Source: a virus. From it: a stretch of DNA of 43,175 nucleotides. Both the position numbers and the translations under genes were made by a program. Location: IMG/VR virus record IMGVR_UViG_3300031598_000007, positions 1 through 43,175 of that record; one strand, written 5' to 3'. Within the stretch, counting starts at the first letter, position 1. The number at the start of each line of letters is the position of its first letter. Of the stretch, positions 1 to 43,175 are shown in pieces. Below the pieces are notes generated by a model. The model did no database searches. It was not told where the DNA came from and saw nothing but the letters and a program-made list of their open reading frames with translations.

Positions 1-196
1 CATTAAAAGTTTGTGGTACAATTACATTAACGTATTTACGAAAACCATTTATTCTTCTATACCCACCCTCAATGTCAGGCTCAAAGTTTTCTAAAACTAA
101 AGCTTGACCCGGCTCCATCTGAAACGTAGAGCGATTTAAAACTAAACCACCCTCACAGTTAAATGCTACTGGTTGTGTTTGAGAACTATCTGGCAT
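1..196 (-). CDS. Tail-associated virion protein, N-terminal fragment (cut by left edge)
   Basis: An open frame starts at the ATG complementary to 194-196 and runs 65 codons to the left edge without a stop. It begins MPDSSQTQPVAFNCEGG and contains EPGQALVLENFEPDIEGG and YRRINGFRKY. It is coupled to the preceding adaptor gene by a TAATG overlap. Position after capsid and adaptor genes, and the 'NFEPDIEGGYRRI' style of N-terminus that I associate with marine podovirus tail/stabilisation proteins, suggest a tail tube or tail-stabilising component. The rest of the gene lies outside the window, so the function is inference. Confidence 0.75.
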   Translation of the reverse strand, partial: MPDSSQTQPVAFNCEGGLVLNRSTFQMEPGQALVLENFEPDIEGGYRRINGFRKYVNVIVPQTFN

Positions 197-1098
197 TAAT
201 GTCTCTCTATTACTGTAGAGCTAAGGTAGTCAAACCTATTAACAAGAAGTGTTTGCATATTCTTAATACCCTGTTCAAATCTTTGAAAGTTAAGTTGGTA
301 TTGATTTACTTCACCTCTATACTGATATACAAAAGCAGTAGCGCCACCTATGATAACAGGCTTAAACCTATCGGGAATAGTTGTAGTGTCATCATGTGCA
401 ACTAAATCGGCTGGAAATGTGTAGTAATCAAAAGCAAGTTTGTACTCTTTATCTGGGTACGGATATAATAAATAGTTATTGTCCGGAGTACGAACTATAT
501 TTTTTGGCATACCACCACTATCAAATTGTGTTACCGTTACTCCACTGGCGTAAGCGGCGGCAGTAGTTCCACCAGCACCTCGTGTACAACCTGTAAGGGT
601 ACTACTAGATATTGCTGTATATGTAATTTGCTCACTGCCTACATGTATAGTTCCTGTTGCGGCAAGACCAGTAACAGAAGTAAGTGTTATTGTTGTTATT
701 GAATTTGTGTGTGTACCGTTTAGTGTAGTAGATATAACATCATCTTCTTGGTTTGCATAGTCTTTACTTATGTATTCATTATATGTAAGTATAGTAAGAC
801 TAGTACCTGAAGAACCTAAGTCATTATCTTTTTTTATTCTTGCGGTATTGTAATCTACATGCTTTGAATCTGTAGGCAAAGTATACCTTGATATTCCCGG
901 AACCAATGTAGAATTATTTATAGCGTGATTAAATGGATAAGAAAATTCTCTTTGGTTAATAAAACGTATTGCTTCATTAACAGCATTCTTACACTGTATT
1001 TGTATACCTCTAGCATTATTAAATGTACCAGAAGTTAATGCTACTTCATTCATACGAGTAATAACGTCGTTAGCTAATGTAAGATATGTGAGTGTCAT
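196..1098 (-). CDS. Head-tail adaptor (tail tubular A-like) with inserted beta domain
   Basis: A 300-residue protein following the capsid and small virion genes in the minus-strand late operon. Residues 1-115 and about 195-300 read like podovirus adaptor/gatekeeper proteins (N-terminal helices with NEAIRFINQREFSYPF, C-terminal PDNNYLLYPYPDKEYKLAFDYY). Between them, residues about 127-192 form a Thr/Gly/Ser-rich segment (TGTIHVGSEQITYTAI, STLTGCTRGAGGTTAA) that looks like a separate beta-rich module. The likely role is joining the portal to the short tail. The adaptor assignment is from gene order and overall sequence style; the insert is visible in the sequence. Confidence 0.7.
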   Translation of the reverse strand: MTLTYLTLANDVITRMNEVALTSGTFNNARGIQIQCKNAVNEAIRFINQREFSYPFNHAINNSTLVPGISRYTLPTDSKHVDYNTARIKKDNDLGSSGTSLTILTYNEYISKDYANQEDDVISTTLNGTHTNSITTITLTSVTGLAATGTIHVGSEQITYTAISSSTLTGCTRGAGGTTAAAYASGVTVTQFDSGGMPKNIVRTPDNNYLLYPYPDKEYKLAFDYYTFPADLVAHDDTTTIPDRFKPVIIGGATAFVYQYRGEVNQYQLNFQRFEQGIKNMQTLLVNRFDYLSSTVIERH

Positions 1099-1165
1099 TA
1101 TTTTACCTAAAGATTTAACATAGCCTAAAGGGGCCAGTACAAAACCAGCCCCCTCAGTATTTTAT

Positions 1166-1648
1166 TTATGCAAGTGCGTCACGAGCAACTTCAGTACCTT
1201 CTAATGAACCTTGAGCACTAACATCCATAAGCATACAGTAAACACGAAGTTTACCTGCTGAGAATGTTGCACCGTCACCTGCGAAGGTTACGTCCATTGT
1301 GTCTGCGGCTGCACTAATAAGTACACCTGCCTGAGCCACTGTTGGAGCATATGCAAGATCGGCAGCTCCATCAATGTCAAATGCAGCAACGTATTCATTA
1401 GGATCAATTGCAGTACCAAGAACAACAGTAGCATTTGTACCAGTGTTCATAGTTGCGCTTTCGACAACCTGTACACCAGCCCAAAGAATTACTGTATCCG
1501 CTGGAATTGCTATAGCCTGAACTATATCCCCAGATGAACAATCAATAGCCTGTGCAGTAAGATCAATCGTCATCTCAACTAAATAAGCGCTGCGACCACG
1601 AGGTGAATCACCACGGGCGGTTTGTAATAATGCTGTTAAAGTAGCCAT
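1166..1648 (-). CDS. Small virion protein, possible capsid decoration protein
   Basis: A 160-residue, Ala/Thr/Val-rich protein directly after the major capsid gene, with a good Shine-Dalgarno (AGGGAGGAAATAACTT) before its ATG. It is predicted to be mostly beta (GDIVQAIAIPADTVILWAGV, ATVVLGTAIDPNEYVAAF) with no membrane segment. A small beta-sandwich protein next to the capsid gene is often a decoration or head-completion protein; similar proteins occur in marine phages. Function is inferred from position and composition; a minor tail protein is an alternative. Confidence 0.6.
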   Translation of the reverse strand: MATLTALLQTARGDSPRGRSAYLVEMTIDLTAQAIDCSSGDIVQAIAIPADTVILWAGVQVVESATMNTGTNATVVLGTAIDPNEYVAAFDIDGAADLAYAPTVAQAGVLISAAADTMDVTFAGDGATFSAGKLRVYCMLMDVSAQGSLEGTEVARDALA

Positions 1649-1664
1649 AAGTTATTTCCTCCCT

Positions 1665-2723
1665 TTAAGCTAAGTGATACTTGGCGTTAACCAAGGCTTC
1701 TGGACGTAGTATTTTTCGTCCATACAAATGCATTCCACGAACAATGTCCGAGAAGCTGTCTGGGTCACGATATGTCTCAGTTTTGTTGATCTGCTCTGCA
1801 GTTGCAACGGCTGAGTCGTGTCCAGCAACAATCATACCAAAGTTAGCAGTTGAGTTCGTTCCAGCAAAGGAAGGACCACTACCAACAGTAGGTAAGTTGT
1901 TAGAAGTATATACACGGAAACCATGAATGTTAGTTCCAACTTGACCATTCTGTAAACCAGAACCACCAAAGTCAGCATTAAACAAACGTGAATCTTCATC
2001 TTTTAGAAGTTCCATGAATACTGGGTCTACAACCAACCAACGGCCTTGTGTATCCACATTCTGTTGATCCAACAGACGTGACATACGTGCAATGACGGTT
2101 AGTGGGAAAGTATCACCAGCAGCAGGTGTTGAGTCAGTAGCTCCACCAGTACGAGGTTGTAAAGCAAGAGCTTCACCAGCCGTACCACCAAAGTTACCAG
2201 CGGTAATTTTCATTGACGCTAATAGTTCGTCAGTTCCTGCTGTAGAAACTGCAACTGTACCATTTACGGTAGTATTTACAGTGTCTGGACTTCCATGTAA
2301 TGCAGACTGTTTAAAGCCTGTTAAGTAACCAAGTACGTCTTGGTCAAACTGATCGCCTAAACGATAAGCCGCACGATCCGAGGCAAGACCTTGGAAGTTT
2401 ACGTGGGAATGGGCTTCTTCTATATCGTCAACCTTAAAAGCAAAATAATTCGCTTTGTCGATTGTCAATGAAAAGTCCTCATCGTCTAAATCTTGTGGCG
2501 TTATTGTCGTGCCCCTCAGATAGGGTTGAACAGTGATCTCAGGTTCTTTAATAATTTTTACTGAGTCACCCATATTTGCAATTTCTCCAAAATAATCAGA
2601 GTTAGTAATTGCCTCACAGACAGATGCTTTGCGGAATGCAAGTTGCACCTGTTTGCTGTAGATAATTGGTGAAAAGTTACCATTTGGTAAACTGTTATAA
2701 CCACCAGCGGTTCCGAATGCCAT
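1665..2723 (-). CDS. Major capsid protein
   Basis: 352 residues starting MAFGTAGGYNSLPNGNFSP. I chose the start at 2723 rather than an upstream in-frame ATG at 2756 because AGGAGAATTATT lies immediately before it and the upstream 11 residues look like leader. The sequence has the features of HK97-fold coat proteins of marine podoviruses: an N-terminal arm, then GDSVKIIKEPEITVQPY, an A-domain with GRWLVVDPVFMELL, and a C-terminal HLYGRKILRPEAL. It follows the scaffold gene and has its own promoter at 2944-2971. It forms the icosahedral shell. Confidence 0.88.
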   Translation of the reverse strand: MAFGTAGGYNSLPNGNFSPIIYSKQVQLAFRKASVCEAITNSDYFGEIANMGDSVKIIKEPEITVQPYLRGTTITPQDLDDEDFSLTIDKANYFAFKVDDIEEAHSHVNFQGLASDRAAYRLGDQFDQDVLGYLTGFKQSALHGSPDTVNTTVNGTVAVSTAGTDELLASMKITAGNFGGTAGEALALQPRTGGATDSTPAAGDTFPLTVIARMSRLLDQQNVDTQGRWLVVDPVFMELLKDEDSRLFNADFGGSGLQNGQVGTNIHGFRVYTSNNLPTVGSGPSFAGTNSTANFGMIVAGHDSAVATAEQINKTETYRDPDSFSDIVRGMHLYGRKILRPEALVNAKYHLA

Positions 2724-2943
2724 AATAATTCTCCTTAGCATTAGATACAGATGCAAACGACTAATGACTTATACAGAGGCTAAGTTCTACTAGGGTGCGT
2801 TCTTCAGAAAGTTGGCCTACCTTCTAATAAAACGGGCCACGAAACATTAGGTTGTCCGAAAGCGTTATTGTTGTTTGCGTAATTTTAGTGTATTACTAAT
2901 GCGGGTATCCGTATAGGGGCCGCATTAATACATTGTACATATA
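2724..2943 (-). promoter_or_regulatory. Structured leader of the capsid transcript
   Basis: About 220 bases without a gene between the scaffold and capsid genes. It contains an inverted repeat whose arms are 2890-2904 (GTATTACTAATGCGG) and 2920-2931 (CCGCATTAATAC), a 12-bp stem with a small bulge. There is no T-run on the transcribed side to make it a standard terminator. Transcription from 2944-2971 would give a leader of roughly 215 nt before the capsid ATG, including this hairpin near its 5' end. A role in stability or regulation is inference. Confidence 0.5.
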
Positions 2944-2971
2944 GTTATATCATAAATAACTTAGATGTCAA
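2944..2971 (-). promoter_or_regulatory. Putative capsid promoter (TTGACA-16-TATAAC)
   Basis: On the minus strand, TTGACA (complement of 2966-2971) and TATAAC (complement of 2944-2949) are separated by 16 bases, with TGA immediately before the -10 box. The same ATGATATAACTA string occurs in the promoter-like site at 29892-29920. It sits just after the scaffold stop codon and just upstream of the capsid leader, so it would boost capsid expression. Confidence 0.7.
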
Positions 2972-2977
2972 TAGCTT

Positions 2978-3847
2978 TTACCGAGCATTGCCCGACATAT
3001 CGTAAATAAATGTACCACCACGAATAGATTCCATTATTGCATCGGAAGCCTTTTCGTATTGTTGTGGGGACATCTTAGCTACCTGTGATTCTTTGTATAC
3101 GCCTTTAGAATTGTTAGCGTCAGGTTTACTTCGATCTGTCCTATTATTTACAGAACGTGCAGCATCTTTCGAAGTTGCAGGTTTATTTGTTTTTATACCG
3201 GCATCCATTTTGTACAAGTCAATTGCACGGGATGCAGACCGAGAGTCATCGGCATTTTCATATAGAGCGTCTTGTACCCACTTAGGCTGATTGTCTGCCC
3301 ATTCATGGAACTCATCACTATCTCTAATTTCACCAAAGTCAGGGTGTACAGTCATTAATTCTACTTCAGCTTTCTGACGAGTTGCATCAGCTTTCATATT
3401 ATCAATTTCTTTTACACGATCTTCTAGACCTGCAGATTGTTCACGTGCTTTTTTAATTGCAATAGTTTCTACAATGGCTGCTACATCGGGGTATTGTTTT
3501 GCCCATGCGTCAATGTCTTCATCGGACTTAGGTAATTTAATTTCTTGTTTAGTAGACTGGTCAAGCTGACGTTCAATACTTTTAAGCTTGTCTTCCCATG
3601 TCTTTTCTTTATCTTGCATATGGCGACGAAGATCACCATAACGTTTCTTAAAACTTTTCTCTTCTGCATTTGCAGGAACTTCAGATTCTTCACTAGATGT
3701 TTCTTCTGCAGAGTTATTTTGTTCTGCAATAAGTTTTTCTAGTTCTTCCTCTTCCATCTTACGCTTGTCTTCATTACTGTATTTTCGGTTAGCAAATGCT
3801 ACCGTATTTTGTGGCGTCATATCTTCTGCCAAAATACTATCGTTCAT
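2978..3847 (-). CDS. Capsid scaffolding protein
   Basis: A 289-residue, highly charged protein (rich in Glu, Lys, Asp, Ala) with long predicted helices and coiled-coil character (EEEELEKLIAEQNNSAEE, KEKTWEDKLKSIERQLDQ) and no membrane segment. It lies directly upstream of the capsid gene, the usual place for podovirus scaffolds. The C-terminal part has a basic stretch before a short tail ending GGTFIYDMSGNAR, suited to binding coat protein. No protease domain is visible, so the scaffold is probably released intact. The assignment rests on composition and synteny. Confidence 0.75.
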   Translation of the reverse strand: MNDSILAEDMTPQNTVAFANRKYSNEDKRKMEEEELEKLIAEQNNSAEETSSEESEVPANAEEKSFKKRYGDLRRHMQDKEKTWEDKLKSIERQLDQSTKQEIKLPKSDEDIDAWAKQYPDVAAIVETIAIKKAREQSAGLEDRVKEIDNMKADATRQKAEVELMTVHPDFGEIRDSDEFHEWADNQPKWVQDALYENADDSRSASRAIDLYKMDAGIKTNKPATSKDAARSVNNRTDRSKPDANNSKGVYKESQVAKMSPQQYEKASDAIMESIRGGTFIYDMSGNAR

Positions 3848-3917
3848 TATATTTTCCTAACTGGAGCCACCGTAGCCGTATATGGGGGATGAGTAGCCAG
3901 TATACATATATAGCAGA

Positions 3918-4112
3918 TTATCGTGCTGCTAAACCACGTCGTCTAGGTGCAGGTGCAGGTGGTTCTAATTCACCCAACAATTCTGGACCTAATAAACTTA
4001 CTACTATTTGTCCCGCTGGGGATTGTATTAAATCTATTATTTGTTGTTTATCTTCTGGGGGTAATAAATCAAAACGATTACCCACATTCATTTTATAATC
4101 TTCAAATTCCAT
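3918..4112 (-). CDS. Small conserved phage protein, unknown function
   Basis: 64 residues beginning MEFEDYKMNVGNRFDLLPPE, helical, with a Pro/Ala/Arg-rich tail (EPPAPAPRRRGLAAR). It starts two bases after the stop of the 1118-residue gene at 4114 and lies before the scaffold gene, so it is in the head operon. I recognise small proteins of this type in marine podovirus head modules but not their role. Confidence 0.65.
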   Translation of the reverse strand: MEFEDYKMNVGNRFDLLPPEDKQQIIDLIQSPAGQIVVSLLGPELLGELEPPAPAPRRRGLAAR

Positions 4113-4113
4113 G

Positions 4114-7100
4114 TTACTTATTCCTAAACATTTTATATTTACCTACGAGGTAACAGATGGGTTCTAGTATAGATCGGTATACACGTCCTAGAGTATCTCG
4201 TTTCTTACCTTGCATCTCCGCACGTAAGTCTGCAGTACGGTGTCTAGCAATATTTTCTAGGATAGTTCTAACAAACTTGTTATTATTTTTATACGCTATA
4301 TCAACAAGTGGTTGGAATAATATATGATAACCTACTTCGTGTGCCTTTGTCAAGCTCTTTTCTGAATAAGATAACCAAATAGCTTGACGATATGAGCCAA
4401 AGCCATATGAATTATTCATAGCGGTACATACAATTTTACCGCCGCCATCACCTGAGCCACCACCACCAGCTTCAGAATTACCATAACTACTACCTTGTCC
4501 AGCCTTTGCTTTAGACTTAGCGGGAGCATTAAAGTTATCTTTTTGTCTATCGGCATAGGTAGTGTTAAATTCTTTTGATATAGAAGGGGCAAAAGTTGTA
4601 CCTTCATTATCATCTCGGTCATTATTATCTCGTCTATTAGCAGGATCAAAGGTACGTGTTAATACATTAGTTCCCGGTTGATTTGTCCATGTTGCACCTG
4701 CCATGTTTGGATCACCACCACTTGCGTCCGTTCCAAGTTTAGCTTTTGAACTTGTAGATAATTCACCTTTTCTGTCTGGTGTAACTGTAGTTTTTCTATT
4801 TGTACTAGCAATACTAATTGCATTACGATCATACTCACCAACTTCACGTTGTCTATAACTAAGACCAAACTTAATCATTTCAACCAGAGTAGGTTTATGG
4901 TATGCACCCTGCTCATCTATAAATACATTTTTACCTGTAGATGATCTAATTGCAAAACCATCTTTGTCTGACAAAACTCCTGTTGAAGTACCGTCGGAAA
5001 CTTGTCCTACTACATAGTTATTTACTGTTGTACCACCCTGCTTGCCTGCACTTTTATTGTCTTGCATTGCTCTACCTAAATTAGCATCAAGTAAATTATT
5101 CCATGCAGTACTCATAGTAGACTGACCCGCCTTATATGTTTTTACAGGTTCACGTTTTTTTACTATGCTATTATTAGTAATATCACTAGTAGCAGTGTCT
5201 GTAACGTTTGAAATTACATTGCTACTTAAGTCCTTTGGACGCAATGGTGGAATTGGTGAAGTTACATTTGATGAAGTAGTAGCCGCACCTACTAAATCTC
5301 TTTCCATGCTAATTGGCGATGGTGCAATATCTCTACCATAACCGTCGGTAGCTTTTCTAGGATCAACACTGACAGGTGCAATATCTCTACCATAACCGTC
5401 AGTAGCTTTTCTAGGATCAACACTGACAGGTGCAATATCTCTACCATAACCGTCAGTAGCTTTTCTAGGATCAACGGCAGGGGTTGTCATAGATTTTGGT
5501 GCAGTGTACTGCGATACATCTCTAGTTTCAGTAGGTAAAGCTGTCACTTGATTTTGTTCGGTTGGGTTTAATATACCTGCGTCTCTATTTTGTGGTAGCC
5601 CTAAACCTAAAACAGGATCACCAGCATTGTTATATTCTGGATAACTACCTACTGCACGGTATACACCGCTTTCATCTGGTTCAAAACTAAATTTTGGATA
5701 GTTATCATTTGTGCCTATTGTAGGGTCTGGTAATGTATTAAGTGCAGTAATTCTATCATTTACTACAGGTTGCATAAAAGGTAATACACCAGTAGGGGTT
5801 GTATAATCTGCAGGGCGAGTGTTGTCTAAAGGTGGAGCACGAACTACAGGAGTATCTAATGTTACAACAGATTTACCAATCTCTGGGTCTTCACGATTTA
5901 CTATAGGAGGAAGGTTCATAGATGATGGTGCTGTATAGGTAGAAGTATTTATAGGCATAGGGGTATTTTGATCTGTCCCGTAAAAACTATCGCGAGTCTG
6001 TACTGCCGTAGGAGACATGTCCCTAAACGTTCGGTTTGGTAAGTTTGGTAAGGGTGCAGTTGCAGGTGCACCTAAATCTCTTTCCATGTTAATTGTAGAA
6101 GTGGGTGTTTGTGAAAAACTAGCTTCTCTTCTAGGATCAATTGTAGAAGTGGGTGTTTGTGAAAAACTAGCTTCTCTTCTAGGATCAATTGTAGAAGTGG
6201 GTGTTTGTGAAAGACTAGCTTCTCTTCTAGGATTAAATGATGAAGTACTAGGTGTTTGTGAAAGACTAGCCTCTCTAGCATCACTAAAACTAGGATTTAC
6301 CTCTGCGGATAATGTAGCCGTACCATCCTCTTTAATAGCTACAGGATTATCTACCTTTTTTAGTTGCTCCGCAACCTTTGTAATTTGTTTTGTTAACTCT
6401 GGGGCAACGCCAAACTTGCTAGTAACTTTATCTACTATACCAGCTAATAGACCACCAGATTGTTCTACAACTTTTGCTCTAATATCTAATAAACTCTGTT
6501 GCTCTACTTTAGAAAATTTACCTGACGTTATGTACTTATCTAAACGGGCAACATTTTTTCTATCTTGTGCTTCCATAAGAGCCATGCCAACAAATCCTAT
6601 GGGTCCAAACATTCCCATTACTACCTTAGCAATAGTACGATTAAAACCTACTGTAGTATTCATGTAACTAGAATACTCTGCCGCTGTCATAGCGTCAAAT
6701 TCAGCTTCTGTAGGTGGTGGTGGGTCTTGGTTCATTCTATCTTCCCTAACACTATCTTCTTCTCTAGTGTCAGCAATAATATCCTCAACAACTGGAGGAA
6801 CGGGTGTAGCATCCGGTGGTGTAGCCGTGTCGTCTGAATTGTATAAATCATATCCTACAGGAATAGGCAAGGACGGTACACCATTTATGAAAGGAATCAT
6901 AAGAACGCTACCAGCGGCATTACGATACTCACGCATTTCCATATACTTATCGCCCATTAAATCTTTAAATGTTGCCAATGGTCTGTCTTGAGGTGGTATA
7001 GGTTGTACAGGTGTAAGAGGACGAGTAGAAGAAGTGTTTACAGAACGGTCAGTCGATGCACTTGTAGGCAAGGTTCTAGTTACACCAGATGGTTGCATTG

Positions 7101-7470
7101 CAATACCACCTACGGCAAAATCTTGTACGTCTTCACCGTCATCACCTATAATCATAAGGTCTGCCATTTCAAACGGCATATCATCTGGCATAGTAGCTTC
7201 GTCATTATTACCCATCTGACCCATAGCTTCCATCTTCTTTAAGCCCATCTTAGCTTCTTGACGTAGTGCCATCATCTTATCTAAACCATGATACCTTACG
7301 ACATCTGCAGGAAATATAAATTCACCCTCGCTTATGTTAGCGGGTATGTCATCACGAACACCTTCTCTAGTGCCACCAATTGGTACACTATTTCCAGATT
7401 CTTCGTCTATCATGCCACCTTCATCTTTGAGGCCACCATCATTAAACATTTCCATTTGTCGATTCATCAT
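4114..7470 (-). CDS. Giant repetitive virion-associated protein with conserved ends
   Basis: 1118 residues. Residues 1-130 (FNDGGLKDEGGMIDEESGN, DDIPANISEGEFIFPADVVR) match a widespread marine-phage N-terminal module. The middle is low-complexity, rich in Thr, Pro, Ser and Asp, with two tandem arrays: about four 16-residue units around DPRREASFSQTPTSTI and three 18-residue units VDPRKATDGYGRDIAPVS. Residues about 1012-1118 form a different compact module (VCTAMNNSYGFGSYRQA, KAHEVGYHILFQPLVDIAY, ARHRTADLRAEMQGKKRD). It lies between portal and scaffold genes, so it is probably a structural or internal head protein. The function of the C-terminal module is unknown; it has HExxxH, not a zinc-protease HExxH. 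Confidence 0.75.
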   Translation of the reverse strand: MMNRQMEMFNDGGLKDEGGMIDEESGNSVPIGGTREGVRDDIPANISEGEFIFPADVVRYHGLDKMMALRQEAKMGLKKMEAMGQMGNNDEATMPDDMPFEMADLMIIGDDGEDVQDFAVGGIAMQPSGVTRTLPTSASTDRSVNTSSTRPLTPVQPIPPQDRPLATFKDLMGDKYMEMREYRNAAGSVLMIPFINGVPSLPIPVGYDLYNSDDTATPPDATPVPPVVEDIIADTREEDSVREDRMNQDPPPPTEAEFDAMTAAEYSSYMNTTVGFNRTIAKVVMGMFGPIGFVGMALMEAQDRKNVARLDKYITSGKFSKVEQQSLLDIRAKVVEQSGGLLAGIVDKVTSKFGVAPELTKQITKVAEQLKKVDNPVAIKEDGTATLSAEVNPSFSDAREASLSQTPSTSSFNPRREASLSQTPTSTIDPRREASFSQTPTSTIDPRREASFSQTPTSTINMERDLGAPATAPLPNLPNRTFRDMSPTAVQTRDSFYGTDQNTPMPINTSTYTAPSSMNLPPIVNREDPEIGKSVVTLDTPVVRAPPLDNTRPADYTTPTGVLPFMQPVVNDRITALNTLPDPTIGTNDNYPKFSFEPDESGVYRAVGSYPEYNNAGDPVLGLGLPQNRDAGILNPTEQNQVTALPTETRDVSQYTAPKSMTTPAVDPRKATDGYGRDIAPVSVDPRKATDGYGRDIAPVSVDPRKATDGYGRDIAPSPISMERDLVGAATTSSNVTSPIPPLRPKDLSSNVISNVTDTATSDITNNSIVKKREPVKTYKAGQSTMSTAWNNLLDANLGRAMQDNKSAGKQGGTTVNNYVVGQVSDGTSTGVLSDKDGFAIRSSTGKNVFIDEQGAYHKPTLVEMIKFGLSYRQREVGEYDRNAISIASTNRKTTVTPDRKGELSTSSKAKLGTDASGGDPNMAGATWTNQPGTNVLTRTFDPANRRDNNDRDDNEGTTFAPSISKEFNTTYADRQKDNFNAPAKSKAKAGQGSSYGNSEAGGGGSGDGGGKIVCTAMNNSYGFGSYRQAIWLSYSEKSLTKAHEVGYHILFQPLVDIAYKNNNKFVRTILENIARHRTADLRAEMQGKKRDTLGRVYRSILEPICYLVGKYKMFRNK
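5321..5475 (-). repeat. 54-bp tandem repeat (about 2.9 copies) within the 1118-residue gene
   Basis: Three head-to-tail units start at 5321, 5375 and 5429 and differ at very few bases. They encode VDPRKATDGYGRDIAPVS. The near-identity at DNA level implies recent expansion by slippage or recombination. Confidence 0.95.
6092..6283 (-). repeat. 48-bp tandem repeat (about 4 copies) within the 1118-residue gene
   Basis: Units start at 6092, 6140 and 6188, followed by a more diverged fourth copy. They encode DPRREASFSQTPTSTI-type segments rich in Ser and Thr. The first two copies are essentially identical; divergence grows toward the fourth. Confidence 0.93.
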
Positions 7471-7482
7471 CAGTTATTTCCT

Positions 7483-7704
7483 TTAGTTAGCCTTTAATAC
7501 TTCATCACGTAATAACTTCAATCTACGTAGTTGAAAGATAGCACCTTGCGCTCTATATATAATATTATCATTGTCAGTCTGTTCCATAGCACGATGTTGT
7601 TGTGATATAAGTTCATCTAAATATTCACTAAACTGGTCCCACTGCTGGTGGTTGTTGACCAGCCCCTTGAGCTTGTTGAGGTGCTCCTTGTTGTTCATTA
7701 CCAC
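7483..7704 (-). CDS. Small portal-associated protein, unknown function
   Basis: 73 residues (start could also be the Met at 7698), all-helical and charged, with WDQFSEYLDELISQQH, MEQTDNDNIIYRAQGA and IFQLRRLKLLRDE. It overlaps the 3' end of the portal gene by 77 bases in another frame. I recall small proteins with this 'MEQTD...RAQGAI..LRRL' pattern directly after portal genes in marine phages. The role, perhaps a head-assembly accessory, is not known. Confidence 0.65.
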   Translation of the reverse strand: MVMNNKEHLNKLKGLVNNHQQWDQFSEYLDELISQQHRAMEQTDNDNIIYRAQGAIFQLRRLKLLRDEVLKAN

Positions 7705-9763
7705 TAAATCCTTGTTCTTGCGGTAGTGGTACTTGGCCTGTGCCTATGTTACCACCTCCAGCTCCTGATGGGTCCATTGCGTCTGCACCTGCCGGTGCTC
7801 CTTGCTCTGGTGCGGGTTGTTGGAAACCCTTCATAAGTTCAGCTTGAATTGCGGCTTCATTCATGTTGTTAGTTACTTTGTCAGGGTCTAGTTCTAGAGA
7901 TGTTGCAATCTCCCGTATAATGTATTGGAATTTTGCAAAGGGTGCAAGTGTAGGGCTAGAAGCAATTTGCATAAACTGCATTAGTCTTTGACTACGTACC
8001 TCATTAGCCATTAAGCTTTCTGTACCACGAGCCTTAACTTCTAAGTCACCTTTAATCATTGGATCATAATCAAACTGCATGTTAAATCTGAATAGACCCT
8101 CACCTAGTGGGCGCAACAAGTAATCGTCTACATTCTTAATTACGTTCTTAACGCCACCTTGTGCCGCACCCATTAACATACTTATACCTGAAGCTGTACG
8201 TCCTACACCTGACACGCCTGTTTGCCCGTGAGCAAAAGATGGAAAGCCAGTTGATTCATCTGCAAGTACTCGTGCTTTGTCAAACAGTTGTAAATTCTCT
8301 TGAGATACATTAGGAAACTTTGTGCCGAAGATGGCCTGTCCGGGTGCACCCCCCTGTCTCCGAAACACTTTTCCGGGGTACACAGACATATCTTGTCCGG
8401 GAACTAAGTTAGTTTCATCTACCTCTAAGATCAAGTTACCTGACAGTACAGCATTATCTACAGCCATACGCATAAACCCGTTCATCAAAGTTTGTGTATC
8501 GTCCATATTCTCAGCAATACCTACGCCAAAGAAGCTGTAAGGATTAAGTTCATATGGTGCAGCCATGTAAGGAATACGCGCAGGCTTGAAAGGATTCATA
8601 ACCATACGAAGTAACTTACCATTACAAATCCATACGTTAGCTTGTAACTCATCTACAGTCTCTAGTTCTTTTGGTATCTCTACGCCCTGTTCTATAAGCA
8701 TCTCGACATCTACCATGCCCCAGTACTCTAGTACTTCAAAGCGTTCAATGCCATGCTCTGGTGCATAATCAGATAGATCATCTTCCCAGTGTTCTTTATT
8801 ATAATTTTCCCCAAGCTGTATAGCATCATCAATAACGTTAGAACGAAAGAATGGGCGACGCTTTAAAGCTCTTAACTGTGTGCGAGACATCTTGTGTCGT
8901 TCTATTACAAACTGTGCTTCATCCATATTATTAGCATCTGGATCAGGATAGAAGTTCCATACAGATACATGAGATACCTGTGGAACAGTTTTAATAGTAG
9001 GTGAATACTCACCGTCATCATCCCAATTAGGATACTCTTTATCTACAGCAAATGGACCTTTCATTACACCAGTACCAAACAGTGCCATCTCAAAGGCAGT
9101 GCTACGAAGATGTTTACTTGCACTTGATTCATCTAACTGGTCATGTATTTTCTTTTGCATCATCTTAGCTGCAATCATTGCAGGACTAAAAGTAACTGCA
9201 GTAGGTGTTTTACCTACACCTTGACGAACACCTTCGATGTCCTCAAACTTATCTTTAAGTGGGCCTAGACTATCTGCTAATGTCTTTTCAGTTGCACCGG
9301 CAGGTAAGTCTTTACCATCACCCGCAAAACCGTAAGGACTTACTACTTCATCTAAAGCAGACTCACGTAGTTGCTCTGGTTCTTTAGGATCAAAGTGTAC
9401 ATCTGCAACTACACCCTCTGGAAGTTCAGTAGGGTCTACAGTTAAAGGAAACTTTTGTGCCGCAAATAATACATCTACAATTTGACCATAGGCCGCTAAT
9501 GTTTTAGTCTTAGTTACTTTAATAAAGACTCTAGACTTCTCAGCTTCTGTAAACTGTACTTCTGGACTATACAATCCACGATAGTTACGGTAAGCTTTTA
9601 ACCAACGATCTTCATCTTGTTGACGGTAATCATCTGCGCGATTATACTTTTCCATAATGAAAGGAATAATTTTAGAAGCATCTGCATCATCCACTACTGA
9701 GTTGTCACTATCTTCTAGAGCAATAGCGTCATCTTCAATAAAGCCTTCGTTTTCTTCTGCCAT
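7628..9763 (-). CDS. Portal protein
   Basis: 711 residues, the right size for a podovirus portal, placed directly after the large terminase gene. The N-terminal part has ADDYRQQDEDRWLKAYRNYRG and FIKVTKTKTLAAYGQIVDVL; the middle has VSVWNFYPDPDANNMDEAQF and MSRTQLRALKRRPFFR; the C-terminal part is a Gln/Pro/Ala/Gly-rich tail. These agree with the head-to-tail connector family in SIO1/P22-like podoviruses. Twelve copies would form the DNA channel, the motor dock and the site for tail attachment. The last 77 bases overlap the next gene. Confidence 0.85.
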   Translation of the reverse strand: MAEENEGFIEDDAIALEDSDNSVVDDADASKIIPFIMEKYNRADDYRQQDEDRWLKAYRNYRGLYSPEVQFTEAEKSRVFIKVTKTKTLAAYGQIVDVLFAAQKFPLTVDPTELPEGVVADVHFDPKEPEQLRESALDEVVSPYGFAGDGKDLPAGATEKTLADSLGPLKDKFEDIEGVRQGVGKTPTAVTFSPAMIAAKMMQKKIHDQLDESSASKHLRSTAFEMALFGTGVMKGPFAVDKEYPNWDDDGEYSPTIKTVPQVSHVSVWNFYPDPDANNMDEAQFVIERHKMSRTQLRALKRRPFFRSNVIDDAIQLGENYNKEHWEDDLSDYAPEHGIERFEVLEYWGMVDVEMLIEQGVEIPKELETVDELQANVWICNGKLLRMVMNPFKPARIPYMAAPYELNPYSFFGVGIAENMDDTQTLMNGFMRMAVDNAVLSGNLILEVDETNLVPGQDMSVYPGKVFRRQGGAPGQAIFGTKFPNVSQENLQLFDKARVLADESTGFPSFAHGQTGVSGVGRTASGISMLMGAAQGGVKNVIKNVDDYLLRPLGEGLFRFNMQFDYDPMIKGDLEVKARGTESLMANEVRSQRLMQFMQIASSPTLAPFAKFQYIIREIATSLELDPDKVTNNMNEAAIQAELMKGFQQPAPEQGAPAGADAMDPSGAGGGNIGTGQVPLPQEQGFSGNEQQGAPQQAQGAGQQPPAVGPV

Positions 9764-9773
9764 TTAATTTTCC

Positions 9774-11354
9774 TTAATATCCAAATGTAGTATCTGCTAT
9801 ACGCATACTATTCGTAGGTCCGTTAGTTGTATTAAAGTCAAATACACTAAATCTTGGTCTTGACATGATACCATATCTTAGCGCATCATACAAGTGGTCT
9901 TCTGCGTGTGTATCAATATCTTCTGGGTTTCTTTTATCTATTGGTAGTGCCGGTAGCTGTGCTATTATGTTTGTGCAAGTATTAAAGAATACAAGCCTTG
10001 GTTTTTCTGTGTATTCATCTACTTGTAACCGTCTGTGTATTTCGTTCTTACCTGCTACACGAGAACCCTTTGATCTATCTGAAGGACGCCATCGACATCC
10101 CTTCTGTACCATCTGCTCTGCCAGTGAAGGTCCAGTGTCACCGCGTTTGTGCCACAAAGAACTATCAAGTACACCGTATCTAATTGCACCGTCGCCTACT
10201 TCGGCTTCTAGTACCATGTCCGCTAAGTCAGTTGCAAGTACTTTAGTTACGTATAACTCTCTGTATACAATTAACTGCTCGCTTGGACTTACTGCAATCC
10301 ATACTACACCTGACCAACTTCCGTATCCATAGTCACACGCTCTAAACTTAGTCCAGTTAGAAGGTATTAAGAATGGTTCAATTACATGTACGCCTCTATC
10401 AAACTCAGTAAAGGCTGCACCTTCTTGTACATCCCAATCACCTTCAAGTAATCTCTTGCGCTGTTGCTCAGGTAGTGATAGAAGCATTGCTTCATAGTCA
10501 CCTTGTTCAGCTAGGTAGGGATTATCAGATAGACGAGCAGGTATAAACTTACGTTTGAATAATGGCTTACCTGCTTTGGCATGTCCCGCTGGGTATTTTA
10601 ATTCTTCTTTAGTATCTATGTCTGTAGCTATGAAAGACTTACCTGCCGGTGCAGGGTCAATAAACATTTTCTTAACCCAGTGATGCCCTCTACCGCCGGG
10701 GTTTGTAGTAGCTCTCATACAAAGAGGAAGGTCAGGGTCTGCCGATCTTAATCGACTTCTCATATAGTTCCAAGCAAAAGGTGTAGCCCACTGTGTAAGC
10801 TCATCAAACCCAATCCAACTAAATGCTAAACCTTGGTATCTTGTAACGTCTTGGTCTTTGTCTAGGTAACTCAACCACAGTGTAGCACCAGATGGTGCAG
10901 TCCATGTCATCTTACGTTCTGACCATTTAATTCCCGGCCAAATCTTAGGGTACATTTCTTGTGACTTAGTTATAAGTTCTCTTAGTTCTTCCGTAGTATG
11001 TCGTAAGAGGACTCCTGCGAAGGCTGGGTTGCCCATGTACCTCAAAGGGTCAGCTAACATAGCGTAAGACTTACCACCCCCTGCTGAGCCTCCATAGAGC
11101 ACCTCACGATCACTTGCTGCAAGGAAGTCTGTTTGTGGCCCGACGTTAGGTTTAAATATTATGTTATGGTCTTCTTCAACCATATCAGTAAACTCTTCCA
11201 GTATAACTTCTGGACTAGGCTGCTGTTTCTTTGCCTTGGATTTCTTTTGCACCGATCCTTGAGTTTTCGATTTCTTCCGCTTTGGCGATTGCCTTTTTTG
11301 CATAGTCTGCCCATCTGCGAAGGCTTCCAGCTTTGTTTTTTCTTTGTCGCTCAT
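9774..11354 (-). CDS. terL: Terminase large subunit
   Basis: 526 residues from the ATG at 11354. ATPase domain: Walker A GGSAGGGKS (88-96) and Walker B FSWIGFDE (D184/E185). The nuclease half includes FRACDYGYGSWSGVVWIAV and a C-terminal EDIDTHAEDHLYDALRYG with acidic residues. It packages DNA at the portal encoded next door. The first 57 residues are Lys/Gln-rich and overlap the upstream gene by 140 bases. A Met at 58 (position 11183) has GGAAGAG 9 bases upstream and would remove the overlap, so the true start is uncertain. Confidence 0.92.
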   Translation of the reverse strand: MSDKEKTKLEAFADGQTMQKRQSPKRKKSKTQGSVQKKSKAKKQQPSPEVILEEFTDMVEEDHNIIFKPNVGPQTDFLAASDREVLYGGSAGGGKSYAMLADPLRYMGNPAFAGVLLRHTTEELRELITKSQEMYPKIWPGIKWSERKMTWTAPSGATLWLSYLDKDQDVTRYQGLAFSWIGFDELTQWATPFAWNYMRSRLRSADPDLPLCMRATTNPGGRGHHWVKKMFIDPAPAGKSFIATDIDTKEELKYPAGHAKAGKPLFKRKFIPARLSDNPYLAEQGDYEAMLLSLPEQQRKRLLEGDWDVQEGAAFTEFDRGVHVIEPFLIPSNWTKFRACDYGYGSWSGVVWIAVSPSEQLIVYRELYVTKVLATDLADMVLEAEVGDGAIRYGVLDSSLWHKRGDTGPSLAEQMVQKGCRWRPSDRSKGSRVAGKNEIHRRLQVDEYTEKPRLVFFNTCTNIIAQLPALPIDKRNPEDIDTHAEDHLYDALRYGIMSRPRFSVFDFNTTNGPTNSMRIADTTFGY

Positions 11355-11634
11355 TATCCAACCGTTTCTTTAATCCTACGTGAGATATAGTTCTACCTGT
11401 ATTTCTTGAAAGCCAGTTAGCTACTTCTCGATACGAATACTGTTTTATGTATTTCTTCGCTTGCTCAAGCATATCAAGTTGATTACTAATTGGCAAGAGG
11501 ATTCCGTTATCTTCTGGATTTATTTCGTACCCAAATGGAATAGTTCTTGCTACACGTGGTATTGATACCCATAGATTATCTTCTTTAATGTCTGTTGGTT
11601 GTGGTAACTTCCATGTACCTAGTGTCTTAGTCAT
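11215..11634 (-). CDS. Putative helix-turn-helix protein upstream of terL
   Basis: 139 residues. A central segment, YSYREVANWLSRNTGRTISH followed by VGLKKRLDNERQRK, reads as a helix-turn-helix with a basic extension. The C-terminus is helical and charged. Its 3' end overlaps the annotated start of terL by 140 bases in another frame. It may bind packaging-site DNA as a terminase partner or act as a regulator; position favours the first. Inference. Confidence 0.65.
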   Translation of the reverse strand: MTKTLGTWKLPQPTDIKEDNLWVSIPRVARTIPFGYEINPEDNGILLPISNQLDMLEQAKKYIKQYSYREVANWLSRNTGRTISHVGLKKRLDNERQRKNKAGSLRRWADYAKKAIAKAEEIENSRIGAKEIQGKETAA

Positions 11635-11646
11635 TCTATTCCTATA

Positions 11647-11805
11647 CTATGTTCCATCTCTATCCGTGATGTTACCATCCTTATCTCGCTCAAGACCGGG
11701 AATCCGTTCACGTCTAATAGGAAGCCCCGGCTTTATGGGTTTAATTTTAATAGTTTTTATTTTATTAAGATTACGATAGTCTGTGTGCCCAAATCTTTTT
11801 GTCAT
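11647..11805 (-). CDS. Small basic protein, unknown function
   Basis: 52 residues, MTKRFGHTDYRNLNKIKTIK followed by IKPIKPGLPI and ending DKDGNITDRDGT. It is coupled to the terminase small-subunit gene by a TAATG overlap at 11803-11807 and stops 13 bases before the next start at 11634. Tight coupling supports a real gene; no family recognised. Confidence 0.6.
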   Translation of the reverse strand: MTKRFGHTDYRNLNKIKTIKIKPIKPGLPIRRERIPGLERDKDGNITDRDGT

Positions 11806-12179
11806 TACTCTTCCTCTTCCTGTACTTCTTTAGCTGGCATAAGCATTACGCCACCCTTAGCTTCAACTTGAACTTTCTCAGTTTTAACTAAACCAGTACG
11901 ATCTAGTAGTTCTTTAGCTGCCGCCATCTTATCACGAATGCCTAACTCAGTAGGATCGTACAATGCACCTACCATAGCCATTGCAGCTTTAGGTACATTA
12001 CGTGCTAAGTAGCTATGAGTTACATCTAGTATCTCATCTTTAAGGCTGTTAGTAATTTCAGTGTTTGTAGTATTAGCAGAGTAACCTGCCATACTCTTAG
12101 CGGTAGCTATGTCTCCACCTGCCTCATCCATAAGGACAGCTAAGAATTTCTTCTGACGGTCTGTTAACTCACGTGCCAT
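11805..12179 (-). CDS. Probable terminase small subunit
   Basis: 124 residues. The N-terminal half, MARELTDRQKKFLAVLMDEA then GDIATAKSMAGYSANTTN, is the usual TerS-type helix-turn-helix that follows 'T..Q..F...'. The remainder is helical (IRDKMAAAKELLDRTGLVKT) with an acidic tail. It starts one base from the end of the endolysin gene and precedes terL by two short genes. It should recognise the packaging signal and regulate TerL. The family is variable, so the call rests on motif and position. Confidence 0.75.
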   Translation of the reverse strand: MARELTDRQKKFLAVLMDEAGGDIATAKSMAGYSANTTNTEITNSLKDEILDVTHSYLARNVPKAAMAMVGALYDPTELGIRDKMAAAKELLDRTGLVKTEKVQVEAKGGVMLMPAKEVQEEEE

Positions 12180-12180
12180 A

Positions 12181-12696
12181 TTATTCCTCTATCATATGCA
12201 AAGCTTGCTCAAGTGTCTCTTTGTTACGTCGAGTCCAGCCACGCCCAAAAGTTTTATACGTATTAAGTCCTTCATAAAAACCTTGACGTACTGAATACAC
12301 ATAATCAATAATGTACTTAGCATCCTTTTCAGCTATAAGCTGTAGCGTATTAGGACCAATAGCCCCGTCTGCTGTAGCCCCAACTGCGCGTTGCACAGCT
12401 TTTGCAGGTCTACCCGATCCAGAATTAACGGCCCAGTCCAGACAGGCCCAGTCCAAACCAGAAGGAAGTGAATCTCCTTTAACTCGATCCCAGTAGTTCT
12501 TCTTGTATATCGGAGCTACATCTTCGGGTGTTAAGTCACGCATCTCTTGTTCAGTAGACTCACGACCTATCCACTCGTCGTAGACACGTTTAGTTACACC
12601 AAGATTAGTCATGCCACCGGGGTCACTGGGGTGATTAACGTAACCACCTTCGTGAGCCAGCAACATCTTTAGACATTTATTAAAGTTTTCTTTCAT
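12181..12696 (-). CDS. Endolysin: GH108 lysozyme with peptidoglycan-binding C-terminus
   Basis: 171 residues. The N-terminal glycoside hydrolase 108 core contains LLAHEGGYVNHPSDPGGMTN, with the catalytic Glu expected at E16, and later NYWDRVKGDSLPSGLDWACL. The C-terminal half (AVGATADGAIGPNTLQLI, YSVRQGFYEGLNTYKTFGRG) is the PG_binding_3 partner found in this family. No signal peptide is visible, so release should need the holin encoded two genes upstream at 12949-13299. It cleaves the glycan strands of the cell wall at lysis. Confidence 0.92.
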   Translation of the reverse strand: MKENFNKCLKMLLAHEGGYVNHPSDPGGMTNLGVTKRVYDEWIGRESTEQEMRDLTPEDVAPIYKKNYWDRVKGDSLPSGLDWACLDWAVNSGSGRPAKAVQRAVGATADGAIGPNTLQLIAEKDAKYIIDYVYSVRQGFYEGLNTYKTFGRGWTRRNKETLEQALHMIEE

Positions 12697-12707
12697 AATA
12701 AACCCTA

Positions 12708-12944
12708 CTAGTATTTCTTTTTCTTAGCCATGCCGCCATAGTTCATCATAGTTTTAGGTTTCTTTTTAACCACAGGCATTCCGCCTTTAGAGGCTGTCAT
12801 TGTTGCAGCTTTTTTCTTACCCTTATTAGCTGGTGTTTTAGGATTTCTTGTTTTCATTACAAGTAAGTCTTTGAGTGGTACACCTAACTTATCAGCTTCT
12901 TTTTTCATGGACTTTAACCATGCTGGTTCATTATCTTTTGTCAT
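12708..12944 (-). CDS. Small lysine-rich protein, unknown function
   Basis: 78 residues from an ATG at 12944, preferred over 12962 because GGAAAG lies 9 bases upstream and the longer form overlaps the holin gene. Sequence is strongly basic (TRNPKTPANKGKKKAATM) and ends in MMNYGGMAKKKKY. It lies between holin and endolysin. Possibly nucleic-acid binding; no family recognised. Confidence 0.6.
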   Translation of the reverse strand: MTKDNEPAWLKSMKKEADKLGVPLKDLLVMKTRNPKTPANKGKKKAATMTASKGGMPVVKKKPKTMMNYGGMAKKKKY

Positions 12945-12948
12945 GTTA

Positions 12949-13299
12949 CTATTTCTTTCCAAAATATTTACTTACGCCACGCATACCAATGCTGGCACTT
13001 ACAATCCCACCTAGTGAGTATTGATACCAATCAGGCATAACTTCTAAAGCTATGAAACCCGCCTGAACAATTTGATTACCCCATTCTCCGCAGAACGCAA
13101 GTATTAAGGGAATACTAAATAGTAAAGTAATCCATTCGTCTTTCCAGCTATTTTGTGTAGCCTTCATAGCTTCAATGTCCCAATCAATCTCGCCTGTAGC
13201 GATCTTCATCTTTGTTTCAGCTTCAGCTTTCTTTACAACTGTCTTACCGTCAATGAATGCAGTAGCTAGTCCAGCTACACTATTAATAATACCTAACAT
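12949..13299 (-). CDS. Holin-like 3-TM protein
   Basis: 116 residues. An N-terminal amphipathic segment (GIINSVAGLATAFIDGKTVV), a charged stretch (KAEAETKMKIATGEIDWD), then hydrophobic segments around ITLLFSIPLILAFCG, IVQAGFIALEV and YSLGGIVSASIGMRG. This resembles the 3-TM holin family known from gene-transfer agents and alphaproteobacterial phages. It lies just upstream of the endolysin, overlapping the EF-hand gene by one base. It should permeabilise the inner membrane for endolysin export. Confidence 0.78.
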   Translation of the reverse strand: MLGIINSVAGLATAFIDGKTVVKKAEAETKMKIATGEIDWDIEAMKATQNSWKDEWITLLFSIPLILAFCGEWGNQIVQAGFIALEVMPDWYQYSLGGIVSASIGMRGVSKYFGKK

Positions 13300-13616
13300 T
13301 AAAATTCATCCTTTTTCTTTGTATTAGTGAAGCCAAAGAATGCACCTACGATTGCACTTACGGCAATGAAGTACACACCAGCTATGGAAGTTAATCCTGC
13401 TGTAGCTTCAGTCAACCCAGCTATAGCTGTAATAATAATAGTTAAAGGATAGATAAGCATACCTATAAGTGCAAACCAAACCATCTTACGTTGTTGATCT
13501 CGCTTTGAGTCTTCATCGTCAATCTGTCTACGTTTGTCATCAAGCAACAATGCGTCCCACTCACTCTTCTCGATTGAGCCGCTTTTATCTTTATCTATAT
13601 CTTCAAACTTTGTCAT
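13299..13616 (-). CDS. EF-hand plus two-TM membrane protein
   Basis: 105 residues. Residues 8-19 form a complete 12-residue EF-hand loop (DKDKSGSIEKSE, with D1, D3, S5, G6, I8 and E12 in register), followed by a charged linker and two hydrophobic segments (VWFALIGMLIYPLTIIITAI and SIAGVYFIAVSAIVGAFFG). The C-terminus is KKKDEF. It overlaps the holin gene by one base, so it is likely a lysis accessory, antiholin or second holin. Calcium binding is predicted from the motif only. Confidence 0.75.
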   Translation of the reverse strand: MTKFEDIDKDKSGSIEKSEWDALLLDDKRRQIDDEDSKRDQQRKMVWFALIGMLIYPLTIIITAIAGLTEATAGLTSIAGVYFIAVSAIVGAFFGFTNTKKKDEF

Positions 13617-13617
13617 A

Positions 13618-13875
13618 TTAAGTTTTCCTAAAACGTTTTACTTTATCTGCAATCTTCTTAGGTTGAGCTACATATTGATTGCCGGCTTTAGTTCCGGCTC
13701 TCTTAGCTTTTGAAGTAGCATTGTACTCGGCACTCGACAACGACTTAATAGCATTACTAGGAAGGTATCGTTCTCCTGTAGCATTTGGTCCTTGCGTAGA
13801 TGGTTTACCACTTTTAGTTTTCCAGTCTTGCTTGGTCCATTGACTAAGGCTTCTTTGACTTTTTGTTTTTGCCAT
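13618..13875 (-). CDS. Small basic protein, unknown function
   Basis: 85 residues, Lys/Ser/Ala-rich (MAKTKSQRSLSQWTKQDWKT, PSTQGPNATGERYLPSNAIK). The 'SQWTKQDWKTKSGKPSTQGP' arrangement is common in small structural or DNA-associated proteins of marine phages. It overlaps the upstream gene by 32 bases. Function not recognised. Confidence 0.65.
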   Translation of the reverse strand: MAKTKSQRSLSQWTKQDWKTKSGKPSTQGPNATGERYLPSNAIKSLSSAEYNATSKAKRAGTKAGNQYVAQPKKIADKVKRFRKT

Positions 13876-14035
13876 CTACTTTAGCCTTTGCTGTTTTGTT
13901 TAAATCTTTATAATGAAATAACTTTACACTTGTTTTAGTGTGAGTCTTACCTGTATGTAAAGAGCCGTCACCCATCTTATGAGTTACGCCTTTAAATTCA
14001 GTGCCATCTTTTTTATAATGTGATACACCCTTCAT
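13844..14035 (-). CDS. Small basic protein, unknown function
   Basis: 63 residues, MKGVSHYKKDGTEFKGVTHK then MGDGSLHTGKTHTKTSVKLF and a Lys-rich end. Two related short strands (GVSHYKKDGTEF, GVTHKMGDGSLH) suggest an internal duplication. ATGA-type overlap with the gene at 14032-14217. Similar Lys/His-rich small proteins occur near phage lysis genes; role unknown. Confidence 0.65.
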   Translation of the reverse strand: MKGVSHYKKDGTEFKGVTHKMGDGSLHTGKTHTKTSVKLFHYKDLNKTAKAKVDGKNKKSKKP

Positions 14036-14217
14036 GTCTTATATCCTCCTCCATTTGCTTTATATCTTTTTGCCAATAGTTGCGCTTTACGTGCAGACCA
14101 TTTATTGGCCGGCCCCCCAGAGCTACCCCGTTTAATGCGATTAAACAAATCCCTCCGCATAGTAGGCTTAGTATAATTTCCTGCCTCATTTACTTTTGAC
14201 TTTGTTTTGGATGTCAT
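14032..14217 (-). CDS. Small Arg/Lys-rich protein, unknown function
   Basis: 61 residues: MTSKTKSKVNEAGNYTKPTM, then RRDLFNRIKRGSSGGPANKW and SARKAQLLAKRYKANGGGYK. The 'NRIKRGSSGGPANKWSARKAQLLAKRYK' type is frequent in small phage proteins. It overlaps the end of the DUF1127 gene by 32 bases. Function unknown. Confidence 0.65.
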   Translation of the reverse strand: MTSKTKSKVNEAGNYTKPTMRRDLFNRIKRGSSGGPANKWSARKAQLLAKRYKANGGGYKT

Positions 14218-14329
14218 GTCGGTTCATTCCTATGTCACGTAGTTCTCTGTCGGACATATGATTTAGTATCCATATGTTAGCACTTGCTTGACGACTTGCT
14301 ACAATTTTATTTATTATTCTCTTAAACAT
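14186..14329 (-). CDS. DUF1127 (YjiS-like) small protein
   Basis: 47 residues: MFKRIINKIVASRQASANIW, then ILNHMSDRELRDIGMNRHDI and a short basic tail. The MSDRELRDIG...R.DI signature is that of DUF1127, a family of small Arg-rich proteins abundant in alphaproteobacteria. AGGAGATAGAATAAT precedes the ATG, and a promoter lies at 14390-14418. Known bacterial members bind RNA or affect phosphate and carbon metabolism. In a phage it is probably host-derived and may alter host regulation. The gene call is firm; the role is inference. Confidence 0.85.
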   Translation of the reverse strand: MFKRIINKIVASRQASANIWILNHMSDRELRDIGMNRHDIQNKVKSK

Positions 14330-14350
14330 ATTATTCTATCTCCTGTAGGT

Positions 14351-14367
14351 GTAAGGCCATACCTTAC
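14351..14367 (-). promoter_or_regulatory. Hairpin in the DUF1127 leader
   Basis: A perfect inverted repeat, GTAAGG (14351-14356) and CCTTAC (14362-14367) with a five-base loop, lies between the promoter and the ribosome binding site of the DUF1127 gene. No T-run follows, so a leader structure is more likely than a terminator. Confidence 0.5.
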
Positions 14368-14389
14368 AAAGATAGTTATAACATACTTA

Positions 14390-14418
14390 GTTATACCATA
14401 CTACAGACAAGAATGCAA
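14390..14418 (-). promoter_or_regulatory. Putative promoter for DUF1127 and the lysis-side genes
   Basis: Minus strand TTGCAT (complement of 14413-14418), 17 bases, TATAAC (complement of 14390-14395), with TGG directly before the -10 box as an extended element. A second TATAACTA (complement of 14373-14380) lies downstream and may be part of an operator. This gives the DUF1127 gene an independent start in the middle of the leftward operon. Confidence 0.68.
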
Positions 14419-14449
14419 TACCGTTATGCACTATTGAGATAGGTTGCAA

Positions 14450-15112
14450 TTACTTCTTACCACGCCCTTGTGTACCTGACACAGATGCACCACAGTTAGC
14501 GTAACCACCTTTGTTGTAGCTCTTACCATATGGCATCTTTGCTTTCATGGGTGATCCACCTTTACTAAAGTCCATTGCGGGAGGAAGTGTCACTGGCTTA
14601 GCTCTTTTGTTTGATCTACCCTGCTCCATAGCACGTCCAACTTTGGACAACTCTGCAGCGTCAATGCGGTCAATGATAGTTTCGTATGTAGATTTATCTA
14701 TATCGCCAGCGTCATAAGCCTTCTTAGCTTCCCTACCCAAAGCGACACGCTTGGAAGTTGGTAGAGATCGGTACACAGCCAGAGACAAAGGTTTAAGGCC
14801 GGGTTTAGTAAGCATGGCTGAAGTGTTACCTACTGCTGCCTTACCACGCTCTATATCATCTTGTGGTTTTTTATCATCAAGTTTTTTAGTAACCTTATCA
14901 TCCAGTACAACTTTACGTGGTTCTGTATTAATAGTACCGCCCATGGATTGTTCTTTTTGTTTAACCCTAGCTAACTTCCTAGCCTCCGCTTGTGCTTTCT
15001 CTAAAAGTTTTCTTTCCTTTGCGGCTAGTAGGGCATCTATCTTTTTTTTCCTTCTTGAAGATGTCGGAACTTCACCGCCTAAAAATTTACGTAACTCTTT
15101 TGCTTTACCCAT
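14450..15112 (-). CDS. Lysine-rich hypothetical protein
   Basis: 220 residues, starting after AGGAGAATTATT, the same leader as the capsid gene. The N-terminal 75 residues are extremely basic and helical (SRRKKKIDALLAAKERKLLE). The middle contains PLSLAVYRSLPTSKRVALGR and DKSTYETIIDRIDAAELSKV. The C-terminus is Gly/Lys-rich (GGSPMKAKMPYGKSYNKGGY). It may be a DNA-associated virion or assembly protein. Family not recognised. Confidence 0.7.
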   Translation of the reverse strand: MGKAKELRKFLGGEVPTSSRRKKKIDALLAAKERKLLEKAQAEARKLARVKQKEQSMGGTINTEPRKVVLDDKVTKKLDDKKPQDDIERGKAAVGNTSAMLTKPGLKPLSLAVYRSLPTSKRVALGREAKKAYDAGDIDKSTYETIIDRIDAAELSKVGRAMEQGRSNKRAKPVTLPPAMDFSKGGSPMKAKMPYGKSYNKGGYANCGASVSGTQGRGKK

Positions 15113-15127
15113 AATAATTCTCCTAAA

Positions 15128-15406
15128 TTACCATTTAACTTTATCTGCCCAGTAAGCTGCACTCAATTTACCACGAGCTATATTCTTACCGTGTCGTGCT
15201 TTAAAAGATGCACGTTTCTTTTTCATCTTATCTGATTCACCCTGCTTAGGTTTACCTGCAGTACTTGCACCTTGCTCACCAAAGCGTATCATCTTAATCG
15301 TAGTACCTTCTTTAGCTAATACTACGTGTGACTTCTTTGGGTGCTTAGGTGTACGCTTAGGTTTATTGTACCCACTAAATGTTTCTCCACGATACTCAAC
15401 AGTCAT
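15128..15406 (-). CDS. Conserved small phage protein, unknown function
   Basis: 92 residues ending RHGKNIARGKLSAAYWADKV-KW. The pattern 'IRFGEQGASTAGKP...KKKRASFKARHGKNIA...SAAYWADKVKW' is one I recognise from many marine phages, always without an assigned function. Strongly basic. It sits three bases after the first leftward gene, whose stop is at 15410. Confidence 0.75.
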   Translation of the reverse strand: MTVEYRGETFSGYNKPKRTPKHPKKSHVVLAKEGTTIKMIRFGEQGASTAGKPKQGESDKMKKKRASFKARHGKNIARGKLSAAYWADKVKW

Positions 15407-15409
15407 TTG

Positions 15410-15613
15410 TTAATCCGTCCATCCTTCTTTACGCATAGCCCACTCTACATGCTCTAACGTAAACTTCTCACCGTAGTGACCTTCCACTGCAGTCCTTACA
15501 TAGTATACATCGCTATGGGGAATATGTAAGTTCTTTAAGTTACCATTTAATACATGGTTATAAAACTCTTTAAGAACATTGTCTGTATATAGTTTTACTG
15601 ATTTCTTTGTCAT
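15410..15613 (-). CDS. First leftward gene, small protein of unknown function
   Basis: 67 residues from the ATG at 15613 (an in-frame TTG at 15619 is possible). Sequence: MTKKSVKLYTDNVLKEFYNH, LKNLHIPHSDVYYVRTAVEG, LEHVEWAMRKEGWTD. Helical and mixed charge. It is the first gene of the leftward operon. No family recognised; no strong Shine-Dalgarno is visible. Confidence 0.6.
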   Translation of the reverse strand: MTKKSVKLYTDNVLKEFYNHVLNGNLKNLHIPHSDVYYVRTAVEGHYGEKFTLEHVEWAMRKEGWTD

Positions 15614-15818
15614 TGTCAATACTTAATCTGTATGTATGTACAAGTTTCCTCGCCTATCGGCAATCATCACTTATACTTAATCTAATTGCTTATCACTGTA
15701 CGTATGTACTAATATGTATATATAGTTATATATTATTATAAGCTAGTATATATACATGTTTATGTATCACTGTACGTGTATCACTTAAGTGACCCTACCC
15801 GAATATACTATATACATA

Positions 15819-15846
15819 GTTTTACACAACTTACCCCCCATGTCAA
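15819..15846 (-). promoter_or_regulatory. Putative main leftward promoter
   Basis: Minus strand TTGACA (complement of 15841-15846), 16 bases, TAAAAC (complement of 15819-15824), followed by TATGTATA. The spacing and the AACTAT after the -10 box resemble the capsid promoter at 2944-2971. It would give a leader of roughly 200 nt before the first leftward gene. Confidence 0.5.
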
Positions 15847-16069
15847 TCCCTAATCGACATTGTTACACCTTTTGTGATGTATTGTAACATACTGTCACCA
15901 ATTGTGATATACCTCGAAGTGTGTACACCAGTGTATATGTAATGTGGTTAACACTCTCATTTTACTGATCTGTGTGTTTCTACATGTATAGTATCTACGC
16001 CACCCCCACTGGCCCCCGCCCACCTCTACATATACATACAATTACGGGCATTATGCAAGGTCATGGCGC

Positions 16070-16099
16070 GAGGTGAAAAAACAATTAATGCAACACCTC
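16070..16099. repeat. Inverted repeat GAGGTG/CACCTC
   Basis: Arms at 16070-16075 and 16094-16099 with an 18-base A/T-rich spacer. AGGTGAAAA recurs at 16212-16220. Possible regulator site; no other evidence. Confidence 0.4.
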
Positions 16100-16130
16100 A
16101 CCTTTTACATCAAAGATGTATACAAATCAA

Positions 16131-16217
16131 TCACTTACAGTGATAAGACAACTGTTATGCAATCAGTTGCCACTCTTTAGAGTGATAAAACGGGTCAGTT
16201 ATAGTCACCGAAGGTGA
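16131..16217. repeat. Cluster of short inverted repeats
   Basis: Four dyads in under 90 bases: TCACTTACAGTGA (16131-16143), CAACTG/CAGTTG (16149-16154, 16164-16169), CACTCTTTAGAGTG (16171-16184) and TCACCGAAGGTGA (16205-16217). The first and third are both followed by ATAA, giving a repeated AGTGATAA. None is followed by a T-run. They look like protein-binding dyads or origin hairpins. Confidence 0.6.
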
Positions 16218-16274
16218 AAAGAAGATGTCGAGCATAGAATAGTACACCCCCCTATTTCATTACATGAAATCAAA

Positions 16275-16377
16275 CTACGTCATCATCATCACATTACGTC
16301 ATCATGTTACATCATCATCATCATCACATTACGTCATCATCATCATGTTACATCATCATCATCATCACATTACGTCA
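16275..16377. repeat. CAT-rich iteron-like array
   Basis: Runs of (CAT)n alternate with two fixed words, ACATTACGTCA and GTTACATCA. The full unit is about 41 bases (16309-16349), with a shortened unit before it (16277-16308) and a partial one after (16350-16376). TACGTCA occurs at each unit. The array sits about 60 bases upstream of the rightward promoter. It resembles origin iterons or a cluster of activator sites. Confidence 0.8.
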
Positions 16378-16432
16378 CACTGCTAAAGAATAGAGCAACT
16401 GATTCGTTTTTTTGTTTTGAATAATCCAAATA

Positions 16433-16448
16433 AGTCCAACATTGGACT
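16433..16448. repeat. Palindrome copy 1 (AGTCCAACATTGGACT)
   Basis: The only variant copy: one central base differs from the perfect palindrome AGTCCAACGTTGGACT. It abuts the promoter cassette at 16450, so a protein bound here could touch RNA polymerase. Confidence 0.85.
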
Positions 16449-16449
16449 A

Positions 16450-16504
16450 CCTACTACTACGTAGTAAAATAGTGCTTGACCCCATCAAATTTTTCTGATC
16501 TAAG
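16450..16504 (+). promoter_or_regulatory. Early rightward promoter, cassette copy 1
   Basis: Bases 16450-16480 are identical to 18488-18518. The cassette contains the palindrome TACTACGTAGTA (16455-16466) and ends in the -35 box TTGAC (16476). After a 17-base spacer comes a weak -10 (TCTAAG, 16499-16504) preceded by TGA. TGATCT and GCATCGAAA are shared at nearly the same offset in copy 2. A weak -10 plus an upstream palindrome suggests activator dependence. Confidence 0.75.
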
Positions 16505-16559
16505 TTATGGCATCGAAACGGCAATCATGCTTCTCGAAATTCATTTTAGGAAAACTCTT

Positions 16560-17168
16560 ATGACAAATTCAGCAAACACAGATACAAACACAGCGGTTCT
16601 TAACACTCTTGAATTGATCGGAGCTGACATAGCACGACAATGGAAGTCTATAACCAAAGGTCAAGTATCTCGTTTCAATCAGTACACTAAGGCTGATGGC
16701 TTTGATATGAAACTTGGTAACCTTATGGTTACTCTTTCAGAGGAAGGTTCAGGACGTATCAAGTCAAGTAGACTTGTAGAATGTGGCATCAACATAGTTG
16801 ATAAGAGACGACGAGCTGAGGCTATGTGGTTCGTTAATAACGAAGTTGATTGCAGGGAATTCATTGCTAAAAGCAAAAGAGGTTACACATCACTTACATC
16901 ATTGCAACTTGCAATGTCAAAGGTTGACAATGATTCTGCACCAAACCCAGACAAGCCAGAGGCTTCAGGAAAGCTTGAGCCAGCTCACAACTTTATTGAT
17001 GCAACACCAGAAACTAGCGAAGCTAAAGTTTACACAAAAGAGACAATCTTTAGAGACTTGATTGCAATCTGTAAAGAAAGTGATGTAGACATTATGGATA
17101 TAGCAGAAATGCTTCTAAGAGAAGCTGATGCGATTGAGGTAGATACTCCTGATGCTATAGCGGCATAA
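16560..17168 (+). CDS. First rightward early protein, unknown function
   Basis: 202 residues from the ATG at 16560. An in-frame start farther upstream would lie inside the promoter, so this start is preferred; TAGGAAAA lies upstream. Sequence: MTNSANTDTNTAVLNTLELI, then SRLVECGINIVDKRRRAEAM and a Pro/Ala/Ser linker, then an acidic helical end (ESDVDIMDIAEMLLREADAI). No family recognised. As the first gene after the control region it could be a regulator or host takeover protein, but no clear helix-turn-helix is visible. Confidence 0.75.
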   Translation: MTNSANTDTNTAVLNTLELIGADIARQWKSITKGQVSRFNQYTKADGFDMKLGNLMVTLSEEGSGRIKSSRLVECGINIVDKRRRAEAMWFVNNEVDCREFIAKSKRGYTSLTSLQLAMSKVDNDSAPNPDKPEASGKLEPAHNFIDATPETSEAKVYTKETIFRDLIAICKESDVDIMDIAEMLLREADAIEVDTPDAIAA

Positions 17169-17173
17169 CATAA

Positions 17174-17230
17174 GTAACCTTATAGGTTACATTAGGCTTA
17201 CTCCCTAGCTTAGTGTAACTTTATAAGTTA
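17174..17230. repeat. Two related hairpins with a TTATA loop
   Basis: GTAACC-TTATA-GGTTAC (17174-17190) and TAACT-TTATA-AGTTA (17216-17230). Sequences after each are also related (ATTAGGCTTACTCCC versus CTTAG, palindrome, TTACTTCC). The first looks like a degenerate copy of the second module that lacks the 16-bp palindrome. Confidence 0.65.
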
Positions 17231-17234
17231 ACTT

Positions 17235-17250
17235 AGTCCAACGTTGGACT
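17235..17250. repeat. Palindrome copy 2 with RBS cassette
   Basis: Perfect AGTCCAACGTTGGACT followed by TACTTCCTGAAAGGAAA and an ATG at 17274. TTCC and GGAA in that leader can pair across TGAAA and would cover the Shine-Dalgarno. The same cassette precedes the next two genes. Confidence 0.9.
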
Positions 17251-17273
17251 TACTTCCTGAAAGGAAAAATAAA

Positions 17274-17444
17274 ATGCATAAGGTTTTAAATAAATTTATG
17301 ATTGATCCAACAGAAAAAAATGCTGTAAGATTAATATCTTATATTAATAAGCATCCATTCTCAATGTTAACGGCTTCTACTTATGTCAATGAGATTATCG
17401 GACAAGCCAGAGAAATTGCAGGTTGGAGAATCTACAAAGCTTAA
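17274..17444 (+). CDS. Small early protein, unknown function
   Basis: 56 residues: MHKVLNKFMIDPTEKNAVRL, ISYINKHPFSMLTASTYVNE, IIGQAREIAGWRIYKA. The ATG at 17274 follows GAAAGGAAAAATAAA. An upstream TTG lies inside the palindrome and is unlikely. Helical, basic. One of three consecutive tiny genes with identical 36-bp leaders. Confidence 0.7.
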   Translation: MHKVLNKFMIDPTEKNAVRLISYINKHPFSMLTASTYVNEIIGQAREIAGWRIYKA

Positions 17445-17467
17445 ATGAAATAAATGATTTAACAACT

Positions 17468-17483
17468 AGTCCAACGTTGGACT
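17468..17483. repeat. Palindrome copy 3 with RBS cassette
   Basis: Perfect AGTCCAACGTTGGACT followed by TACTTCCTGAAAGGAAA and an ATG at 17505. Leader identical to copy 2 up to the start codon region. Confidence 0.9.
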
Positions 17484-17504
17484 TACTTCCTGAAAGGAAA
17501 AACA

Positions 17505-17696
17505 ATGCTAATCGAACGTACTTCAAGACTATCAGGTGATGTACATGTCATGGATATTGATGTGTTACCTATACAAATAACGTTGTGGGAACAGGGTGAA
17601 CTTGTTCAAAATGCTATGCCTGAGCTATCTGCAGATGAACGTGAGTTTATCATGACTGGTATAACTCCCACAGAGTGGGATGAATTTTTTAACTAG
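17505..17696 (+). CDS. Small acidic early protein, unknown function
   Basis: 63 residues: MLIERTSRLSGDVHVMDIDV, LPIQITLWEQGELVQNAMPE, LSADEREFIMTGITPTEWDE-FFN. Predicted beta strands then an acidic helix. The phrase 'LSADEREFIMTGITPTEWDEFF' resembles small proteins in marine phages and plasmids that I recognise only as hypothetical. Its stop overlaps the next palindrome by two bases. Confidence 0.75.
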   Translation: MLIERTSRLSGDVHVMDIDVLPIQITLWEQGELVQNAMPELSADEREFIMTGITPTEWDEFFN

Positions 17697-17710
17697 TCCA
17701 ACGTTGGACT
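17695..17710. repeat. Palindrome copy 4 with RBS cassette
   Basis: Perfect AGTCCAACGTTGGACT, starting in the stop codon of the preceding gene, followed by TACTTCCTGAAAGGAAA and an ATG at 17733. Confidence 0.9.
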
Positions 17711-17732
17711 TACTTCCTGAAAGGAAATTATT

Positions 17733-17852
17733 ATGTCACGAATTAAATCTGAAACGAAACGTGCGGAGCTATGGAAAGTAATAGCTTTGGTTCAACAAGC
17801 TATCTTTGGTTTACTCATTGGTATTGCCATTGGCTATGGCTTGTTCATATGA
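17733..17852 (+). CDS. Tiny single-TM protein
   Basis: 39 residues: MSRIKSETKRAELWKVIALV then QQAIFGLLIGIAIGYGLFI. A basic N-terminus precedes one hydrophobic helix with GxxxG-like spacing. Good leader (AAGGAAATTATT). Overlaps the next gene by ATGA. Likely an inner-membrane peptide; role unknown. Confidence 0.65.
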   Translation: MSRIKSETKRAELWKVIALVQQAIFGLLIGIAIGYGLFI

Positions 17853-18043
17853 AGTATACAACACACACTACCAAGGCACATGTAATGCCTAAGCCTAGCC
17901 GTGTGGATCGTATTCAAAGATTACAGGCACGTCTTAAGTTACAGCGTGAATGTCTGTCACCTGTTGTTGATGTGTCATATGACAAGCGAAATAACGTAGT
18001 TGAATTTACTTCCGATACAGGTTGGAAAACCTACAAAACTTAA
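17849..18043 (+). CDS. Small basic protein, unknown function
   Basis: 64 residues from the ATG at 17849, which overlaps the previous stop (ATGA): MKYTTHTTKAHVMPKPSRVD, RIQRLQARLKLQRECLSPVV, then DVSYDKRNNVVEFTSDTGWK. The coupling decides the start. Basic helix followed by a beta hairpin. No family recognised. Confidence 0.65.
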   Translation: MKYTTHTTKAHVMPKPSRVDRIQRLQARLKLQRECLSPVVDVSYDKRNNVVEFTSDTGWKTYKT

Positions 18044-18067
18044 CACTAACAATAGGAAAATAAACAA

Positions 18068-18313
18068 ATGTATACATACAGTTTAAAGATAACTCGAAAC
18101 GAAACATGGCGACCCCAAATAACAGTGCCAGAGCAAGACCGCAAAGCCTTTGCTAATATGTCAGATGATCGGGCAAATGAGTACTTAACATGGCTTGCTT
18201 ACGAAAATTCTGATTATGTTTTTGATGACTACTACCATTCATTCACGTATGAGAGTGATACAGATATTGAGGACTTTCAAATAGTAACCCAAACAGGAGA
18301 AAAACAATCATGA
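18068..18313 (+). CDS. Small acidic protein, unknown function
   Basis: 81 residues, rich in Asp, Glu and Tyr: MYTYSLKITRNETWRPQITV, MSDDRANEYLTWLAYENSDY, VFDDYYHSFTYESDTDIEDF. Beta start, then an acidic aromatic stretch. Stop overlaps the next ATG. No family recognised; acidic aromatic composition would suit a DNA mimic, which is speculation. Confidence 0.65.
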   Translation: MYTYSLKITRNETWRPQITVPEQDRKAFANMSDDRANEYLTWLAYENSDYVFDDYYHSFTYESDTDIEDFQIVTQTGEKQS

Positions 18314-18486
18314 TAGCTATATGTTATGACGAATGTGGGACTGAGGTATCAATAGAGGTTAAAAACCTAGATGAGATACCGCCTGAATATAAATTTAGAT
18401 ACTCTCAAATGCATACTGAGCGAGAGTTGGCAGAGTGGCGACTATCTATGCAAGACGATCACGATGACTATGACTATGATTATTAA
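18310..18486 (+). CDS. Tiny acidic protein, unknown function
   Basis: 58 residues: MIAICYDECGTEVSIEVKNL, DEIPPEYKFRYSQMHTEREL, AEWRLSMQDDHDDYDYDY. ATGA overlap with the previous stop. The C-terminus is almost pure Asp/Tyr. Ends just before promoter cassette 2. No family recognised. Confidence 0.6.
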   Translation: MIAICYDECGTEVSIEVKNLDEIPPEYKFRYSQMHTERELAEWRLSMQDDHDDYDYDY

Positions 18487-18487
18487 C

Positions 18488-18542
18488 CCTACTACTACGT
18501 AGTAAAATAGTGCTTGACAGCAGGTTAGTTATCTGATCTGTT
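18488..18542 (+). promoter_or_regulatory. Early rightward promoter, cassette copy 2
   Basis: Bases 18488-18518 repeat 16450-16480 exactly, including the palindrome TACTACGTAGTA (18493-18504) and TTGACA (18514-18519). Seventeen bases further is TCTGTT, preceded by TGA. TGATCT and GCATCGAAA are shared with copy 1. The 31-base identity in a non-coding gap between two unrelated genes is strong evidence for function. Confidence 0.75.
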
Positions 18543-18568
18543 GTAAGCATCGAAAGTGTTCATCGTTA

Positions 18569-18584
18569 AGTCCAACGTTGGACT
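18569..18584. repeat. Palindrome copy 5
   Basis: Perfect AGTCCAACGTTGGACT, 50 bases downstream of the second promoter's -35 box, so it probably lies just after the transcription start. It precedes a different leader (AGTGGAAAAGGAAATACACA). Confidence 0.9.
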
Positions 18585-18604
18585 AGTGGAAAAGGAAATA
18601 CACA

Positions 18605-19015
18605 ATGTCTACATATAAAGAAAACTACCTTGTATATCAATGTATGTTGAGTGCAGGACAACATAAGTATGTAAATGATAATCCTGATAGTAGTATGGCT
18701 AATGCCTACTTTGGAATTACGTCATTGTTTGGTGGTGACGCTGAGCATTTAATGATTAATGCTTTGGAATATGGTATATATAAACCTACTATGTTGATGT
18801 CTATCTATGAAGCACATAGTCGTGGCACATATGAAAAACTATGGGCAGAAGGTAACGACGAAGGTAATTTTACAGTAGAACGTAAAGACTTGCGAATGCA
18901 TCCTAGCTTGTCCGTTGGAGATGTAATAGTACGTCTCACAACTGGCGATGTCCATATCGTATTACCCGTTGGCTTTATGCAAGTTAACGTGGAACTATCA
19001 CTACAATCAATCTAA
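18605..19015 (+). CDS. Early protein, possible YodL-like C-terminus
   Basis: 136 residues. The C-terminal stretch HPSLSVGDVIVRLTTGDVHI is similar in style to the 'HSLSVGDVV' strand of YodL-type phage/plasmid proteins. The N-terminal half (MSTYKENYLVYQCMLSAGQH, AEHLMINALEYGIYKPTMLM) is helical and unfamiliar. First gene of the second early transcript. The family link is tentative. Confidence 0.65.
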   Translation: MSTYKENYLVYQCMLSAGQHKYVNDNPDSSMANAYFGITSLFGGDAEHLMINALEYGIYKPTMLMSIYEAHSRGTYEKLWAEGNDEGNFTVERKDLRMHPSLSVGDVIVRLTTGDVHIVLPVGFMQVNVELSLQSI

Positions 19016-19037
19016 TATCTTGAAAGGATATAATACT

Positions 19038-19373
19038 ATGACTAATATTTTCAAAAAGCCTCTCGTAAAAACTACTAACCCTGAGTTGTATGCAAAGCAT
19101 ACTTACCATATGTCAAAGGCTTATAAGCTGACATATAACTACTCTGTAGTAGACGATTATATTTTACAGAATTGGAACGATACCACTGTGAAACAGATGG
19201 CTGTTGATCTTAATGAGTATCCACGGCGTGTCTCTTATAGAGTAGCTGTTCTTAGGTCGGTTGGTTTAATTCGGAGTAAGCACAACTTAGAGCGTCGTAA
19301 TCTAATGAAACAGTACAGAGTACTAATGACTTGGGTTGATGCCATTAAAAATGAATTGAAAGACGTGGTGTAA
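19038..19373 (+). CDS. Probable helix-turn-helix DNA-binding protein
   Basis: 111 residues from the ATG at 19038, after GAAAGGATATAATACT. Residues about 35-75 (DDYILQNWNDTTVKQMAVDL, NEYPRRVSYRVAVLRSVGLI) read as a winged-helix/HTH: a 'TVKQMAVDLNEYPRRVSYRVAVLRSVGLI' pattern with a basic recognition helix. It is the best candidate in the early region for the protein that reads one of the repeated palindromes. That link is inference. Confidence 0.72.
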   Translation: MTNIFKKPLVKTTNPELYAKHTYHMSKAYKLTYNYSVVDDYILQNWNDTTVKQMAVDLNEYPRRVSYRVAVLRSVGLIRSKHNLERRNLMKQYRVLMTWVDAIKNELKDVV

Positions 19374-19529
19374 ATGAAAAAGAAACCTGTGGTCATAAAC
19401 CCTGTGGCAAAAGCTATGTTACAAAACAGGCAATCCCCACAGGTTGTCCCACCTAAGAAGGGTGGCAAAGCTAAACGTAATCGTAAGGAGAATAATATCA
19501 ATGCAATACGAGATGCGAAACTTTATTAA
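19374..19529 (+). CDS. Tiny basic protein, unknown function
   Basis: 51 residues: MKKKPVVINPVAKAMLQNRQ, SPQVVPPKKGGKAKRNRKEN, NINAIRDAKLY. Starts on the base after the preceding stop (TAAATG). The 'KKKPVV.NPVAKAL..NR...QVV' opening is one I know from small marine-phage proteins. Probably nucleic-acid binding; unproven. Confidence 0.65.
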   Translation: MKKKPVVINPVAKAMLQNRQSPQVVPPKKGGKAKRNRKENNINAIRDAKLY

Positions 19530-19668
19530 GTTTTCGAAGAAAGTTAAGTCCAACGTTGGACTAACGAAAAAGTATTCCGATGAATGGAAACGCAAACGTA
19601 AGATACAACGTCAAGCTAAACTAAAATTACAATTAGGAACAATCAATTATAAAAGTAAGGTAGGATAA
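19501..19668 (+). CDS. Tiny basic protein carrying a palindrome in its coding sequence
   Basis: 55 residues: MQYEMRNFIKFSKKVKSNVG, LTKKYSDEWKRKRKIQRQAK, LKLQLGTINYKSKVG. ATG at 19501 is preceded by GGAGAATAATATCA. It overlaps the previous gene by 29 bases. Palindrome copy 6 lies inside and encodes KSNVGLT. Function unknown. Confidence 0.6.
   Translation: MQYEMRNFIKFSKKVKSNVGLTKKYSDEWKRKRKIQRQAKLKLQLGTINYKSKVG
19547..19562. repeat. Palindrome copy 6, within a coding sequence
   Basis: Perfect AGTCCAACGTTGGACT read in frame as part of KSNVGLT in the 55-residue gene. There is no start codon just downstream, so its role here cannot be as an RBS leader. Confidence 0.9.
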
Positions 19669-19669
19669 C

Positions 19670-20296
19670 ATGTATGTAAGAGACGTAGCAGAAATTAAAG
19701 CATTCGTTAAGTGGCGTGGCACTGATGCCTTTGTAAACACTGGCTTGTTTGTATTACTAACAATACAAGCTGGCTTGTCTACTGTTAAGGGTAGCATGAT
19801 TAAGGTAGAATCTGATGGTGTTGATGCCAACTGTTTGTGGGGTAAGAAGGGTGATGGTTACACATATCTACAAGATAATGCTGATTACTTGTATGGCAAG
19901 ATGTATGACATAGCTGACAAGAAAGGTTATGAGAGTGTGGAAGCCTGCTCCGATGTAGTGCAACTGTTTATGCAAGTACCAAACTTGGGTATGGTCAAGG
20001 CATCTTTCCTTGCACAATGCTTAGGCTTTAACGTAGCTTGTATTGATAGTCACAATATCACACGATTGGGTTTAAATCCTAACGTAGTTAAGACACCACC
20101 TGCAACGATGAAACCTGCAACTGTTCGTAAGAAGGTTGAGGCATACGTTACATTGACACAAGAGGAGGGTACAAGATACTGGTGGGACACATGGTGTGAC
20201 TACGTAGCTGGAAACCGCGCCAATCGTGCCTTAGATACTGGTGATGTTGTATCTAGGTTTCACGTTGAGTGTATAACACATGGATTTGAAGCATGA
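19670..20296 (+). CDS. Putative helix-hairpin-helix (DNA glycosylase-like) protein
   Basis: 208 residues. Residues 103-130 (VPNLGMVKASFLAQCLGF, then NVACIDSHNITRLGL) match the plan of an HhH-GPD fold: a hairpin with a 'PxLGxxKA' turn followed by a conserved Asp (D126) in IDSHN, like the 'VDTHV' of base-excision glycosylases. The N-terminus (FVLLTIQAGLSTVKGS) and C-terminus (RYWWDTWCDYVAGNRANRAL) are unfamiliar. No Fe-S cysteines are seen at the end. DNA repair or modification is plausible; inference. Confidence 0.6.
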   Translation: MYVRDVAEIKAFVKWRGTDAFVNTGLFVLLTIQAGLSTVKGSMIKVESDGVDANCLWGKKGDGYTYLQDNADYLYGKMYDIADKKGYESVEACSDVVQLFMQVPNLGMVKASFLAQCLGFNVACIDSHNITRLGLNPNVVKTPPATMKPATVRKKVEAYVTLTQEEGTRYWWDTWCDYVAGNRANRALDTGDVVSRFHVECITHGFEA

Positions 20297-20562
20297 AAAT
20301 ATTAAGTGAACACGAGTTGTGCGATTTTATTAATGACACCTTGGGTGCATGGGTAGATGAGGAAATGAATGAGAACCCTATTGATGAGGGTAACATATCA
20401 AGGGCACAACGTTCCGCTGAGACGTGGGACAGTTTCATTGCTGACTTAGTGCTATGGATGCACGTTAAGTATGAGAGCAACCCCGATGGGATGTTTTCAA
20501 AGGCTGTTGATAAGTCCAACGTTGGACTAACAATAGAAGATTTTATATTAGGAGAAGATTAG
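20293..20562 (+). CDS. Small acidic protein carrying a palindrome
   Basis: 89 residues, MKILSEHELCDFINDTLGAW, WDSFIADLVLWMHVKYESNP, ending VGLTIEDFILGED. ATGA overlap with the previous gene. Palindrome copy 7 encodes the same KSNVGLT as in copy 6, at its C-terminus. Function unknown. Confidence 0.65.
   Translation: MKILSEHELCDFINDTLGAWVDEEMNENPIDEGNISRAQRSAETWDSFIADLVLWMHVKYESNPDGMFSKAVDKSNVGLTIEDFILGED
20513..20528. repeat. Palindrome copy 7, within a coding sequence
   Basis: Perfect AGTCCAACGTTGGACT, in frame as KSNVGLT near the end of the 89-residue gene, 36 bases upstream of the next ATG at 20564. Last copy in the window. Confidence 0.9.
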
Positions 20563-20563
20563 C

Positions 20564-20785
20564 ATGGAACGAATGGTATTAAGTGGTATTATGCACGACA
20601 TAATAGACATACGAAAGACAATTGAAAGACTTGCACCACACACACTAACCGAGACATTGGTGTATAACTTCTCTCTCCCTAATGCCTCTAACTTGGGAGC
20701 GTTACAAGAATATACACTGTCTGATCAGTTTGATTCTTTGATACATACATTCGAAGACCATCTCTCCAATATAACTAAATTGTAA
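20564..20785 (+). CDS. Small early protein, unknown function
   Basis: 73 residues, helical: MERMVLSGIMHDIIDIRKTI, ERLAPHTLTETLVYNFSLPN, LQEYTLSDQFDSLIHTFEDH. Preceded by AGGAGAAGATTAGC. Coupled to the next gene by TAATG. No family recognised. Confidence 0.65.
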   Translation: MERMVLSGIMHDIIDIRKTIERLAPHTLTETLVYNFSLPNASNLGALQEYTLSDQFDSLIHTFEDHLSNITKL

Positions 20786-21024
20786 TGGCAGTCATGGCAT
20801 ACGAGGTAACAGTAGATATAGATGGTAATTTTTCCATCATAACATTAGATGATACCTACCCAGCAGTAAGTGACTGGTCAAGTGCTTCAGAGTTTGCTAT
20901 TCATATGGCTATGCACATGCACCCTGATTCAGAGATAGAATTTATTGACTGTACAGAGTACGAACACGAAGTGTATTCATCATGGGGGAAACATATATAT
21001 GAAACACCAACCTTACTACAGTGA
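20785..21024 (+). CDS. Small acidic early protein, unknown function
   Basis: 79 residues from the coupled ATG at 20785 (a second Met at 20794): MAVMAYEVTVDIDGNFSIIT, DWSSASEFAIHMAMHMHPDS. Beta then helix then beta, acidic. No family recognised. Confidence 0.65.
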   Translation: MAVMAYEVTVDIDGNFSIITLDDTYPAVSDWSSASEFAIHMAMHMHPDSEIEFIDCTEYEHEVYSSWGKHIYETPTLLQ

Positions 21025-21100
21025 CGATGACCCATGTGATGACTGGTCACGTACACCTTTACCGAAACCAATAAAACAACAGGAGAATAACAATGACTAA
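20999..21100 (+). CDS. Very short acidic peptide gene
   Basis: 33 residues: MKHQPYYSDDDPCDDWSRTP then LPKPIKQQENNND. It overlaps the previous gene by 26 bases and the next by 8. The composition (YYSDDDPCDDW) is protein-like, and the continuous overlap chain supports translation, but at this length it could be chance. Confidence 0.4.
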   Translation: MKHQPYYSDDDPCDDWSRTPLPKPIKQQENNND

Positions 21101-21713
21101 AGCAATACATATACAAAGTATATTTCAAATGATACTAAAGTTATTAGAACAAAAAGATATGGAAATAGATGAGGCTTTTACTGAGGGTGTAGAATTTGAT
21201 GCACAAAACCATGAAGATAAACGCTTTGCGTTAGCCGAAAGGGATAGGGTGCTTATTGATAAAGGCTACACGAAAGGTTTGCGTGAAGGTATTGGGTTTG
21301 GATATGATAAAGGCTACGATATAGGGAAAATTGCGCATCAAACCAACCGCACCGCCTCTTACGATGCAGGCTGGGAAGAAGGCTGTGAAGAAGGCTATGA
21401 AGAAGGCTACGATGCAGGCTGGTGTGAAGGCTATGATAGAGGCCACGCTAATGGTGAAGAAGAGCGATTGGAATTAGCAGATGCTTTAAGTAAAGCAGAG
21501 GAAAATGACTATGAAGCAGGCTGGGAAGAAGGCTGTGAAGAAGGCCACGATGCAGGCTGTAAAGAAGGCTATGAAGAAGGTCACGATGCAGGCTGGGATG
21601 AAGGCTATGATAAAGGCCACGATAATGGGGAAGATAGAGGCTTTAATAATGCCTGTCTTGCTATATCTACCTTTGCCTTAAATAAAGCAGAGGAAAATGA
21701 CGATGAAGAATGA
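21093..21713 (+). CDS. Glycine-every-fourth-residue (GX3) repeat protein
   Basis: 206 residues, start after AGGAGAATAACA. Gly occurs at every fourth position in three runs: six (58-78), eight (93-121) and eleven (143-183), with spacers such as W-E-E, Y-D-A, H-D-K. This is the GX3 pattern of Yae1/Lto1 ('deca-GX3') and of the FliH-type GxxxG helices, which pack helix to helix or bind partners. It is strongly acidic. DNA repeats (GGCTATGAAGAAGGC-like units) indicate recent expansion. Role unknown; the next gene encodes a membrane peptide. Confidence 0.75.
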   Translation: MTKAIHIQSIFQMILKLLEQKDMEIDEAFTEGVEFDAQNHEDKRFALAERDRVLIDKGYTKGLREGIGFGYDKGYDIGKIAHQTNRTASYDAGWEEGCEEGYEEGYDAGWCEGYDRGHANGEEERLELADALSKAEENDYEAGWEEGCEEGHDAGCKEGYEEGHDAGWDEGYDKGHDNGEDRGFNNACLAISTFALNKAEENDDEE

Positions 21714-21813
21714 ACGTAACTTTAGTGGATTTGCTTTGAGTATGTGTATCATAGTATTTATAATGATAGTTGCACCAGTAGTTACGATGCAAGTCGTTGG
21801 GTGGTACAATTGA
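21703..21813 (+). CDS. Tiny single-TM peptide before the SleB hydrolase
   Basis: 36 residues: MKNERNFSGFALSMCIIVFI then MIVAPVVTMQVVGWYN. A single hydrophobic helix after a polar start. It overlaps the preceding stop region and ends in TGA overlapping a TTG at 21810. Possibly a small holin or a spanin-like accessory; inference from the neighbouring wall hydrolase. Confidence 0.55.
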   Translation: MKNERNFSGFALSMCIIVFIMIVAPVVTMQVVGWYN

Positions 21814-22202
21814 TTACGGCTTCACTCATGTGCTTGGCTCTCAACATATACCATGAGTCACGAGGTGACACTATGTCAGGTCAGTATGCAGTAGCCCATG
21901 TTGTAATCAACAGGGTGCAAAGCGACAAGTACCCAAGTAGTGTATGTAGTGTAGTTAAGCAGGGATACAGTAATGGTAGGCATAAGTGTCAATTCAGTTG
22001 GTTCTGTGATGGTAAGTCAGACACGCCTCGTGAGAAAATAGCGTGGGCTTGGTCACTACTTGTAGCTGATGATGTACTACGTGGTAACTCGTATGATGAA
22101 ACAGACAACGCTACACACTACCACGCACTGTATGTTAAACCTTATTGGGCTGATTCACTGAAGGTGACTGGAGTAATTGGGTCACACATATTCTATAAAT
22201 AG
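21810..22202 (+). CDS. SleB-type cell wall hydrolase
   Basis: 130 residues from a coupled TTG at 21810; ATG at 21828 or GTG at 21744 are alternatives. The SleB (Hydrolase_2) core is clear: CLALNIYHESRGDTMSGQYA with the catalytic Glu in YHE, then VAHVVINRVQSDKYPSSVCS, VVKQGY, QFSWFCDGKSDTP and the end DNATHYHALYVKPYWADSLK. It cuts peptidoglycan glycan strands (lytic transglycosylase-like). Unusually it lies in the early operon, far from the holin-GH108 lysis pair. Confidence 0.85.
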   Translation: MITASLMCLALNIYHESRGDTMSGQYAVAHVVINRVQSDKYPSSVCSVVKQGYSNGRHKCQFSWFCDGKSDTPREKIAWAWSLLVADDVLRGNSYDETDNATHYHALYVKPYWADSLKVTGVIGSHIFYK

Positions 22203-22283
22203 CTTATCGTTACTAGTATAGGGGTTGACGGGACTATACAACTATGGCACAGTTGCCACATAACTTAAACATGGAGAATAAAA
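22203..22283 (+). other. Intergenic gap with a short dyad
   Basis: Contains TTGACG (22225-22230) and the dyad TGGCA-CAGT-TGCCA (22245-22258). No -10 box lies at the right distance, so I do not call a promoter. GGAGAATAAAA before 22284 is the RBS of the next gene. Confidence 0.4.
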
Positions 22284-23111
22284 ATGACATATATACCAGA
22301 TCACTTAGACTTTCAGGTAGCTTTTGAACCTACTAAAATGCACGATAAGAAATACGTATTAAATAATGAAACAGGTGAATACCTTGGCATTGTAGGTAAA
22401 TCGTTTCAGTGTGCATCACATGGTGATTTCTTTCGTGGTGTCATGGACACTGCAACACAAGAGCTAGGTGCTGAGTCACTTGAAGATGCTGAGCATACCT
22501 TTAAGACTGCACGTAATGGTGCATGGGCTATGCTTGACGTGACCCTACCTAACATTAAGACTACCATCACAACTGACAAGGCGCAGACTGAGATTGGTAA
22601 CAGGATCATAAGTTTGCATGGCATAGATGGGTCATGTAGTAATCAAGTATTCTTTGGTGCAATAGATTTCTTCTGTACTAACGGCATGATTACAGGGGAT
22701 CACGACAAGGTGCGTAAGAAGAATACCTCTAACTTTACGATGGATAGTTTTATCTATGAATTAAATCGTGCAAGGACTGATTTCTTCCAGCAGGCCGCCA
22801 AGATGCAAGTATGGGCAGAGACTAGCCTAAAGTTTATAAATGTTAAAGACTTGCTTGACAGTATCATTAGCTCTAAGACAAAAGCTGAGAAGATGTTTGG
22901 CTTGTACAATACCGAGGCTAGTGTGCGTGGTCACAATAAATTCTCATTGTATTCTGCCTTCACTAACTACGCTAGTTATGCCGACGAACGTAATGGCTTT
23001 AGCTTACGTAACACTGGACATGATACACAAGCGATAAGCATGTGGTCACGTGAACAAGAGGTATCTAAGTGGGTCAGTAATGATCGCTTTCGTTTGTTGG
23101 AGGCAGCATGA
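22284..23111 (+). CDS. DUF932 (phage/plasmid-like TIGR03299) protein
   Basis: 275 residues. It shows the family pattern: N-terminal substrate-like domain (YVLNNETGEYLGIVGKSFQC), central GSCSNQVFFGAIDFFCTNGM, and C-terminal SLYSAFTNYASYADERNGFS. DUF932 proteins are common on phages and plasmids; their biochemical role is not settled. It starts the DNA metabolism block and overlaps the next small gene by ATGA. Confidence 0.88.
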   Translation: MTYIPDHLDFQVAFEPTKMHDKKYVLNNETGEYLGIVGKSFQCASHGDFFRGVMDTATQELGAESLEDAEHTFKTARNGAWAMLDVTLPNIKTTITTDKAQTEIGNRIISLHGIDGSCSNQVFFGAIDFFCTNGMITGDHDKVRKKNTSNFTMDSFIYELNRARTDFFQQAAKMQVWAETSLKFINVKDLLDSIISSKTKAEKMFGLYNTEASVRGHNKFSLYSAFTNYASYADERNGFSLRNTGHDTQAISMWSREQEVSKWVSNDRFRLLEAA

Positions 23112-23275
23112 CTATTTACACGTTAAAAAACAGTACTGATGGGGAGGTGTGGGAAGCCACACTGCCCCAGATACTACACGAAATAAATGATGATCGTATT
23201 GGTGAATGGGAAGAATATGACGAAACAGATTGGCAAGAGGGTCTGCTACACTTCACCACATGGGAGATTGTATGA
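23108..23275 (+). CDS. Small acidic protein before the integrase
   Basis: 55 residues: MTIYTLKNSTDGEVWEATLP, QILHEINDDRIGEWEEYDET, DWQEGLLHFTTWEIV. Coupled on both sides by ATGA overlaps (23108 and 23272). Very acidic and rich in Trp. It could modulate the integrase it is coupled to; unproven. No family recognised. Confidence 0.65.
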   Translation: MTIYTLKNSTDGEVWEATLPQILHEINDDRIGEWEEYDETDWQEGLLHFTTWEIV

Positions 23276-24375
23276 GCACCTTACCACGATATGTACAGCA
23301 ACGTGTGTCACCTTCGGGTGACATCACCTATAGATTTAACCCGCCGCAATCTTTTATTGATGAAGACGTAGTAAAACGTGAAGAGTTAGGCTCTGACCTC
23401 AAGTTGGTGCGAAAGAATGTCAAGGTATACAACGACGCAATTGACGCATACCGCAAGGCATGTGCGTTAGTTATACAAATAAAGCCCAACAGTAAGGTGA
23501 CAGATTTGATTAACTATTACTATTCCTCTAATGATTTCAACATGTTACGGACTAGTACTAAGGTGGATTACAGATACTTCTTAACGATCTTACACCAGAC
23601 AATGGGTACTCGTAAATATGAGTTGGTTACATCTAAGATAGCTAAGCAGGCATATGAGGACTGGGTTAAGCGTGGCATAAGTTTTGCTAACCACGCCGCT
23701 ACCTGTGCCAGTAGGGTATACAACTACGCTATACAAATGGAACACACATCACAGAACCCTTGGGCTAACATCAAACGTAAGACATCACCGCAACGTAAGG
23801 TAGTGTGGCAACATGATGATGTTGTCAGGTTTCTTGATAAAGCTTACAGCGATTACGAATACAGAAACGTAGGCTTGATAGTACAGATGGCATACGAGTG
23901 GTGTCAACGATTAGGTGACATGCGTACATTACAATGGGAGAACATAGACCTACGTAATCGTAAGCTGACATTGGAGCAGAGTAAACGTAGGGCTGATGTT
24001 ACGCTACCTATATCAGAGGAGCTATGTATAATGTTAGATGCACAACGTAATGACTTCGGCTTTCAAGAGTATGTAGCACCCCACCCAAGGCCAATGAATG
24101 GTACGTACCAACCCTATGCAATGGAACGTCTATCTAAGGTAGGCCGTAGGGTAATGAGGTTGGCTAAGTTGCCAGAGGAATTACGTATGATGGACTTACG
24201 ACGAACAGGTGTGACACAGATGATAGAAGCTGACGTATCTATAGGTCAGATCATGTCAGTTACTGGTCATGGTCATGTGTCTTCTGTGAAACCCTATATA
24301 AAAAATACGTATGCCTCTGCAAATAATGCCTTGACACAGAGAAACGTTAGTGTACAATCGAGTACTGACGAGTAA
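23272..24375 (+). CDS. int: Tyrosine recombinase / integrase
   Basis: 367 residues; the ATG at 23272 overlaps the preceding TGA, which fixes the start. N-terminal SAM-like core-binding domain (about 75-165: STKVDYRYFLTILHQTMGTR). The catalytic domain carries R213 (CQRLGDMRTLQW), K238 (EQSKRRADVTLP), R310 (MMDLRRTGVTQM, with the usual box II His replaced by Met), H333 (TGHGH) and Y342 (VKPYI). It should insert phage DNA into a host site. No excisionase, repressor or att site was found nearby. Confidence 0.88.
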   Translation: MSTLPRYVQQRVSPSGDITYRFNPPQSFIDEDVVKREELGSDLKLVRKNVKVYNDAIDAYRKACALVIQIKPNSKVTDLINYYYSSNDFNMLRTSTKVDYRYFLTILHQTMGTRKYELVTSKIAKQAYEDWVKRGISFANHAATCASRVYNYAIQMEHTSQNPWANIKRKTSPQRKVVWQHDDVVRFLDKAYSDYEYRNVGLIVQMAYEWCQRLGDMRTLQWENIDLRNRKLTLEQSKRRADVTLPISEELCIMLDAQRNDFGFQEYVAPHPRPMNGTYQPYAMERLSKVGRRVMRLAKLPEELRMMDLRRTGVTQMIEADVSIGQIMSVTGHGHVSSVKPYIKNTYASANNALTQRNVSVQSSTDE

Positions 24376-24393
24376 CATAGAAAGTGATATAAC
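24365..24393 (+). promoter_or_regulatory. Weak promoter-like site before primase
   Basis: CTGACG (24365-24370), 17 bases, TATAAC (24388-24393) preceded by TGA, the same -10 context as at 29915. Its start point would fall just after the primase ATG at 24396, which weakens it, unless translation begins at the Met 20 codons in. Confidence 0.3.
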
Positions 24394-24395
24394 TT

Positions 24396-25160
24396 ATGAA
24401 CATAAATAATATAGTACGTGATTTAGAATTAGTTAATAGTGAGACAAGACGTATGACGTGTCCTCTATGCGGAACTAAGAACACATTTACTGTTACAAAT
24501 AACATGGGTTCTATCGTATGGAATTGTTACAAGGCAAGTTGTTCTGTATCAGGTGGTACTAACGTATCCCTTAGTGCAGATGATATACGTAAGTCGTTTG
24601 GTTTTGTTGCCGAAGAGACACACATACCAAAATTCGTCAAGCCTGAGTGGTTTGTACGAGACTACAAAAAGATAGCCGGCTTCTGTGACCAGTGGCAGTT
24701 AGACCCACAAGCACTGGGTCTTCTGTATGATGTAAGAGAACATCGTGTGGTCTTCCCTGTTGTACACAATGGTGCAATGGTGGATGCCACAGGCAGATCA
24801 CTCGGTAAACGAATACCTAAGTGGAAGCGATATGGAAAAAGTCACTTGCCATATGTATCAGGACGTGGTAAAACTGCTGTAGTTGTTGAGGATTGCATCA
24901 GTGCCGCAGTAGTTGGTGATACTGGTGTAGCTGTGGGGGTCGCAGTGTTGGGTACATCATTATCCATTAGTCACAAGGAATACTTATCGCAATTCTCGAC
25001 AGCTATAGTAGCCCTTGACCCCGACGCACTACCCAAGACATTACAATTTGCTAAAGAACTACGTGGCTACGTAGATACTGTAAAGGTACTACGCCTCGAC
25101 GACGACTTAAAATATAGACAGCCATCCGACATGGCTAACCTTTCAACACTAGGAGAATAA
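24396..25160 (+). CDS. DNA primase (zinc ribbon plus TOPRIM)
   Basis: 254 residues. N-terminal zinc ribbon with C22, C25, C44 and C49 (MTCPLCGTKN, WNCYKASC). TOPRIM catalytic residues: E165 in AVVVEDCISA and D208/D210 in IVALDPDAL. This matches the primase half of T7 gp4, but ends where the helicase half would begin; the helicase is the next gene, three bases downstream. It makes RNA primers for lagging-strand synthesis. Confidence 0.9.
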   Translation: MNINNIVRDLELVNSETRRMTCPLCGTKNTFTVTNNMGSIVWNCYKASCSVSGGTNVSLSADDIRKSFGFVAEETHIPKFVKPEWFVRDYKKIAGFCDQWQLDPQALGLLYDVREHRVVFPVVHNGAMVDATGRSLGKRIPKWKRYGKSHLPYVSGRGKTAVVVEDCISAAVVGDTGVAVGVAVLGTSLSISHKEYLSQFSTAIVALDPDALPKTLQFAKELRGYVDTVKVLRLDDDLKYRQPSDMANLSTLGE

Positions 25161-25163
25161 CAC

Positions 25164-26393
25164 ATGGAACTATCCCTCATTCGTAGTCTGATGGACAAAG
25201 AATTTTATGACGATCACAAGGGTTCACGTTGCCCTGATCGTTTGTTTAGTAAGGACGTGCGTAAGATCAAGCAATCTATTGACAACGCAATGGTTGCATA
25301 TGAACGTAGTGTAACACCTGCTGAGATAGAGGCGTTGTTCATGGCTAACAACCCTACACTAACTACTGCACAGAAACAGGCGTACAGTGTGCTGTTCATG
25401 CAGGTAAACAAAGAGACACCTATGGGTAGTGACATAGCACAAGAGGTGTTATCTAAACTATTCCAACAGGTGATAGGCGAAGACATTGCTAACCTTGGGT
25501 TCGACTATGTAAATGGTAGCAAGACTAGCCTTGATCCATTGCGACAGATGCTTGAGCAGTATCAAGATGACTTCACCCCTAACCTCAAGGTTACATGGGA
25601 AGACATTGACTTCGATACTATCATGTCACTCAATGATCTTGAGACACGTTGGACATTCAACATACCCAGCTTGACACGTAAGGTAGAAGGTATAAATGCA
25701 GGTCACTTGATTGAGGTAGGGGCACGTCCTAACACTGGTAAGACGTCGTTTCATGCCTCACTTGTAGCTGGGCCGAATGGCTTTTGTGCCCAAGGCGCAA
25801 GGGTAGTTGTACTGTGTAACGAAGAAGGGTATGGACGTGTCGTAATGCGTTACATAAATGCCGTTAGTGGTTACGACAAGCATGAGCTACAGAAACCAGA
25901 GATCAAAAAGAAGGCAATGGAATCCTTCCTAAAGATCAAGCCTAACCTTATGTTCAAAGACGCAACAGGCCGTGATATGAATTGGGTTGAGTCTGTATGT
26001 AAATCATATAAGCCTGACATTATTATACTTGACATGGGTGATAAGTTTGCACGTACTGCTGGCTTCTCTCGCCCTGATGAAGCACTCAAAGCTAACGCCA
26101 TACAAGCACGACAGATAGCCAAGCAACAAGAGTGTGCTGTGTTCTACATGTCGCAACTGTCTGCCGATGCCGAGGGTAAGGTTGTACTCAACCAAGCTAT
26201 GATGGAAGGTAGTCGTACAGGTAAGGCGGCAGAAGCTGACCTGATGATTATGATTAGTAAGAACCCTACAGTTGAAGGACAAGAGGAAGAAGACAACCAA
26301 CGTCACATCAACGTAGTCAAGAACAAACTGTCAGGTTGGCACGGCATTGTACACACAGACCTAGAGTACAAGATTGCGAGGTACGTATCTTGA
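25164..26393 (+). CDS. Replicative DNA helicase (DnaB/T7 gp4 C-half type)
   Basis: 409 residues. The N-terminal helical region (1-150) is followed by a RecA-like domain with Walker A GARPNTGKTS (186-195), Walker B PDIIILDMGDKF (D290), and AVFYMSQLSADAEGK then a C-terminal KNKLSGWHG finger-like motif. Encoded separately from the primase, so the two act as partners rather than one T7-style chain. Unwinds DNA ahead of the polymerase. Confidence 0.9.
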   Translation: MELSLIRSLMDKEFYDDHKGSRCPDRLFSKDVRKIKQSIDNAMVAYERSVTPAEIEALFMANNPTLTTAQKQAYSVLFMQVNKETPMGSDIAQEVLSKLFQQVIGEDIANLGFDYVNGSKTSLDPLRQMLEQYQDDFTPNLKVTWEDIDFDTIMSLNDLETRWTFNIPSLTRKVEGINAGHLIEVGARPNTGKTSFHASLVAGPNGFCAQGARVVVLCNEEGYGRVVMRYINAVSGYDKHELQKPEIKKKAMESFLKIKPNLMFKDATGRDMNWVESVCKSYKPDIIILDMGDKFARTAGFSRPDEALKANAIQARQIAKQQECAVFYMSQLSADAEGKVVLNQAMMEGSRTGKAAEADLMIMISKNPTVEGQEEEDNQRHINVVKNKLSGWHGIVHTDLEYKIARYVS

Positions 26394-26809
26394 ACGAAGC
26401 AGCGTTTAAAAAACTACACAAGAACATATGCCTCAATGCCTCAAGGCCATCACCTACTAGGAAATCTGGTACACCTGACTACAAGGTTAAAGAGGTTAAC
26501 GTTACTGTAAAAGAATTGATGGATATGTTTTATAATAAACAAGAGAGGAAATGTTATTGGCTTGGTGTTGAATTAAATCCTGAATGGATATTCACACCCA
26601 AGCACCCTATGGCAATATCTGTGGATCGTTTTGAATATAACTATGACAGGGACACAGTTGTTATCTGTTCTAGGTTTGCAAACTTAGGACGTAACACCTG
26701 CCCTGATGAATTGTTTTCTAACACTATGCACTTTTTAAAAAACAAATGGGGTTGGGAAGAATATTTAAACAAACCACCTATACAGAAGGAGTTATTTTCG
26801 TATGATTGA
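26390..26809 (+). CDS. Putative HNH-like endonuclease
   Basis: 139 residues from a TTG at 26390 overlapping the helicase TGA (TTGA). The core, ERKCYWLGVELNPEWIFTPK followed by HPMAISVDRFEYNYDRDTVV and ICSRFANLGRNTCPDELF, follows the plan of phage HNH/His-Me nucleases: 'CxWxGxxL...P..xSxDRxx..Y....V...cr..NlgR'. The expected metal-binding His is replaced around the SVDR strand, so activity is uncertain. Position between helicase and ThyX suggests DNA processing. Confidence 0.6.
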   Translation: MNEAAFKKLHKNICLNASRPSPTRKSGTPDYKVKEVNVTVKELMDMFYNKQERKCYWLGVELNPEWIFTPKHPMAISVDRFEYNYDRDTVVICSRFANLGRNTCPDELFSNTMHFLKNKWGWEEYLNKPPIQKELFSYD

Positions 26810-27479
26810 AGCAACATATATAGACCACATGGGATCAGATTTGTCGGTAGTGAATGCCGCAAGGGTATCCTTTGGTAAGAACAGGCATCATGTAGGTGCT
26901 AAGGATGAGAAACTAATAGCCTATCTAGCTAAGCATGAACACATGTCTCCCTTTGGTCATGCCTTTGCGTCCTTCCACATACAAGCACCAATCTTTGTGG
27001 CACGACAGCTTGTCAAACATTCCTACCTTCGGTGGAATGAAGTATCAAGACGTTATGTTAGTGACCAGCCAAAGTTATACGAACCTACTACATGGCGAGG
27101 TAAGTCTGACGACAAGAAGCAAGGTAGTAGTGATGCAGTAACAATAGATGACATACACATCAGTACTACACAGACGTATGACCTTTCGTTATATAAGCAC
27201 CTGTTAGCTACTGGAGTTTGCGAAGAGCAAGCACGTATGGTATTACCACAGAATACAATGACCGAGTGGTACTGGAGTGGTAGCTTGGATGCCTTTAGTC
27301 GTATGTGTAACTTACGATGCAAGCCTGACACTCAGTTGGAGACACGTCACGTAGCTAATCAGATTAGTAATAAGATGCTGACGTTGTTTCCTGTATCTTG
27401 GGACGCCTTAACTTACACAGTTAGAAGTAAGATGCCTAAGCTAGATACTACAGGTAAATTTAACTATGAAGGAGAGTGA
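26802..27479 (+). CDS. thyX: Flavin-dependent thymidylate synthase ThyX
   Basis: 225 residues, ThyX length and architecture: AARVSFGK (20-26), HEHMSPFGHAFASFHIQAPI (45-64), then FVARQLVKHSYLRWNEVSRR (65-84) and RMVLPQNTMTEWYWSGSLDA with late CNLRCKPDTQLETR. The signature RHRxxSxNExSxR is present in altered form as K72-H-S-x-x-R-x-N-E-x-S-x-R. ThyX makes dTMP from dUMP with FAD and methylene-tetrahydrofolate, supplying the polymerase encoded downstream. Confidence 0.92.
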   Translation: MIEATYIDHMGSDLSVVNAARVSFGKNRHHVGAKDEKLIAYLAKHEHMSPFGHAFASFHIQAPIFVARQLVKHSYLRWNEVSRRYVSDQPKLYEPTTWRGKSDDKKQGSSDAVTIDDIHISTTQTYDLSLYKHLLATGVCEEQARMVLPQNTMTEWYWSGSLDAFSRMCNLRCKPDTQLETRHVANQISNKMLTLFPVSWDALTYTVRSKMPKLDTTGKFNYEGE

Positions 27480-27659
27480 ATGATGAATTGCTGGCACTGT
27501 AATGCTGAACTAATATGGGGTGGCGATGAAGATTTATTAGATGAAGAAGAGTGGGCAATGGTTACTAACTTTAGTTGTCCAACCTGCACATCAATGACTT
27601 TGGTTTACCTACCCAACGATCACGAAGATAATTTTATTATGGAGAATGTGAATGGCTAA
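27480..27659 (+). CDS. Small zinc-ribbon protein
   Basis: 59 residues: MMNCWHCNAELIWGGDEDLL, DEEEWAMVTNFSCPTCTSMT, LVYLPNDHEDNFIMENVNG. Two CxxC knuckles (C4/C7 and C33/C36) make a zinc ribbon. Starts at the base after the ThyX stop and overlaps the next gene by 8 bases. May bind DNA or a protein; unknown. Confidence 0.7.
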   Translation: MMNCWHCNAELIWGGDEDLLDEEEWAMVTNFSCPTCTSMTLVYLPNDHEDNFIMENVNG

Positions 27660-27858
27660 ATGGGAATACGTTGGAGCAATAGGAGAAACGTTACACACTG
27701 AGATGGTACGTAACGATTTAACAGTTGAAGAGGTAGTGCAAGCTATGCATAACTTCGCTAATGATAAAGAGTTTAATAAAGATGTTGACATATTATTTAA
27801 CAATGGTATATTGATAGAAGATGAATGGGACATATGGTCCGATGGAGATATGAGGTAA
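27652..27858 (+). CDS. Small acidic protein, unknown function
   Basis: 68 residues: MAKWEYVGAIGETLHTEMVR, NDLTVEEVVQAMHNFANDKE, FNKDVDILFNNGILIEDEWD. Helical and acidic. Preceded by GGAGAATGTGA. Between ThyX and DNA polymerase. No family recognised. Confidence 0.65.
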   Translation: MAKWEYVGAIGETLHTEMVRNDLTVEEVVQAMHNFANDKEFNKDVDILFNNGILIEDEWDIWSDGDMR

Positions 27859-27865
27859 CGTATAT

Positions 27866-29914
27866 ATGAAACACCTAACACTGGACGTAGAGAATACAAC
27901 AGTCAAACGTAATGGTAAGTTACACCTTGATCCATTTGAGCCAGAGAATACATTGGTACAAGTAGGTATGCTAGATGATCTTGGAAACGAAAACATTATA
28001 ACTTTCGATCACTCAGAGCAACAACCTACTACGGCGGGGCGGCAGATAGTGCAAGATGCATTAGACGCTACCCCGCTACTTATTGCCCACAACGCACCTC
28101 ACGATCTACTGTGGTTGTGGGAGTCAGGCTTTGTATATGATGGCGCTGTGTATGATACACTGTTAGGTGAGTACGTACTACAACGTGGTCAGAAGCAACC
28201 CCTATCACTTGATGCCTGTGCAGAACGATATGACTTAGACACAAAGAAACAAGATACATTAAAGGAGTACTTTAAGAATGGATATTCCACACGTGATATT
28301 CCTCATGCTGAACTATCGGAGTATCTATCACACGATCTTCACGCAACTCAAGAATTATACTACTGTTTGCAGACACAGTACGAGGAATGCAAATCACTAA
28401 TACCTACAATAGACTTGACTAATCAATTAGCTGTACACCTAGCACGTATATATCAACGTGGCTTTGCAGTTGATATGGATGCACTCAATGCAGTTCGTGT
28501 TGAGTTCGAACAAGAGCGTAACCTACTGATGATGGCGCTTGAAGAACATGCCAGTGACCTAATGGGTGACAGGCCAATAAACCTCAACAGCCCAGAGCAA
28601 TTGTCTTGGGTTATATATAGTCGTAAGCCGAAGGACAAGAAGATGTGGGCAGACCTGTTCGATGAACGAATGCCTGACGCTGAGTATCGACGTAACGTAA
28701 ATGCATACAGTGACAAATTGTACAAGCAGAAGGCACATCAGTGTCGGGAATGCAAGGGCAGTGGTCAGGTATGGAAAGAAAAGAAAGATGGTACACCTTA
28801 TGCTAGATCAAATAAATGCAATACTTGCTCCGCTAGTGGATATACTTTTACTGATAACATTAGCGCAGTGGCTGGCCTAAAGTTCTCACCCCCTAATTCC
28901 AAGTGGATTAGTGCCAACGGTTTTGGTACTGGCAAAGACAATCTTATATTCCTTGAGGGCATTGCACGTTCCAAGGGTATGAAGGATGCAGAGCTGTTCT
29001 TACAGAATGTACGTAGGTTGTCAGCCGTTGAGACATACCTCAGTAGTTTTGTTGAGGGCATAGCTACTCACGTCAAGCCCGATGGGTTGCTACATGTACG
29101 ACTACTACAACACCGCACTGGTACTGGACGGTTATCTGGTGCTGATCCTAACATGCAGAACATGCCACGTGGTGGTACGTTCCCAGTTAAGAAGGTGTTT
29201 GTGTCACGATGGAAGGGCGGTAAAATTTGCGAGGCGGATTTTGCACAACTTGAATTTCGAGTTGCGGCGTTCCTGTCACAAGACATGACTGCAATCAACG
29301 AGGTCATTGATGACTTTGATGTACATGCTTATACTGCTAAAGTTATATCTGATGCAGGCCAACCTATATCCAGACAGGAAGCAAAGTCACACACTTTCGC
29401 ACCCCTTTATGGCGCGTCGGGGTTCGGTAGATCACCAGCAGAAGCATCGTACTACAAGCAGTTCACGACTAAGTACAGTGGTGTAGCTAAGTGGCATGAG
29501 AGCCTAGCCAAAGAAGCCTTGAACACTGGCATGATAACTACACCATCAGGACGTGAGTTTGCATTCCCTGATGTGGTAAGACGACGATTTGGTGGGGTTA
29601 CATTCTTCACACAGATAAAGAATTATCCTGTCCAATCGTTTGCAACCGCAGACATAGTACCTATATCACTAATCTATATTGATAAGTTACTGTCTGCTAA
29701 CAAGCTACGTAGTTGCGTAGTAAATAGTGTACACGATTCAGTTGTAATCGACATACACCCTGATGAAGAGGAACAAGTACTAAAAGTAATACAAGCCACC
29801 AACGATAAGTTAGTACCAATCATCAATCGTAAGTGGGGTGTTGACTTCAATATACCCCTACTATTAGAGGCAAAGATTGGCCCAAACTGGCTTGACACAA
29901 AAGACGTAGTATGA
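27866..29914 (+). CDS. Family A DNA polymerase with 3'-5' exonuclease
   Basis: 682 residues. Exonuclease: D7/E9 (LTLDVENT), LIAHNAPHD (N76, D80), YLSHDLHAT (D157). Polymerase: motif A EADFAQLEFR (D458), motif B REAK-type QEAKSHTFAPLYG (K507, F511, Y515), motif C VVNSVHDSVV (H623/D624). Residues 293-321 carry CRECKGSG and CNTCSASG, a DnaJ-like zinc ribbon inserted between the exonuclease and palm (thumb region). Phe sits at the E. coli 762-equivalent position. It is the replicative polymerase. Confidence 0.95.
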   Translation: MKHLTLDVENTTVKRNGKLHLDPFEPENTLVQVGMLDDLGNENIITFDHSEQQPTTAGRQIVQDALDATPLLIAHNAPHDLLWLWESGFVYDGAVYDTLLGEYVLQRGQKQPLSLDACAERYDLDTKKQDTLKEYFKNGYSTRDIPHAELSEYLSHDLHATQELYYCLQTQYEECKSLIPTIDLTNQLAVHLARIYQRGFAVDMDALNAVRVEFEQERNLLMMALEEHASDLMGDRPINLNSPEQLSWVIYSRKPKDKKMWADLFDERMPDAEYRRNVNAYSDKLYKQKAHQCRECKGSGQVWKEKKDGTPYARSNKCNTCSASGYTFTDNISAVAGLKFSPPNSKWISANGFGTGKDNLIFLEGIARSKGMKDAELFLQNVRRLSAVETYLSSFVEGIATHVKPDGLLHVRLLQHRTGTGRLSGADPNMQNMPRGGTFPVKKVFVSRWKGGKICEADFAQLEFRVAAFLSQDMTAINEVIDDFDVHAYTAKVISDAGQPISRQEAKSHTFAPLYGASGFGRSPAEASYYKQFTTKYSGVAKWHESLAKEALNTGMITTPSGREFAFPDVVRRRFGGVTFFTQIKNYPVQSFATADIVPISLIYIDKLLSANKLRSCVVNSVHDSVVIDIHPDEEEQVLKVIQATNDKLVPIINRKWGVDFNIPLLLEAKIGPNWLDTKDVV

Positions 29915-29920
29915 TATAAC
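29892..29920 (+). promoter_or_regulatory. Strong putative promoter at the end of the polymerase gene
   Basis: TTGACA (29892-29897), exactly 17 bases, TATAAC (29915-29920) with TGA before it. It overlaps the polymerase stop and lies 34 bases before the ATG at 29955, after AGGAGAATATAAT. ATGATATAACTA is shared with the capsid promoter. Confidence 0.75.
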
Positions 29921-29954
29921 TAAATTTCAGTAAAATATATTAGGAGAATATAAT

Positions 29955-30848
29955 ATGAATGAAGTAACAACGATAGACACTAACAACTTTGCGGCAATGG
30001 CGACAGCTATGGGCATGGGTTCAGAAGGTAAGAAGTCAACCAGTAAATCGAGTACACTGGCACGACTTCGTATCCATCACACCCCCATCATGGGTGAGCA
30101 GGAGCTTGCAGGTAAGATGAAGAAGGTAGAGGTAATTGCTGGCGGTGCATATAAGCTAGAGATTCCCGATGGTGAAACAGTATACGCCGAAGGTGTAGTC
30201 ATTCGCCCATTCTTACAGCGGTTTATGTATAAGAAGTTTATCAAGGGTAATGAGAACACAGCTAACCGCTTCCTTAAAACTGTCATGGCTAACAACCTAA
30301 ACAGTGACATGAAGGATAATGAGGGTGGCTTTAACTGTGGTAAACCTGCAGGCTACATCAAAGATTGGGCGGCGTTGCCAGATACTATGAAAGACCTTAT
30401 CAAGTCTATCAAACGTGTTCGTGCTTTGTTTGGTACAGTACAACTGGTAGGTGCAACCGACGAGAAAGGCAATGCAGTAGACGTAGAAGCTACACCATTC
30501 ATCTGGGAGATTGATAACCGTGACGCCTTCAAGACAATGGGCGACATGTTTACCAAGCTAGAGAAGATGCGTAGGCTACCACCACAGCACAACATTACCT
30601 TGAGTACAAGAGAAGTACCCCTACCAAACGGCAGTAGCTTCTTTGTACCAGAGGCAGATTTGGACTTGAGTACTACATTAGAGATGGAGAATGAAGCACA
30701 AGAAGTCTTCGCAAGTTTCGTTGCATGGATTGCTAACTATAATACATACATCCTTGGGGCATGGGATGAAAACATGCACAAGAATGAAGAGGTAGATATG
30801 GATACAGTAGAGGAATTTGTAGATATATCTGCAGAGGACTTCGTGTAA
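29955..30848 (+). CDS. Putative ssDNA-binding protein
   Basis: 297 residues. Soluble, with a central basic region (RFMYKKFIKGNENTANRFLK) and a very acidic C-terminal tail (EEVDMDTVEEFVDISAEDFV) that ends in an aromatic residue, like the tails of T7 gp2.5 and SSB that bind replication partners. It follows the polymerase and has its own promoter, as an abundant SSB would need. The core fold is not recognisable to me, so this is an inference. Confidence 0.5.
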   Translation: MNEVTTIDTNNFAAMATAMGMGSEGKKSTSKSSTLARLRIHHTPIMGEQELAGKMKKVEVIAGGAYKLEIPDGETVYAEGVVIRPFLQRFMYKKFIKGNENTANRFLKTVMANNLNSDMKDNEGGFNCGKPAGYIKDWAALPDTMKDLIKSIKRVRALFGTVQLVGATDEKGNAVDVEATPFIWEIDNRDAFKTMGDMFTKLEKMRRLPPQHNITLSTREVPLPNGSSFFVPEADLDLSTTLEMENEAQEVFASFVAWIANYNTYILGAWDENMHKNEEVDMDTVEEFVDISAEDFV

Positions 30849-31693
30849 TGAACCACCCCGCTGAACTGGCTATCAATCAGTACTTAGAAAACGCTACAAA
30901 GGGCACGTCAAAAATGTCTGAGGCAACAATCAAACAGATTGGTGACGACGTAATGGATTCTATGAGACGCCAGTTTGGTGGGGGCAATAAGCGTGATGCA
31001 TTTAGGATACGTATGTCTAACATAGGTAAGCCTACTTGCCAGCTTTGGTTTGCTAAGAATAAACCAGAGGAAGCATTGCCCTTACCAACAACATTCGTAA
31101 TGAACATGCTATTAGGTGACATAGTTGAAGCGGCATTCAAAGGGATCATCAAAGAAGCTGGTGTTCCATATGAGGATGATAATAACTTTATCACACTTGA
31201 CATAGGTGGTGAGACAATCAAAGGTTCGTATGATCTTATTATGGATGGTGCGCTTGATGATGTTAAGTCTGCGTCTGACTGGTCATACCGCAACAAGTTT
31301 GAGTCCTATGACACACTACAAAAGAGTGACCCCTTCGGTTACGTAGGTCAGTTAGCTGGTTATACTAAGGCTACTGGCAAGAAGGTAGGTGGCTGGTGGG
31401 TAGTCAACAAGGCTAATGGTAACATCAAGTATGTACCTGCCGATGGACTTGTACTAGATGAACAGATGGCTAAGCTTGAGAAGACAGTACACACAGTAAA
31501 CGCAAACAAGTTTGAGCGTTGCTTCCAACCACAACCCGAAACGTTTAGGGGTGTACCTTCAGGTAATATGGTACTAAACGATAGTTGTAAGTTCTGTGAT
31601 TTTAGGTACTCGTGTTACGACATAGACGAACAACCATCTAAGGTGTCGAAAGCTAAGACACTACCAATTGTGGCGTACATAAATGAGAGCTAA
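30848..31693 (+). CDS. Cas4/RecB-like PD-(D/E)XK exonuclease with Fe-S cysteines
   Basis: 281 residues. Nuclease core: E94 (GDIVEAAF), D129 (IKGSYDLIMDG) and D138-V-K140 (ALDDVKSA). Four cysteines in the order C64...C247-x2-C250-x5-C256 match the iron-sulfur cluster arrangement of Cas4/AddB-type nucleases. TAATG overlap with the SSB-like gene and 11-base overlap with endonuclease I. No CRISPR locus is present, so a replication/recombination 5'-3' exonuclease role (T7 gp6 analogue) is most likely. Confidence 0.8.
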   Translation: MNHPAELAINQYLENATKGTSKMSEATIKQIGDDVMDSMRRQFGGGNKRDAFRIRMSNIGKPTCQLWFAKNKPEEALPLPTTFVMNMLLGDIVEAAFKGIIKEAGVPYEDDNNFITLDIGGETIKGSYDLIMDGALDDVKSASDWSYRNKFESYDTLQKSDPFGYVGQLAGYTKATGKKVGGWWVVNKANGNIKYVPADGLVLDEQMAKLEKTVHTVNANKFERCFQPQPETFRGVPSGNMVLNDSCKFCDFRYSCYDIDEQPSKVSKAKTLPIVAYINES

Positions 31694-32135
31694 GCAATTC
31701 GCCGCCGCTATGAAGCATGGATATAGGAGTGGTCTTGAGGTTAAGAACAAAGATTTCTTAGTTGAAAATAAAATGCCGTTCAAGTACGAGGAAGTTAAGA
31801 TTGAATGGGAAGACCTCATGTACCGAACCTATACTCCAGACTTCGTGTTGAAGAATGGTATTATAATTGAGACAAAGGGATTATTTAATTCTGACGATAG
31901 GCGAAAGCATTTAGCAGTTAAGGTACAGCACCCCAAGCTTGACATAAGATTTGTGTTTACAAGTAGTAAAAGAAAATTAAGCAAAGGAGCTAAAACTAGC
32001 TATGGACAATGGTGTGCTAAGCATGGTATACCTTATGCAGACAGGATCATACCTATAGAATGGTTACAAGAAACAGGCAAGGACATGCATCCACCATTGA
32101 TACAGTGTCCATACAAGAGAGTGAAAAGGGGATAA
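31683..32135 (+). CDS. T7 endonuclease I-like Holliday junction resolvase
   Basis: 150 residues, the size of T7 gp3. Catalytic residues align at E19 (YRSGLEV), D53 (YTPDFVL), E63 and K65 (IIETKGLF), almost the same spacing as T7 E20, D55, E65 and K67. The C-terminus (QWCAKHGIPYADRIIPIEWL) is like the family. It resolves branched DNA before packaging and helps degrade host DNA. Confidence 0.92.
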   Translation: MRAKQFAAAMKHGYRSGLEVKNKDFLVENKMPFKYEEVKIEWEDLMYRTYTPDFVLKNGIIIETKGLFNSDDRRKHLAVKVQHPKLDIRFVFTSSKRKLSKGAKTSYGQWCAKHGIPYADRIIPIEWLQETGKDMHPPLIQCPYKRVKRG

Positions 32136-32140
32136 CATAC

Positions 32141-32491
32141 ATGAAAGACGATGAAGATAAAATATTTATAGACTTTAGCCCAAATGATTATATCATAAGG
32201 TTATCACCCTTCTTTGATGAACAAGGAGATTGGACAGGAGAGCTTATGGTAGGGTGTATAACTACAGAAGATAACGATGTGTCAGATGACGATCACTATC
32301 ACCTGATGGGTATAACACAAATGGTCTGTGCCGCAGTACCAGCAATAGAAGAGAGTGAAGAAGTTCGCAATACCTTAATGAATATACGAGATAGGGAATT
32401 AGAAAATCAAACTGATGAAGTAGAAAAAGAAACAGTTAAGAATAGGATTGACAGTGTAGTAGGTAATGTGATAAAAGCAACGTTCCATTAG
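32141..32491 (+). CDS. Acidic protein, unknown function
   Basis: 116 residues from the ATG at 32141: MKDDEDKIFIDFSPNDYIIR, LSPFFDEQGDWTGELMVGCI, then a helical acidic end (RELENQTDEVEKETVKNRID). An upstream ATG overlaps endonuclease I and gives an unrelated N-terminus. Fold looks beta then helix. No family recognised. Confidence 0.65.
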   Translation: MKDDEDKIFIDFSPNDYIIRLSPFFDEQGDWTGELMVGCITTEDNDVSDDDHYHLMGITQMVCAAVPAIEESEEVRNTLMNIRDRELENQTDEVEKETVKNRIDSVVGNVIKATFH

Positions 32492-32506
32492 TATAGGAGA
32501 TATGAT

Positions 32507-32752
32507 ATGAAGTTAGAACAAATAAATGCAGTCAAAGAAGATATGGTAAACTCACCAGCACATTACAACTTCGCAGGTGTTGAGTGTATAGATGCTATTC
32601 GTGCCGCAACAGGTGAAGATGGTTTCTCGTACTACTTACAGGGTAACATAATGAAATACTTGTGGCGTTTTAAATACAAGAATGGCTTAGAGGATTTGCA
32701 GAAAGCGCAGTGGTATCTAAAGGTACTGATTGAGGACCAAGATGATAGTTAA
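32507..32752 (+). CDS. DUF3310 protein
   Basis: 81 residues. DUF3310 core: MVNSPAHYNFAGVECIDAIR, GEDGFSYYLQGNIMKYLWRF and KNGLEDLQKAQWYLKVLIED. The family covers many phage proteins and includes a domain of T7 gp1.7, a nucleotide kinase, though these short forms lack an obvious kinase loop. It fits the nucleotide-metabolism setting (RNR follows). Preceded by AGGAGATATGAT. Confidence 0.9.
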   Translation: MKLEQINAVKEDMVNSPAHYNFAGVECIDAIRAATGEDGFSYYLQGNIMKYLWRFKYKNGLEDLQKAQWYLKVLIEDQDDS

Positions 32753-32900
32753 AGTATTCTTAACCATAGAGATAGACGAAGAAGATTATCCTATGCCAAC
32801 TGACGGTATTGTGAATGATGAAATCAGGGAAGCATTACAAGAATTTATCTACGATGTAGATGGTATGACAATTAAATCAATTAAAACAGTAGTGGAGTAA
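32742..32900 (+). CDS. Tiny acidic protein, unknown function
   Basis: 52 residues: MIVKVFLTIEIDEEDYPMPT, DGIVNDEIREALQEFIYDVD, GMTIKSIKTVVE. Beta-helix-beta plan (ferredoxin-like half). Overlaps the DUF3310 gene by 11 bases. Similar small proteins are common before RNR genes in marine phages; function not known. Confidence 0.65.
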   Translation: MIVKVFLTIEIDEEDYPMPTDGIVNDEIREALQEFIYDVDGMTIKSIKTVVE

Positions 32901-32908
32901 CAAAACAT

Positions 32909-34816
32909 ATGAACAATTATTTACCAACAGACTATCAATCATTTATACATACATCTCGGTATGCACGTTGGGTTGACAGTGAAGGACGAAGAGAGTCATG
33001 GTCTGAGACAGTCGGACGTTACATGGATAATGTAGTGCGACGAGTACTGGACATCGACACAATACACATAGCAAAAGAAATAGAAGAAGCTATACTTAAC
33101 CTAGAAGTGATGCCTTCTATGCGAGCAATGATGTCGGCTGGCCCTGCTTTAGACAGAGACAATACAGCAGGTTTTAATTGTAGCTACCTACCAGTTGATG
33201 ACCCTAAGTCATTCGACGAAGCTATGTACATCTTGTTGTGTGGTACTGGTGTAGGCTTTAGCGTTGAGCGTCAGTTCATTAACAAGCTACCCGAAATACC
33301 TGAGCTGTATAACAGTGACACAATGATTGTAGTTAAGGACAGTAAGGAAGGTTGGGCTAAGGCACTACGTCAAATGCTTGCGCTACTATGGGCAGGAGAG
33401 ATACCTAAGTTTGATACTAGCCGTGTTCGTCCTGCAGGTGCAAGGCTAAAGACATTTGGTGGTAGGGCTAGTGGTCCAGCTCCATTGATAGAGTTGCTTA
33501 ACTTTGCAATCTCTACATTCAAAGGGGCACAAGGACGTAAGCTGTCTAGCATAGAGTGTCACGATCTTATGTGTTTCATTGGGCAAATAGTTGTAGTCGG
33601 TGGGGTGCGTAGATCAGCGATGATTTCCCTGTCAAATTTATCAGATGATCGCATTCGCCACGCTAAGTCAGGACAGTGGTGGGAGACCGCACCGCATCGT
33701 GCGTTAGCTAATAACTCTGTATGCTATACTGAGAAGCCAGACATGGAAACATTCATGCGTGAGTGGCAGTCGTTAGTTGAAAGTAAGTCAGGTGAACGTG
33801 GTATCTTTAATCGACAAGCATCTAAGGTACAAGCCGCTAAGAATGGCAGACGTGATCCTAACTATGAGTTCGGTTGCAATCCTTGCAGCGAGATAATTTT
33901 ACGCCCATATCAATTCTGTAATTTAACGGAGGTAGTTGTACGAGCAACCGATACCATTGAGTCCTTATCAGCTAAGGTATACATGGCTACGATACTAGGT
34001 ACTATACAATCTAGCTTCACCAAGTTTCCTTACTTGCGTAAGATATGGCAGAGAAATACAGACGAAGAGCGATTGCTAGGTGTGTCGTTGACAGGTCTGA
34101 TGGACAACCCACTGATGACATCTAAAAACAAAGGATTGGAGAATACACTTGAGAAACTTAAAAAGATCGCAATTGATACTAACTCTGAGTGGGCTGAACG
34201 GCTTGGCATCCCTGCTTCTACTGCTATCACTTGCGTCAAACCTTCTGGTACTGTCTCCCAGCTTGTTGACTCTGCTTCTGGGATTCATGCTCGTCACTCA
34301 ACCCATTATATTCGTACTGTTCGCGGTGACAACAAAGATGGACTAACACAATTTATGAATGCACAAGGTGTGCCCAATGAGCCATGCGTAATGAAGCCGG
34401 ACACTACTACTGTGTTTAGTTTTCCAGTTAAGTCACCTCGTGGTTCTGTTACACGAAACGACATGACCGCCATTGAGCAACTTGAGACATGGCTTATGTA
34501 TCAACGCCACTGGTGTGAACACAAACCAAGTATCACATGCACTGTTCGAGATGAAGAGTGGATGGAAGTAGGAGCATTTGTGTACAAGTACTTTGATGAG
34601 ATGTCAGGTGTGTCCTTCTTGCCACACTCAGACCATAGTTATCAACAAGCACCCTATCAAGAGGTGGACAAGGATACCTATAATGTGCTACTAAAGGCTA
34701 TGCCTAAGAAGATTGATTGGTCAAGACTATCTGACTATGAGATAGAGGACAACACTAGCTCAATGCAAACGCTTGCATGTAGTGGAGACTCATGTGAGAT
34801 GGTAGATATAAGCTAA
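32909..34816 (+). CDS. Adenosylcobalamin-dependent (class II) ribonucleotide reductase
   Basis: 635 residues. Key sites: C91 (GFNCSYLPV), the FGCNPCSEI loop with thiyl-radical C326 and E328, GGVRRSAMISL, and PSGTVSQLVDSASGIH. The C-terminal redox pair is C624/C629 (LACSGDSCEMVDI). There is no NrdB partner and no glycyl-radical motif, so this is the monomeric B12-dependent type (RTPR-like). It reduces ribonucleotides to deoxyribonucleotides and depends on host cobalamin. It sits with ThyX and MazG in one strand block. Confidence 0.93.
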   Translation: MNNYLPTDYQSFIHTSRYARWVDSEGRRESWSETVGRYMDNVVRRVLDIDTIHIAKEIEEAILNLEVMPSMRAMMSAGPALDRDNTAGFNCSYLPVDDPKSFDEAMYILLCGTGVGFSVERQFINKLPEIPELYNSDTMIVVKDSKEGWAKALRQMLALLWAGEIPKFDTSRVRPAGARLKTFGGRASGPAPLIELLNFAISTFKGAQGRKLSSIECHDLMCFIGQIVVVGGVRRSAMISLSNLSDDRIRHAKSGQWWETAPHRALANNSVCYTEKPDMETFMREWQSLVESKSGERGIFNRQASKVQAAKNGRRDPNYEFGCNPCSEIILRPYQFCNLTEVVVRATDTIESLSAKVYMATILGTIQSSFTKFPYLRKIWQRNTDEERLLGVSLTGLMDNPLMTSKNKGLENTLEKLKKIAIDTNSEWAERLGIPASTAITCVKPSGTVSQLVDSASGIHARHSTHYIRTVRGDNKDGLTQFMNAQGVPNEPCVMKPDTTTVFSFPVKSPRGSVTRNDMTAIEQLETWLMYQRHWCEHKPSITCTVRDEEWMEVGAFVYKYFDEMSGVSFLPHSDHSYQQAPYQEVDKDTYNVLLKAMPKKIDWSRLSDYEIEDNTSSMQTLACSGDSCEMVDIS

Positions 34817-34823
34817 CTAACTA

Positions 34824-34847
34824 CCCTGCCCCTTAACTGGGGTGGGG
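34824..34847 (+). terminator. GC-rich hairpin after the RNR gene
   Basis: CCCTGCCCC and GGGGTGGGG pair (two wobble pairs) around TTAACT, just after the RNR stop. No T-run follows, so it is more likely an mRNA stabiliser or partial terminator than a complete one. Confidence 0.5.
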
Positions 34848-34874
34848 CTAACGTAATCAAAGGAGAATATAAAC

Positions 34875-35093
34875 ATGGTTAAAATAACACTACACGAAGT
34901 AGAGTATGAAACTGATAACTTCGACGACGAACAAAAAAAGATAGTTACTGAAATTAAGTATAACAGTAACTTGCAAACGCAGATAGACTATCAGTTGCAT
35001 AGCCTACGAAAGTTGGGTGAGACACTTGTTTTGAACTTGCAGTTAGCGCTGAGCGATATAGATAAACCAATGCTACCTAAAACTAAAAAATAA
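34875..35093 (+). CDS. DUF6447-like small protein
   Basis: 72 residues: MVKITLHEVEYETDNFDDEQ, KKIVTEIKYNSNLQTQIDYQ, then helical LHSLRKLGETLVLNLQLALS. Beta hairpin plus helices with the 'EVEY..DN..D..K..V..I' plan I associate with DUF6447. Function unknown. Confidence 0.6.
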   Translation: MVKITLHEVEYETDNFDDEQKKIVTEIKYNSNLQTQIDYQLHSLRKLGETLVLNLQLALSDIDKPMLPKTKK

Positions 35094-35109
35094 AATAAGG
35101 AGACGTCTT

Positions 35110-35361
35110 ATGATAAGAAAGACTAGAGCAGAACGTGGATTGGGTAAGTATGATGCACCCTTAAAGGTACAGTTTTTAATGGGGTATGACAGCTTTAAAT
35201 ATGGGCGTGTCACCCCACCTTTCCACAAAGATACAATGCAGTTTCGTGAGTGGAACAGGGGCTTCAATACAGCCTACTATGAGAATGTAAAACGGGTAAA
35301 AGAAAATGAGTCTAGCAGAAGAAGCAAATCAATTCCTAAAGGAGAAGTACAGTATGTCTGA
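35110..35361 (+). CDS. Small basic protein, unknown function
   Basis: 83 residues: MIRKTRAERGLGKYDAPLKV, FKYGRVTPPFHKDTMQFREW, NRGFNTAYYENVKRVKENES. The 'WNRGFNTAYYENV' motif is common in small phage proteins with a C-terminal helix. Overlaps the MazG gene by 8 bases. Role unknown. Confidence 0.65.
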   Translation: MIRKTRAERGLGKYDAPLKVQFLMGYDSFKYGRVTPPFHKDTMQFREWNRGFNTAYYENVKRVKENESSRRSKSIPKGEVQYV

Positions 35362-35683
35362 TTTTAATTCATACCAACGTAGTGCCAGTACTACTGCAAT
35401 CTATGATGATAAGTATCGTATCTTGTACCCAGCCCTCGGATTAGCAGGAGAGGCAGGCGAGGTAGCTAACAAGGTCAAGAAGCTCATACGTGATGGTCCA
35501 GAACAGTTACCCACAGATTGGAAGGAACAACTTTCCAGTGAGATAGGTGACGTGTTGTGGTACTGTGCCGCACTAGCCACTGATCTCAACCTGACACTCG
35601 GTATGATAGCGGCACAGAATGAGAAGAAGTTACTAGACAGAAAAGAAGCAGGTACTATAGGTGGCAATGGCGACAAACGATAG
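35354..35683 (+). CDS. MazG-like nucleotide pyrophosphohydrolase
   Basis: 109 residues starting MSDFNSYQRSASTTAIYD; chosen over an upstream ATG at 35306 because AAGGAGAAGTACAGT precedes it and the family begins here. Family motifs: YPALGLAGEAGEVANKVKKL (with the metal-binding E-x2-E) and LSSEIGDVLWYCAALA (ExxD). It hydrolyses nucleoside triphosphates; phage forms are thought to clean dNTP pools or lower host alarmone signals. Last gene before the terminator. Confidence 0.9.
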   Translation: MSDFNSYQRSASTTAIYDDKYRILYPALGLAGEAGEVANKVKKLIRDGPEQLPTDWKEQLSSEIGDVLWYCAALATDLNLTLGMIAAQNEKKLLDRKEAGTIGGNGDKR

Positions 35684-35692
35684 ACAAAAAAG

Positions 35693-35712
35693 AGGGGGCT
35701 TAATTGCCCCCT
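35693..35712. terminator. Bidirectional rho-independent terminator
   Basis: Stem AGGGGGC / GCCCCCT with loop TTAATT. AAAAAAG lies on the left and TTTATTTATTT on the right, so it works in both directions between the convergent MazG and large virion genes. Confidence 0.93.
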
Positions 35713-35716
35713 TTAT

Positions 35717-38700
35717 TTATTTACTGTATGCTTTTTTGTACGCCTTACCTATGATGGCTAACTCTCTTAAATCGTCAGCGTTCAAGGGATCGGGCACTCG
35801 ATTTCCCCTATTGATACCACGCTTAATAAATTCAGTGGTAGCTAACTTACGAAACTCCCTTGGTGTTTTTCGATATTCAATCATTGCTCTAGTATAAGCA
35901 TCGCCTTTGACTTTCGACGCACTACTTATTTTAGTTTTGTACTTGCTTATCTGTGCCTTTAACAGAGGGCGTAACTTATTGCTTACATACTCGTTCGATG
36001 TAAACTCTTTTTGGACAGTATCGCTTTGCTCACTATACTCAAGACGTAACTTGTCTTCTTGTTTCTGTCCTAACTCTACAATAATAGGTAAGAAATTATT
36101 TAACATACGTATCTCATAGTTCTTTATACTAGGTACTTTACTTTTACTACTAAGTATACGCCAATCTATACCAAAATTACCTAAGTATTCCTTATCCTCT
36201 GTTGGTGCAGTGGTCATAGACAAACCAAGAAATTTCATTCCGGGATACATACGTTCACGCCCATCATAAAACCCAGCATATTCTTTGTCGGGCATAGTAG
36301 CTTCCTGTGAAGGCGTTGTAATCAAACCACGGTTACGTAATGGTTGGACTAAATTTTTTCCAAGAGAGTCTGCAAAGCTGAATGTAGGGTCTTGTGCAGT
36401 CTCTTTAAGTTTTGTACCACGTACACCTGTCGCCCGTTCTGCATCAATTACTTGACCAAAGGCCACACCCCATGTAGATAAGTAATTTCCTAGTGGCCTA
36501 CCGATAAGACGTCCCGCCGTCTCTCCTGCAGTTAAGTCTGTTGCATTAGCAAGCTCTGCTATTTCCTCTAGTATAGAGTTACCTACGCCAACACGAAAGT
36601 TACTACCTGTAAATAGCTCTACAAATTCTTTAGGATCAAACCACGTACCGAAGAATGTACCATCCATCAAACGTTTAATTGCCTCACCAGCATACAAATA
36701 CTGTGCTAGGGGGTAAGTCGCAGTAGTGTTTAGTACAGCTTTGTCACCTACAGGTACTTCATTATACTTTGAAGGGGCATCCTTAGATGTTCTATACAGG
36801 TAGGCTGCACCTACCGCCGCGAAACCCTGTATGTTTCGCTGTATACGTTGTCGGCCTTTGGCGGTCAATGGTCCACCACCTACTCTACCACCGGTAACTA
36901 TACTAGATAGTTTTTGTGTTAAAGGTATGGATGCTCCAGCTGCGTATTGCCCCAGAAGCTCCATACTATTAAACATAAATCTAGGAAACGGCATAATAAC
37001 AGTTAAACCATTGCGTGTAATAAATGTAGAGACACTACGAAATACTTCTGTATCTGGTTGTTTTGCGTATGTAATGTCAAGCGACTTTTGCACAGAGTCA
37101 TCCACTATAGATAAAAAACTCCTCTGGTTCTTGCCACGTTTTATAACGTTACTTGAGTCATTAAGTAAACCTTTTAGGTTTCCCTTTTGTAGCTCATCAA
37201 TTAAATCAATACCAAACTCACGCTTACTTAAACGTTGTAATTCACTAAAGAATATTCCACGTCGCATTAGATGTTCTTGCCAACGGTTAGGTGTGTTTAA
37301 AAAATCTACAGCATCTTCAAGGGCCGATAGAGCTTTATCCTCTAAGCCACCCTTACCACGACCTGACAACTTTTGTATTTCGTTTAAGTTATTTAACAGT
37401 GCGGAGTTTTGTTTTGCTAACTCTGGTGATCGCATTATAAGATCAGTATAATCCTTAGCAATATCAGGGCGAGAGAATACATATTTCATACCACGAAAAC
37501 TATCCCGCCATACCTCTCCTGAAAAAACTGTGTCTACCATTCTAAAAAGCTTGTCGCCCTCTGTACCGTACTGCATGTTGTAGATAGCTTGATCCATAAC
37601 GTTACCTAAACTTTCCATAGGCAATCTAATTGCACCGGACTGAAGGTTACGAGATGCTGTAGCAAGCTGTGACACCAAGCCACCACGTCGGATGTTTTCG
37701 ACACGCATAATTCTATTTCGCCACTCCCCGTCTTTAGCAAGTTTAGCGGCATCTTTATCTATCTGCATTATTGCGTCAGGTTTTAAGCGTCTTATTTGAG
37801 AGAGATTGTTTAGCACCTTACCAGCCTCTGAACCTGAACCTACAATAGTAAGAACATAGTCCTCAAAGTTTAAGCCGTAATCATCTAAGAGGTTAATCAA
37901 CTCTTGACCATCTAACTTTTTACTTATTGTGAGGTCTAGTAGATTATCTATTATTGTTTTATCTGGGTCAAAGCTTCCGGGAAATTTCTTTTCTAGCTCA
38001 CTCGCAACCGCAACGATACCATTAAATTTATTTGGATTAAGTATGGGGGATGTGATTGTATCTTCACCAAGGTTTAGGTTAAATAAATCACCGTCACGTT
38101 CTGTTATTTGTTCTAGCGTTTCTTTGCCTGCCTCACGTGCTTTAACTTCGTCAATCTTTAAATGTTTACCATCCTGAACAGATATGGTTTTACCTACCTT
38201 AACCTCAAACTCTTTTATTAACCGATCAGCAAGCACACGATTATCTAGCGCAACTTTAGCGGCGTTTTCTGTTGCAACTTCAGCAACTTGTCTTGCGGCT
38301 AAGTCTGCACCACCAGCACTTTTAATAAAGCCTTCACTAGCTCTTTTTATATTCTTTTCCATCAAGTTATTTTTAGCTGTTTTGACAACGGCTCGTCCAC
38401 CAAAGATTGATGCACCTACTTCAACCAAAGAAATACCGGCAGTCGCAGCGGCACTTTTAAAATTACCGTTGGCTAAATCTTTTTTTATACTACTATAGTT
38501 TTGGGGTAAATCAGCAATGCCAATAGCTGCACCAACAAAAGGTAAAAAGTTAGCGGTAGCCATCATTGCAGAAATTGTATCTACGTCAAGACCTGATTCC
38601 AGCAAGCCCTCAGCAAAGGTACGTTCTAAAACATTGTCACTCATAAGAAGATTGTTTACATCTATCGCTGCATCCTTAAAGTCTCCTGCACGGTTAGTTA

Positions 38701-39184
38701 CTTTACGATCATAAATAGCAGTCATGTTTGCCTTACGAGATTTGACAAGTTCTACTTCAGTTGTTGTACCGTTTTCTTCATCAAGTTTTCTGGCTCGTTC
38801 TAGTGCTCGTTGGTATACTTCGTTATCTTCATCTCGTACACGCATAGGCTTTCCAAAAAGTCCTACTTTATCGTACTCATTATAATACTCTTCTTCTCCC
38901 TTACCTTCATCAATTTGTTTAAGTATGCGAGCATCCATTATAGACAACTCATCTTCCCAAGACAGCTCTACATCACTGGCTACAGGAACTACAGGCTCTT
39001 CGTCAATGACTACAGGTTCTTTGTCAATGACTACAGGTTCTTTGTCAATGACTACAGGTTCTTTGTCAATGACTACAGGTTCTTTGTCAATGACTACAGG
39101 TTTTTCGACAACTACAGTCCCTACATTACCGCTGTCTTTTTTCTTCATCTTTGCAAGACGTTGTTCATAAGTTAATGGTTCCAT
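35717..39184 (-). CDS. Large internal virion (ejection) protein
   Basis: 1155 residues. The N-terminus has a Val/Glu/Pro repeat (EPVVIDK five times) and then a long helical protein. A hydrophobic, Ala/Gly-rich stretch around residues 225-265 (MMATANFLPFVGAAIGIADL, AATAGISLVEVGASIFGGRA) could insert into membrane. The C-terminal third contains VIMPFPRFMFNSMELLGQYA. Size, composition and clustering with other virion genes fit a T7 gp16-type protein ejected with DNA. No lytic transglycosylase motif was seen. Confidence 0.7.
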   Translation of the reverse strand: MEPLTYEQRLAKMKKKDSGNVGTVVVEKPVVIDKEPVVIDKEPVVIDKEPVVIDKEPVVIDEEPVVPVASDVELSWEDELSIMDARILKQIDEGKGEEEYYNEYDKVGLFGKPMRVRDEDNEVYQRALERARKLDEENGTTTEVELVKSRKANMTAIYDRKVTNRAGDFKDAAIDVNNLLMSDNVLERTFAEGLLESGLDVDTISAMMATANFLPFVGAAIGIADLPQNYSSIKKDLANGNFKSAAATAGISLVEVGASIFGGRAVVKTAKNNLMEKNIKRASEGFIKSAGGADLAARQVAEVATENAAKVALDNRVLADRLIKEFEVKVGKTISVQDGKHLKIDEVKAREAGKETLEQITERDGDLFNLNLGEDTITSPILNPNKFNGIVAVASELEKKFPGSFDPDKTIIDNLLDLTISKKLDGQELINLLDDYGLNFEDYVLTIVGSGSEAGKVLNNLSQIRRLKPDAIMQIDKDAAKLAKDGEWRNRIMRVENIRRGGLVSQLATASRNLQSGAIRLPMESLGNVMDQAIYNMQYGTEGDKLFRMVDTVFSGEVWRDSFRGMKYVFSRPDIAKDYTDLIMRSPELAKQNSALLNNLNEIQKLSGRGKGGLEDKALSALEDAVDFLNTPNRWQEHLMRRGIFFSELQRLSKREFGIDLIDELQKGNLKGLLNDSSNVIKRGKNQRSFLSIVDDSVQKSLDITYAKQPDTEVFRSVSTFITRNGLTVIMPFPRFMFNSMELLGQYAAGASIPLTQKLSSIVTGGRVGGGPLTAKGRQRIQRNIQGFAAVGAAYLYRTSKDAPSKYNEVPVGDKAVLNTTATYPLAQYLYAGEAIKRLMDGTFFGTWFDPKEFVELFTGSNFRVGVGNSILEEIAELANATDLTAGETAGRLIGRPLGNYLSTWGVAFGQVIDAERATGVRGTKLKETAQDPTFSFADSLGKNLVQPLRNRGLITTPSQEATMPDKEYAGFYDGRERMYPGMKFLGLSMTTAPTEDKEYLGNFGIDWRILSSKSKVPSIKNYEIRMLNNFLPIIVELGQKQEDKLRLEYSEQSDTVQKEFTSNEYVSNKLRPLLKAQISKYKTKISSASKVKGDAYTRAMIEYRKTPREFRKLATTEFIKRGINRGNRVPDPLNADDLRELAIIGKAYKKAYSK
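38996..39100 (-). repeat. 21-bp tandem repeat (five copies) in the large virion gene
   Basis: Units start at 38996, 39017, 39038, 39059 and 39080, four of them identical. They encode EPVVIDK near the N-terminus. The identity suggests copy-number variation by slippage. Confidence 0.95.
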
Positions 39185-39190
39185 AAAATA

Positions 39191-40363
39191 CTACTCGCCC
39201 CCAACTTCAAAGTAATTTGCTCCATAAGTATCTTGATTGGTAGTTACAAAATCTTTAATGCCAGTAAATACGTAGATAGATGTAGGCGTTTTTACAACCT
39301 GACCTTCTTTATATACACCACGCTCAGCGTTATTTAAAAAGTCTTCGTTACTATCCGCCTGTACTAAGACGCTAGTGCCTGTATCGGATTGCGATAAATT
39401 TTGTGCGTAAAGAGTTAAACTGCTCATGGCGTCGTTATACAGACCGTTTGTTGCATTACGCATACCCTCATCATCTATACCCATGTTACGCTCTATCATT
39501 TGCCGTGCTACACTTAAATTTAATATGTCCCCTAAGAATTGATTACCCTCGGTCATGTTTTTAATTTCACCATCAATACCTACGTCAAAACCATACCCTG
39601 CACCTGCACCTCTTCGAATCTCATTTATATTACTACTTACAGTACCCAAACCAAAGATGGCCTTCGTTGTAGTATCACCACTCGCAGCTTCAGCTTCTTT
39701 CTTATCACGTATAGTTTGGAGTATAGCTTCTCGTTGCTCATTCCATTGACCGATATTTTTGCTATTAGGGTTGCGTGTTATCTTTAAAGACAAATCAGTT
39801 AAACCTGCATCAAATGTTTTATAGATAGGATCAGGCTCACCATACAATTGTGCGTAGGCTTCTGAGTTTATAGAAAACCCATCAGATATTTGTACGTTTT
39901 TACCTACGGTTTCCGCTTGCGTTTTTACTTTTGCTTCTGCAGTTATATCACCCATCTGTGCAACTACAGGCTCGTTAAGGGATTCCGCATTGTTTAAAAT
40001 GCTCTGGGCGTCAGTAGCGTTTCCTTTAGTCATGTTAAATATAGTGCGACCATCTAGTCCCTTTGCCCTTGCATCTCTATTTATTTGTAAAAATTCGTTT
40101 GCAGCAGCCGTACCCATAGAAAGTAAGGACGCCTGTTCATCAGGGTTATAACCAAATAGTTCTAACATACCTGTAGTCTCTTTAAGAAATTCATCTTTTT
40201 GCCTTTTTTTATTACGTTTGTATAACCTGTCTTCTTCTGTCTTTTCGTACAACCGATCCGCTGTCTTTTCATCTCGAAGGTATTTCTTTTTTTCATCAAG
40301 GTCTATTTTTTCTGAAATACCCTCAGCCATACCACCCAAAAGAGCTTTAAAATTAAATCCCAT
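39191..40363 (-). CDS. Helical virion protein, probable internal protein
   Basis: 390 residues: MGFNFKALLGGMAEGISEKI, then DLDEKKKYLRDEKTADRLYE and further Lys/Glu/Asp-rich helices. The C-terminal part (GVYKEGQVVKTPTSIYVFTG) is beta-like. It ends one codon before the large virion gene and starts beside the 173-residue gene. Position and composition suggest an internal or ejected virion protein; no enzymatic motif. Confidence 0.6.
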   Translation of the reverse strand: MGFNFKALLGGMAEGISEKIDLDEKKKYLRDEKTADRLYEKTEEDRLYKRNKKRQKDEFLKETTGMLELFGYNPDEQASLLSMGTAAANEFLQINRDARAKGLDGRTIFNMTKGNATDAQSILNNAESLNEPVVAQMGDITAEAKVKTQAETVGKNVQISDGFSINSEAYAQLYGEPDPIYKTFDAGLTDLSLKITRNPNSKNIGQWNEQREAILQTIRDKKEAEAASGDTTTKAIFGLGTVSSNINEIRRGAGAGYGFDVGIDGEIKNMTEGNQFLGDILNLSVARQMIERNMGIDDEGMRNATNGLYNDAMSSLTLYAQNLSQSDTGTSVLVQADSNEDFLNNAERGVYKEGQVVKTPTSIYVFTGIKDFVTTNQDTYGANYFEVGGE

Positions 40364-40364
40364 A

Positions 40365-40886
40365 CTATAGTCTCCTTGCCATTAAGCCCGTAGGTTCTGG
40401 TGCTAGTTCTTCAGCTTCAGCTTCCATAGGTACTTCGTCAACATTTTCTTTAGCGGCATCAATTGCTTCCGGCATTTTATCACGCATCTTTTTTATAGCT
40501 ACTGCAATCTTACTGTCAGGTATCTTGTTTTCATCAATACGGTTTTCCATACCAAGTTCATACTCTATACCTGCTTCGTCACCCATAAGCGCAAGAGTTT
40601 CCATTATTACAGGAGTAATTAGTACACCTACATCAATAGAATGCAAACCTTCCATAACTCCACCGGACTGTATCATGTCAGCTAAACTCGTTAAAGGTAT
40701 ACCTAACTCCATAATATCTAAAAGCTCTTCGTACATTTCACTTGAAGTAATACGAGGAATGTAATGCGTAAGTGCTTCTTCTATTGTACCATACTTAGGT
40801 GGTGATTGCCAAGGTCTAGCTCCTACTTCGGCAGTCAGTGACATGCCCGGAATTGGTGCATCAAACTTCTGTTGTACTTCTGCCAT
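40365..40886 (-). CDS. Conserved marine-phage virion protein, unknown function
   Basis: 173 residues. Opens MAEVQQKFDAPIPGMSLTAE then VGARPWQSPPKYGTIEEALT. The 'APIPGMSLT.E.G.RPW..PP' signature is one I know from many marine phages. The middle is helical with a hydrophobic stretch (IDVGVLITPVIMETLALMG) and the end is acidic. Overlaps the next upstream gene by 26 bases. Confidence 0.75.
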   Translation of the reverse strand: MAEVQQKFDAPIPGMSLTAEVGARPWQSPPKYGTIEEALTHYIPRITSSEMYEELLDIMELGIPLTSLADMIQSGGVMEGLHSIDVGVLITPVIMETLALMGDEAGIEYELGMENRIDENKIPDSKIAVAIKKMRDKMPEAIDAAKENVDEVPMEAEAEELAPEPTGLMARRL

Positions 40887-41088
40887 CTCTTATCTCTTTT
40901 CTTTTCATGCGTATGTCTGTCATGTACTGTCGTATCCTATCTCTAGGTTCATCGGACACTTCTGTATCTTTACGCATAGATTTACGTGCCCTAGATAGTA
41001 ATCCCATAGATGTTTTTTCAGGTTTTGTATTACCGTCTTCTGATGTTATGATACTTGCGTATGCTTTTCGTGCTGGGTTATTTAACAT
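40861..41088 (-). CDS. Small basic virion-cluster protein
   Basis: 75 residues: MLNNPARKAYASIITSEDGN, TKPEKTSMGLLSRARKSMRK, then SDEPRDRIRQYMTDIRMKRK. Basic helix-rich. Between two virion genes and overlapping the 173-residue gene. 'SMGLLSRARKSMRK' resembles proteins in marine phage tail clusters that I recognise only as hypothetical. Confidence 0.65.
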   Translation of the reverse strand: MLNNPARKAYASIITSEDGNTKPEKTSMGLLSRARKSMRKDTEVSDEPRDRIRQYMTDIRMKRKEIRDGRSTTEV

Positions 41089-41098
41089 TTATACTCTC

Positions 41099-43175
41099 CT
41101 AAAATACTCCCTTAAACATATTCCATGCGTCACCAACGATAGAACCACCGTCACCACCCATGCTACTTGTAGCAATTTTAACAATAGCGTTACCCATAGC
41201 GGCAGTTGATGAAGAGTCAGCGTTCCATTTAGCAATATCAAACGATGCATCTACCTGTAGCTTAGCAATTGCTAACTCAGTCATACGATCACGCTCACTA
41301 TTAGCCGCTGTGTACGCGTACTCCATAGTGTCAGCATAGTACTGCCACATGTTTGTATACGCAGTATTACTAATGTCTAACATAGAAGCTGCATTTAATT
41401 CGTTAGCACGATTGACCGCTATTGTATCTGCAGTAGCTATTTGCCTACGCCACGTAGCATTAGATTGTTCAATCACTAATTTGTTCTGTGCGTTAAACTG
41501 ATCACGTTGATTCATCATTTCGGATGTAAAGTTATTCTGTGCGTTAGTTGCTCCGGCGTTAAACTGTGACTGTGCATTAGATTGTGAAGTATTAAACTGT
41601 GCAGTAGTACTAGCTAAGTTAGCAAAGAATTGCTCAGTCTGATTTTCACTTGTAGCATTAAACTGTTTAGCGGCGTTCTCTTGTGCTTGATCTGTGAACA
41701 GAGATTGTATACGTTGTTGTGCAGTAAATATTTCTACAGCTTGCTCATTAGATAAGTTAGTTAAATCCATTTGCATCAAGTTCTGTGCGTTAGTAACTGC
41801 GGCCTGTTGTCTATTGTTTAAATTAGATACGTCAAGTTGTGATAGTGCTGCAGCTTCTCCCATTACTAAAGCTTGTCTGTTACTTAAATTGGCAAGGTTC
41901 ATAGTGTTAGCTATACGACTATTCTCTAATGCAACTTGTTGATCTGCAGTGAAGTTCATGTTAGCTATATCAGATACTTTAGCTGAGTTAGACACACGAG
42001 CTTGGAATGCTTGGTCAAACTCTTGTCCCATAAACTTAGCACGTTGTTCTGCTGCAAGCATAGCACGTTGTTGTCTGTTTGACAAGTTCTGTACTTCAAA
42101 CATCGAAACTATTTTTGCGTCTGCTTGTGCTATAGGTAAAGCAGATTCCATTGTAGCTTGTATTATTGCCTGACCTGCCATAGAAGACGACCCAAGACCA
42201 CGTGCAATCATTGCAGTATTTGCAGCTCGCATTGCACCAGCGGCCCATGAAGGTGTAGCACCATCATCAAAGTCTTTCATCAACCCATCAAGCTGACCTT
42301 TTACAGTAGCTTTGTCAGTGGGCGTAGCGGTAGCGGCTTGTATCTGTTCTGTGTACGCAGAAGCTACAGCGGCATCTGCTACACCAGTAATTAATTCACC
42401 AGCTTCTATCTTACGTTGTACAGGATTACTCATAAGAGTAGTTGTACCTTGCGCGGCAGTGAGATCACTTACCGCTGTAGTAGTTTGCTGTGCACCTGTT
42501 ATTATTGCATTAGGATCAACAGTACCTTGTGCGGCAGTAGTTGCATCCGCTACGGCGTTTACATCGGCAGATACAGTACGTGGATCAATGGTAGAAGTTT
42601 CTATAGCTGTAGGCGCTGTAGCTTGAGTAGTATCTGCAAGTGCAGTAGGTGAAACTATGTCACCTTTTAATTGCCCACTAGCTGGATCAATAAGTTGATC
42701 TTGTTGTGCTACAGTACCTACAGGATTAACCTGTGTACCTGTTGGTAATCTAGGGTCTTGAACTCGTTGTGCAGAAATGTCAGCAATAGATGCTGTTGTA
42801 GCTTCACGAGGGTCTGTGTTTTTTGTAGCTAAATATGCTTCGTATGCTCTATCTTGCGCCTTACCAACACTACTAGAACCCATAGAACCAAAAAATGGGC
42901 TATCATACATATCTGTAGTACCCACCCTGTTTCCGGGATTATTTTGGAAGTCTCTATATTCCTGTGAGTTATAAAAACCTTGATCTACATCTGGGCTTAA
43001 CTTACCATCAATAGGACGCGCAATCTTTGATATTGCATCACGATCATACTCTGCTACACCACCAACTGCATAGTTACGTTTAGCCATACCACCGTTCATC
43101 ATTTGCACAGCTTTATTTTGATACATATCCATAGTAGTTTTTTTGTCAGGGTTCTGAGCTAAGTAATCATTAAAC
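41099..43175 (-). CDS. Large helical repeat virion protein (5' end beyond right edge)
   Basis: At least 691 residues. The frame stays open through the window edge (FNDYLAQNPDKKTTMDM...), so the Met at 43132 may not be the start. The middle consists of Asn/Gln-rich, degenerate short repeats (ANLSNRQA, SNLNNRQQAAV, TNLSNEQA, FNATSENQTEQFF), which predict a long coiled rod. The N-terminal third is Thr/Ala/Asp/Gln-rich (STIDPRTVSADVNAVA). I recognise similar proteins in marine phages as virion structural proteins. A rod, tape-like or ejected internal protein is likely. Confidence 0.72.
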   Translation of the reverse strand, partial: FNDYLAQNPDKKTTMDMYQNKAVQMMNGGMAKRNYAVGGVAEYDRDAISKIARPIDGKLSPDVDQGFYNSQEYRDFQNNPGNRVGTTDMYDSPFFGSMGSSSVGKAQDRAYEAYLATKNTDPREATTASIADISAQRVQDPRLPTGTQVNPVGTVAQQDQLIDPASGQLKGDIVSPTALADTTQATAPTAIETSTIDPRTVSADVNAVADATTAAQGTVDPNAIITGAQQTTTAVSDLTAAQGTTTLMSNPVQRKIEAGELITGVADAAVASAYTEQIQAATATPTDKATVKGQLDGLMKDFDDGATPSWAAGAMRAANTAMIARGLGSSSMAGQAIIQATMESALPIAQADAKIVSMFEVQNLSNRQQRAMLAAEQRAKFMGQEFDQAFQARVSNSAKVSDIANMNFTADQQVALENSRIANTMNLANLSNRQALVMGEAAALSQLDVSNLNNRQQAAVTNAQNLMQMDLTNLSNEQAVEIFTAQQRIQSLFTDQAQENAAKQFNATSENQTEQFFANLASTTAQFNTSQSNAQSQFNAGATNAQNNFTSEMMNQRDQFNAQNKLVIEQSNATWRRQIATADTIAVNRANELNAASMLDISNTAYTNMWQYYADTMEYAYTAANSERDRMTELAIAKLQVDASFDIAKWNADSSSTAAMGNAIVKIATSSMGGDGGSIVGDAWNMFKGVF

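Follow-up and report, generated by a model that had tools for sequence, protein, structure and literature searches.

The closest described counterpart of the leader considered here is found in bacteriophage T4. As reported for T4 (PMC3014915), early transcripts extending into gene e have the Shine-Dalgarno (SD) sequence of that gene masked, whereas those begun at two late promoters a short way upstream do not contain the 5' strand of the masking helix and are translated; soc, 49 and I-TevI resemble gene e in this masking. In a roseophage locus encoding a small DUF1127 protein, we observe promoters that likewise lie in or beside the region encoding the 5' strand of an SD-masking helix, and, as in gene e, there are two of them. 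The likeness is one of anatomy: in T4 the longer RNA is silent and the promoter-proximal RNA translatable, while the roseophage start sites are predicted. The phages and the gene are unrelated, T4 employs late-type promoters where those of the roseophage are of the sigma-70 type, and only the roseophage has a tandem pair at a fixed 14-15 nt, the first member of which should give a silent RNA, together with a conserved upstream element. A search of the literature on such leader gating returned T4 reviews and a single unrelated paper.

Host DUF1127 proteins have themselves been given differing roles. In published work one host DUF1127 protein binds PhoR, a sensor kinase, and complementation succeeds between species (PMC12501420), another binds RNA and affects RNase E-linked maturation and mRNA half-life (PMC10253847), and Salmonella YjiS showed no association with transcripts (PMC11707872). 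The host proteins (CcaF1 of Rhodobacter, the Agrobacterium trio, YjiS) share with the phage copies the Pfam domain, an L..MSDRELRDIG..R..I-type core, basic character and a helical fold. A Sinorhizobium DUF1127 gene, duf1127-1, is subject to attenuation dependent on an upstream ORF (PMC12218461, in part), and its leader resembles that of the roseophage in being structured and in pairing the ribosome binding site; however, the Sinorhizobium system needs a translated upstream ORF and premature termination, and a conserved upstream ORF is not apparent in the roseophages. The host DUF1127 papers, in the sections available, do not describe the roseophage-type leader architecture, nor is a phage-encoded DUF1127 described in the available parts of the literature pairing DUF1127 with phage; the main text of the HMO-2011-type phage paper, as far as accessible, contains neither 'DUF' nor 'promoter'.

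The window, by which we mean the entire 43,175-nucleotide stretch of viral DNA analyzed, can be assigned to an HMO-2011-type roseophage because its terminase is 82% identical to that of Roseobacter phage CRP-1 and 80% to that of HMO-2011. Its DNA polymerase carries the CRECKGSG motif, which is described for HMO-2011-type phages (PMC9038755, in the part of the text available), and a tyrosine integrase is encoded as well. At 43 kb it compares with 53-56 kb in the listed roseophage relatives (the virus record carries no completeness value), and it seems to be without the tail gene block that adjoins the capsid genes in CRP-345. Other features of the stretch include a 105-aa protein of the lysis block (13299-13616, minus strand), whose N-terminus is EF-hand-like (PF13202, 1.5e-4, below cut-off) and is succeeded by hydrophobic stretches, and which is possibly a calcium-binding membrane or holin-like protein; an intergenic stretch at about 15900-16400, separating the leftward from the rightward block, which contains simple CAT/ATC repeats, shows no clear gene and is a candidate origin or site of the main divergent promoters; and a 206-aa protein of repeated G-Y/W-x-E/D-G-Y units (21093-21713, plus strand). 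An Rfam search over the window returned no family.

The 47-aa ORF at 14186-14329 on the minus strand is a real DUF1127 gene. Its protein, MFKRIINKIVASRQASANIWILNHMSDRELRDIGMNRHDIQNKVKSK, matches PF06568 in Pfam at E 7.3e-7 and 29.3 bits against a cut-off of 23.3, so that the 47-residue DUF1127 protein of the preliminary description, a reading that hinged on such a profile match, is substantiated. The match covers residues 22-41 of the ORF, equivalent to positions 18-37 of the 37 in the profile, i.e. the C-terminal half; the same profile gives 28.5 bits and its sole match in the window in a genome-wide search, and phrog_26566 is matched at 1e-6. The gene is evidently under constraint, with dN/dS of 0.18 and 0.22 against its nearest relatives (L024 and L022) and 0.08-0.25 in 13 of 14 hand-picked DUF1127 pairs, the fourteenth (L008/L089, with few changes) standing at 0.54. 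An AlphaFold model built on 24 rows has three helices (mean pLDDT 85, pTM 0.51). As had been described, the gene sits within the leftward block, flanked by ORFs 14450-15112 and 14032-14217; the latter, a 61-aa gene matching phrog_17747 on the minus strand, is overlapped by 32 nt, and endolysin and terminase come after it. No terminator-like site is listed on the minus strand at the DUF1127 gene.

An extended -10 promoter had been proposed for this gene, and one is present; what was taken to be a single promoter is, however, a tandem pair accompanied by an upstream element. The motif TATGNTATAACTA occurs exactly at 14388-14400 and at 14373-14385 on the minus strand, 15 nt apart. The upstream copy, P1, reads TATGGTATAACTA with its hexamer at 14390-14395, and the downstream copy, P2, reads TATGTTATAACTA with its hexamer at 14375-14380. 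Four copies of TATGNTATAACTA exist in the window, whereas 300 dinucleotide shuffles averaged 0.017 copies and never had more than 1; the other two copies precede the major capsid gene (2942, minus strand) and an SSB-like gene (29910, plus strand). A generic sigma-70 scan of the window did not list P1 and P2, because that scan demands T at position 6 of the -10 hexamer. TTGACA stands upstream of the capsid and SSB copies at about sigma-70 spacing, as read from the sequence, and for this reason we do not favour TATGNTATAACTA as the promoter of a phage polymerase. The SSB-like gene, which lies behind the DNA polymerase, has its own TTGACA / TGATATAAC promoter (29910-29955, plus strand), and in CRP-345 (L300, about 13377-13421) a TGATATAACTA box occupies the same place before the SSB-like gene. 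An inverted repeat lies beyond the extended -10 with TTGACA at the capsid gene (2850-2960, minus strand) and would fold into a hairpin at the 5' end of that gene's leader.

Upstream of P1 lies the element CATAACGGTATTGCA (14414-14428, minus strand), the only exact copy in the window. Its TTGCAT (14413-14418) stands 17 nt from the P1 -10 and is a possible -35 of P1. When the 15-bp consensus CATAACGGGGTTGCA was scanned exactly and alone, without any protein, through 2.9 million viral contigs, at least 119 sites were found, and among the matches listed DUF1127 followed within 420 nt at 115 of the 118 sites with at least 250 nt downstream (the three without it being L185, L202 and L255). As such, the element is specific to the DUF1127 gene. 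The geometry beneath it is equally regular: tandem -10 boxes are present in 32 of 44 leader clusters, spaced by 14 or 15 nt in 31 of these, and P2 lies 36-37 nt from the TGCA in 30 of the 32. In clusters with a single box the P2 position is retained in 7 of 12, again at 36-37 nt, the remaining five comprising two with other distances and three lacking the TGCA. P2 is the promoter that is kept.

The leader itself bears the strong ribosome binding site and the hairpin that had been predicted for it. The SD, AGGAG, lies at 14340-14344 (minus strand, as are all elements of the leader), 10 nt before the ATG, and the hairpin occupies 14350-14368, the predicted 5' end of the P2 RNA; the 71-nt leader stretch folds with z = -3.2, one of 200 shuffles being as stable. 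Overlapping the SD is a right arm, AGATAG (14336-14341), which pairs in the predicted folds of the long RNA with a left arm, CTATCT (14370-14375). The left arm begins on the final base of the P2 -10 and stops immediately short of the predicted P2 start, and is consequently absent from the predicted P2 RNA. Comparable pairs recur among relatives, for instance CTACTCCT with AGGAGTAG in CRP-9, ACTATCTCC with GGAGATAGT in CRP-207, GTCTCCG with CGGAGAC in CRP-13 and CTATCCTC with GAGGATAG in the contig leader L052; in a stem table of 28 clusters, complementarity to the SD resides, for most leaders, in the bases that directly follow the P2 -10. The left arm precedes the -10 in CRP-235 and CRP-738, and includes it in L041, L033 and L049. 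If transcription starts, as predicted, 7-8 nt past the -10, the P2 RNA of most clusters would be deprived of the arm wholly or for the most part, and in six to eight clusters of the 28-cluster table it would still contain at least half of the arm. In 31 of 44 clusters pairing predominates within the opening 8 nt of the P2 RNA.

These clusters derive from two overlapping collections. The first comprised 87 leaders in 28 clusters, with 10 cobavirus, rhizobial and DSS3P8 rows set aside, two short leaders (L082, L090) dropped and four DUF1127 hits (L001, L100, L101, L104) excluded because they represented either the locus of the window itself or duplicate contigs. The second began from at least 116 element sites with DUF1127 next, for 94 of which a start was found; after removal of leaders under 85 nt, and with the 28 representatives added, it contained 96 items in 44 clusters. 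Leaders were folded at 20 C, and start offsets of 6-9 were all computed for the 28 clusters. In that set the probability that the SD is unpaired, here called the SD unpaired value, was 0.15 in the read-through RNA, 0.15 in the P1 RNA (19 clusters) and 0.61 in the P2 RNA; the corresponding values for the 44 clusters were 0.136, 0.111 (32 clusters) and 0.651. The effect is not uniform, as 33 of the 44 clusters open by at least 0.2 and 11 do not, two of the latter reversing, and several are still masked in the P2 RNA.

The predicted masking is tied to each leader's own left arm. When left parts were swapped between phages, the read-through SD unpaired value rose to 0.330 (28 clusters) and 0.319 (44 clusters), the native value lying below the swapped one in 37 of 44 (p 1.9e-7), and none of 10000 permutations of the left arm reached the native complementarity. 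A stem of at least 6 bp is found in 34 of 44 native leaders as compared with 35% of exchanged ones, and one of at least 5 bp in 41 of 44, with flanking positions that alternate between A-T and T-A, both sides changing. Swap and permutation tests, which are free of register, were used in place of column-wise covariation because the stem register differs between rows (the 24 sequences compared for register were chosen by eye from the 44 clusters). Other genes do not behave in this way: 46 other SD-bearing genes of the same loci showed no switch (0.42 and 0.46), nor, on average, did a further 31 genes preceded by a TGnTATAAY promoter (0.42 and 0.44). Among these 31, ten had an SD unpaired value below 0.1 in the read-through RNA and four opened by at least 0.2, in a set that includes the short L216, L183, L248 and L236, which may be DUF1127 variants missed by the motif. 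The SSB gene of the window gave 0.83 and 0.77, and a gating common to that gene was accordingly rejected.

The gate of the window belongs to the weaker examples. One scoring takes its SD from 0.33 unpaired in the read-through RNA to 0.42-0.52 in the P2 RNA, and pooled scoring over four SD bases moves it in the wrong direction, from 0.42 to 0.29; only the SD-to-AUG region as a whole switches clearly, with 0.20 in the read-through RNA, 0.23-0.33 in the P1 RNA and 0.51-0.57 in the P2 RNA (20 and 37 C). Furthermore, 18 of 27 swapped arms mask the window SD as well as its own arm does. Because this leader switches weakly, the claim of a gate rests on the family. Relative to the predicted starts, the 5' arm of the SD-masking helix lies at or upstream of the promoter start, as in the T4-type leaders, albeit weakly so in the window. 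An RNA thermometer is not favoured, as many stems are long and perfect (the window leader was folded at 12, 20 and 37 C).

Taken as a whole, we judge it fairly probable that the locus constitutes a promoter-embedded translation gate around a lineage-wide DUF1127 regulatory gene. The gene, the promoter motifs, their fixed geometry and the maintained complementarity are established computationally; it is the start sites, the translational effect and the timing that we infer. RNA that reads through, or that begins at P1, would carry the left arm, which is generally encoded by the bases separating the P2 -10 from the P2 start and in some phages by the -10 or by bases immediately before it, and this arm would pair with the SD and leave DUF1127 off. 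RNA from P2 would begin past the arm, often with a 5' hairpin, and its SD would be free. Given the layout of T4 gene e, soc and I-TevI, the DUF1127 gene is probably translated only from the P2 RNA, in which case its dose would be set by P2 alone, independently of the transcription that the surrounding lysis and packaging block receives. The read-through masking also makes it more plausible that DUF1127 has, as had been suggested, a timing distinct from that of its neighbours. An extension of this scheme, in which the choice of start site between promoters 14-15 nt apart decides the synthesis of a host-mimic regulator, such that P1 RNA serves downstream genes with DUF1127 off, P2 RNA represents DUF1127 on and a dedicated factor at CATAACGGGGTTGCA does the choosing, is conceivable, and we regard it as rather doubtful.

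DUF1127-like places were found by tblastn (E limit 10) in 40 phage records, mostly phages of alphaproteobacteria, 35 of them over at least 80% of the query and the last five rows short and weak. Ten HMO-2011-type roseophages are among these, and CRP-3, missed by tblastn, is positive by profile, such that DUF1127 is present in every one of the 11 HMO-2011-type roseophage isolates examined, these being the CRP records whose terminase identity exceeds 60%. None was found in the five relatives searched, namely HMO-2011 (SAR116), HTVC033P and HTVC115P (SAR11), and RHph_N3_19 and phiM6 (rhizobia); the profile search of HMO-2011 relatives left out MW202701. In the HMO-2011-type roseophages, DUF1127 is a small and probably regulatory gene shared across the lineage. 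Viral contigs held at least 414 DUF1127 relatives among at least 600 pattern matches (80 were kept), and only three of the 80 contigs retrieved through the adjoining 61-aa gene had DUF1127 in the stretch examined. One 80-kb contig, IMGVR_UViG_3300046167_000032, has two loci (L026 and L027) with identical protein and leader about 55 kb apart, and is probably an over-long assembly of a 55-kb genome.

On the host side, DUF1127 is present in 99 of 100 sampled genomes of the family to which the genome of L337 (titled Primorskyibacter flagellatus) belongs, at 1-11 copies each. A scan of one genome per species yielded 39 relatives, all from alphaproteobacteria by title or genus name, whose best matches spanning at least 35 residues are about 40-54% identical, shorter stretches being higher. 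The tree (126 rows, 56 columns) has few resolved forks. In it the phage copies group apart from the sampled host copies with weak support; 28 HMO-type rows lie on one side of a branch with an SH-aLRT of 80, which is not strong, and seven cobavirus-type rows on one side of another with 96, and holding the two types together was not rejected (p-AU 0.85). Given these values, the phage copies may form a single old lineage, and the two genomic settings may even go back to a common origin.

The second of these settings is found in the cobaviruses (SIO1, P12053L, ICBM1, CRP-4 and CRP-5) and in CRP-6 and CRP-403, roseophages that carry DUF1127 as do the HMO-type phages, in this case between MazG and ribonucleotide reductase, overlapping or near those genes (with an extra ORF in CRP-6) and without the HMO-type promoter or leader. 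In SIO1 the frame is unannotated, just before ribonucleotide reductase. The same MazG-DUF1127-reductase order (L004, L005, L014-L018) runs through cobaviruses, CRP-6 and the autographivirus CRP-403, with DUF1127 annotated as hypothetical or not at all.

Alternative explanations of the locus have to be weighed against the gate. The preliminary description took the gene for a moron, that is, a host gene acquired independently and expressed from its own promoter in a prophage to alter the host. A promoter of its own, of sigma-70 type, it does have, and an integrase match, obtained in the window and in 8 of the 11 other HMO-type records that were searched, suits a prophage; yet there is no terminator, the gene overlaps the next ORF by those 32 nt, its presence in 11 of 11 HMO-type roseophages is not sporadic, and the phage copies fall, with modest support, on one side of a branch. 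We consider a classical moron unlikely. Were the leader hairpin instead an operator through which an RNA-binding DUF1127 protein represses itself, the structured leader and the RNA binding of CcaF1 (PMC10253847, in part) would find a ready explanation, but the sequence of the stem is not conserved, its complementarity alone being so, and the arm is located where the P2 RNA would lose it; autoregulation of this kind thus strikes us as very improbable.

Two further readings were weighed. Translation-dependent attenuation of transcription through a short upstream ORF has its precedent in the Sinorhizobium gene, the leader of which also pairs the ribosome binding site (PMC12218461, in part), but the 9-codon ATG frame of the window leader is missing from other leaders when these are inspected by eye, and we give this mechanism hardly any credence. 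The inverted repeats might equally be sites for a regulator at the level of DNA, over the -10 and the SD, with RNA pairing incidental. That the arm includes the -10 in the three leaders named earlier, which renders the right arm an inverted copy of the -10, speaks for such an element, and the arms could partly be a DNA-level inverted repeat; the left arm nevertheless shifts between the -10, the discriminator and positions upstream while the right arm stays on the SD, and as a full account the DNA-level reading is in our estimation very unlikely.

With regard to function, action of the phage protein upon host physiology is plausible because 99 of the 100 sampled family genomes carry DUF1127. 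A more particular proposal, toward which we are tentative and lean slightly to doubt, is that by analogy the phage copy would supplement or override the DUF1127 proteins of the host, whose binding to PhoR keeps the Pho regulon in check and which, in Rhodobacter, bind RNA and change the turnover of mRNA. Since the cobavirus DUF1127 genes lie beside nucleotide genes and near PhoH, phosphate or nucleotide economy is an attractive, if conjectural, use for the protein.

A second promoter, a dedicated upstream element and a probable, conserved gate on translation within the promoter itself all go beyond what had been described for this locus. If the gate is real, promoter-embedded masking of the SD has evolved outside the T4-type phages, around one tiny gene, and such masking has been conserved by compensatory change in widespread viruses of the ocean. 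DUF1127, for which PhoR and RNA binding are debated as activities, is carried by phages in at least two genomic settings, and its role would thereby become testable in infection.

Follow-up and report, generated by a model that had tools for sequence, protein, structure and literature searches.

The window (the whole stretch of DNA analysed here, 43,175 nucleotides) is that of an HMO-2011-type marine podovirus, a kind of phage that forms one of the most abundant marine groups. The DNA polymerase that it encodes is 68% identical to that of HMO-2011, with a partial DnaJ insert that has two CXXCXGXG motifs, and retains the invariant C293/C296/G298/G300 and C318/C321/G325 pattern; the integrase lies upstream of the primase and helicase, which is the arrangement in most of HMO-2011-type subgroup I. 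HMO-2011, CRP-1 and CRP-345 have the same gene order, polymerase type, integrase, first protein and palindromes as the window (PMC9038755, PMC6918029). We found neither the palindromes nor a role for the first protein described in these two reports, a literature search for HMO-2011 together with palindromic gave no relevant title, and we found nothing in the literature on early-gene control or immunity groups in HMO-2011-type phages. The features are as follows:

16433–16448, unstranded: palindrome 1 (AACATT centre), operator-like; precedes both the first early gene and a promoter-like element, with an equivalent upstream site in relatives
16450–16504, + strand: promoter-like element 1, ACTACTACGTAGTA dyad, TTGACC-17-TCTAAG (by consensus only; conserved in near relatives)
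16560–17168, + strand: first early gene, 202 aa, predicted operator-binding regulator (co-occurrence, covariation, structure model)
16800–16814, + strand: DKRRR motif of the first protein; PDQRR instead in the two genome types with CCCC..GGGG operators
16896–16919, + strand: codons for T113, L117 and S120, the specificity residues of the predicted recognition helix (covariation)
17235–17250, unstranded: palindrome 2, intergenic; directly 3′ of the first gene, with the next ATG 23 nt on
17468–17483, unstranded: palindrome 3, intergenic; precedes the Shine-Dalgarno of a 63-aa ORF
17695–17710, unstranded: palindrome 4; overlaps the 63-aa ORF at its stop codon and precedes the next gene's Shine-Dalgarno
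18488–18542, + strand: second copy of the promoter-like element, TTGACA-17-TCTGTT (sequence)
18569–18584, unstranded: palindrome 5, between the second promoter-like element and a 136-aa ORF
19038–19373, + strand: 111-aa HTH-like protein, candidate binder, not supported
19547–19562, unstranded: palindrome 6, within the small ORF 19501–19668 (KSNVGLT)
20513–20528, unstranded: palindrome 7, within ORF 20293–20562 (KSNVGLT)
23230–24375, + strand: tyrosine integrase (PHROG 1, E=1.5e-33)
27866–29914, + strand: DNA polymerase carrying the DnaJ-type CXXCXGXG insert diagnostic of HMO-2011-type phages (sequence comparison)

The 16-bp palindrome AGTCCAACGTTGGACT occurs in six exact copies (starting at 17235, 17468, 17695, 18569, 19547 and 20513) and one copy with a single mismatch (16433), all inside a 4-kb early region. 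The original prediction had claimed just such a set of seven confined to the early region, and both the positions and the confinement were borne out. When the whole record is searched at up to two mismatches there are no further copies, and relaxing to three adds just one match, at 14634 in the late-gene region; at this last threshold dinucleotide shuffles give a mean of 0.09 matches, with none of 100 reaching eight. An unbiased search for dyads in the early 5 kb returned one dyad seven times, compared to a maximum of two in 200 Markov resamples. Four of the sites lie 36–39 nt upstream of an ATG, two lie within ORFs, where both translate as KSNVGLT, and one is found upstream of a promoter-like element.

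Neither a random density of copies nor a lack of conservation, the two outcomes named beforehand as arguing against a shared regulatory role, is seen when relatives are considered: there the sites are both conserved and confined. Relatives carry four to nine sites each, of the form GTCC-R-N4-Y-GGAC, in genomes of about 55 kb whose early region contains nearly all of them; 13 genomes of 54–57 kb have five to seven apiece, again nearly all early, and the isolates CRP-1, CRP-345 and HMO-2011 have sites as well, those of HMO-2011 being five and exact. The core is a palindrome of 14–16 bp, while the flanks and centre are polar, and the flanks are conserved in two classes. Each genome has one variant of the site, and the variant differs from genome to genome. 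In L060, L061 and L113 one non-cognate site is kept, which counts against an operator model.

Palindromes were never seen without a homolog of the first early protein. Among 80 loci found by means of this protein, 78 have sites, another shows a CCCC variant, and the last is truncated by the end of its contig. Protein and palindromes are both present in CRP-1, CRP-345 and HMO-2011, and no such repeat emerged when dyads were sought without bias in the early regions of CRP-2, -3, -9, -207, -212, -235, -603, -738 and HTVC033P. For the same 36 taxa, the tree of the first protein needs two changes of flank class, which is the minimum, compared to three to five for seven other genes. The structure model of the protein has an all-helical core (approximately residues 14–125), followed by a disordered linker and a C-terminal helical hairpin. 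The protein and its core gave no functional match in Pfam, PHROG, PDB sequences or Foldseek, no solved DNA-binding fold matches the model, and neither CI/Cro homology nor any other repressor family was matched in Pfam or PHROG.

We assign the palindrome to the first early protein on the grounds that the site letters and one of the protein's helices change together across more than 100 related viral sequences. This predicted helix tracks the operator base at ±3, such that SLT goes with A, SLS plus K with G, and SLS plus R with mixed operators. Residues S113 and K117 track the ±3 base, K117 being present in 17 of 17 G-type genomes, and held-out contigs from outside the derivation of the rule were correct in 29 of 29 cases, though many contigs are near relatives and raw counts therefore overstate the number of independent cases. 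When considering supported independent pairs, 6.5–6.8 of 7 agree and none oppose, the top result among 587 residue traits. The operator base switches about 12 times on the tree, and we thus reject an origin of the covariation in one clade; the match of helix and base holds across these switches. For L178, the operators were foretold correctly from the helix before they were inspected. Between the L175 and L178 proteins there are differences at 9 of 210 residues, of which five fall within the predicted recognition helix, and their operators (CCCCAACGTTGGGG and CCCCGATGTCGGGG, respectively) differ at ±3 and the centre only, a natural pair that makes the recognition code directly testable. When the columns of 28 further gene families were scanned, no other residue tracked the operator convincingly; the one clean match, N/D in the small ORF that bears a site, is a translation of the palindrome itself. 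The proposal that a single dimeric regulator has these sites as its regulon is strongly supported, and that regulator can be identified as the 202-residue first protein, one of the two candidates put forward.

The other candidate was the 111-residue HTH-like protein, which accompanies the palindromes in most of the loci scanned as well as in CRP-1 and CRP-345, and is missing from every palindrome-less locus. However, it was undetected in HMO-2011, which has five exact sites, none of its columns separates A-type from G-type operator genomes within flank classes, and its tree needs three to four class changes compared to two for the first protein, all of which makes it a most improbable regulator of the palindromes. 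The covariation of helix and operator, together with the L175/L178 pair, indicates therefore that the sites are operators of the first protein and not of this one. We give similarly little credence to the repeats being mobile or recombination modules that mark gene-cassette boundaries, like the T4-type PeSL elements, instead of sites for one protein. A 40-bp unit that includes the Shine-Dalgarno is common to three of the window copies, and L060 and L061 each have one site with L051-like flanks and core, as if acquired with a cassette, but coherent base changes at all sites, coding ones included, in step with one protein are unexpected of passive modules. As a full explanation cassette-boundary repeats are rejected, though isolated cassette transfers are visible.

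A reading with better prospects, though still rather unlikely, is that the palindromes act as RNA hairpins (GUCCR-AYGU-YGGAC) before ribosome-binding sites, with the first protein binding the hairpin and controlling translation or elongation, by analogy with the MS2 coat protein and lambda N/nut. Transcribed non-coding sites are polar, TG outnumbering CA by 95 to 9, a polarity that is unexplained by a symmetric DNA dimer and so speaks against operators and for RNA. Additionally, of 195 non-coding sites outside ORFs, 172 end 15–24 nt ahead of a start codon, and asymmetric ±3 pairs favour G..T over A..C by 12 to 3, as expected of G-U wobble. However, a symmetric A/T at positions 6 and 9 is kept in most sites, though an RNA loop needs no symmetry; the conserved sites that precede the promoter-like element lack polarity (22 to 23); one of the five HMO-2011 sites is inverted; the conserved flanks, in their two classes, do not pair; and coding sites are often far from any start codon. 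There is an outside chance that the first protein founds a new fold class of nucleic-acid regulator and reads the palindrome in nascent mRNA, as a hairpin directly before ribosome-binding sites, either with DNA or instead of it, in which case one evolving protein–hairpin code would tune the whole operon, and incompatible codes would constitute compatibility types among marine phages.

On the sequence evidence we consider it highly probable that the palindromes are operators of the first early gene product, which would act in a stoperator-like manner on its own gene and on the early operon. The protein would sit on each palindrome, probably as a dimer and through its all-helical domain, with the helix around residues 111–125 reading the ±3 base. 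Once produced, it would occupy sites ahead of its own promoter, at its own gene or immediately 3′ of it, and in several places along the early operon, limiting its own synthesis and blocking or silencing downstream early-gene transcription as stoperators do. The likely function is thus autoregulation combined with silencing of the early operon; we infer binding to DNA rather than RNA, dimerisation, repression rather than activation, and a use in lysogeny or immunity.

The likeness to stoperators that had been suggested holds in the way of working and not in membership. The cluster A repressors (L5 gp71, Bxb1 gp69; PMC3029335, PMC6550527, PMC9283540) likewise have many copies of one site per phage genome, lying mostly in short intergenic gaps or at gene-end overlaps, with a single consensus in each genome but different ones among relatives, and with recognition-helix residues that co-vary with site bases; both kinds of phage bear an integrase. 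Cluster A sites are oriented with transcription; here the centre bias is strong in transcribed sites and absent upstream, and the core is symmetric. Cluster A systems also confer superinfection immunity and block elongation, and the operators here may do likewise. In contrast, cluster A sites are 13 bp, asymmetric and number 20–36 genome-wide, whereas here there are four to nine palindromes of 14–16 bp in the early region, and the L5 gp71 type, with its N-terminal HTH and stoperator domain, has no relation to the first protein in either sequence or predicted fold. A similar picture emerges for KorB of plasmid RK2 (PMC11790492), where one encoded protein has several palindromic operators, some off promoters, and exerts control at a distance, as would be the case here; the first protein has no significant match to a ParB/KorB domain in Pfam or PDB, one member giving E=0.12. 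With lambda-type CI/Cro the system would share a presumed dimer on dyad-symmetric operators and likely autoregulation, but there is no CI/Cro homology and no divergent cI-cro pair, and the operators extend over about 3 kb where those of lambda are clustered at promoters.

An integrase is present in 51 of 51 palindrome genomes, which makes an immunity role for the operator system plausible. No match to the first protein turned up in a scan of GTDB genomes, and a scan with the polymerase returned nothing but MAG contigs that were short or of phage size, with neither palindrome nor first protein in the DNA examined, so that these two scans gave no prophage carrying the system. CRP-3 is the one relative shown to integrate (PMC6918029), and its first 9 kb have no such sites. 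The findings point to an unrecognised control system, possibly one of immunity, in a highly abundant marine phage group. Through the covariation the regulator, the sites that it uses and the residues behind its specificity are all identified, and operators can therefore be read from protein sequence and probable immunity types assigned to metagenomic phages. Within the linker of the first gene, all 53 distinct S[ND]VG sites are coded with TCC and GGA, although these make up 11% of the gene's Ser codons and 19% of its Gly codons, respectively, and selection therefore acts here on the nucleotides.

The window comes from an HMO-2011-type podovirus: its DNA polymerase shares 68% identity with the polymerase of the isolate HMO-2011 and keeps both of the CXXCXGXG motifs that mark this group (PMC9038755), and it also encodes integrase, primase, helicase and ribonucleotide reductase. 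The palindrome AGTCCAACGTTGGACT has exact copies at 17235, 17468, 17695, 18569, 19547 and 20513 and a copy with a single mismatch at 16433, confirming all seven copies of the original prediction, and the 43,175-base record holds no further match at up to two mismatches (shuffles give a chance expectation of about 0.1 match at three mismatches). Four copies have an ATG 36–39 nt downstream, preceded in three cases by TTACTTCCTGAAAGGAAA, which contains the ribosome-binding site; two lie within small ORFs, where both are translated as KSNVGLT; and one is upstream of a promoter-like element with a second copy at 18488. The exact 31-bp repeat CCTACTACTACGTAGTAAAATAGTGCTTGAC (16450–16480 and 18488–18518), conserved in near relatives, is a probable early promoter; it contains a dyad of its own, TACTACGTAGTA, and possibly a second regulator site.

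We collected 80 environmental loci through relatives of a 208-residue early protein, and more through relatives of the first early protein. The contigs are redundant, so sequence counts exceed event counts, and the tree-based and held-out tests used here correct for this only in part. Sites of the form GTCC-R-N4-Y-GGAC are present in 59 loci found via the 208-residue protein (60 genomes including the window). Sites in the same genome have the same core and flank variant, which differs between genomes, with a core of AA..TT or GA..TC (A-type or G-type, after the base at ±3) and flanks in three classes. In HMO-2011, AGTCCGACAGCGGACT is found five times, once in inverted orientation, and an unbiased scan of early regions for repeated dyads recovered the motif in the isolates CRP-1, CRP-345 and HMO-2011; the early regions of nine other isolates gave no comparable repeat, CRP-738 having one two-copy AT-rich dyad. 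Each of 13 genomes of 54–57 kb carries 5–7 sites, almost none of them more than a few kb from the early region. As outliers, several relatives share a GTCCAAGGTTGGAC match that lies several kb downstream, and isolated matches occur in CRP-345 and in one environmental genome. Two genomes with otherwise A-type sites have one site each (L060:9792, L061:9570) with the core and flanks of L051-like phages, as if a gene cassette had been acquired together with a non-cognate operator.

On the evidence here, which is comparative throughout, the only candidate regulator that fits is the predicted product of the first early gene (16560–17168, 202 residues). This first protein is present in the palindrome genomes, HMO-2011 included, and was not detected in the palindrome-less genomes compared. 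Searching with it gave 80 loci, of which 78 have the canonical core; of the other two, L175 has CCCCAACGTTGGGG five times, and L122 is truncated by the end of its contig. Over an identical set of 36 taxa, the tree of the first protein requires two changes of flank class, as few as three classes allow, and the trees of seven other early genes require three to five. The 111-residue HTH protein (19038–19373), one of the two binders originally put forward, did not hold up as a regulator: it was not detected in HMO-2011, and no column of its alignment tracks the operator.

In the alignment of the first protein, the columns most strongly associated with the operator base at ±3 are residues 113, 117 and 120, with 119, which share a face of a single predicted helix. 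K117 occurs in 17/17 G-type genomes, all of which have SLS-ALQ-K except HMO-2011, and A-type genomes have SLT-ALQ. Operators in the SLS-ALQ-R clade are mixtures of A and G, and the only A-type genomes with SLS (L010, L035, L037, L133 and L147) are members of this clade in which G sites are few or absent. When the helix columns under test are left out of the tree, about 12 changes of the operator base are counted; S113 and K117, the best among 587 residue traits, agree with it in 6.5–6.8 of the 7 supported independent pairs, and in no pair do they oppose it. Held-out prediction of operator type made no error on 29 contigs (five G-type), many of which are closely related to one another. For contig L178, G-type operators on a CCCC background were foreseen from the helix, and five such sites, CCCCGATGTCGGGG, were found. 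Its protein differs from that of L175 at 9 of 210 residues, five in the predicted helix, one in a codon where the palindrome is translated, and three in or near the linker. CCCC operators accompany PDQRR where others have DKRRR or DRRRR, in one clade only, and a second operator-contact region at this position is therefore likely on the evidence of that clade. In two G-type genomes, L113 and L120, the upstream operator is A-type and identical to that of L107, which reads as recombination with a breakpoint between this operator and the first gene.

AlphaFold2 gives the first protein an all-helical core (mean pLDDT above 90 across much of residues 14–125), followed by a disordered linker and, at the C-terminus, a helical hairpin. 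The model resembles no solved structure, and its only convincing match among viral models is a 205-residue entry, taken to be the HMO-2011 homolog. Many relatives encode one site within the linker, as S[ND]VG. TCC and GGA are used in 53/53 distinct cases, compared to 11% and 19% of the gene's Ser and Gly codons, so selection acts at the level of DNA or RNA.

Sites lie on both sides of the first gene and extend through about 2.8 kb of the early operon. The first protein would be made first, and would meet the next sites at its own gene or just past it, followed by those in one intergenic gap after another, so that it would probably limit its own transcription and block the downstream early genes. 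At the centre of transcribed non-coding sites TG outnumbers CA by 95:9, compared to 22:23 at upstream sites, and non-coding sites cluster 15–24 nt ahead of start codons. This is beyond what a plain DNA dimer explains, and means either a polar block, as in L5, or some recognition of the palindrome in RNA. DNA is favoured as the probable target: in an RNA hairpin the symmetric positions 6 and 9 would sit unpaired in the loop, conservation extends to the sites ahead of the promoter-like element, and inverted copies exist.

Integrase is encoded in 51/51 palindrome genomes with the region visible, which fits a temperate-phage regulator. However, the first 9 kb of CRP-3, the relative shown to integrate (PMC6918029), contain no such repeat, several integrase-bearing isolates likewise lack it, and about 85,000 species genomes yielded no prophage with the first protein, all of which disfavours a simple equation of the palindromes with immunity.

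Relatives of flank classes 2 and 3 have a conserved block of 83–98 nt in the gap separating the upstream palindrome from the first gene, for instance:

L013:8158-8243, conserved block ahead of the first gene
L113:5782-5868, the same block
L132:5766-5848, the same block, also found in 14 others

It resembles a structured RNA: of 16 predicted pairs, 9 are kept through changes on both sides; no Rfam match was found in the sequences searched, and the window lacks the block. The same relatives have a long near-perfect hairpin leader, CTATATTCTA..GTGAGAGATATAGG..CAGAATATAG (L013:8271-8351 and equivalents), directly ahead of the first gene's ribosome-binding site.

Elsewhere in the window, a 12-nt repeat array (21351–21658) lies in a 206-residue ORF and encodes GYDAGWEEGCEEG-type peptide repeats, and short in-frame tandem repeats of 21, 48 and 54 nt (38967–39132, 6091–6297 and 5321–5482) lie in long leftward late genes. 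HMO-2011-type phage contigs of 55–63 kb (L180 and L184, with duplicates L181 and L185) are placed in Flavobacteriales and Neomarinimicrobiota MAG bins, probably by mis-binning.

Follow-up and report, generated by a model that had tools for sequence, protein, structure and literature searches.

An early phage protein, gp01, and a dispersed palindrome that is probably its operator in HMO-2011-type marine podoviruses

Why do three small, unrelated phage genes begin with the same leader? The question arises in a 43,175-nt stretch of viral DNA (IMG/VR record IMGVR_UViG_3300031598_000007; hereafter the window), a 43-kb genome fragment from a marine podovirus of the HMO-2011 type; the nearest named records are CRP-1, HMO-2011, and CRP-345. 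Phages of this type form one of the ocean's most abundant phage groups (PMC9038755, PMC6918029). A sequence-only reading of the window had proposed that each leader joins a palindrome to a Shine-Dalgarno sequence that can pair with the bases in front of it, and that the unit may be a plug-in cassette through which new small genes enter the operon under common control.

Palindromes and leaders in the window

The three genes lie on the + strand and start where that reading had placed them, at 17274, 17505, and 17733. Gene V (17274–17444, 56 aa), the first cassette gene, is shared by the window and its near-identical relative and was found nowhere else, gene H (17505–17696, 63 aa) belongs to phrog_20898, and gene W (17733–17852, 39 aa) encodes a protein that looks membrane-like. 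None of the three proteins is homologous to another, so it is the leader, as proposed, and not the gene that was repeated. The described order of palindrome, TTCCT-GAA-AGGAA over the Shine-Dalgarno sequence, and ATG is exact at all three genes. Their leaders are identical across 33 bp, with the triloop hairpins at 17254–17266 (V), 17487–17499 (H), and 17714–17726 (W) on the + strand, and ACTTCCTGAAAGGAAA occurs exactly in these three leaders only (17252, 17485, and 17712). Both the palindrome and the TTCC-GGAA element fold as RNA, as had been suggested (–10.3 kcal/mol; z –2.1 to –2.6). The 3′ ends of genes V and B (17419–17444 and 18018–18043) have a 26-nt stretch in common, encoding AGWRIYKA and TGWKTYKT, respectively, which suggests that gene V is partly chimeric.

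All three palindromes of the sequence-only reading are real, but four more had been overlooked: one before gp01, one in the leader of the gene at 18605, and those at 19547 and 20513. The resulting seven span 16433–20528 and comprise six exact copies of AGTCCAACGTTGGACT, beginning at 17235, 17468, 17695, 18569, 19547, and 20513, and one copy with a single central mismatch; matches to AGTCCAACGTTGGACT with up to 3 mismatches are expected 0.09 times by chance. Putative operator 1 (AGTCCAACATTGGACT, 16433–16448), the copy with 1 mismatch, is upstream of gp01. The exact 16-bp operators 2 (17235–17250) and 3 (17468–17483) are in the leaders of genes V and H, and operator 4 (17695–17710) overlaps the stop codon of gene H and precedes gene W. 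Operator 5 (18569–18584) is in the leader of gene X (18605–19015), here without a triloop hairpin. The remaining two are within genes: operator 6 (19547–19562) codes for SNVG in gene C (19501–19668), and operator 7 (20513–20528) for KSNVGL in the ORF at 20293–20562. A site at 14634 with 3 mismatches to AGTCCAACGTTGGACT was discarded as a probable chance match.

Palindrome sites and Shine-Dalgarno hairpins across relatives

Loci of relatives were collected via the neighboring DUF932 gene and via the palindrome itself; single palindrome matches in unrelated contigs were dismissed as chance. Genomes carry 4–10 sites, and GTCCRAYRTYGGAC is present as many as 10 times in the region corresponding to that of the window. 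In near-complete relatives (51–56 kb), all exact copies fall inside a 2–5-kb early stretch around gp01, and a reversed control pattern gave zero copies. A site lies upstream of gp01 in 99 of 114 relatives, many 60–300 nt upstream. Among 303 non-redundant sites, 147 are non-coding and about half lie in ORFs, which does not bear out the claim that the palindrome is tied to a leader or a gene. Leaders account for 105 of the non-coding sites, with the start codon mostly 18–25 nt past the palindrome (median 20). The central steps of the sites are TG (168), CG (68), CA (52), GG (8), CC (6), and TA (1). The allowed centers CG, TG/CA, and GG/CC are closed under reverse complement, as fits a site in duplex DNA.

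The pairing over the Shine-Dalgarno sequence proved real and specific to palindrome leaders. Hairpins that cover the Shine-Dalgarno sequence with a stem of at least 4 pairs and a triloop of GGA or GAA were found in 60 of 137 palindrome leaders (44%) compared to 27 of 724 other starts (4%) of the same phages, counts that are not fully independent in that sites were thinned by similarity and not by phylogeny. Shuffles gave 0.3, and phages without gp01 gave none in sets of 129 and 47 starts. Hence, the TTCC-GGAA pairing of the window is one case of a wider feature. The stems are very diverse (TAAAC/GTTTA, CAATAC/GTATTG, TAGAAG/CTTCTA, TTCCT/AGGAA), indicating that pairing rather than sequence is kept, and the mini-hairpin probably adds translational control. 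CsrA and RsmA bind GGA-loop hairpins over Shine-Dalgarno sites. Like their targets, the leaders can expose GGA at the ribosome-binding site, in the loop of a small hairpin; unlike them, they have a triloop, very variable stems, and a link to a DNA operator. A CsrA gene was found in none of 10 phage records.

Mini-inverted repeats are enriched also near sites upstream of gp01 and within gp01. In relatives L047, L051, L095, L133, and others, a mini-hairpin with a highly variable stem (CATATAC/GTATATG, CACAG/CTGTG, AACATC/GATGTT) stands a few bases after the first palindrome upstream of gp01, with no start codon near.

Association of gp01 with the palindrome

The first early gene (16560–17168, + strand) encodes a 202-aa protein that we call gp01 after CRP-1 gp01 (QBQ72410.1) and propose, from co-occurrence, covariation, and predicted structure, as the palindrome-binding regulator. 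Searches of Pfam, PHROGs, NCBIfam, and PDB sequences gave no significant match to it, integrase families did not match either, and it was not found in bacterial genome representatives or in plasmids. An AlphaFold model of the monomer (mean pLDDT 79.6; 92 for the core alone) consists of an all-helical core of ~110 residues (helices 17–125) and a C-terminal helical pair, with a predicted recognition helix at 112–125 that contains T113. Neither whole gp01 nor its core had a clear relative in a fold search of the PDB, a null result that implies neither a new fold nor the absence of a helix-turn-helix. With a monomeric model and no clear fold match in the PDB, a known DNA-binding fold is not demonstrated for gp01.

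We searched blindly for repeated near-palindromes in the surroundings of 128 distinct gp01 genes. Three or more copies were obtained at 118 loci, and at every one of these the repeat was of this class (117 GTCC-type, 1 CCCC). Fewer were found at the remaining 10 loci, 9 of which offered less than 1 kb of downstream sequence. Among cultured phages, gp01 and palindromes are both present in CRP-1, CRP-345, and HMO-2011, the last with the variant GTCCGACAGCGGAC around its gp01 homolog gp74. Both are absent from CRP-2, CRP-603, CRP-207, CRP-3, CRP-212, CRP-738, HTVC033P, and CRP-9, whose early regions were read and six of which have an annotated integrase. An integrase match was found in 20 of the 21 gp01 records searched besides the window, 19 of them above the family cut-off and one (G021) below it. 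In one 39-kb record (L038), gp01, the integrase, and the helicase are all frame-broken; the record probably contains many sequencing errors, and the gp01 and integrase breaks look like assembly errors because the helicase is broken too.

The two partners also change together. Base 5 of the palindrome (partner base 10) is A or G and tracks residue 113 of gp01: proteins with T113 go with A (95 pure, 2 mixed), and S113 is the partner of G (15 pure, 8 mixed, 3 A). SALQR-type S113 proteins account for most of the mixed and A cases and tolerate either base; one of the S113 proteins (L298) is accompanied by pure A. On a gp01 tree built without helix 112–125, 11 independent pairs were obtained, of which 10.5 were concordant and 0 opposed (p about 0.001, uncorrected for 162 columns). 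T113 ranks first of these 162 columns for fit to base 5, and the next-ranked S120, L117, M119, and K121 lie with it in the single predicted helix 112–125, a clustering in the model that we consider a stronger argument than the p value. The second-ranked column, H143, was set aside as circular, being part of the in-gene operator itself (SNVG/SDVG). In addition, where the conserved DKRRR of gp01 has become PDQRR (L194), base 1 has changed from G to C at 5 of 5 palindromes, giving CCCCAACGTTGGGG. In some pairs of sites, both arms have switched although 60 of 60 flanking bases are identical (e.g., L279:1407 and L023:490); thus, the palindromes change in concert and the adjoining DNA does not.

The disordered linker of gp01 contains the motif S[ND][VI]G in 107 of 128 proteins, and palindromic codons encode it in 107 of 107, three ending in GGT. 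TCC makes up 13% of serine codons, yet these motifs always use the palindromic codons, and in G-type sites of the linker, GTC replaces GTT where AAY becomes GAT. This codon usage indicates that it is the DNA, and not the peptide, that is kept. Restriction to gp01 phages, covariation, clustering in one helix, and retention of the in-gene DNA together argue that these dispersed operators are, most likely, sites to which gp01 binds. Within the integrase gene, many relatives (e.g., L109:6868 and L113:7079) conserve a related sequence, GTCCAAGGTTGGAC, that may be a site or a coincidence; it is absent from the window.

Gene turnover, alternatives, and a proposed mechanism

Among relatives, gene order around the palindromes varies. 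In one locus and its duplicates (L015), sequence to the left of one L038/L044 palindrome continues directly into sequence to the right of the following one, so that 601 bp including one palindrome are cleanly missing. Five more junction sequences represent ~three events of 264–304 bp with one small gene each, which brings the gene losses joined precisely at a palindrome to about four distinct ones (601, 304, 270, and 264 bp). The plug-in idea is thus partly borne out, in that joining at palindromes has removed or added single genes together with one palindrome. Yet a given gene need not have the palindrome: H, J, B, O, and D are found in relatives both with it and without it. The sequence-only reading had taken the occurrence of its three genes without the cassette as evidence against a plug-in device, and this is what we find for at least one of them, gene H. 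The window and its nearest relative (L018) differ by 443 bp and two genes, a difference not palindrome-bounded on both sides. The common control that had been proposed is strongly indicated, in that the palindrome covaries with gp01, and the element is primarily a DNA operator rather than an insertion device. Lambdoid phages have conserved boundary sequences between exchangeable genes. The palindromes resemble these in being short shared sequences at borders where gene content changes; unlike them, the border sequence here is a putative operator, one whose changes track a phage protein and which is retained inside genes as well.

Several other readings were weighed. If the palindrome served chiefly as a recombination joint or repeated element spreading new genes, the junctions just described and the 33-bp identity of the three leaders in the window lineage would be expected; sites in ORFs, covariation with gp01, and switched palindromes in identical flanks would be left unexplained, and genes that lack the palindrome or change without being bounded by it weigh against this reading, which we judge quite improbable. 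It is unlikely, too, that what gp01 recognizes is the hairpin formed by the palindrome in leader RNA, through which it would control translation or antitermination. The palindrome does fold beside the Shine-Dalgarno hairpin, leader sites keep a fixed distance of ~20 nt to the start codon, and transcribed sites prefer TG over CA centers on the gene strand (145 vs 25 in and after gp01, as opposed to 23 vs 27 upstream of it), a bias that may stem from a preferred orientation like that of stoperators or from C-to-T change acting more on one strand. Against RNA recognition, bases 6 and 9, which would be loop positions in RNA, are 98–99% conserved and complementary, the set of centers is closed under reverse complement, half of the sites are in ORFs, and many lie 60–300 nt upstream of gp01.

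Binding by gp01 could instead mark a site of partition, packing, or replication of the KorB/ParB type, with gene regulation secondary. The palindromes are dispersed and also lie within genes, and a KorB domain was matched very weakly (E about 0.1) in 2 of 29 gp01 members. Sites are nonetheless tied to gene leaders and the region around gp01, nearly all gp01 records searched have an integrase match (20 of 21, G021 below the cut-off), and gp01 has no fold match to ParB, making such a role improbable in our estimation. Two other proteins encoded nearby are DNA-binding candidates: a 111-aa helix-turn-helix-like protein (19038) and the tyrosine integrase, which recalls the tyrosine-recombinase-like repressor MrpR of SPbeta (PMC10516654). 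Their presence and absence across relatives led us to reject both as the binder, and we give this reading very little credence: a metagenomic relative (L081) has the integrase and the 111-aa protein and neither gp01 nor palindromes, HMO-2011 and another relative (L083) have palindromes and no detectable 111-aa homolog, and integrase phages without gp01 had no palindromes in the early regions read.

We therefore return to the palindrome as the operator of gp01, through which gp01 silences the early region; as a whole, this reading is probable. Sequence comparison documents the sites, their absence from phages without gp01, the covariation, the hairpin enrichment, and the gene losses at palindromes; binding, dimerization, repression, a role in lysogeny, and a translational effect are inferences. 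Binding of gp01 to the palindrome, well supported by comparison, is very likely. Produced from the first gene of the early operon, gp01 would most likely bind the palindrome (core GTCCRAYRTYGGAC) as a dimer whose two subunits each occupy a half-site and read base 5 of that arm through helix 112–125. Its predicted sites are upstream of gp01, inside gp01, between early genes ~20 nt before start codons, and inside early genes. At its own promoter, gp01 would repress itself; on transcribed DNA, it would act as a roadblock, much like a stoperator-bound repressor, and so set timing or lysogeny. Repression, which we favor on balance, is suggested by the sites at and in the gene for gp01, by those lying in transcribed genes, and by the resemblance to stoperators. 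That gp01 has a part in lysogeny is plausible, as all but one gp01 record searched has an integrase match; integrase phages without gp01 exist, CRP-3 among them integrates, and gp01 is thus not the general lysogeny repressor of the group. In leaders, the operator followed by the mini-hairpin over the Shine-Dalgarno sequence would probably provide the additional translational control. Because the stop-operator-hairpin-start unit is repeated, recombination between copies could swap whole small genes that would stay under gp01 control. More tentatively, the leaders may be composite cassettes, in which a DNA operator serving a regulator of a new family and a Shine-Dalgarno triloop hairpin double as a recombination joint, so that framed small genes come under dual transcriptional and translational control and remain cleanly exchangeable, with operator specificity switched genome-wide many times together with gp01, probably in escape from the immunity of related prophages.

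By analogy, the gp01 system would work most like two known ones. In L5-type (Cluster A) mycobacteriophages, a monomeric repressor with two DNA-binding domains acts at 20–30 asymmetric 13-bp stoperators (PMC9283540, PMC6550527). The putative gp01 operators share with stoperators many short sites for what is likely one phage protein, positions in promoter regions and short intergenic spaces, a motif that differs between phages and tracks the repressor, and an orientation bias with transcription, here in the center only (TG over CA). They differ in being 14–16-bp dyads in which only the central step is asymmetric, in numbering 4–10 per genome, and in being confined to the early region, often in genes or beside a Shine-Dalgarno hairpin. 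The protein matches no family searched, a null result still compatible with distant homology to the L5/TipsytheTRex repressor. The intergenic SPBRE repeats of SPbeta were known long before their binder, MrpR, which binds all copies, with 15-bp sites in promoter regions (PMC10516654). Here as there, an intergenic element is repeated and one phage repressor, putatively gp01, would serve all copies; unlike MrpR, the 202-aa gp01 is predicted to be all-helical and shows no relation by sequence or detectable fold, a null result that by itself still leaves room for a tyrosine-recombinase fold. Because the sites are dyads unlike stoperators and gp01 shows no relation to either repressor, we file the system under neither.

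On the comparative evidence, gp01 is most likely a previously undescribed phage regulator and the palindrome its docking site. In titles and abstracts of the literature naming HMO-2011 with palindromes or with a repressor and operator, a search whose range excluded most subscription papers and all preprints, we found no account of such a system, and the text of the main genome survey of HMO-2011-type phages mentions no repressor, promoter, or palindrome. These phages thereby gain a candidate master regulator, for which the recognition helix and the residue setting specificity are predicted and the operators fully listed; a single cultured phage, CRP-1, would suffice to test all of this. The 11 independent comparisons cleanly document, in natural phages, how a putative regulator and its dispersed operators shift specificity jointly, and the cassettes provide a concrete link between operators and the turnover of small early genes.

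An Rfam search gave no match, promoter-like sites in a sigma-70 scan were no commoner than in shuffles, and the base profile beside palindrome sites had no –10 signal. A 52-nt block before gp01 (16450–16501) recurs with 85% identity before gene X (18488–18539) and holds a TACTACGTAGTA palindrome and TTGACC/TTGACA; the TTGAC elements at ~16478 and ~18513 inside it are candidate early promoters. Immediately upstream of the early operon, 16264–16377 contains short tandem-like TCATCATCATCACATTACGTCA repeats, and in the gene at 21093–21713, many 12-nt repeats encode glycine- and acid-rich repeats (GYEEG, GHDAG, and similar).

Follow-up and report, generated by a model that had tools for sequence, protein, structure and literature searches.

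The locus raises the question of why two genes with otherwise dissimilar products encode the same peptide, KSNVGLT, over the same 16-bp palindrome: whether selection maintains the DNA site or the peptide and, if the site, what would read it. The window (the whole stretch of DNA that was analysed) is a 43,175-base virus record, IMG/VR IMGVR_UViG_3300031598_000007, positions 1 to 43,175, and by its sequence an HMO-2011-type marine podovirus. In its DNA polymerase it shares 77% identity with Roseobacter phage CRP-345 and 67% with HMO-2011, and its gene order (early genes, integrase, primase, helicase, polymerase) is common to the HMO-2011-type group.

Seven copies of a palindrome and their reading frame

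The palindrome, AGTCCAACGTTGGACT, is present in seven copies, six exact and one with one mismatch, between positions 16433 and 20528, and is limited to this part of the window (16.4–20.5 kb). A scan allowing up to three mismatches gave eight matches (six exact, one with one mismatch, one with three), compared with 0.09 expected from dinucleotide shuffles, and eight was reached in 0 of 100 shuffles; the match with three mismatches (14634–14649) lies within a leftward gene and may be due to chance. All copies and features located here are given on the + strand. Copy 1 (16433–16448; AGTCCAACATTGGACT), with its centre reversed relative to most other sites, lies upstream of a promoter-like block (16450–16501; palindrome TACTACGTAGTA and TTGACC) that is the putative promoter of the first early gene, g1 (16560–17168; 202 aa, with Thr at residue 113), proposed below as the reader of the site. 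The next three copies are exact and intergenic: copy 2 (17235–17250) lies directly upstream of a ribosome-binding site, copy 3 (17468–17483) is in a similar site-plus-RBS unit, and copy 4 (17695–17710), again in such a unit, overlaps the TAG that ends the ORF before it. The longer unit common to copies 2–4 (17224–17727), consisting of the site and the ribosome-binding region TACTTCCTGAAAGGAAA, looks like a local duplication. Copy 5 (18569–18584; exact) is downstream of a second promoter-like block (18488–18539; TTGACA) that is 85% identical to the first. Copies 6 (19547–19562) and 7 (20513–20528; with the next start codon ~36 nt downstream), both exact, lie within genes of 55 aa (19501–19668) and 89 aa (20293–20562), respectively.

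Three further features of this region were observed. Both promoter-like blocks carry the 12-bp palindrome TACTACGTAGTA directly before TTGAC, an arrangement kept in the clade of the window; the divergent intergenic region directly upstream of copy 1 (16264–16377) contains tandem ATCATCATC-type repeats with GTTACATCA or CACATTACGTCA units; and an ORF at 21093–21713 consists largely of 12-nt repeats that translate into Gly/Glu/Asp/Tyr-rich tetrapeptides.

The first-pass annotation had described copies 6 and 7 as one palindrome preserved in the same reading frame of two proteins with no other similarity, and this description holds in each of its parts. Both copies are read as AAG TCC AAC GTT GGA CTA AC(G/A) in the ORFs 19501–19668 and 20293–20562, and BLASTP aligns only FSK.V.KSNVGLT between the two proteins (E = 4e-4), which is mostly the common heptapeptide. 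Likeness between the 30 nt upstream of copy 6 and of copy 7 is not above expectation (p = 0.067, shuffling); when pairs were drawn at random from the region, 344 of 5000 scored as high.

The common frame of copies 6 and 7 is no coincidence. The flanked copies read TAAGTCCAACGTTGGACTAA. A TAA opens one frame and closes another; in copies 5, 6, and 7 both of these frames hit a stop (TAA GTC.. or ..GAC TAA/TAG) and only the KSNVGL frame is open. This is why KSNVGLT appears in both genes: read in either of the remaining frames, the flanked site is interrupted by a stop. Copies 2–4, which are flanked by T..T, have a stop in the KSNVGL frame and are intergenic. In relatives the site is also found inside g1; of 62 such matches, 61 are in the KSNVGL frame and the remaining one is chance-like.

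Site and peptide in related phages

That the DNA site, not the peptide, is the object of selection had also been proposed from the window itself, along with the expectation of frozen third bases across relatives, and orthologues of the copy-6 gene bear this out in a more stringent test. By its 18 orthologues (17 in fetched loci plus that of the window; 12 distinct), all with an in-frame site, the copy-6 gene is judged to be real. The site is kept in 18 of 18 and the peptide varies with it: KSNVGL (AACGTT, AATGTT), KSNIGL (AACATT), KSDVGL (GATGTC), KSDDGL (GATGAC), VSNVGQ in CRP-345 (TGTCC..GGACA), and KSNVGP in locus L075 (AGTCC..GGACC). The AAG, TCC, and GGA codons are invariant, the opposite of a conserved peptide with freely varying codons, and among the 12 distinct orthologues site columns with a constant amino acid use one codon in 3 of 3 cases compared with 4 of 11 outside the site, although the columns are few. 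This codon test is confined to copy 6 because the only orthologue found for the copy-7 gene is in the near-identical contig L018. A stronger argument than the frozen codons is that amino acids change jointly on both sides of the dyad, the N/D, V/I/D, and L/Q/P changes all maintaining it. These orthologues demonstrate selection that, almost certainly, acts at the level of the site.

The suggestion that the palindrome had inserted as a mobile mini-element and been kept in frame was rejected, the copy-6 site being in place in all 18 orthologues and common flanks being limited to copies 2–4, with none between the two genes. Likewise rejected, as extremely improbable, is KSNVGLT as a functional motif with the palindrome as its by-product: a similar peptide is encoded by g1 of relatives and by the copy-6 and copy-7 genes, which are unrelated to one another, and the g1-internal matches keep to one frame, but the majority of copies are intergenic, the motif is absent from several g1 proteins of the window's clade, and the peptide changes in the 18 copy-6 orthologues, made along with the site, contradict it.

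Exact scans of IMG/VR with three spellings of the site gave 27, 78, and 36 stretches, many, not all, from relatives of the window. Most relatives have 3–9 sites in the early region or operon, usually in one orientation; in 18 larger records the matches listed cluster to within a few kb, record ends aside. The site patterns held GTCC and GGAC constant, so that pairs 2–5 are uninformative on covariation, and five chance-looking matches, matches with GGCTTC, and near-identical contexts were dropped before counting. Two main dialects are found, AGTCCA..TGGACT (A) and AGTCCG..CGGACT (G), as well as the end-base variants AGTCC..GGACC, GGTCC..GGACA, and TGTCC..GGACA; in one locus with six sites (L023), four have switched dialect, a fifth is mixed, and one has the old spelling. 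Sites are found in four kinds of position: before the promoter-like sequence of g1 (copy 1, which follows the dialect), after a TATA(A/C/T)T hexamer (up to 16 nt upstream of the site in 19 of 244 distinct contexts), intergenic before a ribosome-binding site (often directly upstream of it), and inside genes.

Sites inside and downstream of g1 are directional, both in their centre (ATGT:ACAT, 96:18) and in their end pair (A..C:G..T, 60:8). Copies upstream of g1 are mixed (20 centres forward and 9 reversed; end pair 17:4), and the idea that copy 1 is always reversed was rejected on these counts. Across 155 site contexts, the bases that flank the dyad can pair in 3 of the 67 sites with a complementary end pair vs. 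47 of the 88 without one (p = 8e-12). A perfect 18-bp palindrome is therefore avoided, which would fit a hairpin limited to six pairs or selection favoring a pair of dissimilar half-sites with moderate affinity. Flank orientation (A..A or T..T) is unlinked to the direction of transcription in the same contexts.

Among named isolates, tblastn found g1 only in CRP-1, CRP-345, and HMO-2011 (4 records), and in all three g1 and sites are both present. Neither g1 (tblastn) nor sites (in the stretches read, which for CRP-3 are the first 12 kb) were found in CRP-2, CRP-3, CRP-207, and CRP-603, CRP-2 and CRP-603 having one chance-like GTCC-N6-GGAC match each, and sites are absent from the stretch read of the more distant ICBM2; the polymerase relatives HTVC033P, CRP-212, CRP-235, and CRP-738 are outside the set of isolates read for sites. 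An 80-kb contig, IMGVR_UViG_3300046167_000032 (loci L141 and L161; ~53–55 kb in named relatives), has g1 and a second, partial g1 at the contig end and is probably a redundant assembly. The literature searched gave no match to the 16-mer, and the HMO-2011 literature no title on a comparable system.

The first early gene as candidate reader of the site

The site co-varies with g1; neither a cognate protein nor the dialect switching or the directionality had been anticipated in the first-pass annotation. Exactly one of 175 variable columns in g1, residue 113, separates A- from G-dialect loci: all 34 A loci have Thr there, and all 13 G loci have Ser or Cys; 0 of 981 variable columns in five other genes do so. 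A search by g1 peptide pattern, blind to the sites and to residue 113, gave 80 loci, many on contigs not previously found. In the pooled and deduplicated set, loci with Thr113 (61) have A..T at 289 of 292 sites and loci with Ser113 and Lys117 (15) have G..C at 67 of 70. The 45 sites of loci with Ser113 and Arg117 (10) are mixed (22 G..T, 21 A..T, 1 A..C, 1 G..C), and a diverged HMO-like type of g1 (4 loci) has G..C at 17 of 17 sites. Residue 113 is unreadable in five deduplicated loci; exceptions are L186, with Ser113 yet mostly A sites, and L163 and L166, with odd sites.

Parallel changes were counted on a tree of 67 g1 proteins, which has few columns; residues from ~105 on (including the helix with residue 113) were left out of it, as were loci with fewer than two sites or with a truncated or identical g1. 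On this tree the dialect changes 13 times and residue 113 changes 12 times; among eight independent pairs on starred branches, a mean of 6.8 agree, 0 oppose, and 1.2 show no change (p = 0.0156). Switches are found between close relatives (sister pairs L145/L148, and L139 with L142/L131). Because the dialect tracks residue 113 and the changes run in parallel on the tree, g1 is the likely reader of the site, an assignment that can be made with considerable confidence, and residue 113 is predicted to set base 6 of the half-site.

The predicted structure of g1 has a confident, all-helical core (AlphaFold, pLDDT 91), and the full model places residue 113 at the N-terminus of helix 112–125, with residue 117 one turn on. 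The g1 of the window has no Pfam or PHROG match, and 35 g1 proteins have only scattered weak matches in Pfam/PHROGs. A sequence search of the PDB gave a best E of 0.61, Foldseek against the PDB gave nothing at E 0.001 with the full or the core model and one viral match (S4S2E1, 27% identity), and neither Foldseek nor VIA returned a convincing known DNA-binding fold.

In many other clades a ~95-nt conserved, structured RNA-like element (consensus GAGTTT..variable stem..TGCARY..GAAACGRC..CAGAGGAT) lies between copy 1 and g1 (L145:4761-4859:+, L044:5466-5564:-, HMO-2011 L225:2941-3039:+, and 24 more). Across its 27 distinct sequences, 13 pairs hold without exception (351 of 351 cells) and six pairs have two-sided changes; it has no Rfam family at gathering score, two low-threshold searches gave nothing at the element, and a model search of the window did not find it. 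In the g1 leaders of L144, L145, L148, L153, L160, and L205, in other clades, a long inverted repeat resembling a hairpin (e.g., GTTTATAAAGAGAA..TTCTCTCATATAAAC) lies downstream of a TTGAC promoter-like sequence and before the start of g1.

Candidate mechanisms and comparison with known systems

The sites most likely serve as dispersed directional operators that would work like stoperators with an apparently unrelated protein. Under this proposal g1 would be expressed at once from the early promoter; a g1 dimer would then bind sites dispersed through the early DNA (near promoters, in intergenic positions before ribosome-binding sites, and inside genes) and block initiation and elongation, so that early transcription would be damped or timed by a stoperator-like action restricted to the early operon. 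Duplex DNA binding, dimerization, repression, and the roadblock are all inferred. Some sites would fall inside reading frames because sites are needed at certain places, and the encoded peptide S-N/D-V-G-L/P would be a by-product, invariably read in the single frame that lacks stops and bulky residues. The model as a whole, with the palindrome as g1 recognition site and operator, is favored with modest confidence, and duplex DNA rather than RNA as the target with slightly more. Copy 1, which lies upstream of the promoter-like sequence yet follows the dialect, argues for DNA; the absence of a recognized DNA-binding fold in g1 and the mixed direction of the upstream copies are points against the operator model.

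The main rival, modelled on the many-copy boxB or RegA-type operator and unlikely although it deserves to be taken seriously, is that g1 binds AGUCCR-AUGU-YGGACU hairpins (6-bp stem, 4-nt loop) in early mRNA and so controls translation, processing, or termination. The direction bias, with the centre fixed on the sense strand (96:18), the non-pairing directly outside the stem (3/67 vs. 47/88), and the G.U rather than A.C hybrids at pair 6 (22 vs. 1 in the Ser + Arg loci) fit an RNA hairpin as well as or better than they fit a DNA operator. The predicted stability of −5.2 to −7.8 kcal/mol (six 16-mers folded) and the frequent position of sites directly before ribosome-binding sites also count in its favor. 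Against it stand copy 1, the occurrence of copies upstream of g1 in either orientation where no leftward transcript is known, the many sites deep within g1 and far from a start codon, and the composition of end pair 1, which is more often A.C than G.U (60:8) and so is not a wobble pair. Marginally less probable still is the fuller version, in which g1 would found a new class of regulator: it would read a 16-nt early-mRNA hairpin at as many as nine positions in each operon, some within its own coding sequence, and a single protein would thereby control a whole polycistronic message and rewrite amino acids where a copy lies in a gene, with the stem end unpaired by rule, the loop AUGU on the sense strand, and a Thr/Ser residue reading the loop-closing pair.

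Lysogenic immunity, with g1 as prophage repressor and the sites as immunity operators and stoperators, is a good deal less probable. It would suit the tyrosine integrase (PF00589) of the window and the integrase of relatives, and the dialect switching resembles shifts of immunity specificity. However, g1 heads the lytic early operon, and in a search of 84,980 bacterial and archaeal species, each represented by one genome, 0 of 39 candidate g1 stretches were confirmed as prophage g1. Furthermore, integration is reported for CRP-3 (PMC9038755), so that lysogeny in the HMO-2011-type group seemingly has no need of g1, since CRP-3 has neither g1 nor sites in its first 12 kb. Five loci found through their DNA polymerase in the same bacterial and archaeal genomes lack sites; four of these represent just two phage contigs, each of which had been placed in two MAG bins. 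These pairs (L215/L216 and L217/L218) are contigs of the same name and length in the unrelated MAGs Flavobacteriales TMED123 and Neomarinimicrobiota MED589 and for this reason look like phage contigs misplaced in bacterial genomes.

Partition or replication sites of the parS or KorB-operator kind, bound by a ParB-type protein, are very improbable: the 16-bp palindrome in several copies near replication genes, the reading of base 6 by residue 201 in ParB/Noc (PMC7383237), and KorB as the top row of one structural comparison of the full g1 model (Z = 3.6) would favor them, but this Z is within the common range and KorB does not appear in the results listed for the better core model, Pfam scans of 35 g1 proteins contain no ParB domain at E up to 1, and the direction bias is unexpected. 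Homology of g1 to KorB was dropped after hhalign on a single KorB sequence, that of R751, gave E = 0.71, compared with 0.41 for an unrelated LysR control.

The phage group concerned is among the commonest in the ocean, and because g1 and the sites are unannotated in the records and libraries examined, it acquires a candidate for an early regulator whose code can be tested. The switches form a natural series of about a dozen parallel changes of regulator and site at one residue, with a mixed intermediate class, and the locus illustrates a protein sequence dictated by an embedded regulatory site.

In phage lambda, N acts with short hairpins (boxB, in nut) on early transcripts; nut sites are few and carry boxA. 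The system described here shares with N/boxB a possible sense-oriented hairpin on early transcripts and a phage-specific pairing of protein and site; unlike nut, it has up to nine copies, some in genes and one upstream of a promoter-like sequence. Lambda operators likewise have two unlike half-sites but are clustered at promoters, whereas the sites here are strung along the operon and within genes. A closer parallel in code is offered by ParB/Noc, in which (PMC7383237) a single residue controls base 6 and permissive partners allow a mixed intermediate state. As with parS/NBS and KorB operators, the sites are 16-bp palindromes in several copies with a single residue linked to base 6; unlike in those systems, they are directional, and g1 has no detectable homology to the proteins and no detectable N-terminal ParB CTPase domain.

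The stoperators of Cluster A mycobacteriophages (L5 gp71, TipsytheTRex repressor) are 13-bp asymmetric sites that are bound by a monomer, dispersed genome-wide, and phage-specific (PMC9283540; PMC6550527). In such systems a bound repressor halts elongation, as g1 would under the operator model. The sites described here differ from them in being 16-bp dyads confined to the early region, with a putative reader that is the product of the first early gene and matched no known family in the searches. They resemble them in their many copies at promoters and between genes (seven in the window, where binding is inferred), in one predominant orientation to transcription (96:18 and 60:8 inside and downstream of g1), and in a site specificity that differs between related phages.

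Follow-up and report, generated by a model that had tools for sequence, protein, structure and literature searches.

A marine phage of the HMO-2011 type carries, in a slot whose content is swapped among its relatives, a gene for a real and unusual accessory protein in which glycine recurs at every fourth residue (GX3). The GX3 module recurs in unrelated phages; the protein is neither a Yae1 nor a FliH. Within the window, by which we mean the entire stretch of 43,175 nucleotides analyzed, and in comparisons with other genomes, we directly observed the repeat and its rule, a nonrandom match to FliH and Yae1_N models, recurrence elsewhere with lengths that keep the register, growth by duplication, and the swappable slot.

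A glycine array in exact register

The GX3 gene (Table 1) has a strong Shine-Dalgarno sequence (AGGAG) directly 5' of its ATG. Of the 27 glycines in its product, 25 belong to three runs with 6, 8, and 11 members, each spaced exactly i,i+4. The original prediction had described this 25-glycine array in strict four-residue spacing, and both the reading of the open reading frame (ORF) and shuffle tests agree with it. The protein has 22 GxxxG pairs and a longest i,i+4 run of 11, compared with 3.4 ± 1.6 pairs (maximum, 10) and runs of at most 7 in 20,000 composition shuffles. Among all other frames of at least 60 amino acids in the window, none had a glycine run longer than 4. At the DNA level, an 8-glycine pattern matched five times in the window and never in shuffles. 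A looser GX3 DNA pattern run against IMG/VR returned mainly low-complexity DNA.

The repeat rule is G-[YWHC]-[DE]-[EAKR]. At the first spacer position (x1), 19 of 22 spacers have Y (8), W (4), H (4), or C (3); at the second (x2), 16 of 22 have an acidic residue (D or E). Spacers had been predicted to consist of Trp, Tyr, or His plus acidic residues, which holds for x1 and x2, respectively, but Cys is also common at x1, and block 1 is less regular (GYTK, GLRE, GIGF, GYDK, and GYDI, one off-register glycine included). The protein has a net charge of about −36 at pH 7 and ends in ...KAEENDDEE. An out-of-frame ORF at 21505-21681 (58 aa, Lys/Met-rich) showed no sign of being a gene and was attributed to the repeat together with duplicated gene-boundary sequence.

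Table 1. Coordinates of the GX3 gene, its parts, and its neighbors in the window
Feature	Position	Strand	Description and basis
Conserved 79-aa gene, upstream border of slot	20785..21024	+	Same place in nearly all relatives
GX3-repeat protein gene	21093..21713	+	ATG to TGA, 206 aa, pI about 4.0; ORF and shuffle tests
N-terminal region, residues 1-56, without repeats	21093..21260	+	pLDDT and charge-hydropathy
GX3 block 1	21264..21332	+	Gly 58-78, 6 glycines, less regular
GX3 block 2	21369..21455	+	Gly 93-121, 8 glycines
Internal copy of gene-end sequence TTAA.TAAAGCAGAGGAAAATGAC.ATGAAG	21482..21516	+	91% match to 21674-21708 and block alignment
GX3 block 3	21519..21641	+	Gly 143-183, 11 glycines; 36-bp unit ×3 at 86%
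36-aa ORF	21703..21813	+	One hydrophobic, probably membrane-spanning segment; sequence
Cell wall hydrolase (PF07486) bordering the slot downstream, conserved	21810..22202	+	Pfam, 90.9 bits

Accessory cargo in a swappable slot

By DNA search, the window groups with HMO-2011-type marine phages, namely, the Roseobacter phages CRP-345 and CRP-1 (71%) and Puniceispirillum phage HMO-2011 (67%). Its family A DNA polymerase (27866-29914) contains an inserted DnaJ CXXCXGXG zinc region, and a DnaJ-type zinc insert in the polymerase defines the HMO-2011-type group (PMC9038755). The GX3 gene lies amid codirectional early-type genes, with primase, helicase, and polymerase downstream. This gene order is in keeping with the early operon that had been proposed, but a promoter scan did no better than chance.

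Between the 79-aa gene and the hydrolase, about 20 relatives have differing genes or nothing. In some, the slot holds a phrog_624-type "DNA binding protein" gene (e.g., CRP-345 gp13), and in others it holds small unknown genes; the bordering hydrolase is 57 to 67% identical to its counterparts in CRP-1 and CRP-345. The GX3 gene was absent from all 12 related records that were searched whole, the three isolates included, and in IMG/VR it was found in only two further contigs (L002 and L003; 99% identical DNA). Two nucleotides differ within the gene in these contigs, including a GTG in place of the ATG start, and since the protein is identical, they are uninformative about periodicity and about selection. 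In L002 (4389-4625), and likewise in L003, an extra 78-aa gene ending in KKAEEN stands in front of the GX3 gene; it is absent from the window between 25-nt imperfect direct repeats that span the ribosome-binding and start region. Because the slot content varies, relatives lack the gene, and the neighboring 78-aa gene is missing from the window, the GX3 gene is accessory cargo in a swappable slot.

The start of the 36-aa ORF overlaps the GX3 stop, and its own stop overlaps the hydrolase start (TTGA), overlaps that make translational coupling of the three genes likely. The 36-aa ORF had no family match and is possibly a small membrane lysis peptide. On the other side of the GX3 gene, a conserved micro-ORF (20999-21100; motif DDPCDDWS..PIPKPK) overlaps the end of the 79-aa gene; it was seen at 29 loci in forms of about 20 to 36 aa and is unannotated at that site in CRP-345 and CRP-1.

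Growth of the array

Block 2 and its tail were copied to give block 3, which has the three 36-bp units, and the tail that follows it; the copied stretch takes in the gene end and the region where the next gene starts. The internal copy of that gene-end sequence (Table 1) shows that duplication produced block 3 and its tail. Judging from the sequence, the arrays expanded through 12/36-bp duplication. GGC encodes 18 of the 25 glycines in the runs, whereas nine large genes of the window use it for 69 of 432. When block 2 is compared with block 3, the glycine codons differ only silently and the spacers differ in amino acid, although the numbers are small.

Register-specific likeness to Yae1_N and FliH

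A resemblance to the deca-GX3 motif of Yae1/Lto1 and to the GxxxG repeats of FliH had been claimed. We found that the resemblance is real and depends on register but does not extend to membership in either family. On Pfam (hmmscan), the GX3 protein scored 28.7 bits with Yae1_N (PF09811), 1.2 bits over the cutoff of 27.5; in a genome search, single matches scored 20.9 and 15.4 bits, under the cutoff. The matching stretch (21360-21455) is at block 2. The FliH models of NCBIfam (PRK05687 and relatives) gave 59.3, 52.2, 49.3, and 48.5 bits against cutoffs of 180, 293, 192, and 260, respectively, with a top E value of 4e-16 and with the best matched stretches confined to the repeat. Neither result of this profile search was family specific.

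When spacers were rotated from x1x2x3 to x2x3x1 with the glycines fixed, the Yae1_N match was lost, as it was with spacer shuffles, and the FliH score fell from 59 to about 11 bits. The likeness as judged by these comparisons is register specific and more than composition. We ran two control scans, one of eight further phage GX3 proteins on Pfam and one of four on the FliH models. On Yae1_N, four unrelated phage proteins scored 19.5 to 27.5 bits, the highest values in that control being 25.2, 27.3, and 27.5; on the FliH models, the top scores were 30 to 48 bits. Because rotation abolishes the match and unrelated phage proteins score nearly alike, what is shared is a rule, Gly-aromatic-acidic-x, rather than a lineage.

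Yae1/Lto1 membership was ruled out by these unrelated-phage scores, by the lack in the GX3 protein of the C-terminal Trp of Lto1, and by the nature of the pathway: Yae1-Lto1 acts in the eukaryotic cytosol, and the C-terminal Trp on Lto1 is required (PMC4523923). FliH membership was ruled out by scores far under the cutoffs and by the occurrence of the same module in Streptomyces phages. The FliI-binding C-terminal domain of FliH is missing from the protein, and no flagellar gene was found among the scanned ORFs of this phage. Within the repeat, FliH GxxxG motifs prefer an aromatic x1 and E, Q, or A at x3 (PMC2674601). The GX3 protein follows this preference, with 73% aromatic residues at x1 and 59% E, Q, or A at x3.

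The same module in other phages and in bacteria

PHROG 4785 matched the GX3 protein at 50 bits over profile positions 41-86 of 94 only, the repeat part, while Sitrop gp58 and a Bacillus phage protein covered positions 1-94 and 1-87, respectively. This family is widespread, being found in Streptomyces arquatroviruses (118 matching records, 114 of them Streptomyces) and in Bacillus herelleviruses (34 records). Glycine columns were 95% identical, compared with 67% elsewhere, among seven Streptomyces-phage homologues; among six Bacillus-phage homologues, glycine columns and other columns were alike (86% for both). In both families, array lengths vary by multiples of four residues. The original prediction had turned on whether disorder runs throughout and periodicity is lost in homologues; this refuting outcome did not arise, in that two unrelated phage families keep the four-residue register. 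In most of the Bacillus herelleviruses viewed (L126 and L138-L141), the GX3-tail gene lies directly 3' of an RtcB ligase gene.

One of the Streptomyces-phage proteins, Endor2 gp63 (L132 1501-1770), is annotated "flagellar assembly protein FliH." Streptomyces hosts have no flagella, and the label is most likely a misannotation arising from the GX3 repeat. Automatic FliH or Yae1 labels on such proteins follow the Gly-aromatic-acidic-x rule and not descent.

Across 199 Bacillota genomes, Yae1_N matches were FliH proteins encoded beside FliI, tails of Rpn-like nucleases, and small standalone GX3 proteins. The share of spacers with an aromatic x1 was the same in the GX3 protein and in FliH (73%), 71% in the small Bacillota proteins, and 67% and 80% in Streptomyces and Bacillus phages, respectively; Rpn-like tails had none (0%). 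The samples are small, and their classes were judged visually from the form of the tail and the neighbors. Rpn-like tails are 85% aliphatic at x1 and nearly neutral. Phage arrays are the most acidic class (−0.9 to −1.4 per spacer; −0.9 in this protein). The small standalone proteins (L148-L152 and L154-L156) have 95 to 137 aa and aromatic GX3 repeats. At the level of sequence, FliH, Yae1_N, two unrelated phage lineages, and the small Bacillota proteins follow one rule, which is distinct from the aliphatic Rpn repeats. A search of a limited literature collection found no paper on phage GX3 proteins.

A possible association module

Two AlphaFold runs gave pLDDT values of 41 and 37, with both models helical and not extended. 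Only in residues 1-56 is pLDDT mostly near or over 50, and by charge-hydropathy this part alone plots as folded; blocks 2 and 3 plot as disordered. No solved structure matched the protein. The long helix-packing faces that had been proposed were not borne out in the monomer models at these confidence values. No relative of the N-terminal region was found outside this phage; Acinetobacter phage Effie gp490 (50% over 24 residues) was taken as a chance match, the similarity lying inside a DNA polymerase.

In known systems, bacterial and yeast helper proteins among them, repeats of this kind serve association. Glycines of the Lto1 GX3 motif are required for Yae1 binding (PMC4523923), and FliH dimerizes (PMC2674601). 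In Rpn proteins, the four-residue repeats sit in the dimerization helix of RpnS, where one added repeat abolishes pairing (PMC10327210). Because the repeats of Lto1, FliH, and Rpn are association helices, we read the phage arrays as candidate helical association surfaces, and the recurrence of the rule in phages of unrelated hosts, with lengths that step by four, likewise suggests an association module. Our leading reading, held with somewhat less than even confidence, is that the GX3 protein is a recurrent aromatic, acidic helix module for self-association or partner association in host takeover; by analogy, it is probably a tool for host contact. The protein would begin with a small N-terminal helical region, followed by the three aromatic acidic blocks. 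In such a helical surface, the glycines would allow close approach of a second helix, the x1 aromatics would pack on that helix, and the fitting partner would depend on register and repeat number. After infection, the protein would most likely act as a self-associating or partner-binding adaptor or as an inhibitor of a host protein. Since the structure prediction is of low confidence, we infer both helicity and target, as we do association and host takeover.

The low pLDDT and the position of blocks 2 and 3 make a disordered, sticky acidic tail the main rival. Such a tail, with aromatics at even intervals among acidic and glycine spacers, would bind multivalently or form condensates as a flexible region, or would mimic nucleic acid, with no stable helix. 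The charge of −36 fits this explanation, as does one weak match among PDB sequences, the G-Y-rich tail of an exoribonuclease. Disorder would have no need for exact register, yet two phage families change length by multiples of four; FliH and Yae1_N matches collapse on spacer rotation, and the AlphaFold models, though poor, are helical. We therefore regard the disordered tail as rather unlikely, while giving it serious weight. A part in lysis would be suggested by the overlapping genes at 21093-21713, 21703-21813, and 21810-22202, through which a GX3 protein coupled to a one-segment membrane peptide and a hydrolase might tune lysis. Relatives keep the hydrolase without a GX3 gene and with unrelated genes in the slot, and in other phages annotated lysis genes do not adjoin the GX3 module, so that this role is improbable. 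Nearly the same holds, at a slightly lower level, for the idea of a FliH mimic that interferes with FliH-FliI or FliH-FliN contacts, thereby stopping motility or saving energy. FliH models give the best significant family similarity, and the x1 preference is alike, but the match is confined to the repeat and misses cutoffs of at least 180 bits, the FliI-binding domain is absent, and phages of flagella-free Streptomyces have similar modules, one of them annotated FliH. The narrow pass on Yae1_N would favor a true Yae1/Lto1 relative that serves as an Fe-S or cytosolic-assembly adaptor. We consider this next to impossible: the controls contradict it, unrelated phage proteins reaching 25 to 27.5 bits and Bacillota matches being Rpn-like tails, FliH, and small unknown proteins, and the missing C-terminal Trp and the eukaryotic pathway speak against it as well. 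The flagellar or Fe-S target named in the original prediction thus found no support.

A further candidate partner came from defense proteins. The only match of the GX3 protein among these was PADLOC C3a178, a "putative invertase" (22.8 bits, residues 3-80), which also weakly matches Escherichia coli RpnC at the RpnC repeats. In Rpn C-terminal domains, hypervariable four-residue/12-bp repeats in the dimerization helix set pairing specificity, and the authors of that study suspect a phage factor as the driver of the variation (PMC10327210). The GX3 repeats might then be a decoy that pairs with the variable helix of RpnL/RpnS and neutralizes or titrates an antiphage nuclease, and the C3a178 match is consistent with this. 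However, the repeat rule and charge differ: the protein does not fit the Rpn-type repeat of aliphatic plus charged residues, with 73% aromatic x1 against 0% and −0.9 per spacer against near neutrality. Alignment to RpnA, RpnB, RpnC, and RpnE outside the repeats gave nothing beyond chance, neither the RpnS helical core after the repeat nor a PDDEXK nuclease domain before it is present, and other phage GX3 proteins did not match C3a178. A decoy for Rpn is accordingly very improbable. If the target were a host repeat helix, the GX3 protein would be a candidate for the phage factor of the Rpn study (PMC10327210), although the differing rules make this unlikely. A broader conjecture, which we rate as a long shot, is that unrelated phages repeatedly evolved acidic aromatic GX3 helices as "length-coded" decoys, which would pair with host repeat helices (Rpn-type, FliH-like adaptors, or small chromosomal GX3 proteins) and in which repeat number and register would set the target.

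Other repeats in the window

A 16-bp palindrome, AGTCCAACGTTGGACT, occurs in six exact and two variant copies at 14634-20528 (16433, 17235, 17468, 17695, 18569, 19547, and 20513), where 0.09 are expected. Copies are mostly 25 to 40 nt 5' of start codons or within small genes. GTCCAANNTTGGAC is present in 1 to 10 copies per locus at about 20 HMO-2011-like loci, CRP-345 and CRP-1 included. The AGTCCAACGTTGGACT copies look like a set of operators or stoperators, in a group of phages that carry integrases. The window also has a TCA-rich tandem array 5' of the early genes (16264-16377, 19- to 41-bp units), and large minus-strand genes contain tandem repeats at 5321-5475 (54 bp, 2.9 copies), 6091-6276 (48 bp, 3.8 copies), and 38988-39102 (21 bp, 5.5 copies).

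Comparison with known systems

With the PHROG 4785 proteins of Streptomyces arquatroviruses and Bacillus herelleviruses, the GX3 protein shares a small N-terminal helical region, an acidic aromatic GX3 tail, location in an accessory region, and the x1 and x2 preferences. Those proteins have one array of 4 to 11 glycines in 86 to 101 aa, in contrast to three arrays in 206 aa, and the N termini are unrelated. The small Bacillota proteins resemble it in their mostly aromatic GX3 repeats and have about 100 aa but are less acidic. With the N-terminal repeats of FliH it has in common the repeat rule, the aromatic x1, and E, Q, or A at x3, whereas it is more acidic and is without the FliI-binding domain. 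The likeness to the deca-GX3 proteins Yae1 and Lto1 is the long GX3 array; bacteria have no CIA pathway, and the Yae1_N match is generic to aromatic GX3 arrays. Finally, the C-terminal repeats of RpnS and other Rpn proteins are similar in having four-residue units of 12 bp, in variable number, within a helix and in an antiphage context (PMC10327210), but they have an aliphatic x1 and neutral charge, and the three-helix core of RpnS has no counterpart in the GX3 protein.
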